Of a stretch of DNA of 64,000 nt, positions 1-64,000 are shown in pieces. The position numbers and the translations under genes were made by a program. A model generated the notes under the pieces. That model was not told where the DNA came from, made no database searches, and saw only the letters and a list, made by a program, of their open reading frames with translations. Positions within the stretch are counted from its first letter, which is position 1. Each line of letters opens with the position of its first letter. This stretch comes from Symbiodinium sp. CCMP2592 (Eukaryota; Sar; Dinophyceae; Suessiales; Symbiodiniaceae): contig CAJNDT010006024.1 of the NCBI GenBank assembly GCA_905221615.1, positions 620,001 through 684,000 of the forward strand. The letters are read 5' to 3'.

Positions 1-3000
1 GGTGGGCCGCAAGTCGGCCACCACTCCAAAACTGCTTATTACAAGCAGCACAGGTAGTCCCGCTCACGAACTGCCGGAACTCCGCCGCTCTCCCATGCAC
101 CTTGAAGAAATGGACAGTGAGGCGGGCCTTGGAGGCAAAGAGCCGCTGGCAAGGCCAGCATTTCCACAACAGGCCTTCATTCCTCGGAGCAATCGGCTTC
201 TCGAGGGTGGCCCGAAGGGCCCATTGGCCCACCGCAATGACATCTCTCTTGCCTTCTTCGGCATGCGTGGCCTTCAACCGCCGCCCAACCCGTCGCTTGA
301 ACGCGGCGGGGTGCTCGCGGATCATGGCAACCCACAGAGGCCAGGATGCACCATCCAGGCCAGGCCAATCCGCCTTATCAGGTCCAACCACCCAAGCGAG
401 GTCTTCCTGCACCGTCTGTAGCCACGTTTGCTCCGCCTGGAGGGCCGCCCAGAGGAGCTCCGGCCCGGACGTCACCAAGGAGACAAGGAGGCTTAACCGA
501 GCTCGTCGGGCAACAAGGCTCAACTTCCAGCAACCAGTGACCAAATGGGCAACAGGGAGCGGGACGTGGAAGATTCGATCTCCCTTTACGGCTGTGCATA
601 AGAGCCGCCTGACCAGCCTGGAGTACGCATTGGCCAGGAGTGCCCATGCTTTCCCTCTCGGTACCCACAATCCAATGTTGAACAAGGAGGAGGTGACCAC
701 AGTGCTGAAGAGGGCAGCTCGAACTGGTAGAGCAAGATCACGGCGATTGAGGAGAAGTTTGCCCGCAGACTCATAAGCCTGCGTGGCCAGGGCTATTCTG
801 TGGCGGGCCTCAACGATGCCTGTGTTGTGGAGGTCAACAAATCCTCCAAGGTGACGGTATTGAGGGACAATGGGGACGCTGAGACCAATGTCGTCAAGCG
901 CCAGCAATGAGGCACCGCCCTTGAAGAAGTGACGACGAATCTTAACAGAGTCTCGGCCCTTCAGCTTCAGCATCATGCTGGTTTTGCCCACCTTCATATT
1001 GGGGCACAGTCCAAAGGCCCGACACGCATCCAACACAACTGTGGTGAGCCTGATGGCCCTTCGCATGATCTCCCAGCCAGTAGTAGCCGCTGTCGGGAAG
1101 GCACTGTCGTCAGCCCAAGTGCCATCCCATCCTGGCTGTCCAAGCCCTTGGAGCCCATCACCGTAGACGCCCACATCCAAGTCGGCCGGGAGGGTCACAA
1201 CGAGGTCCTCGACAACAGCCTGCTCGAAGATCAAGCACAACATCTTGCTGTAGATAAAAGCAAAGATGGTGTCAGCGAAGCTCTCGCCAGGTCTCGATCC
1301 TGCATAGGTCTTGCAGGCTTTTGTGCCATCCGTGTACCGCGAGCAGAACCACGTGTTGTAGTGGAGGTCTCTGATGACCTGTCGAAGGGCCGCCGGGACC
1401 CCAGCGTGGTTCATAAGGCCGCCTTCGCTGATCAGAGTCATGAGCTCCTTGAGCTCATCCGGGCCCATGTTGAACCTGCGAAAGATGTCGATGACCGTAG
1501 AGTCACGGCAAATATCTCCAACCGCCAGTTCTCGAATGACACTGTAGTAAGCACTCTTCGTGTCCAAGAACAACACGGCGTAGTTGAGCCCCAACTTGTT
1601 GCATCGGCGGATGTGAGCCAGGATGTACATCTCTGGAAACAGCACCGGCGCGGACTGCCGGGGTCCGCAGTGGAGGGGGTGCAGATTTTCCTGGGTGTAC
1701 TTACTCACTTTATTGCGGACCAGCCGGTGAAAACACTTGCCGACCGTGCTGCTCACGAAGAGGCTCCGGAAGTTTGCTACGTCTTGGCACGTTCCGGAGT
1801 TCTTGAAGGCCTCGTATAAGAGGCCCCCTCTCCACTGCGTCGGCTGCTTGGCCCAAACCATGGACTTCACGAAGAGGGGCAAGTACAAGGTCGCGAGCTC
1901 CGTGGAGGCAGTGGCCAAGACTTCCCCCGGGACATTGTCCAAACCCGGGGCCTTCCCTTTCGGTGTGGCCCGCATGACCGCTGCAACCTCAGAGTGAGTG
2001 GGCAGTAGGTCTAGACTCCATTCAACATCCTCCGTTGGCATAGGGGTGGCGGCTTGGTCAATGAGATCAGGCAGAGAGACAACATGACCTTCTTCCTGTC
2101 GCCCAAAGTGCTCCAGCCAAACATCATCAAGGGCCTGTCTGTTGCACACTTTTTCCCCACTGACGGGGTGCAGGAGGGCCGGCAGGGGCCTTTTTCGGCT
2201 CTTGGCTTGAGCCCCGCCCAGTCCAGCTGCCTTCGCTCGCCGGAGAATTTGGCCAGCACTCTGGTGCCCTTCCGTGAGCAGCTGGGAAAGGAAGCGTTGG
2301 CGATCCTCTGCTATGCATCTGTTGATGCGACTAGTCGCAAAACGGATGCCCCCAGCAGCAAGCTGGTACAGGACGCCCTGTTTTTGAAGCAGTGCAACGA
2401 AACCAGCATCTCTGTCCTCCTTCCATTGTCGGAACGCCCAGGCTACCAGATCCTGCCAAAGGCTCACTCGGCCTCGGGTTCGCTTCTTAAGTCTGAGCTT
2501 TGCCTCCCGCAGCTCCCAGGTGGCCGCCGAAATGAAACCAGCACGAGCTGCACCCCGCTCTACCAGAAAATGTGTCCGGAGGGTCTGTGTAAGCATATCC
2601 TGCAGCATTTGACAGTGGCGATCTGGGGGGACCTCCCACCCAGGCTGGCAGAACTGCCGGCATGCGTCGGCCAACAACAATTTGCCCTCAGCGGACATGA
2701 GCTTCGCCCGGTCGTATATCGGGCGGAGCAGGGAGCCACGCTTTCGCCCCGGGGTCAACCACCCTTTGAGACGAAGACTGACTAAACGGTGATCTTCCCG
2801 AGGGGCTCCGGTATCGAATTGCATCTGCACCTGGCTGTGGGCCTGAACCCAATCCATGTTGCCACCAATCGCAATGTAATCGATGCGGTGCTCGCTGCCC
2901 GTATGATGAACAAAGGTGGCGTCGCCATCAGGGTGTAGATGTCGGTAGGTGGACGGTATCCACATTCGGGCCTTCCCGAGGGCTTGTACGAACCGTCGCC

Positions 3001-6000
3001 CTATGGGGTCTGGGTCGCCAAATTCAACAGGCCCAGTTGTGTCCTCGACGCCTCCAGGGACCCTACCATTTAGGTCGATTCCAAGGATCACGAGGTCATC
3101 CTTTTTGGCCTGAATCAGTGTGTCCTCTAGACCACCGAGGAAGCCCTGCCACTCCGAACCCTTTGCCTCATACGGGCAATGGGCTGCCACAATGTAAAGC
3201 TTGAGCTCACATGTAGACACGCGTAGGCCGAGTAGGCGAGGCTCTTCGACCACAACTTCAATGTCATTCTCGTCCACACAAAGTGGTCCGCAGTCTCCCG
3301 TCATCAAGCCCAGTCGCCGGTGAATCCAAATCGCCGTACCCCATCTGGACAAGGATGCCGAAGACAGGCGAAGGTAGTTGCGCGTCCGAAGGAGGCCCAC
3401 CGATGATTTGGTTTCCTGAAACAGAACAACGTTGAACTTCAAATGGTCCAACTGGGCCTCCAGGTAGGCCGCCTTACACCCAAAGCCTTGCACGTTGAGT
3501 GTTCCAATAAGAAGCTCGAGGGGTTGCTGGGTGGGCGTCGCAGCTTGGCTAGTATCCACCACAGGCACCAGCTGCTGGGGCTGAAGCCTATACCCATCAT
3601 CCTCAAATTGACCCCATTCGAGTCGCCCATCCCTGACATTCATTGTGCCATCACGTTGGGCACGAAAGGCCGTAGCCATCCACGCCAGGTCGACGGACTG
3701 AAACTCGTAGCATATCTCGACAGGTGGTTTCCCAAAGGGGCAGATTCCCCGCGCAGCGGCTTTGGCGATCACATCGCTCAACTCATTCCATGGGTCCTGA
3801 TCGTGGGCCTTGACGTGGGAGAAACCAAGAGAAAGGCCCGGTTGCTCACGGAGGTACTGTTCCAGGTGGTGAGCTCTCCCTCCGAAGTCGTCTGGGGCCT
3901 GCCAAGAGCCCACCGCTGCATAGCCCGCCGCCATACAGTCGAAGTAGACCTTGTATTGGCAGGTCGGCAGCAACGTTCTGAATTGCAGGATCCATAACAT
4001 GGCAGTCGCGACTGCTATCTGTTCCGCCCGCAGGGCAAGTGGAGCTTGCAGAGGCCACGGGGTTGCGTTGTTGCCGACCAACTGGTCACTGAGCACTCCA
4101 AAGAGAGCCATGCATAATCCCGCTCGTAACAGGATCGTGACAGCATATCCGCTGCGGTCGGGCTTGGTACTAGCAGAGCCATCAGTGTAGAGACAGACTT
4201 CTAGCTCATCAGCTCCCGGGCATTGGGCAATTAGCTGTCTCCAATCAATGGTTGTCTCGAGTGCTTCGGCCGTCACAGACTTGACAGTGATGTCCCGGAG
4301 TTCCGGGTCGACCCAAGTTGTAGGCCACGGTTTTTGACCAGCACCCCAACCAGGTGGGAGCTCAGGTAGGGCCACTGAGTCTCTCGTGAGATCAAAGGCA
4401 GGGGGCGGCAAGTGGTCCGCAAGGCGCAGAGCTCGGTTGTCCCTTCGGGTGGGTGACCGGCTCCGTTCATTGACTGGTCTTGGTGGAGGCGGTCCTCTAG
4501 GAACATCATCATCCAGCATCGTCTGGGACGAGGGGTCATAGGAACTCTCAGAACCTTGAGAGTCACCCTCCTCTGGATTATCATCAAGGCCACCGTCTGA
4601 AGAAGACGTGAGGTCAGCCATACATCGAAGAGCTACCTCCACTGTGTCGCCGTCCTCGACATGAACATCACCTTCCCGACCGACTTGGCGACCTCCATAG
4701 ACAACGACCGTGTAGCCCTCAACAACCTCAATTTGTAGGGCCTCCACATAACGACCCGGGTTGAACCGGTGGTTCTGGACGGCGACCCACTGTGGCCATA
4801 TTCCAATACCCCGGAGGTCGACAAAGACAATCTGTGTGCTTGGTCTGTGGTGGGTGGCCGCATCCACAACAGCCACAATCGTGTGGACACGGAGTCCACA
4901 CCAATTCATGCGCCGAGGGCGCTCAGTAGGCGCCCTCAGCCAAAAGGTGTCAATCGCCTTGTCAAGTTCCCGGACCACCACTGTGCTCGGGGTGTCCGCT
5001 GTGCCACGGACAGCTCGATGCAGATGTTGTTCTCGCTCGGTTTGGAAAGCGATGAGCTTCACATCGGCCGGCAGAGGGTGCTCGCTCCGGGGGTTCCAAT
5101 GGTCCGGCTCACTGAGTCGATCCTCCAGCGCTCCAGACCATACTGGTGTGGTGCCGCGGGGCATGATTTTCACCAACATTCCTTGGACTGGCCTCCTGGA
5201 TTCATCCGGGCCCAAGGGTGCCAGGTCCCCTCCAATAAACACCTCCACGGGGGCATTCTGGTCAAACTCAGCGTACTGGAGGACCGAATATCTGGTGAGG
5301 GGTCCCACATGGTAGTAGGCGAAGATTTCCTTGTTGGCCTCGCGTGCATCTAAGAGGACTCCGCACTTGTCCGAGTGGATGACCCAGTCCGGGAGCAGCA
5401 TTACGGATCCATAGTCATCATGGAGCTGGGGCTTGATCGTCACGACATACTTCAACCAGCTCTGCGCCATGGCGTTTCTGCTGTCCCTGGCCATATCAAA
5501 GACCTCCTCGATCGAGATGGGAAACTCATACGCCACATCGACACTTTCAGGGCCACAAAACGGGGACGTGACCCATACCGAGATGTGGTGGGCTGTTGGT
5601 GCCCCTGGGTCTCGTTGTACTTCTTGTTCAAGGTCTGGTCCAGGGTCAGGCCGAGGGAGCTGTTCAGGTCCAGACGGGTGAACATGCCCTGGAAGTAGTC
5701 CTCCACTGTAGAGAGGCCTGGACCAAATCAAGGTGGCTACGGCCTGGGCGCTCTGCTCATCGGGAGTATGAAGCCCAGCACATCGGTAGGCTTCCGGTTC
5801 CAGGGGCTTCACAGCCTGCACTTGCCCAATGAGGCCAAGGGCCAGCGGGATTGCAGCCCAGATGGGCCTCACCCCCACGCCCTTACGAGATTGGGCAAAC
5901 GGCCGGTTCCATAGCACGTGGTAGCCATGGGTCAACAGCAGGGAGCTCATGACCACCCAGCTGACAGTGCAGCCCACCCCAAACCACCATATCTCATATT

Positions 6001-6085
6001 GGTGGCAAAGCAGCTCGAAGAGGTTCACGAGCCACTCAAACATCATCGCCCACACATCTAAGAGATTCCATACTCTTAAGAACAT
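1..6085 (-). CDS. LINE ORF2 polyprotein: RNase H - AP endonuclease - reverse transcriptase - zinc fingers (C-terminus off the window)
   Basis: This enzyme should nick target DNA and copy its own RNA by target-primed reverse transcription. I translated the frame line by line and found no stop from 6085 to 1 (more than 2,000 codons). Residues are counted from the ATG at 6085. Hydrophobic stretches at about 5-45 and 75-90 could be two or three membrane helices. RNase H spans about 630-775, with LYTDGS, RAEQIAVATA, VYFDCMAAGYA and HVKAHDQDPWNELSD. The AP endonuclease spans about 855-1105, with GTLNVQGFG, QETKSS, GIDLNGRV and PREDHRLV. The RT spans about 1375-1750, with KAPGLDNVPGE, NFRSLFVSSTVGK, VLFLDTKSAYYSV, GSRPGESFADT, TWADDSAF (catalytic Asp pair near 1659) and YRHLGG. 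A C2H2-like finger lies near 1977 (CWPC...HFFKVH), and a second begins near 2012 (CAAC...H). The frame is also open upstream across ORF1, so the start is uncertain; 6085 is the first ATG after the ORF1 stop. ORF2 is in the -1 frame relative to ORF1. Confidence 0.9.
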   Translation of the reverse strand, partial: MFLRVWNLLDVWAMMFEWLVNLFELLCHQYEIWWFGVGCTVSWVVMSSLLLTHGYHVLWNRPFAQSRKGVGVRPIWAAIPLALGLIGQVQAVKPLEPEAYRCAGLHTPDEQSAQAVATLIWSRPLYSGGLLPGHVHPSGPEQLPRPDPGPDLEQEVQRDPGAPTAHHISVWVTSPFCGPESVDVAYEFPISIEEVFDMARDSRNAMAQSWLKYVVTIKPQLHDDYGSVMLLPDWVIHSDKCGVLLDAREANKEIFAYYHVGPLTRYSVLQYAEFDQNAPVEVFIGGDLAPLGPDESRRPVQGMLVKIMPRGTTPVWSGALEDRLSEPDHWNPRSEHPLPADVKLIAFQTEREQHLHRAVRGTADTPSTVVVRELDKAIDTFWLRAPTERPRRMNWCGLRVHTIVAVVDAATHHRPSTQIVFVDLRGIGIWPQWVAVQNHRFNPGRYVEALQIEVVEGYTVVVYGGRQVGREGDVHVEDGDTVEVALRCMADLTSSSDGGLDDNPEEGDSQGSESSYDPSSQTMLDDDVPRGPPPPRPVNERSRSPTRRDNRALRLADHLPPPAFDLTRDSVALPELPPGWGAGQKPWPTTWVDPELRDITVKSVTAEALETTIDWRQLIAQCPGADELEVCLYTDGSASTKPDRSGYAVTILLRAGLCMALFGVLSDQLVGNNATPWPLQAPLALRAEQIAVATAMLWILQFRTLLPTCQYKVYFDCMAAGYAAVGSWQAPDDFGGRAHHLEQYLREQPGLSLGFSHVKAHDQDPWNELSDVIAKAAARGICPFGKPPVEICYEFQSVDLAWMATAFRAQRDGTMNVRDGRLEWGQFEDDGYRLQPQQLVPVVDTSQAATPTQQPLELLIGTLNVQGFGCKAAYLEAQLDHLKFNVVLFQETKSSVGLLRTRNYLRLSSASLSRWGTAIWIHRRLGLMTGDCGPLCVDENDIEVVVEEPRLLGLRVSTCELKLYIVAAHCPYEAKGSEWQGFLGGLEDTLIQAKKDDLVILGIDLNGRVPGGVEDTTGPVEFGDPDPIGRRFVQALGKARMWIPSTYRHLHPDGDATFVHHTGSEHRIDYIAIGGNMDWVQAHSQVQMQFDTGAPREDHRLVSLRLKGWLTPGRKRGSLLRPIYDRAKLMSAEGKLLLADACRQFCQPGWEVPPDRHCQMLQDMLTQTLRTHFLVERGAARAGFISAATWELREAKLRLKKRTRGRVSLWQDLVAWAFRQWKEDRDAGFVALLQKQGVLYQLAAGGIRFATSRINRCIAEDRQRFLSQLLTEGHQSAGQILRRAKAAGLGGAQAKSRKRPLPALLHPVSGEKVCNRQALDDVWLEHFGRQEEGHVVSLPDLIDQAATPMPTEDVEWSLDLLPTHSEVAAVMRATPKGKAPGLDNVPGEVLATASTELATLYLPLFVKSMVWAKQPTQWRGGLLYEAFKNSGTCQDVANFRSLFVSSTVGKCFHRLVRNKVSKYTQENLHPLHCGPRQSAPVLFPEMYILAHIRRCNKLGLNYAVLFLDTKSAYYSVIRELAVGDICRDSTVIDIFRRFNMGPDELKELMTLISEGGLMNHAGVPAALRQVIRDLHYNTWFCSRYTDGTKACKTYAGSRPGESFADTIFAFIYSKMLCLIFEQAVVEDLVVTLPADLDVGVYGDGLQGLGQPGWDGTWADDSAFPTAATTGWEIMRRAIRLTTVVLDACRAFGLCPNMKVGKTSMMLKLKGRDSVKIRRHFFKGGASLLALDDIGLSVPIVPQYRHLGGFVDLHNTGIVEARHRIALATQAYESAGKLLLNRRDLALPVRAALFSTVVTSSLFNIGLWVPRGKAWALLANAYSRLVRRLLCTAVKGDRIFHVPLPVAHLVTGCWKLSLVARRARLSLLVSLVTSGPELLWAALQAEQTWLQTVQEDLAWVVGPDKADWPGLDGASWPLWVAMIREHPAAFKRRVGRRLKATHAEEGKRDVIAVGQWALRATLEKPIAPRNEGLLWKCWPCQRLFASKARLTVHFFKVHGRAAEFRQFVSGTTCAACNKQFWSGGRLAAH

Positions 6086-6198
6086 CACCTCCTCATTGTC
6101 AGTGCCATGAGGCTGCAGGACACACCGAAAAAGCCCACAGTCCTCGCCGCCAGGGTCATATTGCACTCCCCGCGGCCGGCTGCTCACAACACCCTGTT

Positions 6199-7257
6199 TC
6201 ACAGGGGCTGATTGCCCTCGCCAGCATTGACTCCCGTCTGGCCGAGGTTCGCCACCAGCTCGTCCTCGTCGGCCTCGGCCTCTGCATCGATCACCTCCAA
6301 GCTTCTGGCCTCCGCCAACTTTTCGCTCAAGGTTGGCCCTGCCGGAAGTTTGGTTTGCGGCTTCCGGCCCTGCTCTTTGACAGGCGTCCGCCTGGTGACC
6401 GATCGTGACCTCGTCCTCTGTGTCAGCCCTGGGGATGGCAGGTGCAAGGATGTCGTAGGCGAGGACATATACGGATCCTTGGCCAGCTCGGTAGCTGGCA
6501 GGGCCCCAAAGTCGGCCGGGCCATTTCCCTTCACCATGGCCGCCAGGAGCGGAGTGGTAGTACCGCGCTTCTGGGCTGTTGCCGGCTGTGGCGGCGTGGC
6601 AGGGGCCACGTGGGGCCTCGCCCTTGGCGGGGTACTCGGCGCATTCAGGACCGACCTCAGTCGTCGCTGCACCATGGCCACCGCTTCCTCTGCCATCTCC
6701 GCCTCGCTGTCCTCGTTCGTGCCCATGAGCGCATCCCAGGCCTGGTCCGCCTCGGGGTTGTCGGTCTCGCCGGGCTTGGCCAGGAGCACCTCTGGGTTGG
6801 CAATGGCCTCCTGCAGGTTCTGGAACGCCAGCTTCTGGGCCTCCTGGCTCTCCTGCAACTCCTGGTCGATCTTGCTCACACGCTTGAGGTACTTCTCGCG
6901 CTCCATGGTGAACTTCTTCTTCATTTCCCGCTGCATTTGTCCCCATTCGTCGTCCATCTGCGTGCGCTCCTCCGCCAGTTTTCGTGCCTTCACCTCCGCC
7001 TTTCTGGCGTTCGTCACCATTTTTTGTATGGATCGGACGAGCCCAGCGGCCTCCGAGGTTTCTGGAGGCTTGGTTGAAGCTGGCTGCTGTGGAGTAGTCG
7101 CAGCCGGAGTCCTCGAATAGGACTGGAACGATGGGTCCTCCCATCCGTACTCCTGGCCGTCGGCATCCCAGCCCGAGTACGAAGCATAGTCCGATCGCCA
7201 TCCCTGTCTGGCATATCCACTTCCTTTCCATAGTCCCCATTGTGGCTTCTTTCCCAT
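6199..7257 (-). CDS. LINE ORF1, coiled-coil putative nucleic-acid-binding protein
   Basis: 352 codons directly upstream of ORF2. Residues 1-60 are rich in Gly, Tyr, Trp and Ser. Residues about 75-170 are highly charged and heptad-like (runs such as KAEVKARKLAEER and EREKYLKRVSKIDQELQ), which reads as a long coiled coil. The C-terminal half is low-complexity, rich in Pro, Thr and Arg, and ends in an acidic stretch (DAEAEADEDELVAN). No CCHC knuckle or RRM was seen. In LINEs with two ORFs the first protein usually oligomerises and coats the RNA; that role is inferred from position and the coiled coil, not from a matched domain. The frame is open for about 57 more codons upstream of the ATG at 7257, up to a TAG near 7432, but holds no other ATG. 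The stop lies 114 nt before the first ORF2 ATG. Confidence 0.75.
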   Translation of the reverse strand: MGKKPQWGLWKGSGYARQGWRSDYASYSGWDADGQEYGWEDPSFQSYSRTPAATTPQQPASTKPPETSEAAGLVRSIQKMVTNARKAEVKARKLAEERTQMDDEWGQMQREMKKKFTMEREKYLKRVSKIDQELQESQEAQKLAFQNLQEAIANPEVLLAKPGETDNPEADQAWDALMGTNEDSEAEMAEEAVAMVQRRLRSVLNAPSTPPRARPHVAPATPPQPATAQKRGTTTPLLAAMVKGNGPADFGALPATELAKDPYMSSPTTSLHLPSPGLTQRTRSRSVTRRTPVKEQGRKPQTKLPAGPTLSEKLAEARSLEVIDAEAEADEDELVANLGQTGVNAGEGNQPL

Positions 7258-7512
7258 CGACTTCTTCGTTTTGTAGAGGGGCTTGGAGTGGTGGCTCTGG
7301 AGGAGCTTGACGTCTCTAGCCCACGGCTCGTGGTTCCTCCCACGCAGGGATCGAATCCTCTTACGAGCAGCTGAACGCCTCCGCCGCAGAGCACGATGCC
7401 AGGTGGGAGAAGCGGGAATGTTGGGAGCGATCTACGCGTGCAGTAAGCACTGGGGCAAGGGCAATACTCTGGGCGCTTCGCCCTCGGCTCGATCCCAAAC
7501 CCTAGGGGTTTA

Positions 7513-7513
7513 C

Positions 7514-7552
<39 letters not shown>
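7513..7552. repeat. (TA)n microsatellite
   Basis: About 20 near-perfect TA units directly right of the LINE. This marks the change from GC-rich element DNA to low-complexity host DNA. Confidence 0.95.
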
Positions 7553-7556
<4 letters not shown>

Positions 7557-7560
7557 AAAA

Positions 7561-7652
7561 TAGGGGTTTAGAGTTTGAGGGTTTGAGGGGTTTAGGGTAG
7601 GGCTTTGGGGGTTTAGGGGTTTTAGGGTTTATGGAGTTTATGGGGTTTAGGG
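7561..7652 (+). repeat. Degenerate telomere-like (TTTAGGG)n tract
   Basis: Repeats of GGGTTTAGGG and GGGTTTGAGGG with variable G-run length. TTTAGGG is the plant-type telomere unit and is also used by dinoflagellates. The tract is interstitial and heavily mutated. Confidence 0.8.
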
Positions 7653-9228
7653 GGCCTGGGCCTGGGGGTTTTGGGCTGGGAGGGTCCGCAAGGAGGCTAC
7701 GAATCTGTGTACGGGCTTCCGCCACCTTCGGTCGTTCGGTTGCGCTCTGCAACCAGCCCCCCTGAATCCTCATGCCGGGATGGCCTTGAGTCGTAAATGT
7801 GGTTTATCTTGGATAGTCTAGCTTATCGCCATAGTCAATGGGCTGCAACATGTTGTCAAGCTCTGAACTCCACCTCATGAGAGTTTAAGACAGATTCTCG
7901 TAATGGAGGCTGTTAGGAGTGGTGCGGCTCTTGCAGGAGTGCTGAAATTTTCTTATGCCCGGTATTTACTTTAAAGCCCGAGGTGCTAGGATCCCAGAAT
8001 TCAACAGGCATCTGGGACTTTGCTGTCTTCATGGTTGTCGGGGGTTTGGCGTTTAGGATGATCTGGGTTCTTCGGGCTTGAGGGACTTTGAAGGTTAAGA
8101 TAGAAATTTGAGTACTTCGGACTTGACAGGGTGTAGCGCGTTGGAGTCTCAGTTTTCTTGGTTCCAGGAGGTCAGGAGTTTTGGGTTTAGGATACCATAT
8201 GCTTTCACCCCCCACTTCCTTCCAGCTCCTTCAGATCAACAGGGGAACGCTCCCGTAATTCATCGCCGATCGGAGCCTAGGGGGTCATGTTCTTGGCTTA
8301 GAGTTTAGGGTTGAGGATTTAGGGTTCAGGGTTTAAGGGTTTAGGGTTTAAGGGTTCGGGGTTTAAGGGTTTAGGGTTTAGGAGTTTAGGGTTTAAGGGT
8401 TTAGGGGTTAGGGTTCAGGGTCTGGAGGTCATGATTTTCGGGGCTTCAGGATCCCCCGGAGCCGAGGGGGGACACAGCCGGAGCATGGAGGATGTAGGTT
8501 CAAAAGAATTAAGTAAACGAATAAGTAACATGATAAATACAGGTGTAAAATACATATGTGTGTGTGTATATACAATAAGAATAGTAAGTAAGTAAGTACA
8601 TAACCATATATATATATATATATGTGGACGTTGAGTGCTTCAGGCGGTTTAAATCCTCAGGTTTGACCCTCAGGGTCTCAAGTGTGGGCTCGAGGGTTGA
8701 ATATGGGTTTTGTTTGGCAGTCGAGTCTTTTGCTTGGGCTGGGCTTCATCCTTCAGTTAGTGTTAGTGTCGTTCTAAGCCGCTTGGACAGGTTTTGCTGC
8801 ATGTAGCAATCATTTATGCGGCGTCAAGTGTAAGGCTACCGCGGTCGCCGAGAGGGATTTGCAACAGCTCGCTACCTTTTCAAGGTATATGTACATATGG
8901 AACCTTGACCTTGGTGTTTTGTTCCATCCCTGCACTGCTGCTAGCTTGCCTGGAAGACAATCTTGGCCCTGGAACTCCTGCGTGCTTATAGTCATATTGA
9001 ATCAGCAAAAACATTACTAGTGTTTGAAAGAAGTCATCATTCTCACAATCACAATAGTCATATTTTAGATGGTTTTCGTCAGTTCGTAGCACGGATCCCC
9101 ACCCCTTGCAAGCCCTATTGACAAGCCAAGATCCCTAACCGCCACACGCGAAGGGTTTTAGGGTTTAGGGTTTTTTTGGCTCCTCCTAGATTAGGGTTTA
9201 GGGTGGAGGGTTTAGGCCCCTACTTCGA
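7653..9228. other. Intergenic stretch without a supported gene
   Basis: Open frames here are short (100 codons or fewer) and match nothing I recognise. The stretch holds a telomere-like tract (8293-8427), short TA/GT runs at 8556-8622, and single TTTAGGG units near 9155-9215. No RNA gene was seen. Confidence 0.6.
8293..8427 (+). repeat. Degenerate telomere-like (TTTAGGG)n tract
   Basis: About 15 units of TTTAGGG or TTTAAGGG and near variants in the same orientation, for example GGGTTTAAGGGTTTAGGG repeated several times. It is one of the longest such tracts in the window. Confidence 0.85.
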
Positions 9229-9350
9229 TATAAGGGAGTTTCCGAAAATAGGGGACCCTAATATGGTACCCTAAACAGTAGGATCCTTATCATAAGGATC
9301 CCAAAATATACGGTACCCCTAATTATCCTAATTTTCGGAAACTCCCATAT
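9229..9350. mobile_element. Palindromic MITE-like element, family C copy 1
   Basis: Terminal inverted repeats GGGAGTTTCCGAAAAT and the complement ATTTTCGGAAACTCCC enclose a near-palindromic interior with GTACC and AGTAGGATCCTTAT. About 120 bp, no coding capacity. Flanks read ATAA and ATAT. It is the best-preserved of the family C copies. Confidence 0.85.
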
Positions 9351-9499
9351 GGCAGAGCTTCCAGGTTGCATGCCAAGACTCGAGACGCACCGCGCACGGC
9401 GCCAGGCGCAGCGCGCACAGCGCAGAGCTGAGCCATCAAAGTTGCAGGTTTGGCGTTTGAGCCTGGAGTTGCGGGTTTTGGGGGATTCAGATTCAGAAG

Positions 9500-9855
9500 C
9501 CCTAAACCCTAAACCCTAAATCGTAAACCCTAAACCCTGTAATTACCGTGGGTTGCCGAGGTTGGAGCATTGCTCTTGTGGTGCAGTTTCCTCCTTTTCG
9601 TGTTTGTCTGTCTTTCACTGCTAGATTCTAGATGAGAAGATAAGGTTGACAGGCCATGTGGGTGTGTACATGCATGCATGCAATCACTGCCACAAGGCCT
9701 TCACATGCATACGTGCCGAGTTGCTGGGGCTCGTGTGCCCGTATGATTATATTCTATATGCCCATGATCGTACTGGCGTTGTTCTATTGTTACCCTAAAC
9801 CCTAAACGCCAAACCCTAAACCCTAAACTCTTAACGCTAAACCCTAAACCCTCCG
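9500..9855 (-). repeat. Telomere-like CCCTAAA units in two small clusters
   Basis: CCCTAAACCC repeats lie at about 9500-9540 and 9793-9855, in the opposite orientation to the 8.3 kb tract. The DNA between them (9541-9792) carries nothing I recognise. Confidence 0.75.
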
Positions 9856-10002
9856 GTCGCTGGGTTTGTGGCACTCAGGACCACCATGCATCGCCGGGCT
9901 CGTGCAACAGCCACGGCCGCCTCGCGGCTAAAGTGCCAGCTGAACCGCTTGCGAGCCTTGGCCACTTGGCAGACGAAAGTATGCGGAAGGCTTGCAATAT
10001 GT

Positions 10003-10105
10003 GGGCCTCAATAATTAGAATAGGGTTTTGGGGCCCATGATACTACAATTGTAGTAAGGAGCCCCCCAACAAAACAGTATTGGTAGGTATATTTTGGGCC
10101 CCTAG
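10003..10105. mobile_element. Palindromic MITE-like element, family B copy
   Basis: It carries the family B signature: GGGCCT(C/T)AATAATTAGAATAGGGTTTT, then GGGGCCCATgATACTA, then aaggagcCCCCCAA and AGTATTGGTA, ending at a complementary GGGCCCCTA. No reading frame. Confidence 0.8.
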
Positions 10106-10156
10106 ATTAGGCTTGCTTCTGCTTGATCTTTCGAGGCTGGGGTTTTTGCCTTCGGT

Positions 10157-10256
10157 CTTACCTTTGGTTAGTAGGGAATGGAAGAATGGTAGTACTAGTA
10201 GCTATAATTGTACCCCATTCCTCCATTCCCTACTAACCAAAGGCAAGTGTTACCTT
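10157..10256. mobile_element. Palindromic MITE-like element, family D copy 1, with 7-bp target duplication
   Basis: TIR core TGGTTAGTAGGGAATGGA, with its complement TCCATTCCCTACTAACCA at 10222-10239. TTACCTT occurs at 10158-10164 and again at 10250-10256, on the outer sides of the arms, and reads as a target-site duplication. The same TIR core occurs at 36.9 kb and inside intron 1 of the MetAP2 gene. Confidence 0.85.
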
Positions 10257-10332
10257 GTCGGATTCATGCTCGAAAGACGCTTCTCAGTCTGAGCTTCTCG
10301 AACCACGGAAGGAACAGCACTAATTCACAGCG

Positions 10333-10412
10333 AGTTGTGGCAATGGCCTTAATAAATTAGAATAGGGATTGGGGGTATATTCTGCTATATTCATATCAAG
10401 GAGTAGGAGCCT
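10333..10412. mobile_element. Family B element, degenerate
   Basis: GGCCTTAATAAATTAGAATAGGG is followed by GGGGGTATATTCTGCTATATTCATATCAAGGAG. This matches the left arm and loop of family B; the right arm is lost. Confidence 0.6.
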
Positions 10413-10654
10413 TCATGAACTCTGGTCACTTTGGTCTGCTTCCAGGTCTGCCGTCTCGAGACAACTCTCAAGGCCAGCCTTGGATTTTGCTCTCCCCACT
10501 CCCGAAACAGACCCTACATCTTCACAGCTGAGAATATAGATCTATATGGGTGCGGGGGCATAGGGCGCCACGCTGCGTTCGTCTTTAGAATGTGCGCGTG
10601 ACTATGGTTTTTAGCATGATTTCCACAAAAAACAGATTTGTGGGACATCACGGA

Positions 10655-11000
10655 AGCTAATTGCAGTTTCACGATCAGCAATATCATTAGCAGCATCATC
10701 AGCATAAGCACCGTCTTTATCAGCAACTTCCGCATCATTATTATCTTAATCATGCTCATCGTTGTTGTTAACAACATCATTTTCGCCGTCATTAGTACTT
10801 TTATCATCATTTTCCCATCATATTCTTCGTCGTCATCATAACGATCGAGATCAGAATCATCATCGTTACTTCATCATGACGACCGTCATCATTGTCTCTA
10901 ACAACATCATTTTCACCGTCATTAGGATTTTTATCATCATTTTTCATCATATTCGTCACTATTAGTCATCATCATACTGATCAACATCATAATCAGCATC
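10655..11000. repeat. Degenerate (ATC)n / (CAT)n trinucleotide region
   Basis: Long interrupted runs of ATC, CAT and TCA with two diverged internal duplications (ACAACATCATTTTCnCCGTCATTAG at about 10770 and 10902). Frames through it encode only Ile/Met/Ser low complexity, which I do not consider protein. Confidence 0.85.
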
Positions 11001-11075
11001 GTTACCGGAATGGGCCATGGCCAACTCGCAACTGCCCTCTCGAGAGGATATGCGACGGCCGGACGCTATTAAGCC

Positions 11076-11136
11076 CGCCCCCCAACCCCCCCCACCCCCC
11101 CCACCCCCCCCCCCCCCCCCCCCCCCCCCCCACCCC
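11076..11136. repeat. Poly-C tract
   Basis: An almost pure C run of about 60 nt with a few A interruptions. It is a candidate i-motif, or a G-quadruplex on the other strand. Length in the assembly may be unreliable. Confidence 0.95.
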
Positions 11137-11267
11137 GTTAGTCCTGGACAGCAGCAAAAACCCTTGACCAAAGTCCTGAACAGCAGCAAAAACCTTTGAA
11201 TTGTGCTGTAAAAACACTAAAAGCGCATGAAGTCGCGTGGCGCCCTATGCGCCTGCTACCATCTATA

Positions 11268-11282
11268 TGGATATATGTATAT

Positions 11283-11326
<44 letters not shown>
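11268..11326. repeat. (TA)n / (TATG)n microsatellite
   Basis: ATATATGTATATATACATA followed by about 18 TA units. Confidence 0.95.
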
Positions 11327-12416
11327 TCATACATGTAGCCCGGCATGTCGGAGGCCATGGACCAAGGAGCAAGACGCCCTGGGAAGCTTCGGGGTTGCTG
11401 TGCCACCAGAGTGAAGCGACTGAGTCCGAGCCTTCACGCCCTCTGCTAGTCGGATGGCTGCGCAGCACACTCCCGTCTGTCCTGCTCTAGCAAAGCTGGA
11501 GGGCATTTGGGGCAATCAGCGGCCTGCAGAGTTGAGGACAAGCCAGGTTGAAGAGCTGATCTGCGAAAGCTCACATCAGACTCTACTGCAGGGTCGAGTT
11601 TTGGACATGCGACACATCTGGACAGCTGGCATGTGAAACAGTCCGGGTGATCTTGCCTGCTCTTTAACTGCTGGCTTTCACGTCATCCTCTTGACATGAC
11701 GACTGAGCTAAAGTCGCTCACCGTTTCTAAGGCTCAGAGGGAGAGAGAGAGAGAGATACAGAATAGAAGTTGGCCCTGCAGTTTAAGTGGAGGCTCCGTG
11801 TTTGTGAAGACAACCAGCCGTTTTAGGCACACATGTGAGCTTGCTGCGGGCTCTATCCATTCGGCTCTCAGCTGCAGCGGCAGGGTCTGGTTCATGTCTC
11901 CTCAGGCGGACGAGCAGGCCGCATTTCCAGGGACTCCTCCGAACTCCAAGACTGGGCTCCTTCCCGTTTTGCGCAGCAGCCCTGAAGTCTTCTTTTCTCA
12001 CTTTAAAACCATTCAGCTGCTGACGTGGGAAGGTCCCAGAGCGGTGGCTCTGGTGGCCACGGCTGCGCGGCCATGCCGGTGGCAGCAACCCTATTCTCTC
12101 AGTTTATACGGTTTTTTCAAAACGTGGGACGGTCGGCCGGCAGACATTCCAACCGGTTTTTGTGTTGATTTGAGGCAGAGCTCACATTCCGGCGGGTGCT
12201 GGGCTCAGTCCTTGTCGAGAAGATGTCTAAGCGGCTTGCTGCGGCGAGCTTTCCGAAGAGGAAGAAGCATTGGTACACTTGTAGCATGCAGTTCGCTGCA
12301 GTGTTTGACTGTGTGATGTCCGTCTCGGTGTGGGATATGATTTGAGGTGTATTTTTTTAGTCACATATGAAACGGACATAGATATAAGCCACACAAGTAC
12401 TCGCGTTGAGTGCATG
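11327..12416. other. Non-repetitive stretch, coding status unclear
   Basis: A plus-strand frame of 206 codons (11696-12316) crosses this stretch. It has a short (GA)n run near its start and no domain that I recognise; overlapping frames on both strands are nearly as long. It could hold exons of an unidentified gene, but nothing in sequence or neighbours supports one. Confidence 0.4.
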
Positions 12417-12562
12417 CATACATGTATGTATATATTATGTATACATACCTATGTATCTACATTTACGTGTAAATGAATAAATGTATAATGTATACATACT
12501 ACGAAAGTAGGTATGTGTGCGTGTATGTGTGTATGTATGTATGTATGTATGTATGTATGCAT
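12417..12562. repeat. (GTAT)n and related tetranucleotide repeats
   Basis: Alternating TACATGTATGTATA blocks, then GTGTGCGTGTATGTGTGTATG, then about 7 GTAT units. Confidence 0.9.
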
Positions 12563-14760
12563 GTAAAATTTGGCCCCGAAGCCCTCCACAGCTCAAAATC
12601 GTTGCCCAGGCAATGATCAACATTGCTGATGCCGGCCGACTTGGTGAGGGCGAGGAGGGAACACGCAGTTTCAGCTTCCGTTGAAACAGTTGGAGGGTTA
12701 GGGATTGTGCGTCTTTGCAAATTTCCGGGTGTTGAGGTTTAGGGTTTAGGCTTGAGGTGACGGATGTATATCAGGATTTCAGAAATTGTGGTACGAGGTT
12801 TTAGATAATGTTTCGATTGTTCAGGAGTTCCGAGGGCGCCCTGTGCTGTGCGCAGGTAAGGGCTTGGCATTCGGGCCGACCCGACAGGTTCTCGCGGCCT
12901 GGTGACTGTTGACCATGGTACCTTTGCATGCGATCTCCGAGTTTCGTTGCAAACTACAAGTTGCAGAGGACTTGAACGACGCCCTGCTGGATTTCTTCAT
13001 GAGGCGCTGTTGGCTGTTGGGTTCGCTGCACGTCTGAGATCAGAGCAGTTGAGCCTCCAGCAAAGACACAGCCTGAATTCTTCCTTAAACCCTACCCTAA
13101 ACCCTAAACCCTTCCTTGAGACCGGGAAGGCTGGGGCAGTACCTGATTCCCAAGGGTGGCGAAGATGAGGCGCAGGGGCGCCTGGCTTTTTTTGGAAGTT
13201 TGGAGTTCTTGACCTCAAAGCTACTCGTAGGGTGTGCTGACAGGGCCTAAATAAGTACCAATACGATTTTGGGGGTGCCTTATTCTCATTCTAGTATAAA
13301 GGGCCAATGGTTCCCTTACCCCTCCACCGAAGAACGTGACCCACAACCACCCAAAACGTATTAAACCATTCAAAAGCGAAAGCCCTGACACCCTAAACGC
13401 CTTAAACCACCCAGAGTACTAAACCACTCAAAACGTAGACCTAAGAACCTAAAAAGCCCCAGACTCCTTCAGCCCCCAAACGTTCACGGTACACGTAGCT
13501 GAGGCCGGTGAGCTACTTGGGTGCTATCTTCTTCAAGCAGCTTCGCAGGCGAACGAAGCGAGTTGCAGCGGCTTTTTGTTGTATGAAAAGCAACAATCCA
13601 GTTCGAATTTTTTAAAGGGTGCCCGTACTAGAGGTACTACAGTTTACGCTTAGGGGTTCTTTAAGGTTTACTCGAAGCTTGGTGTAATCAGTGTAATCAT
13701 ATAGATACATGAAGGGTGCTGTAAGGCTTTCAGGTACAGGTGCGCGGGCTGTTTGCTAGTCCTTGTGGTGAAAGGGTTGCTTACGCCGTTGCTCTAGCAG
13801 TCAGCGCTAACAGCTTTTGCTTGCTCTAGTTTCCTGCTTCCTGTTTACGACGACGACTACTACTACCACTACCTCTTCTGCGTCTGCTCAAACGGGTGCC
13901 CAGTCGGTTCAAGCAGATGATCTCGCAGTGGTTGTATTGCGCGGTACTCCTTCCGCCGCTCCGCTTGCGGCCGGCGTCCCTGTCTCAGCGGTATTCCGGT
14001 GGCTTGTCTCAGCCCTTGTGCCAGCGGGTCGTCCTTTCGGGTTGCTCATCATTTTCAAGTTAGCGCTCCAATGCTCCTTTGGAGCGTCTCATCGAATCGA
14101 CCACATTCATAGGTGTTGCGCTTCGCAGTAGTGGGTCCTCACCTCCCTCGTCTTGTATTGGGACCAGGGCGGGGTAGAGGCTTTGCTGTTATGCCAAGCT
14201 ACATTGCCCACCCTTGCCAGTGCCTTCAGCAACTCCGGCGAGGAAGGCTGGAAGAACGCCTGGGCACCAAGTGGGCAAAGCTGAAGTGAGTTGTGAAAGT
14301 GTGATGGGAACTGCAGCAACACTGACGTGTAAGACAGTTGCCGATTCCTGAAGCTAGGTTCCTGTGCCTTGCACTGCAATTTCTGGAGTGAAAAAAAGGC
14401 CCTCTTCGCCAATCAGGTGATGAACTGGGCGAAGAGAAAAGCTGGCGGCTTGTTCAAGCCCTCTCCCCAATGTCTGGAGCAGTGACAAGTCTCCGTCTTA
14501 CTGTTTTTGTCTTGAGGTTTTTAGGCTCGGTTTGCTTGCTACCCTGGTCGGTGTTTGCTGCTGCGCCGGACGAGAAAGCTGACTGCAGCCTTTCTTCTCC
14601 AAGGCCTGCGTTTGCCGCTTTCGCTGTCCCCATCAACGAGGTGGCCATTGGCCTGCGCCGGTTGTCCTGCAAACGTGCTAGCAGAATCCATGTAGAACTC
14701 TCCACAATCCCCAAACCCTGAAACTTAAACCGTGAACCGAACCTCAACGGCCAACTTGTC
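12563..14760. other. Intergenic stretch without a supported gene
   Basis: It contains a partial family B element (13242-13310), a short CCCTAAA cluster (13085-13115), and scattered CCTAAA units at 13380-13450. A plus-strand frame at 13817-14131 starts with a Thr run encoded by an (ACT/ACG)n repeat and is not convincing. Confidence 0.5.
13242..13310. mobile_element. Family B element, right arm missing
   Basis: GGGCCTAAATAAGTACCAATACGATTTTGGGGG and GCCTTATTCTCATTCTAGTATAAAGGGCC match the left arm and loop of family B. The expected closing arm is absent. Confidence 0.65.
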
Positions 14761-14763
14761 TCC

Positions 14764-14945
14764 GCAAGCTCCCTAAAGCCCTAAACTCGATAAATCCCTA
14801 AGCTCTAAACCCCTAAAGCCTAAGCCCCTCAACCCCTAACCGCCTAAACCCCTAAACCCCTTAACCCCTCAACCCCTCAACCCCTGAACCCCTAAACCCC
14901 TAAGCCCCTAAGCCCCTAAACCCCTAAAACCTTGAACCCTGAAGT
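14764..14945 (-). repeat. Degenerate telomere-like (CCCTAAA)n tract
   Basis: About 20 units, mostly CCCCTAAA, CCCCTCAA and CCCCTGAA, in one orientation. Unit variants occur in runs, which suggests local duplication after the original insertion. Confidence 0.85.
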
Positions 14946-15543
14946 CTCAGAAGTCGGCAGGACCTGAAGGACGACAAGGGCCGAAAGCCCGGAGATTTCC
15001 AGCTTTTCGGGCTCTTCGATGACTCCTTCCGGGGGCCCTTAAAGGAGCCGGAAGAGGATCCCTTAAAGGAGGCCGTAAAGGAACCCTAAAACCATCCCTT
15101 ATCGGGGCTACTATGATTAGTCTAGGTTTTTGTGGCGCTAGATTATGAATGCTATAGCTGTTATCGAAAATAAAGAGGCCCCTTTAGTACCATAGAGTTT
15201 CACGTCTACAGTAGGATAAGCTTGGGCTATACCAAGATACTAGCTCGTACTTTCTACAGCTGCTAAAAAGGGGGCTCTATGGAAGAGCCACGAAGGTGAC
15301 CACCCACCCTGGACCCTGAACTTTTAAACCCTAGTTGAGGTCAGGATGCTGGGAATCACTGGTGGTTGGCGCCGATCCCTCAGCATCTGGGAGTTTAGCG
15401 TATAGGTTGTGCAGGGAGTTGCCAGGGTTTGGTTCGAGGAGTTATGACTGGTTCAGATGGCGTTATGACGGCCTTGGTCATAGTGGCAGTTGCTGACAGT
15501 GACCGAGATGAAGACACTGCAGCGATTACCTGCCTGGCGTGAA
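14946..15543. other. Intergenic stretch with a small imperfect palindrome
   Basis: About 15005-15100 has repeated GGCCCTTAAAGGAGCC and GATCCCTTAAAGGAGGCC units, possibly a worn palindromic element. No gene seen. Confidence 0.45.
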
Positions 15544-15648
15544 TATAGGGGCCTTACTAATTACCATACTATACTATTTTGGGGGTTCCTTATTATAATT
15601 AGAGCATAGTGGGCCCAAAACCCTATTCTAGTTCAGGCCCCTATGTTA
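15544..15648. mobile_element. Palindromic MITE-like element, family B copy, complete
   Basis: Left arm TATAGGGGCCTTACTAATTA and right arm ending AGGCCCCTATGTTA. Interior ACTATTTTGGGGGTTCCTTA, with its partner GGGCCCAAAACCCTATTCTA. One of the clearest family B copies. Confidence 0.85.
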
Positions 15649-15825
15649 TACAACTCTTACAGATCCCTTGTAAAGCAATCCCTTCAAAGGAACCCTATGA
15701 AACCCTATTCCTAATTATTAAGGCCCCACATTGTTCTTCTGCCTGAAGGTTGGTGCTCAACCCTGGTGGTGGAGCACAGAAGGAGTCGACTTCCGTCGGG
15801 GCCCCAGGGGGTCGTGCTTTTGTTT

Positions 15826-15876
15826 AAGGGTGGGTTTAGGGTTTGGGGTTTAGGGGTTTAGGGTTTAGGGTTTCGT
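15826..15876 (+). repeat. Telomere-like TTTAGGG cluster
   Basis: Five to six units of GGGTTTAGGG and close variants. Confidence 0.75.
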
Positions 15877-16070
15877 ATGTAGGGGCACAAGATCAATCAA
15901 TAACCAGCATCCTTAGATTTCCTGCGCACTTCGCCCATCAATGTAGATGCTGGGGATGGTAGCCATTGGTCATTGTGGCCATTTGTTGGACTGCGGGTCT
16001 TGGGTAGACGTGTGAGGTGAGGGGCGGTTTTGCGATGGAGCCTAAGGTACAAGGTACCCGTACCACCGAA

Positions 16071-16595
16071 TAGTAATAGTAATTGTAATTGTAGTAGTAA
16101 TAGTAATAGTAATAATAGTAATAATAGTAATAATAGTAATAATAGTAATAATAGTAATAATAGTAATAGTAATAGTAATAGTAATAGTAATAGTAATAGT
16201 AATCGTAATCGTAAGCGTAATCGTAATCGTAATCGTAATCGTAGTCGTAGTCGTAATCGTAATAGTAATAATAATAGTAATTAGTATTAGTAATAGTAAT
16301 AATAATAGTAATAGTAATAGTAATAGTAATAGTAATAGTAATAGTAATAGTAATAGTAATAGTAATAGTAATAGTAGTAGTAATAGTAATAGTAATAGTA
16401 ATAGTAATAGTAATAGTAATAGTAATAGTAATAGTAATAGTAATAGTAATAGTAATAATAATAGTAATAGTAATAGTAATAGTAATAGTAATAGTAATAG
16501 GAATAGGAATAGGAATAGGAATAGGAATAGGAATAGGAATAGGAATAGGAATAGTAATAGTAATAGTAATAGTAATAGTAGTAGTAATAGTAATC
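16071..16595. repeat. (TAATAG)n hexanucleotide array with homogenised variant blocks
   Basis: About 525 bp of hexamer. The base unit is TAATAG. A block at about 16200-16260 is TAATCG, and a block at about 16498-16552 is GAATAG, each internally uniform. Open frames through it encode only Ile/Thr, Tyr or Asn/Ser runs and are not genes. Confidence 0.95.
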
Positions 16596-16599
16596 ATAT

Positions 16600-19500
16600 T
16601 CTGCCCAATCGTTTTACGAGCAGCTGTCTTTGTTCACCGGGAGACTTGTGCACGACTGGATCAAAGTGCCAGGGGTGCCAGGGTGCTGCCTGAATCGAAA
16701 TAGGCTAACGCAACATCTAGATGAACACCTTGAGCCGGAAAAGCAAACGTCCCCCACACCGCCAGAAGTGCAAGTTCAAGATGACTTCAGAGCCAGACTC
16801 TGTCCTTTGTGGCCCTCTGCACTACTTTCTTTGGAGTAGCTTTGTGTGACGCTTTTAGGATAGAGTCTGGGAGTTTACGTGCCGCTTGTGCGAAATGCAC
16901 GCAAAAGGCTTAGCAACACTTCCGATGCCAGCAAGGTGATGTGCCTGGATTCGATGCAGAGGTCGAAACCCCCAAAGGATTGATCCGTTGGTAGTTTTCG
17001 AAAATACAGATGAGGAGACCGATTTGATTTCTCTCGGAACCCTGATATTAGAACCCTACAATGCCCTATGACAATCCGGTAAGAAGCCCCATGCTACCCT
17101 TCAGCAGCTCTTCTTACTGGCTGCTCGCCCGCCAAAGAGTCGACCAACTGAAGCTGAAGTGTTCGACTATAGTCGCTCGTTGTATAAGTGGTCGTGGTAA
17201 GCCCGAATCTTATGACTTGGCCAAGAAAGTCTGTGAAAGCACAGTCATGCCTTTTGTAGACAACGCATCCACAGACGCTTTCCTAGGCCCTTAAACCTTA
17301 ACTCTCTAAACCCCAAGACCCCCAACAATCCCTAAACCCATAAAGAAACATCTAAATCTTGACCCCTAAACCCCAGTTCTTCCAGTGTCAGTATTGGCAC
17401 TTAAGCTCTTGAGGTGCATCAAAGGAGTAGGACCACAAAGAGGTACTAGCAAATAGGGTTTTGGGGACACATTGCAGTGCAGCTTTCTGCAGCTATATCG
17501 GGACATTAAGGCTGTATTTGACTGAGCAGTGTATGGAGTGGAGTGTCATGACAATACCGTGTCCTGATAATTACTTATACTATTCGTCATCTCGCAGTGC
17601 AAGTAACGTATCTTGAGTATGGCCGCACAAAGCACCCTCCACACCCTGCTTTTCTGCTTGAGGCGCCTATCTTAGTTGGATACGGTTGTTGAGCTCGAAT
17701 CAGCTGCAAAAATCCTGCCGGGGCGCAGACGTGTCACGACCGTAAGCATGCGGGAAATTTGCTTCGGAGCAGCCTCTATTATCTGCATTCACAAACTTGA
17801 ATGGTGAGAGAAAGGCTTGGTACATGAATTTCCTGTATAGCAAGGATCCCTGGGGAACAGTCTTGGTAGTTTTTGCTGTCGAGTTGGCTCATGTGCCAGG
17901 CGAGAAAAGATTTTAGATCCGCCGCTGACGGGGAGACCCTCGGCGCAAGTTTTTGACATTTGATTGGGGCATGGGCTAATGGTTCGGCCCGGTAACAGGG
18001 CCCTGTTTCAGGTCTTGTTTTATTTAGAGTTCAGGGCTCAGGGTTTAGGGTTTAGGGTAAGTCCGCAGATCAGTTTAAGTAGAGCTCTACGCTTAGCAGA
18101 TACTCGGACTCAAGTTCTGGAGACTCTCCAGTATCCTGTGCTTTGGTGGCATATTGCATTTATCCAACTGAAGCCTGCGGAAGTCTAATATCAGCTCCTT
18201 CAGAAAGCATTATTCTATCAAACACTGCCGAAGCAAGTAGGCCTCCGATGTGGTGGGGATCGGCTCAGCACCTCTCACATTCCTGCTGATCTTCATTGCA
18301 AATGGGACCCAGCTAGTTCGATCCTCTCGTCTGATTTTTGTCATACATGGAACTTCCTGAAGTTTCGGGCTTCGAGTTGCTGGACTTTCTAAAACTGCGC
18401 ATGAAGCAGGCGTCCAATCAGTTTTCATTAGGAGTACAGTAGTAGCCAGTAGTAGTAGCAGTAGCAGTTTTCCTCGCTCGGGGCGACTCAGCATGAGCCA
18501 TCACAGGCCTGAAGAGCAGCATCAACCGGTACACCGTCACTGTGAAGAAGCATCTCGGCGAAGGGCCAGAGCTTCACACGAAGGTTTCAGGCGTCTTTGG
18601 AACGGTCTCGCTTGAGTTTGGGGTCCAACAGCGACAGCTAACCTCCGCCTTGTGTGCCTCCAGCATGCTTTCGAGCAGAAGCGCTGCGGGTTTATGAGCA
18701 TCTTCGAGTTCATCAGGGTGGAGCAAGCCGGATACCTAGTCCGGCCCTGAGCAAACTTGCTCCGCAGAAGAAGGGGATCGTGACCCAGAGAATCGTTTCC
18801 CGAACATGTCCGGCTGTGTTGCATGTGGCCAGTTCAGCCCCGATGATGATTTCTCCACCCAGACCCAGGTCATCGTGAGCTTCAGGGCCGTTGGCGATGG
18901 AACACTGGGCCCGTTGCAGAAACCTGGTGCGCCCGAAGCTCGGGCCTGTCTTCCCCTGTTGGAGTTGTGAAGCTACTTTGGCAACTGCTGTACTGCAGCT
19001 ACTTACTGCTGCTGCTGCTGCTCCAGCCGTAGAACGTGCAGATGGGCATTTGCACACGTTTCGTTTGACGGCGCCAAGTGGAATGATACCTGACTCCTGA
19101 CGGCACGACATGGTTACGGTCGGACTGCCTGTGCAACTGGGTTGTTAGGCATAACAGCTAGAAGAAAGGTTTGGCTACGTTAAACTAATAGTATGACAGG
19201 GGCTATGATCCAGTGCAGTCCGCTTTTGATTTGCCCTAACAAGGGTACAATATGCTATAGTTCTAAGTCTCCATGCCACGGTTATATATATATATATATA
19301 TATAGATAGACTAAGCCATGATAGGACCATATTTATGCTATACTGGTAGCTACTATAGTGCTGGTTACTCTAAGGGGCCACTATCTAATCACATCAGCAA
19401 TAATACTACTAATAGTTAGAACAACAATAGCATGGGCGATGGTAGTGGTAATGAAAACGATATAGTAATAACCTCAAATATTCATGGTGGTATTATCAAT

Positions 19501-19813
19501 AATACTAATTAATAGTCATTGGTAAAGACAATGGTAATCAACAATAAACATAGCAACAATAGCAATAGCAACAGTGCAATGATTAACAGTACTAATACGA
19601 ATACTAATACTCATACTGCTAGTACTAGTAAGAAGTCAGAAGAAGAATGCTACTAGCAATAACCAGATTAGATACTGACAAAAATATCGACTAAAATGAC
19701 AAGACTACTTAAAACTACACATGAGAATAGTAATACACCCAGGTCCCGTCTCGTTGCTGACGGCGTGGAGTGCAAGAATCCGCAGCTAGGCGGCCGGTTT
19801 GGGGTTCAAGGTT
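16600..19813. other. Intergenic stretch without a supported gene
   Basis: No frame exceeds about 130 codons and none is recognisable. It contains short telomere-like clusters (17283-17370, 18040-18056), a (TA)n run at 19284-19305 and AT-rich trinucleotide-like sequence at 19380-19740. Gene fragments cannot be excluded around 18.2-19.1 kb. Confidence 0.45.
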
Positions 19814-19924
19814 TATAAGGGAGTTTCCGAAAATTAGGGGTACCTCATTTCGGGGCCCTTATAAGAAGGATCCTACTATTTAGGGTACCATATAAGGGTC
19901 CCCTATTTCGGAAACTCCCATAAG
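19814..19924. mobile_element. Palindromic MITE-like element, family C copy 2
   Basis: GGGAGTTTCCGAAAATTAGG pairs with CCCCTATTTCGGAAACTCCC. Interior GGATCCTACTATTTAGGGTACC. Inverted in its core relative to copy 1 and immediately followed by a TTTAGGG tract. Confidence 0.85.
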
Positions 19925-20125
19925 GTCTAGGATTTAAGATTTAGGGTTTAGGGTTTGAGGATCTAGGGTTTCGGGTTAAGGCTTGGGGTTGAGGGTTTGA
20001 AGAGTGGGATCTAAGGTTTCGGCTTGGGGTTTCGGATTTGAGGTTTCGGTTTAGGGTTGCGGATTTAAGGTTTCGGTGTAGGGTTTAGGATGTAAGGTTT
20101 CGGTTTAGTGTTTGGGTTTTACGGC
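19925..20125 (+). repeat. Degenerate telomere-like tract with GGTTTCGG variants
   Basis: TTTAGGG units grade into GGATTTAAGGTTTCGGTTTAGG units repeated several times. It looks like a telomere-like tract that re-amplified a mutated longer unit. Confidence 0.75.
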
Positions 20126-20800
20126 TCAGGGTGGCCCGGCTGGCAGCTGCTTGATGTTGTCTGGCGTTTCGGTATCATCAGTTTGACATGTCGCTTTCAT
20201 GCTGCTCCTGCTGATTCTGTTGTTGAGTGATTCCCATGTGACCTGCCTTTGTAAACCAGCTCTTCGAATCAACATGGCCGGCGGCGACGGTGTCGCGGGG
20301 GCCTTGTCTACCGGCTCTACCCCTCGCATCACGGGGCGAAGGATCTCAGCCTGTCCTCAGAGCTCTGAGGCCGGAGAGTACGATGGGACTCTGAGCTTCT
20401 CCCTGGACGGAAGGCCCAGAGAGCCCTTAGAGCTTCAACCCGAAGCCTAAGCCCAAGTGTGAGATGCTAGGGTGCGATCCTCCAGCTTCGTGCTCCACTA
20501 CGGGGAGGCCCGGACCCGCCAAGGGGTGCAGGGGCGACTCAAGGGTTTCAGGATTTGAGGAAGGGAGCCAGGGTTCGCTTTTCACTAGGAGTCCCATGGG
20601 TTCCGAGAGGGCTGCGACAAGGGCGGCTTCAAGGTTTGCGATGATAGCTAAGTGATAAGGGACTACAAGGCTGTTCACTGAATCCCTTTCCTAGTCCGTG
20701 TGCCGGCGATGTCCCTTCGCGCAAGACGGGCTACTCGCCGATCACTCTCCAGTTCGACCCGTTTGCCCTGACAAAGCTGCAGAAGGACCCATTTTGTTTT

Positions 20801-20935
20801 TATAAGGGGCCTAGTATTACCCATACTATTTTGGGGTTCCTTAATATAACTATAGTATAAGATACCCCAACACCCTAAGTCTTCTAATCATCAAGGCGTA
20901 ATATAGAGGCCCTAGTCATTAAGGCCTCTATATTA
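20801..20935. mobile_element. Family B element with an extra terminal arm
   Basis: TATAAGGGGCCTAGTATTAC, then ACTATTTTGGGGTTCCTTA, then CTAATCATCAAGGCG. A further short inverted pair follows at 20902-20935 (TAGAGGCCCTAGTCATTAAGG and AAGGCCTCTATATTA). It could be two nested copies or a duplicated end. Confidence 0.7.
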
Positions 20936-22472
20936 CTTTGCTTCTGACAAAGGTGGTCGCCCAGGAGGAAGAGGAACTATGAGTGGTTGATGAACTACGG
21001 TTACATAGGGATTGTAAGGGTAGATATATCTGCCTACATCTATATCTGTATGTGTATATGCGAATGTACAGCATATATACATATATATATATATATGTAT
21101 ATTATGAAAAAAGTTGTACCATGAGTACACAGGGACGGCAGCGGCAAGTGCGAATTCTGGATTCTGGACGATCGTTGTAGCTGGCAGGACGTCTCGCGCT
21201 TCGTGGGTGGATACCTGGCCAAAGAGTGGGAGGCCGCTTGAAAGGAAGCCCAGTAGTTCCACAGGTTTTTCCTATCGCAACTCATGTTGAAGACTCCCAA
21301 AATCCCACTATACTTAGTATACTATACGCATGCAGTCCCTCTATTACTGCAGTATACCATACCACCAACATTCCATCATCGTCTCTCAGGTTTCGAAGCC
21401 CTTTCCCCCAGGAGGCTAAGATCTGCATTCACCTGTGTAGGTCAATGGGCCAGATAGGAAGAAGCGCTACGAGAAGACGTCGGCCGGGGTTCTCAGCTTT
21501 TCTTGGACGAAGAAACTTGCATTGCCCATTATAAGGATTATACCACAGTTCCCATAGTTTAGAGTCCTTAGGGTCATGCAGGATTTTGTCCATCAGCAGT
21601 ATGAAAGTGTTGGTCTTGGGCAGCAGCGACTTGGCTGTGGCCTCGTTTCGACTATGAGCCCGAAGGACTTTCCGATGTAGCGGTTGCAAGTTGAGGGCAC
21701 AGAGAGCCAAGAACTTACCCGAAGACCTACCCACCCCCGTCAGCCTGAAGAAGCCACACTTTACCGAAATGACGAAGGTAAGCATAACCTCATGATCAGA
21801 TATGATACCATCAGTATGTTGGTCTCCTATCTTATGCAGCAATGACAAGCCTCAGTGTTTGTAGCAACTGGTACCACATGATGCGGCGAGTTGCACAGGT
21901 TTGGCTTCATAAATGCTGAGAGCCATGCATAGGTACTTTCACTGTTGAACCGTATCACAGCACATTAATATGTAATTCCTGCTTGTTCACTAGCTTGCAC
22001 GACAACAACCGCCCAGTATCTCATTCAGAGCGATGAGTGGACAACGGTCTTCCCTTTGCTTGTCGCCTTTCTGGCCTGGAGAGTCTCAAAGGCACGGTTT
22101 TGCTTTCGACAAAGTGTCTTCCCTATGCTCCCCGTCGCCAACCTCGTCCAAGACTTATGCAGATCGCACGCTCCAGTAGATAGCCATGATGTGAAACCCT
22201 CTGTGGCTTTGCTCCTCGTGCCTAGGCACGGGCCCTTGTTGCAGATGTCCACCAGCAGGAGCTTTCGCCGACAGCTGCGTTTGGGTTTGCGATGGTAGTG
22301 ATGGCGACCGAAGCAAGTTGATTTTCACCTGGCTTTCATGTTAAAGACTGTCGGAATCAGTAGTAGTGGTACTCGTAGTAGCAGTAGTAGTATTAGTACT
22401 ATTAGTAGCATAGCAGCAGAGGGTGGGGATGAGGACAAGGATGAGGATGCTTCTGCACGGTGGTGCTTAATA
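20936..22472. other. Intergenic stretch without a supported gene
   Basis: It contains TA-rich repeats at 21040-21105. A 139-codon minus-strand frame (21848-21429) has no recognisable domain. Nothing else could be assigned. Confidence 0.45.
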
Positions 22473-22575
22473 TCGGAGCCTAAATAAACAACCTATACTA
22501 TTTTGGGGGTTCCTTGCTGTAATTAATGCAGAATGGGCCCAAAACCCTATTGTAATTATTGAGGCCGCTATATTA
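22473..22575. mobile_element. Palindromic MITE-like element, family B copy
   Basis: GGAGCCTAAATAAACAACC, then ACTATTTTGGGGGTTCCTTG, then GGGCCCAAAACCCTATTGTA, then ATTATTGAGGCCGCTATATTA. Arms about 30 nt with several mismatches. Confidence 0.8.
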
Positions 22576-24222
22576 CGGGCTCCTGTTGTTGCTGCTGCTG
22601 GTGTTGCGATTGTTAGGTCAGTCGTGCCGTTTGCTGCATGAACCGGTACATGTTTGCGACACCTGGCAGGAAAACCTGAATGACTGCGGTGTTTTCGTGC
22701 TGGAGAACATGTTGCGGTCGGCAGCTCTGTAAATTCTGCGCATGCCCCTCGGTACCATGAATGAGCAAGACAAGCAGTTTCCATCCAGAACGGCAGCATC
22801 AGATACGACATCAAGATGCGGCCGTGCCTGCGCTGCAGGTCACTGTCCATGAAGAAGGATTTCTTGAAGCAGATGTCCTCAGCAACGCCGCAAGTGAGCC
22901 CTCTACAGCCCTTTACCTCTTCTGCATGTGTTAAGGAAGACATGACGGTTGGTCGTGCAGATGACTTCCACTTGCACCAGAGGCTAGACACAGCAAGTTA
23001 AAGTGATCCACAGTCTCCAAGTCCAGACTCGAACAGACCCAGCAGCCTGTTTCTTATCCTTTTCAGAGACATCGCGGAAGTGCGAGTTTTGTGGGTTTAG
23101 ATGTTCAGTGCTTGGGGTAGCATACTGCTTCTTTTCTGTTCTACAGCGCTGGTATCTGCATCGCGTGCTTGTCGTCCTGGTTCCGCTATTTTCCTATGCG
23201 AAGACCAGCAGCTCAGAGAACGCAGCTGGTGGTTGTGCTTTCTTCATCCACATCTCAAACGCTGCGCGCTCCTTTGCAATCACCGTTGCATGCTGATCAA
23301 GAGATGCCAAACACATGATAGAATGTTGGAGCTAGACGGGTTTAAACAAGGAGCCCGATGGGTTGAGGCATGTTCACCATGGCGGGGCAGGCACTTGCTC
23401 CTAAGCCCTGAGCCCCAAATCCTTACTTCCGAAGCCCTCAACCCTAAATGCCCCCAGCTGTAGTCTGGAGGTATCTTTCCGGGAGTCTTTTTGAGATACC
23501 CCAGGAGCGAGCAAGCAGCAAAGGTATCTAAAACCCTGGCCTCCCAGCGTGAGCTCTGGACTAGTCCACAAACTCTTCGGCCGCAGATCGTCCCTTAGCA
23601 CAAACTCTAGACAACAACTACTAGCTTTAGGATGTTCTCGCCATGTGGGACATTTCATTCTCGGAGCCCTCTGCCCGACTCTCAGACACAGTCAACAGGT
23701 ATCCAAGCGCTTTGATTTCCGAGTATTTGTCCTAATTTCGACAACTTCCCACACCGTGCATTGCTGCTGTGGCTCAGTGCGATTTTGAAAGCACTGGCTG
23801 TTCCAGTCGCTGCTGTCGGTGTCGTCGCGACGGGAATCATATCCTCACGAACATGTCGAACCTGAGGTAAGATGTCGCGGTACATCCAGCTGGCCTCGTG
23901 CTTCTTCCTGTGGCCCGTACATGGCGCCAGCAACTGTGCCAAGATGGCGGGCTGTTGGAACCTACAAGGCGCTCGCAGGATGTCGTGAGGTTTCATTCAT
24001 GGTCGGTCCTAGCACGCTGCAGCCGGAGCAGCAGATCAAACTAATTTATTCTGGCACTAAAGTTGAGTAGTGTGTGGTAGTACCAACACCTGTCGCTGCA
24101 GTACCGGTTGTTGTGTCGTTCGTACATGGTGGTGGTGGCCGAAAGGGAATATCCTCATAATATGACATGTAGTTCGGCTTATACTGCGATTATACTTACA
24201 GAAGAGAAGATACCCTAAACCC
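22576..24222. other. Intergenic stretch without a supported gene
   Basis: Frames up to about 170 codons (minus strand, 22991-22467) overlap the family B element and match nothing I know. No repeats of note. Confidence 0.4.
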
Positions 24223-24335
24223 TACTTACAGGATCATGTGACTTAGAACTAGGGTTATAATTAGGGTAACTATACTTATAACCCCAATTGAGGTACTTAT
24301 AATCTTATTTACTAAGTCCCATGATCCTCCAAGTA
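24223..24335. mobile_element. Palindromic MITE-like element, family A copy 1
   Basis: TACTTACAGGATCATGTGACTT pairs with ACTAAGTCCCATGATCCTCC plus AAGTA. The arms continue as TAGGGTTATAATTAGGGTAA and ACCCCAATTGAGGTACTTAT, so almost the whole 113 bp folds back. Non-coding. Confidence 0.85.
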
Positions 24336-24869
24336 AGAGAACCTTCGGAGCCGCGCTCCGGTCAGGGGGAGACCAGCTTCGTCCCATCCTCGCCGCTCGG
24401 AGCTGCATTTCTTTTGCTTGGGCATGCAACGTTTTTAGGGTTTCGGGCTTTGGGGTTAGGGGTTAAGGCGTTAAGGCGGCTAAGGGGTTAAGGGGTTATG
24501 GGTTCAGGTTTATATAGGGGTTGCCGGGCAATTCCTCGAAGGCAAACAAGTCGGTTACGTTCTTTTGGAGCCGCTGCGAGTTGTATCGGTCGCCGCAAGA
24601 CAGGGCACTACCACCCGACCTCCCCCTATCTCTTGGGGTTGAGAGCTTCAGCTCAAGATTCTCAACCGGAGCCACGTTCCTCCAAACCCTAAACTCCAAA
24701 CCCCTAAACCCTAAACCCTGAGGAAGGAGAGCAGCAATTCCTCGACGACAACAGAGCCTGTGCTTTCGGCCACGTAGCCAAGGACAGCGCCGCAGAGCGT
24801 GCTTGTGCTTTTGGGCGTCTCCAGACTTCTCTTCCTCCGACTGCCATAGTCTTTCTACCCACAAAACCC

Positions 24870-24945
24870 ATCTTGGGGTTTCCTTACTAGAATTATAGTA
24901 TCATGGGCCCCAAAACCCTATTCTAAGTATTAAGGCCGCTATACT
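24870..24945. mobile_element. Family B element, left arm truncated
   Basis: CTTGGGGTTTCCTTACTAGAATTATAGTATCATGGG, then CCCCAAAACCCTATTCTAAG, then ATTAAGGCCGCTATACT. It matches the right three quarters of family B and sits against telomere-like units. Confidence 0.7.
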
Positions 24946-25573
24946 AAACCCTAAACCGTACAGCTCCAGGGCCTCGAGTGCAAGACTGGGCCATCGTGTG
25001 GCTACACTTGGTACGAATGCATTTGCATCAGTGGGGGCCCCAGCATGGAAAGTCTCATCCAGCTCCATCAGGCGATGGATTGTGGCCTGCAGCTGAGCTC
25101 ACGAAGCGCCGTGCGGCCTTTCCTATTCCTTGCCGTTGCTGCGGTTTAGCGTTTACCGGGCGCTGGATCGAAGGGCTGTGCAGATGTATCCAGATGTCTC
25201 AGGTCGCGAGGCGGCCGCCGAAAATGCTGCGGGCGCGAAAACTGCTAGGATTGCCTTCGGGGCCGCCGCTGCCGGCCACTTGACTCGCAGATGATGTGTT
25301 GTTTTTGACTGCGGTCGACTTGGACCGAATGCTGTTGCTGTTAGCAAATTCACTTGAGCTTGTTGAACCCTTTAGGGAGAGCGCGGATGCATAGGTTACA
25401 GGCATACAAGTTCTTCGGGCCCACGCCTGTTTGATCTTTTGCTGGCTGCACTGAGCAGAATAAGCTGGAGGATCCTTAATTTGGCCGGAGACAACCGCAT
25501 AGTTGCATTCTTCCGCACGCTATTCCCATGGGCGTTTCTGTCGATAGCCACCGTAGTGTTTAGACTGATTTTT

Positions 25574-26110
<537 letters not shown>

Positions 26111-26485
26111 TCGTCGTCGTCCTGGTGGGTGTTGGTGCCGTTGTTTCCTACCAACTAGCTAATTAACTGTCTTGAACCTAGGAGACGGGTCATATTGTGA
26201 TACAGTGCTTTGTTGTCCTCATCATCATGAATACTCATTGCATCCAGCCCCGATCCCCCTGCAGGCATCGCCTTCAGCATTTGGATTTGCGTGGGGGTCG
26301 TGACGCCTGGCTTGGAAAATTTCATGGATGCCTTCCCCGCTGCACCGAAGTTGTTCGGCCTCCACAGGAGCAAAAGCTAGAGCTGCTGCGGCCAATGCTT
26401 GCCCCGCACTTCTAGGGAGAGACATCAGGCTTCAGATTCTGTAGGAGCTGTATTCAATCTCCAGTGCATGAAGTAGTCATTGGCA

Positions 26486-26523
26486 GTGCGGCAGCAGTTT
26501 GGCAGTGCGGCAGCAGTTTGGTT
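26486..26523. repeat. 19-bp perfect tandem duplication
   Basis: GGCAGTGCGGCAGCAGTTT occurs twice head to tail. A recent slippage event; no function implied. Confidence 0.9.
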
Positions 26524-27600
26524 GCAAATAACACATGTGATTTAACGACCCTCCGGTTTGCGAGCCTTGCGGTCCCCTGACTTAACCCCTGTGGCAACCT
26601 CAGAAACCCCAACCTCAAAGCCTTGCAGAGCAACGCCTTAAGCCCAAGATGGACTTCATGTCGCTTTATATACCCCTAAACCCCTAAACCCAAGACCATA
26701 AACCCTACACCCTAACCCCAAACCCTAAGCCCGTCCCAGCCGCAACTCGGATCCCTCACGCCGAGGAAGATGACTCGCGGGGCGGACTCCGCCAAAATAG
26801 TACCTTCGGGCTTCGGTCCCGGTGCGAGATCGCTAGGCGGGCTAGGGTAGCCCTAAACCCTAAACCCGTGAAGGCTGTGGGGATTTGTAGGTTGAGTTAG
26901 CATGGTCTGTCGTAAATAGTTAAGGGGAGGGTTTACGATTTAGGGGTTAGGTGAAACGTAAACTCCAGACACTTGCGGGACTCAGAGTTCCGGAGTGGTT
27001 TGCCTCCCGTCCCTGAGTGCTCGAGGTACAATCGCATGGAAAGGCGCGCCCCAGGTCCCAAAGCCAATAGCAACCCTGACAGTAGCACCCTAAACTAGTA
27101 TTGGCGAAAGGAAGAGGAACAGGAACAGCAATAGGAATACAAATTTCTAGTGATACGATTAAGAGTAGGACGAAGTCCAAGAATACATTAGCCCAATATA
27201 TTCAGCGTTAAGATGTGTCAAGCGCAGGCATGCCGAACAGCGAGGTTCCAATCAGGTCTTCACTGCCTGAGAAGCCCACATGACGCATTAAGAGGGGGTC
27301 TGAATCTTTACTCACAGCAGCCGCTTGCAGTCCCTTCTAACCCGAAAACTGTACTCTAATACTAAGTCCCCTACCCTAAGCCCGTAACCCCGAAACCCTA
27401 AAACCCCGGAACCCCTAATTAAACCCTAAACCCCTAAACACTGAACCCCTAGATACCAGTGTCTGGCAGTGTCTCGCCATGCAAGGCGCTGCATCACAGA
27501 ATCGCTTCAGTGCCATCTGCGTGGAGCAGGGGCAGGGCCCCGTCGTCACCTGGCTGGGCCTGTCCTTTTGGAGTTTCAGAAAATTATATAGGAAACCTAA
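26524..27600. other. Intergenic stretch with scattered telomere-like units
   Basis: CCCTAAACCC units occur at about 26670-26740, 26852-26868 and 27360-27450, mixed in orientation. 27565-27600 resembles a worn family C arm (GGAGTTTCAGAAAATTATATAGG). No gene seen. Confidence 0.5.
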
Positions 27601-27715
27601 TATAGGGGCCTTGATATTTAGAATAGGATTTGGTGCCATTATACTATAATTACATGCAAGGAACCCCGCAAAATAGTATCGGTTATTCTGAAGGCCTCTA
27701 CAGTACTGTGTAGAG
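27601..27715. mobile_element. Palindromic MITE-like element, family B copy
   Basis: TATAGGGGCCTTGATATTTAG, then GAATAGGATTTGG, then GGAACCCCGCAAAATAGTATC, then GGTTATTCTGAAGGCCTCTACA. Both arms present. Confidence 0.8.
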
Positions 27716-28331
27716 CACGAAATACTAGGATCATTAGAAGGTGCCTCAGTTGGGATGCACCGTGCACTAGCTACGTACCTTTGTGAAATCATGAGTGCTG
27801 AAGCCCGGAGGGCATTTCCACTGCAAGTTGGAATTTTCTCGAAAGCTTGTCGTGGGCTCTCATAAGTTGCATCTAGGTTGTGGACGACGCTGTTGCGAAG
27901 CAGCCAGCAAAATCTTGGGAGACTCATCTGCAAAGATCTCGGTGCACTGCGCTCCGTCAAAAGCTTTGCCGTCGGCTTGTGAAGTTGGCTTGTATTTAAG
28001 TGGTCATTCAAGCAGCAGCGTGGGCAGGACCAGGTTCAGGACGTTTCGAGGAAAATCGAAGGCCAAGAGCAGCAAGCAGGTAGAGATGGCTAAGTGTCCA
28101 GCTGCTGAAGGGCGACGTGGGCAGGTGGTGCGTGTAGGATTGGAATCCAAGAAGGAGAGTAGACATAACGGTGTCAGTTTTCGTTGCACGAATAACCATT
28201 GCGGTAACTATGATGCTAGCCGCAATGGTTCTGCTCAGCGATTTGCCAAGGATTGTCTGACGGTCTTGGTGCTTGGTGTGTTACCGGCTGTCCTCATCAT
28301 CGCAGGTGGCTGACTTGCACACTCCAGGTAA

Positions 28332-28437
28332 TATGGGGGCCTAAATAGCTGCCAATATTTTTTTGGGGGTTCCTTATTGTTAAACAAAAGGTATAATGGG
28401 CCCCCAAACTCCATCCTAATTATCAAGGCCCCCATAG
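28332..28437. mobile_element. Palindromic MITE-like element, family B copy, complete
   Basis: TATGGGGGCCTAAATAGCTG pairs with TAATTATCAAGGCCCCCATA. Interior TTTTTGGGGGTTCCTTATTG and GGGCCCCCAAACTCCATCCT. Confidence 0.85.
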
Positions 28438-28664
28438 CAAGGGGGACGAGGGTCTCATTCGAGGATCGCTGCCAGGACGAACGGGAAGCAGTTTAACTAT
28501 TCATCTAACAGATGGTTGTAGCTCATATGTCAAACATGCTTGCTGACTTGTTCAGAAAGCTGAGCGATACACCTGCGTGGATCAAATTGCCTGGAATCAC
28601 GAACTGCCGTTGTCAAAAATAATTCATCACGGGTTCGTGTTTGCTCTCTTATTCCATAGAGGTG

Positions 28665-28767
28665 CAGGGGCCTGGATAGTTACCCCTACTAATTTGGAGG
28701 TTCCTTGTTATAATAAAAGTATAGCGGGCCCCAAAACCTATTCCTAAATATTAAGGAACCTGTATTG
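28665..28767. mobile_element. Palindromic MITE-like element, family B copy
   Basis: CAGGGGCCTGGATAGTTACC pairs with CTAAATATTAAGGAACCTG. Interior AATTTGGAGGTTCCTTG and GGGCCCCAAAACCTATTCC. It lies about 230 bp from the previous copy. Confidence 0.8.
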
Positions 28768-31600
28768 AACCCTTTTGGTAGCCCTGAAAGTAACCCAATT
28801 ATAGACCATTCATTAAAAAATAGTCTAATTATTCAGGCACCTGGACCTAGATAAGCAGTCTTTCAGCTGGACCAGCCCTCATGGATGCCCAGGTATTGCC
28901 ATCATGGTGGCCGGCATGACAATCAACGAGAAAGGGCTGCCCGGATGAAGGTAGAATCAGGGTTTAGTTTAGGGTTTAGGCTTCCTGGCTTGTTTTGCAT
29001 TTTGGGGTTTGGGGGTTTAGGGTTGCTTCATAGCATCCGTTACAAGCCAAGAGGATATGAGTTCCAAACTGGCCACTGCTGAGGTACTTCAACGGTTGCC
29101 GCATCTAGCTGCGAAGCGCTGAGAAGACCCACACAGGTGGAAGAGTTCATCTTCCACAACCGTTCAGGCACTGGGCATCTTTAGGTGAACATGCCCTTCA
29201 TGTATCTTCCGGGTGGATTGTAGATGTAATTCTTTCGGGCCCTGGTGCAATGAATGAAGACAGCGCCCGGCATGCTAAACTCAGTGCTTGGACTCTAACG
29301 AGCCCTTGGCAACGAACTTTTTTAATGTTCGGCAGCGAGACTGCCTGGGCGATTTTCACTTATCCAGCCAAGAGCCTGGATACCATTTTCAGGCCAAGGT
29401 CCGATCCACATGTGCTAGAGCAGAAATACCTTTCGACGTCAAGGCCTTTCGGTAGCCGCTCGCGTAGTCCGCAAGAGCCACCTGAAAGACCGCGACAGTC
29501 GCACTCAGTTCAGACAGCGGAAGCACCGGTCCAGCCCCAGATCTTGAAGCCTTTTAGCCCCCAACCCTGAACCCTGAGCCCTGAACCTTAAACCCTTTAA
29601 ACCTAATGACCACGTCCCTCATCATCTCGAAACAGAAAAATCTTACAATCCCCAGCTAATCCTTCAAAAAGGAATCAGATCTTTCAGCCCAAAGCGCTAG
29701 AAACTTAAATCTCTACAGTAGACCCCAGAAGCGGGAATGGAACGGGGTTCGGCCAGCGAGAAAGGGCCTCCACTTAAGTAAACATAATTGGCAAAGCATT
29801 CCTTTTCAGGGGTCCTGTAAGGGGCCGTAACAATTGGAATAGGATTCCTTTGAAGGGGGTCCTGTAAGGGCTCTACACTCAAGCGTCAAGGCGGTTCAGG
29901 GTTCTAATGTGGGAAGGAAACAATAAAAGTAGGGTTTTGGAGTTCACTACAGTATAATGGTAAAGGCATATCGGGACTGTAAGGGGATAGTATTTACAAT
30001 CATTCCTATCAAGCAAGATGTATGAACAAACTGCGAACTTTGATGATCATAGTGACCGTAGCCGGCAGTAACCCCTAAACCCTAAGCTGTCATAACAATA
30101 ATTAAAACTAGTGGGTCAGTCTATGCCGTCTCTGGTTGGATGTGCCTCCAGCCGGAGTTCATGGCGAGCCTCCGACGCCGTGCTGGTTCGTCTCTGAAAG
30201 GTTTTGCGGGTACTGGGCCTAAACTCTAAACCCGTGGAATGATAGGAACTTTCTACTTTGCTTGGCATGTGTGGTTGATGCTATGATGAAGGTTTGTTTG
30301 AATACTGCTTCTAAGTAGCCCTTCTCATTGATGGTTCCGGGATGCTTGGTGAGGCCTAAGCCTTGCAACATGAGTTTGGTGTCGGGTCGCAGGGTGATGT
30401 ACATTCTTACATCGCCACTGGTAGAACTGTCAACTTTTTGGCTTCTCATATTTGGTCTCTGTTGAACGTTTGAGCTTTTTTGGCCCGGTTATTAGCTTTG
30501 GTATAGCTCTAGCCATATTGGCAGTACAGATGGCAGCACCATCACGGCCGAAGGAGTTGTGGCCATGGCGGCGTCTGGGTTCCTGTAGACTTTGAGCCGT
30601 AGGTGCTCCTGAAACTCAGCCCCAACATCAGTACTCGGGTGACATTTCTGGACGGATGACTGCCTTCTTTCCCTGCAGACAGCGCGTGCGAATATGCATC
30701 CACATTGCTCGCTTCGCACGTGTCGAATGCCGCTGATGGACCATTCTAGAGACAGTCCCCAACGTTTGTTATGCGAGTTCATGTTAAGCTGCCTCAAAAC
30801 CTCCAACAAAGTGGAAAGTGTGAGATTCTGATTCGGGACGATACCGTTTGCCCAATTTCGACACTGAAGCTTACTTGTTCCTTCACACGCATGAAAGCAT
30901 GACTGTCGATTTCGATCCTTTCCCAGTCATGCTGCCTGAAATGTTCCATGCCAATGTCCGTGAGTTTCGAAACCCAGCCGCAGTAGGATGCTCACCCCCA
31001 GCATAAAAGCTGTCGAAAGTGCACGGAAGTGCAAGAAGATGCCCTAAACCCTAAACCCTTGGGTGATACCATCTCATATGATGCGAAATCATGGAGTTGA
31101 GGCCTTCCATGCCCCCAACCCACCCGCTCAAGCTGGGCGCACCTGGTGCCTTCTATTTGCTATAATGTGCTTGCAAGTTCCGGCAGTCGGATATTGCTAG
31201 TCAAATCAGATTCAAGCAGGGAATGGTACGGGTCGTGGTGATATGAGTGTCCCGGCCCAGCTTCAAGAGCATGCCTACGACGCACAGCAGTGCGAATTCA
31301 GTGCTTTTTTCTGCGAGCTCCTTGTGGGCGGCTTGCGAATGTCGACTTGGCTTTGATGCAAAACATCACTCGTAGTCACCTTTGCAGCATCGGCTGTGCG
31401 GTACAAGACTTTATTCTCATGTCCTAAATGGTGCCTTCCTGTGCATCACCTCACGTCCCATAGGGCTGAACTCCACCTGCCGCTCCTCAACGGGAGCTGA
31501 TGATGTAAAGGCACCGTTAACGCGAGGCGGGCCTGGCTATCCTAACCCCCTGGGAGCCGTCAAGGAAGGACCAGATAGGTATAGATCTGTATAGCATCTA
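28768..31600. other. Intergenic stretch without a supported gene
   Basis: Telomere-like units lie near 28960-29025, 29568-29605 and 31043-31060. Partial family B-like text occurs at about 29820-29875 and 29920-29990. Frames are all below about 107 codons and unrecognised. Confidence 0.45.
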
Positions 31601-31603
31601 TAC

Positions 31604-31757
31604 TATAGTATATATATATATATATACATACATACATACATACACACACATAGGTGTATATATATATATATATACATACATATACACACACACATAGGTG
31701 TATATATATATATATATATATGTATATGCATACATATATATATATATATACATACAG
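31604..31757. repeat. Compound (TA)n / (CATA)n / (CA)n microsatellite
   Basis: Three successive blocks of (TA)n followed by (CATA)n or (CACA)n, with a repeated ACACATAGGTGTATATATA junction, which suggests block duplication. Confidence 0.95.
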
Positions 31758-32328
31758 ATCTAGCAATCTTGAATGGTATGTGTATATAACAGCTACAATG
31801 TCAGAGTATGTTACATGTACATACTCATAACTGTTAGTAGTCTTCTTAACATTCGAGATTGAGACGTTGTAGTCGACTTACATTAGCCGTTTCTCCTCAT
31901 AGCTCGCATGTGGGTATGTCTCCTGACCAAAGCCCCTAAACCCTAAACCCCTAAATCCTAAATCCCTGATCAGGCACCGGGGTGAGGAGGGCTAAAAACC
32001 CCTCGCGATCTCCAACTCGCATCTGCGGGAAAATGCCGTGCTAAGCATGTAGATGCGCAGTGCAGGGTTTAGGGTGTAGGGTTTAGGGTGTAGAGGGTGT
32101 GTGAGTTTGCCAGAGAACATGCCCAAACGACAAGGCTTGCTCCAGAGTGGTGTTAATCGCAGAGTTGCCGTGGTTCCAGCAGGCCCATGATATATGAAGA
32201 CTGTCAACATGCAGGTGGCCTAGCAAGCACCGATTCCGACTTTCACGGAGCAGCGTGAGCGATCCTCCCGCCCTTTGACGGCTCGAGTTTCAGTAGGTCA
32301 GAACTGGCAGAAGCCAGCGAGAAGCAGG

Positions 32329-33138
32329 ATGCTTGAGGTGTTTAGCCTGTATGTTGAGTATGCGGCTGTGGCAACATCCTTGTGTTTTCTCCTGTCACCG
32401 CTTGTGGAGGTGCAGAAGGTGCATCGCTCTCAGGGCGAGACGCTGAGGGATGTTGACCCATCGAACCTACTCCTCCTGCTTGTCAACTCTGCACTTTGGC
32501 TTTGGTATGCCATCTTCTATCCGCTTCCGCCATTAGTGCTAAACAACACCATTGGACTGACAGCATGCTGCTACTGCTTGACGAGCTGCTGGTTCTATGC
32601 ACGTCGGCGCCGTGAGCAGACATGGGGGACAGCCGCAGCTGCCAGCACCGTCCTGGCATTTATGGCAATCCTTACAGCCCTCGTCTATGCAGAGACGTCA
32701 TCCTCGCACGCCCAGCAAGTTGGATACTTGGCCATGGCAGCGAACATCCTAGCTTATGGAGCCCCGCTCGCAGCGGCACGCCGAGTGCTTGTTGAGAAGT
32801 GCTCTCGGGCTCTGCCACCTGCGCAGTGCGTCCTCGCACTTTCCAGCAGTTTCCTGTGGCTATGTGTTGGCCTCAAAAAGCAAAGCATGCCGATGATCGT
32901 CCCAAACGCATGTGGTGTCCCCCTGGCGATCATACAACTCTTACTCATCTGCTTCTATCCTCGCAATCAGCGTGCCGGCGCAGAGCTTGTGAACAGCCGG
33001 GCGGAAGCCCAAGCCAATACTGTTAGTTGGCAACTGTACAGATGTAGACAGAGCTTCGGTGTTCCAGAGGGGAAGATTGCAACCGTGGTCCCAAATTTTC
33101 ACTACACGGCGAGTGCAAGTTTCCGTGCTTGTGTGTAG
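32329..33138 (+). CDS. SWEET: SWEET-family sugar transporter, tandem copy 1 (intronless)
   Basis: 269 residues. SWEETs move mono- or disaccharides down a gradient across membranes as seven-helix proteins made of two three-helix MtN3 units and a linker helix. Seven hydrophobic segments lie at about 9-27, 46-63, 69-90, 100-120, 131-150, 163-181 and 188-209. Family-like features are LSPLVEVQKVHRSQGETL after helix 1, NSALWLWYAIF in helix 2, NNTIG at the start of helix 3, and the second-unit parallels NILAYGAPLA and MPMIVPNACG. The start was set at 32329, not the upstream ATG at 32275, because the paralogue begins with the matching MLG-residue segment. A polar tail (210-269) follows helix 7. The gene has no intron where copy 2 has one. 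In a dinoflagellate such a protein could serve sugar export; that is inference. Membrane location and substrate cannot be read from the sequence. Confidence 0.9.
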   Translation: MLEVFSLYVEYAAVATSLCFLLSPLVEVQKVHRSQGETLRDVDPSNLLLLLVNSALWLWYAIFYPLPPLVLNNTIGLTACCYCLTSCWFYARRRREQTWGTAAAASTVLAFMAILTALVYAETSSSHAQQVGYLAMAANILAYGAPLAAARRVLVEKCSRALPPAQCVLALSSSFLWLCVGLKKQSMPMIVPNACGVPLAIIQLLLICFYPRNQRAGAELVNSRAEAQANTVSWQLYRCRQSFGVPEGKIATVVPNFHYTASASFRACV

Positions 33139-34253
33139 CAGGGGTGTGTGTATAGAAAACGTGCTTGCGCATCGTCGCACGCCGCACAGTCATTTTTCTG
33201 CAAACTTCATACGAGGGCTGTTGGAACCGACCTGGTGGCTAAGCAAGCAACTACCAGCGAAGCTTCTGCTATGAAGTTTGGTTTAGGAGGCAAAAACTTC
33301 ATGTACCACCTGGCACTTGAGGAAAAGATTGGCGACTCTCTGAGTTTGATCCGACCCAGGGGCTGGAATACAGCCTCTTCCAGTGCAAGTGCCGAGTATG
33401 TGAATCATGTGAACCGTGTGATGTAGGGCTATGCTCAGGTTCAAGAACACGACTAAGTAGATGATGGCAAAGTAGATGACGTGTGAGAGCACGGGTATGG
33501 TTCAATGATGAGCATTGGGCGGCTGAAGTGACACAACTTTAATATCAAAGGTAAGTAATCAATCATGTTCTTCATGCTGACGACAAGCATGAACCCTGGG
33601 GTTTCGGATGATGGAGGTGATGGCGATGCTGAGCACTCCTTCAACACCGGAATTCTTTGTTTCGGGGGAAGTGATAGTGAAGGTGAAGGTGATGCTGCTT
33701 CGATGATTGTGATGATTTCGATGATGAAGATGACGGTGATGATGATGATGATGACGATGATGGTGATGCGGCGGTGGGGATGGTCATGATATCGATGTCG
33801 GTTGTCGCGATGACGGTGATGGCGATGATGGTGCTGATGGTTGTCGTGATATGGTTTCCGACTGCGGAGATGATTCAGCGATGATGATTATGACGACGAA
33901 TATGACATGAACATGATGGCGGTGGGGGGTGTTGATGGTGATGATGATGATGTTGATGATAGCAGGTGATGGCGATGATGGTGATGATCAGGTTGGTGAT
34001 TGTGGTTCCGGTAACAATGATGGTGATGCTTTCCGCTGTTTGGTGGCAGCGCGACAGTGCTTGCAGTGCAGCCAGTGTTACTGCAGTATTCTTGACGGCC
34101 AGTAGGACTGAGAAATGTTGAGCTGCCGAAGCTCATGACTTGACTGACGGAATCGGGCTGATTGCTTTGACGCTGCGAGGGATATCCTAACACCTGGATT
34201 CTGCCGCTCAAGTTTCAGCTTTTAAGAGCTTGTAGAAGCCAACGAGAAACATA
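33139..34253. other. Spacer between the SWEET copies, with (GAT)n-rich repeat
   Basis: About 33600-34025 is rich in GATGGTGAT and ATGATGATG units. The last 50 bp before the second start resemble the 5' flank of copy 1 (AGTTTCAG, then AGAAGCCAACGAGAAAC), so the tandem duplication included upstream sequence. No gene seen. Confidence 0.7.
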
Positions 34254-35224
34254 ATGCTTGGGGCGCTTAGCTTCTACATTGAGTATGCGGCCGTGGCAGC
34301 ATCTGTTTGTTTTCTCCTGTCACCGCTTGTGGAGGTGCAGAAGGTGCATCGCTCCCAGGGCAAGACGCTGAGGGATGTTGACCCATCGAACCTACTCCTC
34401 ATGCTTGTCAACTCTGCGCTTTGGCTTTGGTATGCCATCTTTGTCCCGCTTCCCCCTATGGTGGTGAGCAACACCATTGGAGTGACAGCAGGCTGCTACT
34501 GCTTGACTAGCTGCTGGTTCTATGCACGTCAGTGCCGTGAGCAGACATGGGGCACAGCCGCAGCCGCCAGCACCGTCCTGGCATTCATGGCAATCTTCCT
34601 GGCCCTCGTCTATGCGGCAACGTCATTCTCTCATGTCCAGCAACTGGGATATGTCGCCATGGCAGTGAACATCCTCGCATACGGAGCCCCGCTCGCAGTG
34701 GTGAGCCGAGTGCTTGTTGAGAAGTGCTCCCGGGCACTACCACCTGCGCAGTGCATCCTGGCACTTTCCTGCAGCTTCCTGTGGCTTTGTGTGGGTTTGA
34801 CCGAGCAAAGCATGCCCCTGATACTCCCGAATGCATGCGGCGTACTTCTTGCGATCCTGCAACTTTTCCTCATTTGGTTCTATCCTCGTAAGGATCGTGA
34901 CGAGTCGTTGAGCAACCAGGGGCTTGGGAGGACACTGCTTGCCACTTCACAGTGTGGCACGAAGCAAGGGATGCTTGACAACCTTAAACAGGCTCCGAGC
35001 ACATGGGAAGTCCAATACATGCAATCTTTCCGCCACAGCCGACATGACAGGCGCCATGGCCGTACTTCTACAGGAATCCCGAAGCCCACGCCAATGTTGC
35101 TCGTTGGAATATGTACAGATGCAGACTGAAATATCCGAACCAGGGCGTCCTAAAGGGGATGATTCCAGCCTTGGTAGCGAATTCCTACTGCACGGAAACT
35201 GCAACTTTCCGTGGTTGTGCATAG
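34254..35224 (+). CDS. SWEET: SWEET-family sugar transporter, tandem copy 2 (two exons)
   Basis: Proposed exons are 34254-34930 and 35074-35224: 828 nt, 275 residues and a TAG stop. Residues 1-210 match copy 1 without gaps (about 172 of 210 identical by hand count), with the same seven hydrophobic segments and the motifs LSPLVEVQKV, NSALWLWYAIF and ILPNACG. Read straight through, the frame diverges after residue 226 and ends at 35129. Removing 34931-35073 restores a tail that aligns with copy 1 (NPEAHAN against RAEAQAN, then YRCR in both, then FRGCA against FRACV) and ends at an equivalent stop. That is why I call an intron rather than the longer frame. The alternative is a frameshifted pseudogene, but the intact join and tail conservation argue against it. 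Role as for copy 1: passive sugar transport, substrate unknown. Confidence 0.85.
34931..35073 (+). other. Predicted GA-AG intron in SWEET copy 2
   Basis: 143 nt. The boundary reads GGGAG|GACACTG and CTTCTACAG|GAATCC. AGGA is repeated at both boundaries. The split codon (AG + G) gives Arg and keeps the reading frame. Length is not a multiple of three, so retention changes the C-terminus. Unlike the MetAP2 introns it shows no strong palindrome. Other 5' sites in the same phase (GC at 34921 or GA at 34928) are possible. Confidence 0.7.
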
Positions 35225-36400
35225 ATACATGATGATACATGTCTAGGATGTGCATTCGCCGTGCCGCGATGTGCAGCATATCAGCCATTGATTTTTCTTC
35301 AAGCTTCACACCCCCGCGATGTGCAGTTTACCCTTTTGGCTCTCTGCTGGCAAAATCGAAGGGTAGAAGCTTGCAGAAAATCACGGCTGGAAGTAATTCG
35401 TTTAAAGCGCCGACAGGAGCCGACCCTTCTGGGATTCTTCAGTAAAAGTCATGCGAAAAGGCGCAGTTTGCAGCTCCATCCGGCGTGACATTCGGGATTG
35501 GAATCTGGCTTATCTCTCCTTTGACTGATAGAAGACACTTGTTCATTATCAGAGGCCGTTCAGTGCGACCGTTGATGGTGACAATTACGAGTATGATGAT
35601 GGTGATCACGATGGTCTTGCTGCAGATGATGATGAGGAGGGAGTGGTGACAACGACGGGATTCGCATCGTCAACACTGTGACACACTGCGATGCTTGGGG
35701 CCTTGTTTTGGTTCCGCGTGGTCAAACCTTTAAAACCGCAGGTACTTCGATCCTTCCCATGGCCAAGCCAAGAAGAGATCACCTCGCGGAAAGGCCCGGC
35801 ACACGGCGGCAGCATGTCGGCTGCTTTCCGATTCAAAGCTTTCCGCAGGCTTGATCTCTGTAGCAGCTTTGCAGGCAAACTTCCGAGGGAATTAGGATGT
35901 TAGGGCTTGCTGGGAAGCCTCGAAGTTACCGTCAAGGGGTGTCTCTTCGATAAACCATCCGTGTGGCTTCTCCCGGACGTGCAGCAGTTGGCTCCAAAAT
36001 CTCCTCATGTGAAAGCTGCTTGGCCTGTTGCTTATTGCCAGGAATTGTTTCTACCTTCCGTTCAGTCCAGACCAGATCTGTCAGGGTTTCAGACGAGGCA
36101 ATTCAAAAACTTCGAACACCTTGCGCCAGGAAAGCTCAGAGCCATTGCCATCCGCCTAGCATGTCCAGCATCAGTGTGCCGCCATGCCCAGTCAGACAGC
36201 CTGATGCCTTTGTCCGTTGATTCCCTCGACTGCTCTGCATGATTCAAAGTGAATCGGAAACACCTGTGTTATGTCCACCTTCTTTGGCATACTGGAAGTT
36301 GCTCGAAAGCCGCATGCTTGCGGGATCTTGCAGTATCCCACGCAGCGCTCTTGCAAGTCTCTCCTAGCAAGATCGCACGATCCGTCCATCTCTGGCTGTA
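35225..36400. other. Intergenic stretch without a supported gene
   Basis: A short GAT-rich patch lies at 35570-35650. Frames up to 111 codons (35907-36242) carry no recognisable domain. Confidence 0.45.
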
Positions 36401-36503
36401 CTATAGGCCTATATAATTACCTATGATATTTTCGGTGTTCCTTATTATGATTGTAGTATATTGGACCCCCAAACCCTATTCTAATTATTAAGTCTGCTCT
36501 AAT
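36401..36503. mobile_element. Palindromic MITE-like element, family B copy
   Basis: CTATAGGCCTATATAATTAC, then ATATTTTCGGTGTTCCTTAT, then GGACCCCCAAACCCTATTC, then TAATTATTAAGTCTGCTC. A second set of right-arm-like sequence follows to about 36608 (CCCTATTCTAATATTAAGGC), as if the end had been duplicated. Confidence 0.75.
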
Positions 36504-36735
36504 AAACCCTTACAGTAGCCCTTATCGTAACCCGTATAGACCCTATTCTAATATTAAGGCCCGTATATTTGAACCCTTATAGTAGCCCCTTTAAAGGAGC
36601 CCTATGGCTTCTTCTCGTGGTTCGCCTCGAAGCTTCAGGTTGCCCGGCTTTTTGCGGCGGGGGCCGACAAAAACACCGGAGATGTCGAGAAACTCATCAA
36701 GGCGCGATCCCCTAAAAACCCAAAACCCAGGCCCA

Positions 36736-36845
36736 CGTAAAGGGTCATGGGACTGAGTAACTAGGTTGTAATTAGGGTATCTATACTTATAACCCCAATT
36801 AAGGTACTTATAACCTTACTTACTAAGTCCCATGATCCTCCAAGC
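36736..36845. mobile_element. Palindromic MITE-like element, family A copy 2, with target duplication
   Basis: AAAGGGTCATGGGACTGAGTAA pairs with TTACTAAGTCCCATGATCCT. AGGCCCA is present at 36729-36735 and at 36846-36852, directly flanking the arms, which reads as a 7-bp target duplication. Confidence 0.88.
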
Positions 36846-36857
36846 AGGCCCAGTTGT

Positions 36858-36960
36858 CTGTCCGGTTCTTGGTAGGGAATGGATACTGGGGACTATTATG
36901 GGGGGTTATATAGGGATTACTTTAGGGATCCATTCCCCCATTCCCTACTGAGCACCGGGG
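36858..36960. mobile_element. Palindromic MITE-like element, family D copy 2, with target duplication
   Basis: The left end is CTGTCCGGTTCTTGGTAGGG and the right arm ATTCCCTACTGAGCACCGGGG. AGTTGT occurs at 36852-36857 and 36961-36966. The left end matches, base for base at most positions, the left end of the copy in MetAP2 intron 1. Confidence 0.87.
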
Positions 36961-37075
36961 AGTTGTTGTGGGCGGGGATTCGGAACCCGCTGTTATAGAG
37001 TTCTGCCCAGCTTTGGGTTCTGAGAAAATTGACTCGCAAGTGCTTCTATCCAGCATCAGTGCTGTCGTCCTCGAA

Positions 37076-37179
37076 GCAGCAGCAGGAGGAGCAGTAGCAG
37101 TAGCAGTAGCAGTAGCAGTAGCAGTAGCAGTAGCAGTAGCAGTAGCAGTGGCAGTAGTAGTAGTAGTAGTAGCAGTAGC

Positions 37180-37250
<71 letters not shown>

Positions 37251-37278
37251 TAGTAGTAGCAGTAGCAGTAGCAGTAGC

Positions 37279-37325
<47 letters not shown>

Positions 37326-37376
37326 CCCCAGCGGTAGCGGTAGCAGTAGCAGGATTAGTAGGAGTAGTAGGAGGAG
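37076..37376. repeat. (GCAGTA)n and (GTA)n array
   Basis: Starts as AGC/AGG, becomes GCAGTA hexamers, then pure GTA with one return to GCAGTA. About 300 bp. Frames through it are poly-Val/Ala, Ser or Leu and are not genes. Confidence 0.95.
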
Positions 37377-37600
37377 GTATTCATTCATTCACGTCGCTGT
37401 ACTGGGTCGATGCATCGCGAAGGACAGGTTTTCAACATCCGGCAGCTCTGGGGCCGCTTAGCCATTTGGCTAATCCTGTGGAGCTATGCCTGATAAAGTT
37501 CTGTGGCGAGCAGCACTGACAATCAAAAGACAACAAGCACAGAGAATGGATTGGTCATGAAAGAGATACATCCAAAAAGCCTCAGTCCTTCTTGTCGGGA

Positions 37601-37602
<2 letters not shown>

Positions 37603-37671
<69 letters not shown>

Positions 37672-37686
37672 GAGTAGTAGTAGTAG

Positions 37687-37755
<69 letters not shown>

Positions 37756-37830
37756 TGGTAGTGGTAGTGGAAGTGGTAGTAGTAGTAGTAGTCGTCGTAG
37801 CAGCAGCAGCAGCACTAGTAAACTAGTAGT
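37603..37830. repeat. (AGT)n array with GGT and GAG variants
   Basis: About 50 or more AGT units, then alternating GTAGTG units, then GTC and AGC units. Separate from the 37.1 kb array by 226 bp of unique sequence. Confidence 0.95.
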
Positions 37831-38224
37831 GGTAGTAGTATGTAGCAGACGCTGTGGTAGTACTTTTTTCTGTCATGGTATTACAGTTGTTGCTGGTTGT
37901 TGTTTTGTTGTGTGGCAGCTGTGACCCGTGTGGCGGTGTTCTTGGCACTAGCGAGGTTCATCGTTGTTTCACCTTCGAATGAGTTTCCACAGCCTGAGAC
38001 ACAAAGCTGCAAGAGGTAAGAGGTGTTGCTGGCCTCGCTTAGTTTAGTGCAGGAGGATGACGAACTCCGGAAGGCTGTCAAGCTGCTGGCTCAGTTTCGT
38101 CCTTGTTTGAACCGGCCGGGCTTGAGGCTTCAGGTACTGCAAGCCTAGGAAGGGCTCTGAAACCGGCACCTGCCGAGAGGAAAGTCGTTTGTGATCTCCG
38201 TGCAGCACTAGGAGATGCACTCCT

Positions 38225-38440
38225 CCCATATACAACCTTACCCTACAGAACTCTGATATTACAGAACCCTTTAAAAGCTCGTAGAGCAACTTTAAAGACC
38301 CATAAAAACACTCTTAGAGCCCCTATAAGACCCTGACAGAGCCCTTGTAGAATCCTGAAAAAGCCCTTAGAGCAATTTTCAAGACCCTCAAAGAGCTCTT
38401 AGAGCCCTTATAAGACCCCTGAAAGAGCCCTTGCCGAAGC
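38225..38440. repeat. Degenerate short-unit repeat (AGAGCCCTT / TAAGACCCT)
   Basis: Repeated, imperfect units of about 20-35 bp containing AGAGCCCTTA, ATAAGACCCTGA and TAGAGCAA. All lie in one orientation, unlike the palindromic elements. Confidence 0.7.
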
Positions 38441-38554
38441 CGCCCTCCCAGGGCTTCGCTGACCGAGGAGCGAGAAGCCTTGGCCTCGGGCCGGGGCAGA
38501 CAAGCTGAAGGGGTGTTGGGTGTTAAAAAAAAAGAGTTTTCCCAGTTCAGAAGA

Positions 38555-38765
38555 AGGGGTTTAGGGGTTGAAGGGTTTTGGGTGTTCAGAAAAGGGGTTT
38601 AGGGGATCAGGGGTTAAGGGTTTAGGATTTTGGTTGTTTAGAGGGTTTATTTTTTGGGGGCTTGAGGTTGGCTTCAGGGTTGAGGGTTGTAGGGGCTTCG
38701 GAGGTTCAGGGGGGCTTTGCGTGGGTTTGCGGGTGCGAACTCGGGGTTTACTGTTCAAGGTTTTG
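38555..38765 (+). repeat. Degenerate telomere-like (TTTAGGG)n tract
   Basis: GGGGTTTAGGGG, GGGTTTAGG and GGTTCAGGGG variants over about 200 bp. Confidence 0.7.
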
Positions 38766-40256
38766 GGTGCGACCGGGAAACGCCCTCAGGCGCGAAAGGA
38801 ACTTCGAGTTGCACGGCACTTTCTATTTTTCCGACTAGTATGACAACCTTAAACCCCAAACCCCGAAGAGCAAGAAAGCAATGTCATGCACTAGCAGAGC
38901 AGGTGCAAATGTAGCAGAAGAAAAAGCCGGATGCTTCTACGGAGCATTTTCAGACTGGTAGCGGCAGCCGCAGCATAATAGAGTCAGCAGAGCGCTTTGA
39001 ACGCTTAACAGGAGCATTTCCTTATCGTCCCTGTAAAGATTTGTTATACCATACCCCAAAACCTACTCAACTGACTGTATGCGCCCCCCTCCCCCCTCCC
39101 CCCCCAATGATACGATGGGCCTGACGTTCACGTCTGGTCTGCGCATGCTTCCCGAGGAAGCGCTCGGCCAGCATTCGGCTCAGAAGTGTGTTGATGTGAT
39201 TCGCTGCTCCGGCTTCCGCAAAACCTTTCAGGACTTTGGGTTTAGGGTTGATGAGAGTTGTTGCAAGAGCTATCCACATTCATTTCTGACGGCACCTTCC
39301 TTCGACCTGTGGCAGGCGACTGTGTTGCTCGTTTCTCACTGTTCCCAGGTGGGCCACTGACCTGCAAAAGCAGCTCGCTTCACGCCAGGCGCTTTCTGTA
39401 GTGGTGGTCTACATTCTTAGTCCTGCACACTGCCCTGTCTCGTTCCATGACCACTTTCGAGATCTCAAGCTTTGGTAGCTGTGCTTTACTCGATCGTGCC
39501 GTTTTTCCGTCCTTCGCTTTGCGCTGTTTTGTCGTCTCCTGTACCCGACTGATACACGATTACAAGTCGCTGGTGTCAAACTTTGCACACGGCCCGCATC
39601 CCTTCAGCACCCTCAAACGATCAAGCCGAATCGAGATCTCGTCAGGTGGACAAGGAGGCAGCTGAAGCAGAGCTGAAAAAGAAGGAAGAAGCCGTTCAGG
39701 TGGCCAGGGTTGATTACTGTAGGACATTATCCTTGATCGGTAACCGAAAGTGCCTGGAAGACTTCGAATTACCTCAGCAGGCCTTCCCAGGCCCACCCGT
39801 GTCGTAAGCGCTTCAGGCTCGTCGAGAAGAGGAACGGGCGCGGAAGGAGGAGGAGGCACGCAAGGCGCGCCTCTGGGAATGATTCTGAAAGCTGTTGGTC
39901 AAAGTGCTTTGAGAGGGCTTTCTCGATGCTGAGTGCTTGTACTGTTACTATCACAGGCATGAGACCCACCACACTTGCTGCGGTTAGTGTTACGTGCGTC
40001 AATCATTACTGCTCTCTGTTGCTGTGGCTAGTTCTCGGTCGCTATGCTTGTTTGCTATCATGTTTGCTCTTATCTGTTTGGCCTTCTTGCTCTTGTCTGC
40101 TCCTTGTCACTGGCCATGCGCCAGGCGGAGGAGATCCGTCTCATGGGCAAGCGCCCTCCTGGTAGCAAGAGGCGGGCAAGAGCCTTTCTCTTGCACTTGG
40201 CCTGTGGGATCTACCTTGAAGCATGCCCTATCCGCTCTAATCCCCAGCCCGAAACC
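38766..40256. other. Intergenic stretch, one possible exon-like frame
   Basis: A frame at 39583-39807 encodes a short Lys/Glu-rich helix-like segment (KEAAEAELKKKEEAVQVAR). It could be a coiled-coil exon or chance. A short (C)n run lies at 39086-39104. Confidence 0.4.
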
Positions 40257-40360
40257 CTATTTGGAGGATCATGGACTTAGGAAGTAAGGTTATAGGTACC
40301 TTAATTGGGTTTACAAGTATAGTTCTAACCCTAGTTACTAAGTCCCATGATCCTTTAAGT
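40257..40360. mobile_element. Palindromic MITE-like element, family A copy 3
   Basis: TTTGGAGGATCATGGACTTA pairs with TACTAAGTCCCATGATCC. AAACC at 40252-40256 and at 40361-40365 may be the target duplication. Confidence 0.85.
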
Positions 40361-40773
40361 AAACCTTGCAGGACTCCATCCCGCTCCAAGTCCAGGCCGG
40401 ACTTCAGGAAGGGCTTGGGCTTAGGGCTTTGGGGCCGCAAGGGCCGTCGGATGCCCTCGGGTTTTCGCTTGTGCGCTGCTCTCCGCAGGGCAGATGCAGG
40501 CTCAGCTGGAAACGCCCAAAGTGTCCAAAAGCTATTGTGTGTGTATATGTATATATATATATATATATATGTTTCTTACATTGGTTTATAATATATTATA
40601 TCATACAGTATATTATATCATACAGTTTTATTTCATATGACATATAAGTTGCTGCATGCTTTCCGGTGAGCAAGGAAGAAGGACAAAGCCAAAAAGAAGA
40701 AGAAGCCTGGCTCTTGGATCCTCCTACTTTTCGCCTCCGATGTGTCCCCCTTGTTGTAGAGAAGCCTCATACG

Positions 40774-40874
40774 GGTGGTTGTCGAAATTACTTTCCCGTT
40801 TTTGGGCACCCTAAACATTAGGTGCCTCATTATAATAAGGACCCCAAAAGGGACCCTAACATTGAGAACCACTC
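40774..40874. mobile_element. Family G palindromic element, right arm worn
   Basis: The left end GGTGGTTGTCGAAATTA resembles the terminus of the 61.3 kb element. The interior (ATTAGGTGCCTCATTATAATAAGGACCCC) resembles family C. The right end, GAGAACCACTC, is only a partial complement. Confidence 0.65.
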
Positions 40875-42450
40875 AGATGTAAAGGAGGGCCGGGTTCTGC
40901 AAAACTGCCTCCGCAGTGCCCTGTTTCAGTCTTCGGTCCAGTTGTGGCTCTGCCTGCGATGAGGCCTCCAGCAAAGAAGCCCTGCCTGCCGAAATTACAG
41001 CGCCAAGCTGGTTGTGACGACAGTCGCTGTTGAGGGCAAAGAGCAAGAAACAGTGAGTCAAGACCCTTCATATCCCGCAAGCCTGTCGCGAAGAGAAGCC
41101 AGCTCCTGTCGACCACTTCTTCAGAGTTCACGCCTCTAGTGCATAACGACAGCTAATTCCCAGGTATCGGGCATCAGGGACGTCGGAATGTGCGTATGAT
41201 ACTTTGCTTGTTCTTGTGCTGCCTTACCTCATTAGGCAGTTCACAGCTGCCTCGACGGATTAATACTACAACTTACTACACAATTGCCATACACCGGCAA
41301 TATCCCTATACTGTAGCAAGATGCGGTAGCAGGCATTGACAGTGCGGACATAATGACAGCAGGAAGTCACAGTTTCTATCAGGAGTGTGCAGTCCCAGTG
41401 GCTGCTTGCACAAGAATCACTCAGCAGAATTCCTGTTGTGCTCCATCATCTTGCCATTAGACATCACGCTTCTACCATGCTTGTCAACGTTCGGAATCCG
41501 CTTGCCAGGAAAAAGAAGGAGTCTGACAGCCGTGAATCTGAGGAGGCAAGCGCACATCAATGGCTCTCAAAGGCTCTAAGGTTTTGCGCGTTGAGGAAAC
41601 TGAGCTGGCACGAAGCTGCTTCGTGGGAGGTGCCAGGTCGAGCTGAGTGCCATGTGTTCTTTGCCGAATGACCCTGGTGCCTAAGAGCTAGAGTCTAGGG
41701 CAGCTGGCAGGAAGAATCCTCCGAAGAGGAAGTGAAGAAAAAGACCAGGCCACGCTGCATCAAATCGGGCATTGTCCACATGAGCGTGAACCAGACGCAC
41801 AAATTCGGATGCTGCAGGTGTTTGTGTGTGTGTGTGTGTGTGTGCGTGTTTGCGTGCATGTGTGTGTGTGTGTGTTTGTTGATTGTGTCCGAATTCTTTC
41901 AGCATTGCCAGCGCAGGAGAGTAAGAGTAAAAGTCGGGAAAAAGAAGCGGAGACCTCGGTTTGGTTTCGTGCGACCACGGAAGCCATGCACGTCATTGGC
42001 TCTCGGATCCAGCACTGTGCTTCTATATGAGGCGGAGTTGCAGCCTTAGCTCCAATCAGCCGGATACAAGTGTAGAACAGTCGCAAGACAGCATCGCAGT
42101 AGCGATCATGAGAGTATGGCAGAAGCGCTGACGACAGGCGCGCTCAGGTTTAGCCATTAACTTGACCCAAAATTGTGTAGAATAATGGCCCTTAGTAGAT
42201 TTTGTGCCATTATTTTGCCTACTTTGAAGGGTTCAGGTAGCGACATAGTGCGGAGTGGCAGCACGAGGATGAACAGCCGTCCTCGTCATCGTCGTCGTTC
42301 ATAGCTTTCACATCAGCATCGGGAGAACGTGCAGTACGAGCCGTAGTGTGGTCGTGATTTCATGAGACGCAGCCGCACATAATGTACTTATCACACATCA
42401 GATGCGTTCAAACATTCAAGCCGCTTGCGGCATGAACAGAAAGGCCAGCA
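40875..42450. other. Intergenic stretch with (GT)n
   Basis: A (GT)n run with GC interruptions lies at 41819-41880. Frames up to 108 codons overlap on both strands across it. No gene recognised. Confidence 0.5.
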
Positions 42451-42562
42451 GCCCTAAAACCCGAAACCGTCAAATCCCAAACCCTAAAACCCTAAACCCT
42501 AAAATCCCAAACCCTAAAACCCTAAACCCTAGAATCCCAAACCCTGAACCCTAAACCTCAAA
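42451..42562 (-). repeat. Telomere-like (CCCTAAAA/CCCTAAA)n with a higher-order unit
   Basis: A unit of about 33 bp (CCCTAAAACCCTAAACCCT followed by AAAATCCCAAA or AGAATCCCAAA) repeats about three times, a duplication of a block already mutated. Confidence 0.85.
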
Positions 42563-42750
42563 GCCTGGAGCCGAGGAAGCCGAAACCACCCTCGGACGAG
42601 TCGCGCTCTCGCTCTCGAGACGACTCCCGCGATGAGTCTCGTGGTAGGTCGGAGCCAGACACTCAAACATGAGACGCAGGTTTTAGTGTTATAGTTCAGG
42701 GTTTAGGGGGGTTGTAATGTAGACAGTCAAAACGTGAGGTGAAGGTTTTA

Positions 42751-42834
42751 ATACAGGGCCTCAATACTCATAGTATACTATCTTGGGGGTTCCTTATCGT
42801 AATTATGGCAAAATGGGCCCCAAAGCCCTATTCA
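42751..42834. mobile_element. Family B element, right end cut by adjoining duplicated DNA
   Basis: ACAGGGCCTCAATACTCATAG, then CTATCTTGGGGGTTCCTTATC, then GGGCCCCAAAGCCCTATTC. The expected right arm is replaced by AAGGTCGAAGCCAGG, which repeats the sequence at 42646. Confidence 0.75.
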
Positions 42835-42859
42835 AGGTCGAAGCCAGGCACTCAAACAT

Positions 42860-42945
42860 TTCGAGTTCCTTATTTTGGGGTCCTTATAATCAGAATCCTA
42901 CGCTTTAGGGGTACTATACCAGGGTCCCCTATTTTCGTAAACTCG
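42860..42945. mobile_element. Family C element with 5-bp target duplication and empty sites nearby
   Basis: TTCGAGTTCCTTATTTTGGGG opens the element and CCCTATTTTCGTAAACTCG closes it. AACAT at 42855-42859 is repeated at 42946-42950. The same host sequence without the element reads ACTCAAACATGAGA at 42661. Confidence 0.85.
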
Positions 42946-42969
42946 AACATGAGATTTGAAGGGTTTTAG

Positions 42970-43074
42970 TATAGGGGCCTTAATAATTGACTGTGCCATG
43001 TTGGAGGCTCCTTATTACGATTATGGAATAATAGGCTTCAAAACCCAATTCTAATTACTAAGGCGCCTGTATTG
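42970..43074. mobile_element. Palindromic MITE-like element, family B copy
   Basis: TATAGGGGCCTTAATAATTGA pairs with CTAATTACTAAGGCGCCTGT. Interior CATGTTGGAGGCTCCTTATT and GGCTTCAAAACCCAATTC. Confidence 0.82.
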
Positions 43075-43227
43075 TTGTGATAGGCTTGGGGTGAACCATC
43101 GAAAAAGTAGGAATGCATGGTCGCAGATATCGCTTGCCTTTCCGAGCCTTGTCATGGAGTCATTGGTCCGGGGTTTCGAGCACCTTTGTCATGCAAGTAA
43201 GAGAGCAGCTGCGGGATAGATTTAAAT

Positions 43228-43296
43228 AAGGGGCCTAAATAAGTATAGTATATTATACCCCAGAACCCGTTTCTAATAATTAAGACCCCTATGTTA
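43228..43296. mobile_element. Family B element, internally deleted
   Basis: AAGGGGCCTAAATAAGTATAG joins directly to ACCCCAGAACCCGTTTCTAATAATTAAGACCCCTATGTT. Both ends are present but the GGGGGTTCCTTAT segment is missing, leaving about 70 bp. Confidence 0.75.
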
Positions 43297-43870
43297 TCAT
43301 CCTGCAAAGCCTACCCTGTGCTGAGGTCCAGAAGTCCGAGCGGCAAGCGAGGGCGCAGGTAATGAGCATCAGAGCACGAGCACCAACGCACGAAGTCCCG
43401 TGAGAAGAAGCATCGCCTTACCTGTGCATCAACAACACGTGGGGCAGTTGAAGCACGTTTAGCTCAACTTGACTGCGACCACCTCGCGCTGGACCGCCAC
43501 AAAGATAGGCTGCGCTTCTGCTGCCTGTCTAGAGACTCGAACTTCGGATTAAGCTCAAGCAAAGCCGGTGGCATTTACTAGCGGGTGGACATTGAAGGCT
43601 CATGCTCAGCTGGGTGAACAGAGTCTTTCCGGAAATCTCTGCGCTGGCCCTTTGCCAAAACAGGCTCAAGCTCCGGCATTCTGCACACTGCACTGAGCCC
43701 AGCTCCTTCTAGCCATGGCAAAGTCAAAGAACCTCGGCTAAATGAACCACCACCTCGGATTCGGATTTGTGTTTTTGAACTTGTTACTGCTGGGGGGTTC
43801 TTATACTTCGGTGTTCTATGACATCTGCAGAGAGTTCTTATCCGGATCGTTTGTCTAGTCGTGCAATATC
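43297..43870. other. Intergenic stretch, nothing recognised
   Basis: Unique sequence with no frame over 60 codons and no repeat seen. Confidence 0.5.
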
Positions 43871-44016
43871 GAAGCCTGAATGATTACGAGCATTACTCCT
43901 CAGGGTTCCTTATGATACATACATACATACATACATATATATATACACACACATTCATTATTTACGCGATAGCCTACCTCCAAAGCCCTATTCTAATTTT
44001 TGAGCCTCCTACAGTA
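43871..44016. mobile_element. Family B element with a microsatellite in its loop
   Basis: The left arm, GAAGCCTGAATGATTACGAG, continues to CAGGGTTCCTTATGATACAT. A (CATA)n(TA)n(CA)n run at 43916-43953 then replaces the loop, and the right arm is CAAAGCCCTATTCTAATTTT plus TGAGCCTCCTACA. Confidence 0.75.
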
Positions 44017-44094
44017 GACAAGCGGGTGGCTCGAAGTCTCTGCCGGATCTCAGGAACCATACCGGGCACAACCAGATCTACAAGGACTTGCTTA

Positions 44095-44178
44095 CGGTTT
44101 AGGGCTTAGGGCTTAGGGGGTTTGGGTTTGAGGGATTTAGGGGCTTAGGGTTTGAGGGATTAGGGGTTTAGGGTTGTG
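44095..44178 (+). repeat. Telomere-like TTTAGGG / CTTAGGG cluster
   Basis: About ten units in one orientation, with GGGCTTAGGG and GGGTTTGAGG variants. Confidence 0.75.
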
Positions 44179-44605
44179 TGTTGCTGTAGTTAAGCGCACA
44201 AGTCAGACGGCCGGCTACCTAAGTGTTGTTGATCTGAATGTTTATCACGTGCTCGGTTTTGAAAGGCCGTGCTAGCTGTTGGGATCCCTCGCAAATTGCA
44301 TGGCGCAGAACCACCGCAATGGCATCAAGAAGACCCGACGCCCACGCAAGATGTCCATGCGCGGCATGCCACTCGTCAGACTATCGGGTCTTCTGGAAGC
44401 TCATGGGTGAGCGGAATTTAACTGAGTCCACATGGTCAGACTTCGCTTGTTCAGTTTGTTTGCGGCCTATCTTGAGTTTCAAGCTTGCCAGGAATCTCTG
44501 CGCAAACTCTCCGGCAAAGCAGATAGGCAGGCTTGCAGGAGCAGGCTAACTAAACACTGTCCTCCCCAATAACATCCCCCCACGTCGCCAAGCTGTACTG
44601 CAAAA

Positions 44606-44699
44606 GCCGGGATAGCTACCAATACTCGTCTCGGGGTTCCGTAATTCGGTATCATTCAGTGATGTACCCCCAAAACCCGGATGATTGAGGCCCTACATT
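44606..44699. mobile_element. Family B element, diverged
   Basis: GATAGCTACCAATACTCGTCTCGGGGTTCCGTAATTC, then TGATGTACCCCCAAAACCCGGATGATTGAGGCCCTACATT. The pattern matches family B but with many substitutions. Confidence 0.6.
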
Positions 44700-46230
44700 C
44701 TTTGCTCGGTAGTTCCAAAAGAGTGCCAGGCTGCAGGCCTTCCCCCTTCAGCTCAGGAACTGCCGCTTCGTGCGCAACCAGGCATGGAACCCGGACACCC
44801 ACTCATACTGTAGTAGTATAGTACTTTCTGCAAAGGGCCAGTATGCTAAGTCGAAAGAGTTCTTGGGGCTTGCCATTGTGTTGTGGAATTTTGAAGTTAC
44901 TACTGCTTCCGTTGGATTACTGCGGCGAGCCTAAACTATGTCTACGTCCAAGTCGAACAGATGCCGTTTGGCCGTGAACTCGCAGCCTTCGTTTCAGCTC
45001 AAACCATGTTGACATCTTGGGGATTGAGGGAGAGCAGGGGTCAAGATGGCTGGAAATTGCGGGACAGCCTATCGTTGACAGTAGGGCAGCGGCAAACCAG
45101 TCTGCGTGCTACGTCTGGGCCTATGTGTCATGTTGCTTCAAAGCGCATGATCGCAGCCCCTGACGCCCCGGTAGGCCCTACCCGGTAGGCGCTCAACCCA
45201 AAGCCTTGAGTCCGAGCCTGCCGAAATCTCTTCGTGGCTCCTGGGCTCTTGCAACGAGTTCTCCACAGCCGAGAGACCTCTTGGATGTTTAGGGCTTGGA
45301 GAGTTTAGGGTGGGCATCAGTCATCAGTGGCTTTCAAGCATGGCGCTTCGCCGGCTTTGGACGCTCGCTTTGGTTGGTCTGGCTGCGGAGCAAAGCTGCG
45401 AGGGAGAGGGCGAGTGCCGCTGGACCCAGGTGGGGTTGCCTTTGAAAGGCTGGCTGCTTTGGTAAACTTCGTTCCCTAGGGCTATGCCGAGGGTTTGGGA
45501 ACACTTCTAGCCATCACGGTAATGATGCGAGCGCCGCGTAGCAAATGCTGCTGCAGACAGTAGTAAAGCAGCCGAAACTTTAGCAAGGGTCAGTGTAAGT
45601 CGAATGCTCAGCTTGATACGGCACTGGTACCTCTCTGGAGAGTGTAGGCAATCGGCAGGCGTGCCAGGCATCATAAAGATGTCAGTGTGGCAAGGTGGGC
45701 GAATGGATCAGCGAAGAGACTTTCATGCTCAACCTGAATGTGCAGGGCTCAGCACATCGAGAGGACGACTAGCAAGATGCGTCTGATAGCTTGTCACGGA
45801 GTGGCACTTGTCATTCTTCCAGATGTCGGTAGATATTGCGAAGTGCGGAGATGCATAAAATCATGCTCTTCGCGGATTACCACTGTTCCTAAAGCTGTAA
45901 AGATGACCCCGCCAATTTCGGCGAAGTAGAGCTTCCAGAAACATAGGCAAACGATAAAAAGCTTTTGTGATGCCCCACAGCTCCGCTGCTGTGTCCTGAT
46001 CTGGGGACAATCTGTAGGTGTGGAAAGCTGGGGCATCTGCTGTCAGATCATGTCTCTGGAGTGCCGTCATGCTGAAGCCCTAGCCGCGAAACCCCCCTGA
46101 AAGCGCTCTGTTCCTCCGAGAAAGAGATTACAGAGCTCTACGAGGGGATTGAGAAGGAGCTCACCTTGCAGGACAGTGTGGCGGGGGCAATTCGAGAACT
46201 CTCAGCAGCGCTTTCGTGGTGGGCGAGTGT
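44700..46230. other. Intergenic stretch without a supported gene
   Basis: Mostly unique sequence; frames stay below about 80 codons. One TTTAGGG unit near 45290-45310. Confidence 0.5.
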
Positions 46231-46235
46231 GCCTT

Positions 46236-46500
<265 letters not shown>

Positions 46501-48362
46501 TGCGAAGCCGAGTTTGGCAGGACAACCAGAGCTATGCACCGAGGACGTTGGAAGCCTCTCGGTCTTTCGACCTAAGTGCCAGCAACAGTCACGGTGGCAA
46601 GCGAGTTCTACCCTTGAAAGTCTGGCCTCTTCTTCGCGTGATTATCAGATTAACAAACCTTGCAACCTGGTCGAAACCCTAAACTCTAAACCCTGAGTTG
46701 CGAAGCTCATGGGTGATGAAGCCAAGATCTGCCGCAGCGGCCACTCGAAGGGCTGTGTGAAGCCATCCCATCTCCGGCACTTCGCCTAAATCATCTTTGG
46801 CAGAACGATGACGTGCTAGGTGAGAGGCAGATTGCTCGTGTTGCGTGGGGTAGATCGGCGGTAGCATTCGGGATGATGACTGGTATCGTTCCAGGCAGGA
46901 CGGTTCCCAAAGTTGCCACGGTTCTGTCGTCCAATGCAACTTCAAAGGGCATTGGCCGCCCAGAACCTCAGTTTTCAGGACCATTTGACGCTCCTGGTGC
47001 CATTGTGCGAGTTTGAACTGTTTCGGTTTTGGCACATGTAAGGCGCTTGCTGAAGGAGGCCGAGCAGCCCGTTATCATCAAAGGTTTGGCAGAAGCTTGT
47101 TTTGAACTGAGCGACAACACATTTTGTCTTGCTTTTCCGTCCGACGCATGTTTTGAGCCGATGACAATCTCTGATGTTCCTTTCATGAGTTCCAGCTCTG
47201 GTTTGTCTGTCAGTGGTATTCGAACAGTTTTAGCCAGGTCAGCCAGTACATTTCACCGTAGAAAATTGTGAGGTGTCATGTGAGGCGGTTCCTCTACGCA
47301 GTCATTACCAGGGCCAAACGATCGCCATGCCAGTCCCGTCAGTGTATTATCATACACTAGCGACTGGCAATGTTCGAAAGTTTACATGTGAGGTCATAAT
47401 GGGCTTTCGGCCTTCAGCATTGTACTGTGAACAACATTGCCACTGTATACTCGCACCTGTATTCCGTGATGTTCTGTCGTCCTGCTTCCTCCCAGGAAGG
47501 ATGGCCGAAGAACGGGTCTTGGAGCAAGGAGCGCGTCTTGCAAGCGCACGGCGGCTTGGCTGGCGGGTGTTAAGGGCGCACCCTAGGACTTGATCCGGCA
47601 GCAGCTCGCTCAAACTCCTAAACTCGAAAACCCGAGACACCATGTCAAATGTAGATTAACCCTAAACTCCGAAGCCTCAAATCCCGAAACTCCGTACCTC
47701 TGGACGACTAAACCTCAGGCGCTGTCGGCGTGACAGTCAGCCTGGGCAGTCTCTATCCAGCGGAGGGTGGATTTCCCAAGCGAAGGGTCAAGGTGGACCT
47801 GAAGGCTTGCCGTTTGCCGTTTGCATTGGGCCAACCCTCAAGCTTAAGCCGCAGCACCACAGAGATAAGCCATGTGAGGACTGCACCGTGTAGCAAAACA
47901 GTGCAGCTCAACACCTGGACACGGGTCGACTGTATTGACGGATCGCATGCCATTTGGATGACGCAGCGCGCGGTAGCACTGCACTGTGACCGTCATGCAA
48001 GACTAAATTTCACTTATATGCCTTCGGAGTTTAATGGCTTTGTATGTGCTCAAACTTCTACCCGGTTTGACGGCGCATGCGGGGCAAAAACGGCAGTGCT
48101 ACTCGTCGTGCAGTCCCTTTCATCAACGTCCTGGGTGTTTGGCGCACCTCGCATCCAACTGGGGCTCGATGAGTTCCCCAAATTGATCTCCAACTCGGCT
48201 TGGAACTCCTGCCAATGCCCTTGCAGTGTCGCGCACGACCGTCCATGCACATGCAAAGGCAGGTAAGCAGGCAGAAACTTAAAGCTTCCGCTACAGTCCG
48301 CGGCTGCACTGGGCCGTGCTTCAGAGAACATCTTTGTGTTGATAACGTTGAGGGCCTGGGCT
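46501..48362. other. Intergenic stretch without a supported gene
   Basis: Frames of 118-178 codons occur on both strands (for example plus 47730-48266) but overlap one another and resemble nothing known to me. Short CCCTAAAC groups lie at 46676-46695 and 47610-47690. Confidence 0.4.
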
Positions 48363-48483
48363 TACTTAAAGGATCAAGGGACTTGGTAACTAGGGTTATA
48401 ACTAGGGTAACTATACTTATCACCCCAATTTAGGTACTTATATCACATAACCTTACTTACTAAGTCCCATGATCCCTTAAGTA
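48363..48483. mobile_element. Palindromic MITE-like element, family A copy 4, with target duplication
   Basis: TACTTAAAGGATCAAGGGAC pairs with GTCCCATGATCCCTTAAGTA. GGGCT occurs at 48358-48362 and 48484-48488. Confidence 0.88.
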
Positions 48484-49415
48484 GGGCTGCGCTTCGACAG
48501 TGGTGGCCAGCTGATGCACTTTTCTGGAGATTGTTCCAATCATGAGTCCATGGGAACGTGCGCATTCGACGTGACGTGCTGACCGTAGTAGTATAATGGT
48601 AATATACGCATAATATAGCAGTTATGTACTAATTCTTTCATGCTCTTATAACAGTATTGGAATAGCATTATATATAACTAACCCACCACATCATATGGAC
48701 CCAGAAGTCCTGCTGGGCAATGGCGCGTCAGCGACCCCCTAAAGCTGTCATAATGCACCTGCTGACTGTCGGCATCATACGCGGAACCACTTGCGTTTAG
48801 CTGCGTTCGTTCTCCTCTGACTCTTACGCCCGCGAGTGATGATGAACACCATCTTCGTCATCGTAATGACGGTAATGGTCAATAAGTCCCACCCCGGCCG
48901 TTTTGATGTTGTCATGACTAGCGGCAATGGCACGATCAATATGGCGACTAGATCAATGTTTGCACTATGATTACAACGATCCGGCAATCCAAAAGCCATG
49001 GAGGACTTGGTTCAACGATTTCTTCCTGACAGCAGGCGGAAGATGCACTTGAGGGGGGCCTTCATGTGCGCATAGGCCCTCGTCTTGACTTCAGTCAAGA
49101 ACTAACTTTCTCGCAGATCTTGCAATGCAGAGCCATAGCAGTGATTTTACCAGGAGAGTGCTTTTGAGTCGTGGAAGACCGGGATTTTGGGGGGCAAGAT
49201 GAAGCACAGCTTGGCTCAACTGTTTTTGACAGGTTTGTGGCCTTCGACAAGGTGACAAAAGCATTGCTTAGAAGAGCCTTGGGCACTGAGCCGCAACAAC
49301 TGCTGGACAGGCCTGGTTACGTGCAGTATGCATCTAATTATACACATATGTATATGTGTGTGTGTGTATGTATATAGAAAAGGGACGGTCTTGCCTTGTC
49401 TCTTTGAGCAGTGAA
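48484..49415. other. Intergenic stretch, nothing recognised
   Basis: A short TA/TG run at 49340-49376. No frame over 75 codons. Confidence 0.5.
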
Positions 49416-49516
49416 GCCCTACAGTAAACCCCATAAAGTTGGAAACCGGATTAAGGCCACATTACTCTCGAGGATTGAGGCTATTGGGTTTCCAATTTTT
49501 TGGCCTCTACTGTAAA
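49416..49516. mobile_element. Family F imperfect palindrome
   Basis: AGCCCTACAGTAAACCCC with AAGTTGGAAACC on the left; GGTTTCCAATTTTTTGGCC and TCTACTGTAAAGGG on the right. About 100 bp with several mismatches, directly followed by telomere-like units. A single convincing copy, so its family status is tentative. Confidence 0.6.
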
Positions 49517-49864
49517 GGGTTTAGGGTTTAGGGGTTTGGGGTTTAATTAGGGGTTGAGCATTTAGGGTTTTAGGGTTTGGGTTTAGGGGCACTTAAAGCC
49601 TGTCAGGATGGAGGAGGACATAGTTCCGGTTCTGTCGGCTGGAGGGCCGAGGTCGGGAATTCCCTGGCACACACACGCGGAGAGTCCCTTGCCCTTGGCA
49701 CTGTCATCATCTTCTTTTGGTGATGTTGTAGACGGTTTTGTGGTGACTTAGGTGGGGGTCGCGCGGTGCCGGTGCCATTTTGTTTTTGGGGTCTTGGTGG
49801 TGATTGTTGGCGTCATGATAATCTGCAGTTATGGTTTGGGATGTGGCAGGTTTATGTCTGTGAA

Positions 49865-49978
49865 GTACTTGGAGGATCATGTGACTTAGTAAATAAGATG
49901 CTAAGTACCTTAATTGGGGTTATAAGTATAGTTACCCTAATTATAACCCTAGCTGCTAAGTCCCTTGATCCTGTAAGT
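49865..49978. mobile_element. Palindromic MITE-like element, family A copy 5
   Basis: TACTTGGAGGATCATGTGAC pairs with AAGTCCCTTGATCCTGTAAGT. Interior CCTTAATTGGGGTTATAAG and GTTACCCTAATTATAACCC. No clear target duplication. Confidence 0.85.
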
Positions 49979-50077
49979 AGGCTGGCAAAGGCATTGGACC
50001 AACCATGCCTCAGGCTACCTGCTTTGCTCGGTGGGCACGAAGCGATGCTTGGCTTGCCTCCTTGAGCCCCTGCTATT

Positions 50078-50134
50078 TATGTATGTATATATATATATAT
50101 ATACTATATGTACACTACAAATATACTATAAATA

Positions 50135-50171
<37 letters not shown>
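50078..50171. repeat. (TA)n / (CT)n compound microsatellite
   Basis: GTATATATATATA, a repeated ACTATA segment, (CT)n of about nine units, then (TA)n. Confidence 0.93.
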
Positions 50172-50467
50172 GCCTAATGTTAGCGTCTGGCCGCAAGCCT
50201 CGCATTTTCCGGTCTTGAACAGGCTTAGCACGTCAGGGCATGATGGTATGATGGTGGTCCGGCTTGCTCTCTGTTTCGCCATCTTTTGCCACACTAGCCG
50301 AAGCTCTGAACTAAGTGATCAGAGCCCTTCTGAAACGTCCGAAAAATCACTTTGGATCCCCAGCCAAAGCTGCGCAGCCGTTGCAAGGATGGTTCACTTT
50401 TCCTCCTGGCACTACCGGCGCCAAGCAGCGCGGGCATCCCTTCCTCGGCAACTGAGACTAGTGTAGC

Positions 50468-50566
50468 TGTAGGAACCTGATTAAGAAACCTTGGGCCTTT
50501 ATCCGGGTTCCTTAGACGGATCCTACTATTTTGAGGTTATAAGGCCCAGGGTTTCTTAATCCTACA
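50468..50566. mobile_element. Family E palindromic element
   Basis: TGTAGG, then (after a 6-bp insertion) ATTAAGAAACCTTGGGCCTT, pairs with AAGGCCCAGGGTTTCTTAAT and CCTACA. The interior GGATCCTACTATTTTGAGG is shared with family C. Only one copy was seen in the window. Confidence 0.8.
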
Positions 50567-52276
50567 TTATGAGCTTTCGGCCTGTGCTAATTCGGGGGTT
50601 CGGCTCTGCTAGTTCAGGCAGGGCAAGGCTCACGGTTCAGCTGGGTGCAGTGGTAATGAGGAGGCGGCAATCCTGTAAAGGGGCTTACAAGTGTTACTAT
50701 AAGGGCTACTATTAAGGGTTTAGTACAGGGGCCTTAATAACTAGTTACCTAATGGGCAGGAACCCAGGGTAACCACAAGGAAGTCAACAGGAACTAGGCG
50801 AGCAAGAAATCAGTACGCACAGACACAGACCAGGATGGGAAACTGACGGAGCAGCATTATTGGCAGTCTCCAACCATTCTATCTTCTTTACCATCATCGC
50901 CCTCACTTTTGTTGTCATTTCTCCGGATGTGGGCTAGGGCTGGTGCTCACTGGTGTTGGCCTTGCAGAAACCCTCGCCTGGTGCCTAAACCCGTTTACGC
51001 GAGTAGGGGTAGCTTGTCCATCATGACTCTCAGGCTGACAATAGCAGATACTTGTAGTCTGCTTTTGACACTTTACTTTCGCTGGTTTGATGGCCTCACG
51101 GCCCAAATCGTGGGAGAACCGCTTGTGTCCGCGTGTTTCGGCCTTTGTGGATCCGCCAGCTTGCTCGAGCAGCCATGTGCCCTGAGCCTCAGCCCCATAA
51201 TCGTTCAGAGCCCGCCGAATGCTTCAGTCACTGGCTCGCTTAAGGCTCACTGAATTGGACCCGTGTGGTCTTGCCGAGCCTGCTGCCAGAAGAGCGCCCC
51301 ATCAGCTTCGTGCAACACCCGGGCGATTTCGTGCAGCTTGGCATCTCTGCTGTACATCACAATCTCAAGCCTTACACCCCACACCGCAACACACCGCTCG
51401 TCAGCTTCATGGCCCGGTGAAGGATTTCGAAGGTGTCTCAGGTTCAACCTGTTTCGCATGGTGATGTCATTGTGCTCTGTGCAACCGTTCCAGTTAGTTT
51501 CCGCCGTTCAATGCCGACAAATCCTGTGCGGACGTAAAGCGAAAAGGTATCTTCCTGCTGCCTGGCCTCACCTCACACTGAACCTGGACGATTCCCTTTG
51601 TTTGGGCTCCCCGGCAAGCTAAATGAGGAAGACGTGATATTGGAGTTGATGGTTCCGGTCCGTTGATATATATATATATACACACATATAGAGATAGATA
51701 TAGATGTAGATGTAGACATAGACGTAGACGTGTATATATACATACACAGACAAAGAGATCCTTCCGCAAATACATGATGTCGCTGAGATCCGCTTGTGCT
51801 CAGCACTGGGCCGGATGGAAATTGCCTGCGTTCACGACCATTGCGGGTATTCCGATTATGATGGTGCAGAAGTACTCATAGAATCGGCAGACTCCCCCGT
51901 CCGTGGCTGCCCAAGCCTTGTTTCCGAAACTGCCCCATTCTTCTGTCCATAGTCTATCCGGATCAGCACATGCTGCAGCGAGCGCCGGCAGGAGAAGAAC
52001 GCCTCGTGCCGACATCGTACTAGGATCGGAGTCGAAAGTAAGTAAGCGAAAGCGCTAGTTTCTGCCTGACCTTGTAGCCATAGCCATTCGAGGAGTAAGT
52101 ATGAGATCCGCAGAGCAGCACCCGCTCCGCTGCAGTCAAATTCCTGTCAATACTGCCGAGGATGGCAGAACTGGCTCGAGGACAAGGACGTGCATCAACT
52201 GATCAAGGGCTGCTCTGCTGCTGCTCCCAGTGATCCAGATGCCTGCCTCCGGGCGGCAAAGCGGCTTCAGGGTTAC
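50567..52276. other. Intergenic stretch without a supported gene
   Basis: A family B left-arm fragment (CAGGGGCCTTAATAACTAGT) lies at about 50725-50760. A TA/TAGA run occurs at 51665-51740. Frames up to 119 codons are unrecognised. Confidence 0.45.
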
Positions 52277-52388
52277 TATAGGGGCCTTAATAATAATTAG
52301 AATAGGCTTTTGGGGGGGTATATTAGACTATATACTTTAAAACAAAAGGAACCCTCAACATGGTATGGGTAATTCTCAAGGCACCTTT
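52277..52388. mobile_element. Palindromic MITE-like element, family B copy
   Basis: TATAGGGGCCTTAATAATAAT, then TTAGAATAGGCTTTTGGGG, then AAGGAACCCTCAACATGGTAT, then GGGTAATTCTCAAGGCACC. About 85 bp further on, a mixed B/C-like fragment (TTTTGGGGGGGTTCCTTTACT and GGGTACTATAATAAGGGTCC) spans 52474-52548. Confidence 0.78.
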
Positions 52389-53339
52389 TCCTACGCTTAG
52401 ATTGAGGGATGCTCAGAAGTTGGAGCGACTCGGACTCCTTACAGCGGCTTTTGGTGTTCAGCCGGCAGACTGTTGTATTTTGGGGGGGTTCCTTTACTAT
52501 GAGGGTACTATAATAAGGGTCCCTTTAAAGGGCTCTAGAAGAGACCCCTCTCTGAGGCTGGCACACGAGCCTTTTTTTAAGGGTCAGCTTCGGGCCGCTA
52601 AGGATAAGAGACGTCTTTGCTAGTGCGATCTGCTAGGTACCTTGCTCGGCGAGATCTGCAATGACGGCTACTGTCCCTTTAGCTGCTTGTCTGGAGTCGC
52701 TGAAGACCTCTCTTGTGGTGCCTGTGCTTCGCAGCCCCGACTATGGTTTTCCAGCCCGGATCCCCCGCAAAAGCGCTGCGGCCGCATGCCCCCAAACATC
52801 GCCTGAAGCCTTTGAGAGGTCGGCAGCAGGCCGAGTTTTTCGACGACGCCTTAAGAGCCTCGCCTTTGCATCTCGCTGCGGCCGGCCAAGCTGCGCAGTT
52901 CGACCAGTCAAGGCTATCAGATGGGGTGGGAAAGAGCTGCATGGCGGGGATTGTGGGTTTTCGGTACTATAATATGTGTATCTTCTATTTCTGCAGATGA
53001 TATATGTAGCTTGTCCAAGTGCTGTGGTAAGCTTGCTTGCAGCCTTAGTACTGTTGCTCCTGGCCGGCCGCCACTGGGGCAGCATGATAAAGCAGGCACT
53101 TTGCTGCAACATGGTTAGGTTCATGAACTGTTTTACTAAAGCTAGCACTGTCCCAAAATGTCTGGTTGTCCTAAGAATCATGGTCGTGGCGATCTCGTGG
53201 ATCGCGGTTGTGGTGGCATTCACAAGAAAGGTACAGTTACCACTAGCACTAGGTGCATGAAGAGTAGCAAGAGTGGCAGCAGCTGCTGTAGTGGCGCTAC
53301 GTAGCATAACATCATGAAGAAGCAAATGAAAAACACATA

Positions 53340-53535
53340 AAAAGAACCACCGCGTCACCACCACCACCACCACCACCACCACCACCGCCACCACTACACC
53401 CGTACCACCTACGACAACAACTGCTACTACGGCTACTATCACTAGTACTACTACGACGACCACTGCCACCACCACTGCCACTACCACTAAGCAGTGCCAC
53501 TGCCGCGACCACGACCACGACCACGACCACAACCA
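53340..53535. repeat. (CCA)n / (CCACTA)n / (CCACGA)n array
   Basis: ACCACC repeats grade into ACTACTACG and then CCACGACCACGA units. Frames give Val/Gly or Ser runs and are not genes. Confidence 0.93.
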
Positions 53536-54544
53536 CTACAACTCCGCTGGTCGGAAGCTCTTTGATGTTGGGGGGCCTTCTGCGCGTGCAACTTCTAAAC
53601 CGTCTTTCTCGCGCTCGCCTGAAGCTCAAAGTCTGCAAAGCAGGGTCGAGGAGCTCGCAGTACTCCTCGTGGAGCAGGAGGAAGAACTACTTCAAGATCC
53701 CTTGGTTGCATCTCGACTGCTTGGCTTTGGGCGTTGAAAGGTGGACTCTGAGACAACCAAGTTTGGTGTCCGATCACATCATCAATTTGTCCATCACATG
53801 CTGAAGGGTGTGAACCAAGATACCTGCAAGAAGGAAAGTCATGTCACGCGAGCTTCGCTGAGGACAATTTGACCTTAGCTTATGGCTGGATTTTCTTGGC
53901 CCAGACCCTCTACAATACAGGAGCTGCTCTTTTCTCTGGACTGGCTTGCCCTGGGTTCGTAATGCAGTGGTCAGAAGAACAGGCAGACGGTAGTCCCATG
54001 GTCCCTCCTTAGTTTCATGACACTGTGTCGCAAACCCGTTCAGAAATTTCCATTATGTACATTTAATGGAGTTATCGATGCACACAGAGACGAACCCATC
54101 TGGATCCGAATAGCCTGAAATGCAGACAACTGCCCTTATGCAATGCTAAAATCCCTAAAACCCCAGACCCGAAAACCGACGGCTGCCCCCAGCAATTGGA
54201 TTCCGGGATGTCGTATGGCTCAAGGGCAAAGGCCCTCGTAAAAAAATGAAAAGACATAGAGTATAGAGACATGTGAAACTCAAGTTGATCTGCGCCTTGA
54301 TCTGTGCTATCGACCAGGCCATGAATTACATGTGGTCGGTGCTCGTGTAAAGTGCACATCTGCAACAAGTCCAACATGTGTGTATAAACACATTCGACTG
54401 GTGGAAGTCAGAGCTCAGCCCGAAACCGTAGCTGGGCTTGCAAGGAGGAGACAAAGACATGGCCGACGCCTTTCTGACCCGCGTAGGCTGGAGGGTTCTT
54501 CTCGTGCCCAGAGCTACTTGTAGGGTCTGGGGCCATCGAACCCC
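53536..54544. other. Intergenic stretch without a supported gene
   Basis: No frame over about 110 codons, nothing recognised, no marked repeats. Confidence 0.45.
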
Positions 54545-54668
54545 TACTTGGAGGATCATGGGACTGAGTAAGTAAGCTTATAAGTACCTGAATTGGGGTT
54601 ATGTGTGGTTATAAGTATAGTTGCCCCCATTATGACCCTAGGTACTAAGTCCCATGATCCTTCAAGTA
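54545..54668. mobile_element. Palindromic MITE-like element, family A copy 6
   Basis: TACTTGGAGGATCATGGGAC pairs with AAGTCCCATGATCCTTCAAG plus TA: near-perfect 25-bp ends. A 10-12 bp local duplication in the loop (GGTTATGTGTGGTTATAAG) makes it longer than its relatives. Confidence 0.9.
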
Positions 54669-55337
54669 GGACCCTAAACCCAACCCCCAAAACTTGAAAC
54701 CAAACCTAGGCCCCAAACCCTGAAATCCAAAGCCCTCATCGCGGAGCCTTACGGCGTACTTCATGTATGCCATATTCCTAAACCCTAAACCCACCATCTC
54801 CGAACCTGATGCCTTACTCTATCGAGATGTAGCTGCAGAATGTATGATGCGTAATTGTAAAGCGACCTTGAGCAGTTGAATGGGTTGATCGGACTCTGGG
54901 GCTCAACACAAGGCTGGCCTACTGAAGAACATGGGCAGAAGACTCGCCAGACTTGAGCCCTAAATCCCAAGCAGTTCAGTGGGGCCCTGCCCTGAAAACC
55001 CTACGCGTCGGCAGTGGTTTTTTGTGTTTAAACCCTCTTCTGCTCTTTCAAAAATCCTTTCGAGGCCGCCTCGTGAAGAATGAGGATTTGGCTATGGAGG
55101 CCTTGGCCCTCTATGCCGCCTGGCCAGTTTTGGATACCCTCAGATTCCAAGAAGTCCTCGTGGTTTTGGGTACCTCAAAAGCACCCAAAGAGTCGCAACT
55201 TTTATGGTTTTGGGTGCACAAAAAGAGGCCAAAGTCCTATGATAGAGAGTACTTGGACCCTTAGGGATAGGTGCAATCTCGTGAAGCGGAACACAGGACT
55301 GCCGAGACTCCTTACAGACAGTAATTCCTAGAAATTG
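54669..55337. other. Intergenic stretch with telomere-like units
   Basis: CCCTAAACCC-like units at 54669-54730 and 54778-54795. A 103-codon frame at 54953-55264 contains an internally repeated WFWV-like segment from short direct repeats and has no recognised domain. Confidence 0.45.
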
Positions 55338-55439
55338 CACTTAAAGGATCAAGGGACCCAAGGGACTTAGTAAGTAGGGTTATAATTAGGGTAACTATAC
55401 TTATAACCCTACTTTCTAAGTCCGATGATCCCTGAAGTA
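55338..55439. mobile_element. Palindromic MITE-like element, family A copy 7
   Basis: CACTTAAAGGATCAAGGGAC pairs with AAGTCCGATGATCCCTGAAG plus TA. A direct repeat AAGGGACCC/AAGGGACTT in the left arm breaks the pairing. The loop lacks the CCCCAATTnAGGTACTTAT segment present in other copies. Confidence 0.85.
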
Positions 55440-57436
55440 TGTCCGTCGCAACCGTGCCGTGTATAGATGCCATATCTAGCATGGACCAATGGACCCACCC
55501 CTCGCAGCACGAGTCGGACAAATCCTCGTCAAGTGCATCTCAGGACAAGACCAACGGCACCAAATCGTTTGATTACGCGAATGACTTCAATGAGAGCAAT
55601 GCAACCGTAGAGCGGCGTGAGAAACGAGAGAATCAGAAGACCAAGCGCGGCAAAGGCGCATGAAAAGGAGCGACAGCATTTGTGCTACGGGAGTGTTAGA
55701 TCTGCAGCCGGCATTGTAGGGGTGGTGTTGTGCGCGTGGTGCCGGGTTTGGCTGCTGCTTGTTTTCATGCACGAGCTGCCCGACATCCTCGACCTCACTA
55801 GACCAGACATGCTCGAGCTGCACACCCCGCCCAAGATACAGGAGCTGTATGGTACTGCCTTGGTAATGTAGGCCCTGTCTGCGGCCTGTACCCCCTGAAC
55901 CCTCACGTCCTCGCAATCAGTGTATCCAGTCTCAAAACCTAGATTCTCGAGGTCGGCTGCGCCTTCGTAGCCATGCATAGTTGGGCAAACAGACTTTCTT
56001 GAATACTATATCATACTATATTATACTGTATTATACTGTATTATATTGCAGTATATTATACCAACTTATATTGAAGTAAGTCGGAGCTTTGGGCCCGCTT
56101 CCACGTAGCCGACGGACTTGCCTTGTCTGCCAGGCCTTCGCCAAGCGTGGTATGAAGTGCACACCGGAGGCGGGTGCCGATGTCGGGTGTCGTTGTGAAG
56201 GAGGGGTTCTCGCACACCTACATAGCTACTTACATACCTGCATACTACATACATACAGATACAGACACAGGCTTGGAAGTAAGATTGACTGTGGTCTTCG
56301 AAAGGACCTGGAGTCCACAAGATCATGTGCTCATCGTGTGGCATCTCGAGAGGATCCAAATACAAGCTGCACGGAGACGGTAACCCTGCACAGGAGAAGG
56401 AGGAGCGCCTGAACGCCCAGAAAGAGGCCTTTCAGTGGTCTTTTTTGCTTTATGTGGCTTGGGTTTCCTAACATCTTGAGAGAGGGCCCATAAAATGAGT
56501 CCAGCTTCTTTGATTCCGAAACAGTTTTAGGGCGTGAGAAGCCCACGGTAGTGATTTGCTTGCAGTTGACAACTGCTCCCGCCTTCTTGATTTTTATATC
56601 GCCAGCTACAAGGATTGTGTTCTGTAGGTTGAGCGCTGCCGAACCCCGAGCACTACCTCCACTATACATATCACGTACATGTGTGTATGTATACACCGAT
56701 ATTGTTGCACCACATACATTATGCATGAATCTTTGCGTACGCGAAGGTTTGTCATGTAAACGACAGCATCTAGTGGATCTACTGTATGCTGCTTGCTATA
56801 GTATGAGCGGCAAGCATAGGCGCAGAAGCGCTTTGATGAGCAGAAGAAGAAAGAGGCCGGCTTTCAGAGGAGATGTCTGGTTTGTGGCATTGTAAGCAAA
56901 ATGACGCGACATGCAATGCAAAACTTTCGGGCTCGCGTCCTGGGTATATAGCATGGTTCGCAATACCATGAACCTGCAACCCTTCAGGGCATGCAGGGCT
57001 TAAGAGCACTGCAGTGCCAAAGTCCTAAACGGCTACGGATGTAAAGATGCCATATAATGCTACACTGCTTCGGGTGTAAAGCGTCTCCCAGTACTTCTAG
57101 GTGCAACGGCGGAAAAGCAGCTGTGTGGCCAGGTCATTATAGTGCTCTGACACTAACAATCCTTTCGCTTTTCGTATGACTGAGGCGACCTATTCTTCCG
57201 ACTGTTCCTATCCAGTCCTGTCATGATGGCCATCTTTGATATTCTGGCTTTGGGTAGCGTGCTTGATTCGGGCAACTCGACAATAAGTTGATACAGAAGC
57301 AGTAGCGAAACAGTTCAACAGTAGTCAGGATGCTGATTGTGAGCGTGTTCCTGCGTTCAGATTGTGGATAGTGTCTGATGGTATTGAACACCGGCGAGAA
57401 TCCTGCATGCCTATTCCGCAGGCCAGCAGTTGAGAA
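55440..57436. other. Intergenic stretch without a supported gene
   Basis: An AT-rich (TACTATAT/TATACTG)n patch lies at 56000-56070. Frames up to 131 codons occur on both strands, none recognisable. Confidence 0.45.
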
Positions 57437-57476
57437 GCATCCGAGACGTGATGATGGCATCCGAGACGTGATGATG
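57437..57476. repeat. 20-bp perfect tandem duplication
   Basis: GCATCCGAGACGTGATGATG occurs twice head to tail (final base shared). Confidence 0.9.
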
Positions 57477-59480
57477 ACTTGCAGACGTGAGCTCATGGAA
57501 AAGTGGATCGTGGAAGCCAGTATTCCCAACGTCCTCCGAAACCGAGCATAGCACACCGTCCTTTGACTTGTGCCTGTGCTTCGCTGCCTCAAGCTGCTGG
57601 CGCATAGGGGCGACAAGGCCCGAAGAAAACGCCGATACATACTATACACAAGACCGGAAATGGATGAACAGTTTCAACATGGAGCCCAGAGGAAAGTCTG
57701 CTTTGTAGCTGGGCTTTCATGCGCCACCAACCCCAACTTCTACTTCATCCCATGGCTTGACTGGCCAGTCCAGCCAGACCCTGAAAGCTAGCTACCTCAA
57801 AGATCAGCCCCTACAGCGGACGCCGCCGATGAACGATGTTAATCGGAGCCATCAGCAGACAGTACAGCCAGAGCAGATTGCCACATGGTTTGAAGCTTTC
57901 CTGAAGTAGGGGACGTATCGCTGCATGATGCCATGGAGCCGGTTCCTCTGACAGCGTGGACAGGGCGGAACCCATGCGAGCATGTCAATGGCAAACGGTA
58001 GTCGCCTCGGTGTTCTTATTGGGCTGTTTTAAGGGTTCTATCAGGTTTTTCGGTGTCGGGTTTATAGGGTTTAGGGTTTGGGCTCGACAACTGATTGTTG
58101 CTCCTGTTGCCCAGGTATTTCATCGGAAATTTGGCTTCCAGCGCCACAAATTGTACAGTCGCACCGCCCTTAGCAGATTATGTGGCGTTTGCATCATGTA
58201 GTTTGCAAGAGTCCATCAAGAGATGTTGCAGAACCGCCCTATGACCACGTATGCGGACAACTTCCAGGCCACCTATCTTGATGCACAGCAGGCTTTGTGG
58301 ATCTCAAGTTTGTGCGTTTAGGGAGTACAGCAAGTCTTGAGGGCTGCGAGAAACAAGCAGGGTAACGAAGCGCATCGCGGTGTAGCCTGTGATGAACATA
58401 TAGGTCTCCCGTCGCGCCTTTTTCTTCAGCTCATTGCATGGAGCATGTCAGAGATGCCGCACAGCTGATGAAACCTTGTAGGAGTTGAGCAGGTCTGTCA
58501 TGCCTGCGCCGTGGCGGGGTGCGACACCTGCAGCAAAGAGGATGGCTGCCAGGACCCGCCATCGAAAGCGGTCGCACCTCCTGTCTTCCACTCTCCTTTC
58601 ATATCTGGTGGACTGGGGGGAGCTACATACAGTAATATGAATGAAGGAAGCATCACCATATTCATATACAGACTATAAACGCATGTTTCAATGCACCTTA
58701 ACTGGGTTCCTCTGCTTGGAGGAGTGCATGTTTCCACTCACGCGCCTCCTCCTGGGCCCGGACGATGCAATCGGGAGTCTGCTTGGCAGCCTCGGCGAAG
58801 ATGAGAAGCAGTGCGTCTCTGTGTTCAGCCAGGGCCGCAGTCAGTAAACCCAAAACCCATAATTATCCCAAAACCCTAATAAACCCTAAACCCTAAACCC
58901 CAATAAACCCTGAACACTAGTCAGTCGATTTTGTTGTAAATGCAGCTGCATCCAACGGCAGCTGGTGGATGCAGATTAGAGGGAAGACGCCGCAACTATG
59001 AAGAACAGTCGGACCCCGCTACCAGGAAATAGTCAGAAGTCCTACAGGTTCGATACTTTCTGACATCTTCATGCTCATCGCATGACCAGTTCAAGCATCT
59101 AAGAATCTAAGATGTACCAGGACCACGAAGCGAAGCATGCTCTCCATTTGGCTCGTATTCTGCAGTCTTCATCTTCGCCGGCCTGCTTCTCTTCACGATG
59201 GTCTTTGCTGTGCTGACGCTGCTGAGGTGGGCTGTGTCTGCTTGTGGTGCAGTGGCGGGAGGTTCAGATTTGCCGGGGCTTCGTGAAGACTGAAGCACAT
59301 GCAGGCGAAGGTCACATCAAACCGATCACACACCCCAGCACGGAACCACATCCGCCCGCAGATTTCTCTGCTTGAGCCTGGTCTCGGCCCGCAGCCCAGG
59401 CAGAGTGGGATGGCTTTCAGCAGTTGGCATAGTGTTGACTCCTGAATTTCCTTGAGCCTGCAGCATCCGTGTTGCTTGCA
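57477..59480. other. Intergenic stretch without a supported gene
   Basis: TTTAGGG-like units near 58058-58078 and CCCTAAAC units at 58846-58916. No frame over 85 codons is recognisable. Confidence 0.45.
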
Positions 59481-59556
59481 ACTTGCGGTAGTGTGAGGGT
59501 GCATGATCAGCTGCAGACACTTGCGGGTAGTGTGAGGGTGCATGATCAGCTGCAGA
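59481..59556. repeat. About 38-bp tandem duplication
   Basis: ACTTGCGGTAGTGTGAGGGT and the following GCATGATCAGCTGCAGAC occur twice in a row with a single-base indel. In one minus-strand frame this gives a repeated peptide, which does not by itself make the frame a gene. Confidence 0.88.
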
Positions 59557-60111
59557 CCGCCATCCTGCAGAACATGCGCTTTTGCTGGACTGCACCTTAA
59601 GCTCCAAGCTCTAGGCCCCAGCAGACTGCGAAGCACACCGCGCCCCTGCCTTTGTGCATGGTTGCAGGAGCCCTCGAACATTGTTTGCAACATCGGAGAC
59701 GGGCAAAGGTCCACAACTACTCCGTCCCGGGTAATGTGCTGGAACCCTGGCCCTGGCATGAGGGATAAAGAAGTTCACTTTGCGAATTCTGCCCGACTGG
59801 GTGCTGCAGCTGATCTCAAGGTTTTACCCATTGCTTGCCACCAACGTGCAGAGGCTCAGCAGTGTCTCTTCTCCTATTCCGGAAGTTAGGTTTCTTTCTC
59901 TTATATGGGAGTCGGTGTATAGGGGGAAGCATATTTGCCATGCTCCGTCTCCTGGTGGTCTCCTCGTGCTCTTCTCGTGGTCGTCCTCCTCGTCGTAGTA
60001 TAGTGGTCGTCGTGGTGGTGCAAACGGTCCTGGCGGTCCTTGTGGTCGTGGACGTCATGGCCGTCGTGGTGCTTTTTCATAGTTTTTGGGTCTAACCAAA
60101 CAGGGTGCATC

Positions 60112-60203
60112 ATATAGGGACCCTATATAGTACCCTCAGTAGTAGGATCCCTATCATAAGGACCCGAGAACAAGGTACCCCTAATTTTCGGAAACTCCCA
60201 TAT
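60112..60203. mobile_element. Family C element, left end truncated
   Basis: AGGGACCCTATATAGTACCC, then AGTAGTAGGATCCCTATCATAAGG, then GGTACCCCTAATTTTCGGAAACTCCC and ATATG. The left GGAGTTTCC arm is missing. Confidence 0.8.
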
Positions 60204-60363
60204 GAGGAAGCACGAAACCCTAAACCCTAAACCCTAAACTCAACCGTGTCCAAACTCAACTCCTGCCAGGGAGAACATTTCGGGTCTTGCCCCGGCTCTC
60301 TACTTCCGACACCTGGCATTCCAGGCCGTACCGTCGAAATGGAGGGAGGATTCTGCGGGGTAA

Positions 60364-60426
60364 TGTAGGGTCCTTAGAAATTAGACTATAGGGTTTTGGA
60401 TGACTCCTTATTGAAATGATTTTAGA

Positions 60427-60481
<55 letters not shown>

Positions 60482-60496
60482 CCTATATTAGGGCCG
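60364..60496. mobile_element. Family B element with (TA)n expansion in its loop
   Basis: The left half reads GTAGGGTCCTTAGAAATTAG, then ACTATAGGGTTTTGGATGACTCCTTATTG. (TA)n with two TATTAT interruptions fills 60429-60480, and the tail is ACCTATATTAGGGCC. Confidence 0.65.
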
Positions 60497-60867
60497 ATTC
60501 AGCGTCTCAGGATTCTCGCGCTTGGGGACTCGGGCTTGCCACGTTTGATCGCTGGGAGATACCGTCCACCTAAGGGGGAATCTTCAACCGAACAAGCAGA
60601 CGGCAACTGATGCCAGACCATCCCATGCAATTGAGGACTCGGGAACGGGCTCACGGCTCTATGAAACTAAGGGAGGGCATTTTGTCTGGGTGGTCTAAAG
60701 ATCCGACAATTTTTCACACTGCCAGCATGCAACTTCTACTTCCTGTTGCTTTTCAGCATTGATGTCTTCCGCATGGGTGGAGGCGCTTCTCAGTTCGGAT
60801 CTCAGATGCGAGCCCTGCGCGATGTCACGCTGCCATGTGATCGCATGAGCACGGTGTAGTCTCTGTG

Positions 60868-60868
<1 letters not shown>

Positions 60869-60899
<31 letters not shown>

Positions 60900-60912
60900 G
60901 CTCGCTCTCTCC
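60869..60912. repeat. (CT)n microsatellite
   Basis: About 20 CT units with two CGCT interruptions at the end. Confidence 0.95.
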
Positions 60913-61278
60913 TTCTTTCTATCCTGCAGTATGCCTCCTTGCCGTCTGTGTCTTGCCCCGACTTCCCGCCGCTGCTTGCGCGATGTTCATGTCATTTTCT
61001 GGCAACAGAAGTCTCTCAAATGTCGGCAGCCTGGCCTGAGGCTTCTTCTTGATTGTGCTGTCACTGATAGGCGCTTGCGATGCTTGTCTTGCGAGGGCAG
61101 ATACTTGCAAGACCAACACGAGCACAAGGAGCTCGCTTGGCAGGCTACTTCTTGCCTAACCTGACCAAAGAAAGCGCATCCTCACCTCGACTCATACGAC
61201 CAGAACAGCTTGGCCGCGACCTCGGCTCTCCTCACAGCCGTGGGCTCTTCGATCCTTCGGCTAAAGCTTGAAAGCCAC

Positions 61279-61352
61279 ATGGGGGGTTGTCAAAATTATG
61301 GTCCCTTCTTGGGTCCCTAATATAGTACCCTAATTTTGACAACCACCGACAT
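61279..61352. mobile_element. Family G palindromic element
   Basis: ATGGGGGGTTGTCAAAATTA pairs with TAATTTTGACAACCACCGACAT. Interior GGGTCCCTAATATAGTACCC, as in family C. 74 bp. Confidence 0.8.
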
Positions 61353-62614
61353 GACATGGAGTTCATGTCTAACGGGATTTTTGGTTTGGCTGCTGACAAA
61401 TCTTGCATGGTCAGTGGAGGCGAGAAACAGACGCCCACATCATAGGGTATGGGTCAAGACTTATCCACCTTCCTGCATACAGCTCTCGGAGAGAGTTGCA
61501 GTCTCTGCTTCGAATATATCCGTTTATATGTGATTGGTTTATACCTACAGGCATAACCCAAGCTGAAGGCCTCGCCCAGAAGCTCCACGCTGTGATGGTC
61601 TTTGCTGCCGTCTCGGAGAGCGGGCTGTTTAGCTGTGAAGGCTTTGGTGGGGCTTCAGCAAAATTGAGGTTTGCTCGCTTTCACAGCTGTTAGAGGACAG
61701 ACTACGACCAGTGACCTCAGTGACCTCCTCCGCAGCTGAGGATTTCACGCTGTAGATGTGGTGGCACAAGGTTTTCGGTGCAGAATAATGATGACGGCGG
61801 TGGTGGTGATGGTGGTGACGGTCTGATGCTCATAGTCATGCTGATGAGAAGCAGAAGACCATGATGGAGATGATGATTCAGATTCCGGTGGAGATGACTG
61901 TCATCATGATGATGGTTTGCTTCTGTTTTGGTGATGGTGATGATGACGAGGGCCATGCAAGGTGATATGGACGATGTTGTTCATTATGGTGACGGTGATG
62001 ATGATGATGACCATGATGATGACCCTTACCTTTGTTCACTGGTGCTCTGTCGTGTTGCTATTGTCCCCATCTGGGCTTAGACATAGATTCCACGGGCTCT
62101 GAGTGTGCATCGGCGAAAGCTGCCCGATTATTCATGAGAGCATAAGTGTTTCGTATCATTTGCACTATCAGTTTCATGAATTCAGTACGCTTCTTGTATA
62201 TCGCGATCAAGTGTGTCTCAGGGCCAGGGAAAGACATCGACGCAACTCCTTTGTTCTGCCCCCCTTGTCCAGTGAGGTCTTTTGCTTCTTCGCTGTGATC
62301 CGGTGGATCTGGACACAAGGACGTGCTGCTCGTGCCGAACATGAGGAGGCCTGAAGTCACCCTTTGGGTCTGGGGTTCGGGAAGTTCTGAGCCGCAGTTG
62401 GAGTCTGCCTTAAAGCTGGATCATGCTGGCTCTTCGTGTCTCTGAGCTGTTCGCCGTATAGTGACAGAGGAAAGTTCAATCTGGTCTGTTTGTGCGTCGC
62501 CGAAGCAACCTGAAGCAAACCCGAAGCCCCCAAAAACGCTTGGCTCAATCAGAAGCCTTGTGCTCGGAGCGCTTGGAACAGCGTAGTTGGTTCCGCCTGG
62601 GTTTCGCAGAGAGC
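61353..62614. other. Upstream region of the MetAP2 gene with (GAT)n-rich repeat
   Basis: A (GATGGT/GATGAT)n patch covers 61780-62025. The 5' end of the MetAP2 transcript is not identifiable: I saw no spliced-leader remnant. The coding frame is open for 41 codons upstream of the chosen ATG, which could be 5' UTR. Confidence 0.55.
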
Positions 62615-64000
62615 ATGGTGGATCCAGATCCCGAAGAAAAGCAAGAGGGAGAGGTCGAGGCGGCCGACGCTGCCGCAGCCAAGAAGAAAAGGAAGAACAA
62701 GAAGAAAAAGAGCCCCGCAGCAGGGGATGCAGCGCAGGATGAAGAAGCGGTCCCGGCAAGTGCAGAAGCTGGGGCTCCTGATTCACCCAATGCGCAAGAA
62801 AGCGATGAGGAGGACAAGGTGGATGCGGCAGATGCCGCAGGAGATAAGAAGAAGAAAAAGAAGAAGAAAAAGGCCGGATCCGGAGGAGGTGGGGCCAAGG
62901 CTTTCAATATCCCCGAGCAGGACAACACCGCCCTCCGCCGGGTCCGAAACTGGGCTGCGGTACCCACGTCACGGCAAAGTCCAGAATTCGACATTCCCGT
63001 CAGTGAGCAGTATCCTGATAGCCAGTTTCCGCTCGGCGAATGTGTCGAGTACGTTGGATCGCACGCCTTCCGGACGTCATCCGCTGAGAAGCGTGAGATG
63101 GAGCGGCTCATGTCCTATGACTACGAGAAGATCCGCAAAGCCGGAGAGGTTCATCGCCAGGTCAGGAAGTACGTGCAGTCCTTCGTGAAGCCTGGGCTGA
63201 AGATGACGGAGATCTGCCAACGCCTGGAGAGAAAAACCCACGAGTTGGTAGTAGCGAACGGCCTTGAAGCAGGATGGGGCTTCCCAACAGGTTGTTCCCT
63301 GAACTATGTGGCCGCCCACTACACTCCGAACTATGGGGACGAAACTGTCTTGCAGTACGATGACGTTTGCAAGTTGGATTTCGGTGTTCAAGTCGGTGGT
63401 CGCATCGTCGACTGCGCCTTTACCATCGCCTTCAATGAGAGGTATGACCCCATCATTGAGGCAAGTCAGGCAGGTACCAACACTGGAGTCAAGGACTGTC
63501 TGGTTCTTAGTAGGGAATAATGATCGGGGCCCCGATGCTATAGTAGCCTTATGGTATCCCTCATAGATCCCTTTAAAGGAACCCCCAAGAGTAGTCTCCA
63601 TAATCGATTGCCCCACTCCCTACTAAGAAGCAGACAAGGAAGCGGGCATCGACGCGCGCTTCCAAGACATCGGGGCCGCCATCCAGGAGACGATCGAGTC
63701 CTACGAGATCGAGATGAATCTTAGGGGTAAATAGAAGTATTTTTCAGCTTTTAGTTCTGCAGAAGTTCTGCATAATTCCCAAGTTTAGAAATAGCAGTTG
63801 AAAACTGTAATAGGTTTTTGCTACGGGTCTAAGACTAAGTTCAGTATAGGCATAGGAGTTTCCGAAAATAGGGACCCTAAGAAAGTACCCCAAATAGTAG
63901 GATCCTTATTATGAGGACCCCAAAATAAGGTACCCCCCCAATTTTCGGAATAGGAATGGCAAGACCTGGCCAATCAAGTCGGTGCGGAACCTCAACGGCC
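62615..64000 (+). CDS. METAP2: Methionine aminopeptidase 2, N-terminal part, three exons (3' end off the window)
   Basis: Removes the initiator Met from nascent cytosolic proteins; a two-metal M24B peptidase associated with ribosomes. Proposed exons are 62615-63493, 63639-63715 and 63954 onward, giving 334 residues before the edge. Residues 1-95 are the acidic and poly-Lys leader typical of eukaryotic MetAP2 ([10 protein letters not shown] at 23-32, nine Lys at 78-86). The catalytic domain follows: HYTPN with His235, KLDFG with Asp255 and IVDCAFT with Asp266. These correspond to human His231, Asp251 and Asp262, a constant offset of four. Exon 2 reads [20 protein letters not shown], and exon 3 ends [15 protein letters not shown], just before the expected metal-binding His. 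The ATG at 62615 was chosen over 62492 because the family leader begins there. An unspliced reading would end at 63520 inside a palindromic element. The remaining metal ligands and the fumagillin-reactive His context cannot be assessed or are only partly visible. Confidence 0.93.
63494..63638 (+). other. MetAP2 intron 1 (GA-AG), formed by a family D element
   Basis: 145 nt. GTCAAG|GACTG at the left, ACAAG|GAAGCG at the right. Joining gives NTGVK-EAGID with no gap against the family pattern. The element inside accounts for 139 of the 145 nt; the rest is one copy of its target duplication. Confidence 0.88.
63496..63634. mobile_element. Family D palindromic element acting as an intron (introner)
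   Basis: CTGTCTGGTTCTTAGTAGGG opens the element and TCCCTACTAAGAAGCAGA closes it as an inverted repeat with one mismatch over 19 nt. CAAGGA flanks it at 63490-63495 and 63635-63640. Related copies lie at 10.2 and 36.9 kb. Confidence 0.92.
63716..63953 (+). other. MetAP2 intron 2 (GA-AG), with a family C element at its 3' end
   Basis: 238 nt. GAGAT|GAATC at the left and GGAATAG|GAATGG at the right. Joining gives EMNGKTW, matching the family spacing. GAAT is repeated at both boundaries. The first about 135 nt are AT-rich with no repeat recognised. Confidence 0.87.
63852..63950. mobile_element. Family C element in MetAP2 intron 2
   Basis: GGAGTTTCCGAAAATAGGGA at the left and AATTTTCGGAA at the right, with AATAGTAGGATCCTTATT in the core. 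The right arm stops at CGGAA, three nucleotides short of the splice site, where other copies continue with ACTCCC. Confidence 0.85.

Follow-up and report, generated by a model that had tools for sequence, protein, structure and literature searches.

Probable origin of the first MetAP2 intron from a family D inverted-repeat element in Symbiodinium sp. CCMP2592

How the first intron of a MetAP2 gene in Symbiodinium sp. CCMP2592 came into being is the question raised by the right end of the 64-kb stretch of DNA analysed here (the window; GC content, 50.8%). The gene is of the dinoflagellate type, and its parts were placed as follows.

62615 to 63493, plus strand: coding portion of exon 1, beginning at the likely start codon (spliced protein matched to Pfam Peptidase_M24, MetAP2 structures, and MetAP2 homologs)
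63494 to 63638, plus strand: intron 1, 145 nt, GA...AG then G, phase 0 (removal restores GVK-EAGID; retention stops the frame)
63639 to 63715, plus strand: exon 2 (spliced protein aligned to MetAP2 structures and P0001)
63716 to 63953, plus strand: intron 2, 238 nt, GA...AG then G, GAAT at both boundaries, the 3' part being a GGAGTTTCC-family element (spliced alignment, family comparison)
63954 to 64000, plus strand: exon 3, which runs off the window end (spliced protein aligned to MetAP2 structures)

The joined exons encode a protein of 334 amino acids in which the Peptidase_M24 domain was found (Pfam). Against solved MetAP2 structures the best E value was 3.6e-79, and the alignment was gapless across both exon junctions. 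Removal of intron 1 joins GVK to EAGID, and the same join is present in the human MetAP2 structure (1b6a, which we take to be human MetAP2) and in P0001, the closest protein among the relatives listed. P0001 was 96 to 97% identical to the window protein in two comparisons, has 508 amino acids, and is encoded without intron 1 or intron 2 on a contig no longer than 1,623 nt. It has the translated leader of this gene in common and is continuous through both junctions. P0001 is most likely the cDNA of a near relative and could instead be a retrocopy. Among the best 69 of the 120 MetAP2 relatives listed, the organism names shown were Pelagodinium, Effrenium, and Amoebophrya; the label Skav of relative P0012 presumably stands for Fugacium kawagutii. 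The comparison with relatives was made on proteins.

The initial annotation had stated that splicing at AAG/GA restores the conserved MetAP2 sequence exactly. The restored K-EAGID and the gapless junctions support the restoration, but "exactly" is too strong. In the 102 of the 120 listed relatives that fitted the search expression, the residue after K at the intron 1 junction was E in 51, which makes E the commonest residue but not an invariant one, and A, N, H, M, T, L, C, V, and Q were also found there. The M in the Effrenium protein P0019 was considered as a sign of a mis-spliced intron, and this reading was dropped because so many residues occur at that position. A MetAP2 profile search of viral contigs found two stretches that fit the pattern, neither of which codes for a relative.

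The boundaries of intron 1 are formed by two copies of CAAGGA, between which lies a short element with inverted ends.

63490 to 63495, plus strand: left copy of the direct repeat CAAGGA, ending in the proposed GA donor (sequence)
63635 to 63640, plus strand: right copy of the direct repeat CAAGGA, with the acceptor AG/G inside and the cut after 63638 (sequence)
63496 to 63634, plus strand: family D element copy 3, 139 bp (inverted ends, direct repeat, family comparison)
63497 to 63516, plus strand: left inverted-repeat arm of copy 3 (inverted-repeat search)
63617 to 63636, plus strand: right inverted-repeat arm of copy 3, with TACTAAG at 63621 to 63627 as a possible branch site (inverted-repeat search, word search)

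Six choices of junction inside the CAAGGA repeat were compared, and all gave an identical protein. Among these equivalent cuts, CAAG/GA...CAAG/GA alone has the donor and acceptor usual in dinoflagellates, and the donor and the acceptor are therefore both placed inside the CAAGGA copies. Of the claims made earlier for this locus, the one that CAAGGA stands directly on each side of a 139-bp inverted-repeat element is confirmed, and the one that the target duplication makes both splice sites is supported. As given in the excerpt of PMC10666404, the spliceosomal rule in dinoflagellates is a GT, GC, or GA donor and an AG/G acceptor, to which the GA...AG/G of intron 1 conforms. In table 2 of that paper, GA donors amount to 17.4 to 23.8% and AGG acceptors to 79.7 to 97.1% in Prorocentrum, Polarella, Symbiodinium, Durusdinium, and Cladocopium; the corresponding values are 0.1% and 93.2% for Amphidinium gibbosum and 0 and 56.5% for Amoebophrya ceratii. 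Protein homology and the fit to these rules together predict that intron 1 is spliced in Symbiodinium sp. CCMP2592.

If intron 1 were kept in the mRNA, a stop would be met in frame at 63518 to 63520. The stretch could then be unspliced and belong to a broken MetAP2 paralog that carries a MITE, with the mRNA coming from another locus. This would agree with the stop and also with the nearest protein listed, P0001, being 97% rather than 100% identical, so that the expressed copy may be another one. It is nevertheless very improbable, as the frame apart from the introns is open and conserved across 334 codons, a second plausible intron is present, and the cut obeys the GA and AG/G rules of the lineage.

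The arms of copy 3 are 20 nt long, 95% complementary, and 100 nt apart. A low-complexity filter removes all family D copies, and the significance of copy 3 was thus assessed with tandem repeats masked. In the resulting list (cut-off score, 14; 17 rows, of which 8 were AT runs and 9 were others) its arm pair scores 17, above every pair in 20 dinucleotide shuffles (none over 15); any pair scoring at least 14 was held by 5 of the 20 shuffles, with 7 such pairs in all. As RNA, the intron 1 stretch is predicted to form a hairpin of −51.8 kcal/mol (z, −3.4), equalled by 1 of 200 shuffles. No open reading frame of at least 90 codons was found that starts and ends inside the element, and copy 3 is accordingly considered nonautonomous. 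Being short (139 bp), with TIRs, a direct repeat, and no ORF of its own, it has the traits of a MITE.

The direct repeat by itself is weak evidence for insertion, because the splice consensus accounts for its AGG. When random places in the window are sampled, 3.6% show a 6-bp direct repeat at the CAAGGA spacing if both ends are loose, and 1.5% do so if the 5' end is fixed. The right arm of copy 3 and the right CAAGGA have 2 nt in common; for copy 3 alone, a 3-bp duplication (GGA) therefore fits as well as one of 6 bp. A rival view is that an older ordinary intron stood at the K/E junction and was afterwards invaded, or for the most part replaced, by a family D element, and that the repeat arose from the AG/G consensus and chance. 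AGG at both boundaries, a requirement of dinoflagellate splicing according to the part of PMC10666404 available, is what this view would predict. Against it, copy 3 fills intron 1 nearly end to end (63496 to 63634 within 63494 to 63638): the element spans from repeat to repeat, and its 5' end, as defined by comparison with copy 2, abuts CAAGGA and leaves no residue of an older intron.

The comparison with copy 2 draws on the other members of family D in the window.

36858 to 36960, plus strand: family D copy 2, with AGTTGT on both sides at 36852 to 36857 and 36961 to 36966 (arms at 36862 to 36958, end comparison)
10157 to 10247, plus strand: family D relative, copy 1, arm score 27, with differing outer ends; its flanking repeat (TTACCT) is ambiguous (inverted-repeat search, CTTAGTAGGGAA)

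With at most one mismatch, CTTAGTAGGGAA occurs 6 times in the 64-kb window versus 0.28 expected, and the 6 matches are the two arms of each of three family D elements. The family thus has three copies in 64 kb, one of them in a recognised gene, MetAP2. In their interiors the three copies can be aligned only poorly. Starting right after AGTTGT and CAAGGA, respectively, copies 2 and 3 are identical at 21 of 23 bases, and they agree in only one of the six bases that precede this shared 5' end, while AGTTGT and CAAGGA each recur at the far end of their own element. The flanking duplication therefore differs by locus, that of copy 1 being ambiguous. Copies 2 and 3 have the appearance of one element that was inserted twice, each time at another target, and this is the best evidence for transposition. 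The splice consensus cannot account for AGTTGT, as there is no AGG in it. The arm pair of copy 2 scores 12, which is under the cut-off of 14 in the tandem-masked list. In a wider search, 39 pairs scoring at least 12 were found, of which 15 passed the low-complexity filter; 5 block shuffles gave 1 to 2 pairs each, of which no more than 1 had a direct repeat of at least 5.

The earlier proposal that the intron was probably created by insertion, with no change in coding, is accordingly supported by the inverted ends, the flanking repeat, and the second member with a different repeat. That the element, its duplication, the exons, and relatives can be seen together is likewise correct, all of them lying within 64 kb, but to place the relatives outside genes was to say a little too much; copy 2 sits where no gene was recognised. 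A 16-base pattern for the family D ends gave 63 matches, 7 of them in viral and 56 in genome contigs. They were taken as chance because at none of these loci do family D ends form an inverted pair. Viral contigs were also searched with patterns made from two other element families, and no match was obtained.

Copy 2 also bears on whether intron 1 spread by reverse splicing of intron RNA rather than by DNA transposition. The precedent is that of the fungal symmetric introns, which, in the excerpt of PMC8469720, have long terminal inverted repeats without flanking duplications, work on the coding strand only, and led to proposals of other mechanisms. The authors of that study read the missing duplications as a sign against DNA transposition, and here a duplication is present. 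Moreover, the 6-bp repeat that flanks copy 2 lacks AGG, and no gene was recognised at that place. Spread through intron RNA is the least probable of the explanations considered and can almost be set aside.

Small elements with inverted ends are not confined to family D. TIR elements of 60 to 130 bp are frequent in the window, and at least two further families were distinguished.

9230 to 9350 and 19819 to 19919, with partial copies near 42.9 and 60.1 kb and one in MetAP2 intron 2: GGAGTTTCC family (inverted-repeat and family search)
24223 to 24335, 36741 to 36839, and 54543 to 54670: GGATCATGGGAC family (inverted-repeat and family search)
50479 to 50561 and 61285 to 61344: singleton TIR elements (inverted-repeat search)

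The element at 50479 has its own ends, and its interior word GGATCCTACTATTT also occurs in the GGAGTTTCC family (19819), which gives the impression that elements have swapped ends and interiors. The GGAGTTTCC element in intron 2 is truncated, its usual outer right end being missing. It is bracketed by ATAGGA at 63852 to 63857 and 63950 to 63955, the second copy of which contains the acceptor, and it looks like an element inserted beside a pre-existing acceptor. Elements of another family thus appear to enter or adjoin existing introns here, which makes an older intron at the K/E junction a real possibility in this gene. In view of the fit of copy 3 from repeat to repeat, an older intron is still considered unlikely for intron 1.

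Elsewhere in the window, two similar SWEET-type sugar transporter frames (Pfam MtN3_slv) lie in tandem on the plus strand at 32224 to 33135 and 34236 to 35126, each open across both repeats without an intron. An open frame of 2,438 codons occupies 2 to 7315 on the minus strand in GC-rich DNA (58%); it gave weak matches to RNase H and to endonuclease/exonuclease/phosphatase, both under the Pfam cut-offs, and is possibly a retroelement polyprotein. Rfam and tRNA scans of the window gave no match.

From these data, intron 1 of MetAP2 is very probably an introner, formed by insertion of a family D MITE at CAAGGA with the duplication supplying both splice sites. In the mechanism proposed, a transposase acting in trans would have moved the MITE into the MetAP2 exon, and the insertion would have duplicated CAAGGA and so created AAG/GA on both sides. 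The spliceosome would then take GA in the left copy as the donor and AG/G in the right copy as the acceptor, and the element would be spliced out with one copy of the duplication, leaving the mRNA unchanged. The hairpin or the TACTAAG of the right arm may play a part. What is read from the sequence is the insertion with its duplication and the agreement with splice rules; the transposase and the splicing are inferred.

Introners are known in several eukaryotes including dinoflagellates, as the initial annotation stated and as the excerpts of PMC9860276, PMC7789003, and others document. Those with inverted ends and target duplications are already published for dinoflagellates, and MetAP2 intron 1 is a further clear example; there are also published families in which the duplication provides both splice sites. 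The comparisons that follow refer to the parts of the cited papers available. The introners of Symbiodinium microadriaticum have TIRs and 4-bp TSDs, carry the 3' splice site, and obtain the 5' one from the TSD, while other surveyed families obtain both splice sites wholly or partly from the TSD or the neighbouring exon (Gozashti et al. 2022, PMC9860276). The MetAP2 case resembles these in that a short element with TIRs and a TSD becomes an intron whose splice sites come partly or wholly from the TSD and, as in most of those families, in that mRNA length would be unchanged. Compared by description, it differs from the S. microadriaticum family in having a 6-bp repeat with both splice sites inside it, although a 3-bp duplication, against the 4-bp TSDs of that species, is possible for the MetAP2 copy taken alone (PMC9860276).

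The introner elements of Amoebophrya A25 and A120 likewise have inverted repeats of 8 to 20 nt inside the intron ends that form a hairpin, and direct repeats that overlap the exon-intron boundary (Farhat et al. 2021, PMC7789003). Their direct repeats are of 3 to 5 nt and their splice dinucleotides very variable, whereas MetAP2 intron 1 is GA-AG/G (PMC7789003). In Polarella glacialis, 12,253 recent introner introns (Roy et al. 2023, via PMC11453091) and 15 introner families with at least 100 introns each (PMC11453091) are reported; the likeness, by description, is to intron-creating transposable elements of many families in this and other dinoflagellates (PMC11453091). Introner elements are also described in Effrenium and other Suessiales (PMC11114475, PMC10522408) and in Prorocentrum (PMC10666404). 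The MITE-like, intron-generating introners of Micromonas and Aureococcus (Huff et al. 2016), the latter with direct repeats and TIRs, are similar in kind but belong to other lineages and use canonical splice motifs (PMC7789003).

The inverted ends contain a further feature that may bear on splicing. Family D copies 1 and 3 have the word TACTAA(C/G) in each of their arms, and the three GGATCATGGGAC elements have it in the right one; in copy 2 of family D only degenerate forms are seen. The word is close to the branch-site motif UACUAAC, as given in the abstract of PMC13004596. The window has 17 matches to TACTAAS versus 11.6 expected, and 17 is reached by 8 of 100 shuffles. Ten TIR elements, which together cover 1,033 of the 64,000 bases (1.6%), contain seven of the 17, and all seven lie 9 to 21 nt from the 3' end of the element on their own strand. 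The naive binomial P value for this enrichment is 4.8e-9, for a pattern noticed after the fact in which the 7 matches come from two families only; with all 15 inverted-repeat rows (2,937 bp, five longer pairs having been added) the count is still 7 of 17 and the naive P value is 5.5e-6.

In intron 1, the first AGG downstream of TACTAAG is that of the right CAAGGA. The three AGs between TACTAAG and the acceptor are followed by A, C, and A, and two more AGGs lie upstream in the intron, at 63512 and 63577, as possible rival acceptors. For a GA-AG(G) junction mutant, the excerpt of PMC5818653 reports that an AG followed by A was skipped in favour of an AG followed by G. That TACTAA(C/G) in the inverted ends acts as a branch site, and so pre-adapts these MITEs to splicing, is a tentative suggestion and rather doubtful. 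As the ends mirror each other, a copy with the word in both arms would, whichever way round it is inserted, have a branch site close to its 3' end. The word would, however, be paired in the hairpin stem, which argues against free access. In the text available of the introner papers PMC9860276 and PMC7789003, "branch" occurs only for tree branches or a branched-chain enzyme, and in that of PMC8469720 no statement was found that the inverted ends of fungal symmetric introns carry a branch site.

The locus offers a compact case of intron birth: a single stretch of 64 kb contains the gene, the element with its duplication, and a sibling copy flanked by another duplication. Should the suggestion regarding TACTAA(C/G) be true, insertion in either orientation at an AG/G target would give a ready-made intron, the duplication providing both donor and acceptor, and the word would help to account for the difference between MITE families that give rise to introns and those that do not.
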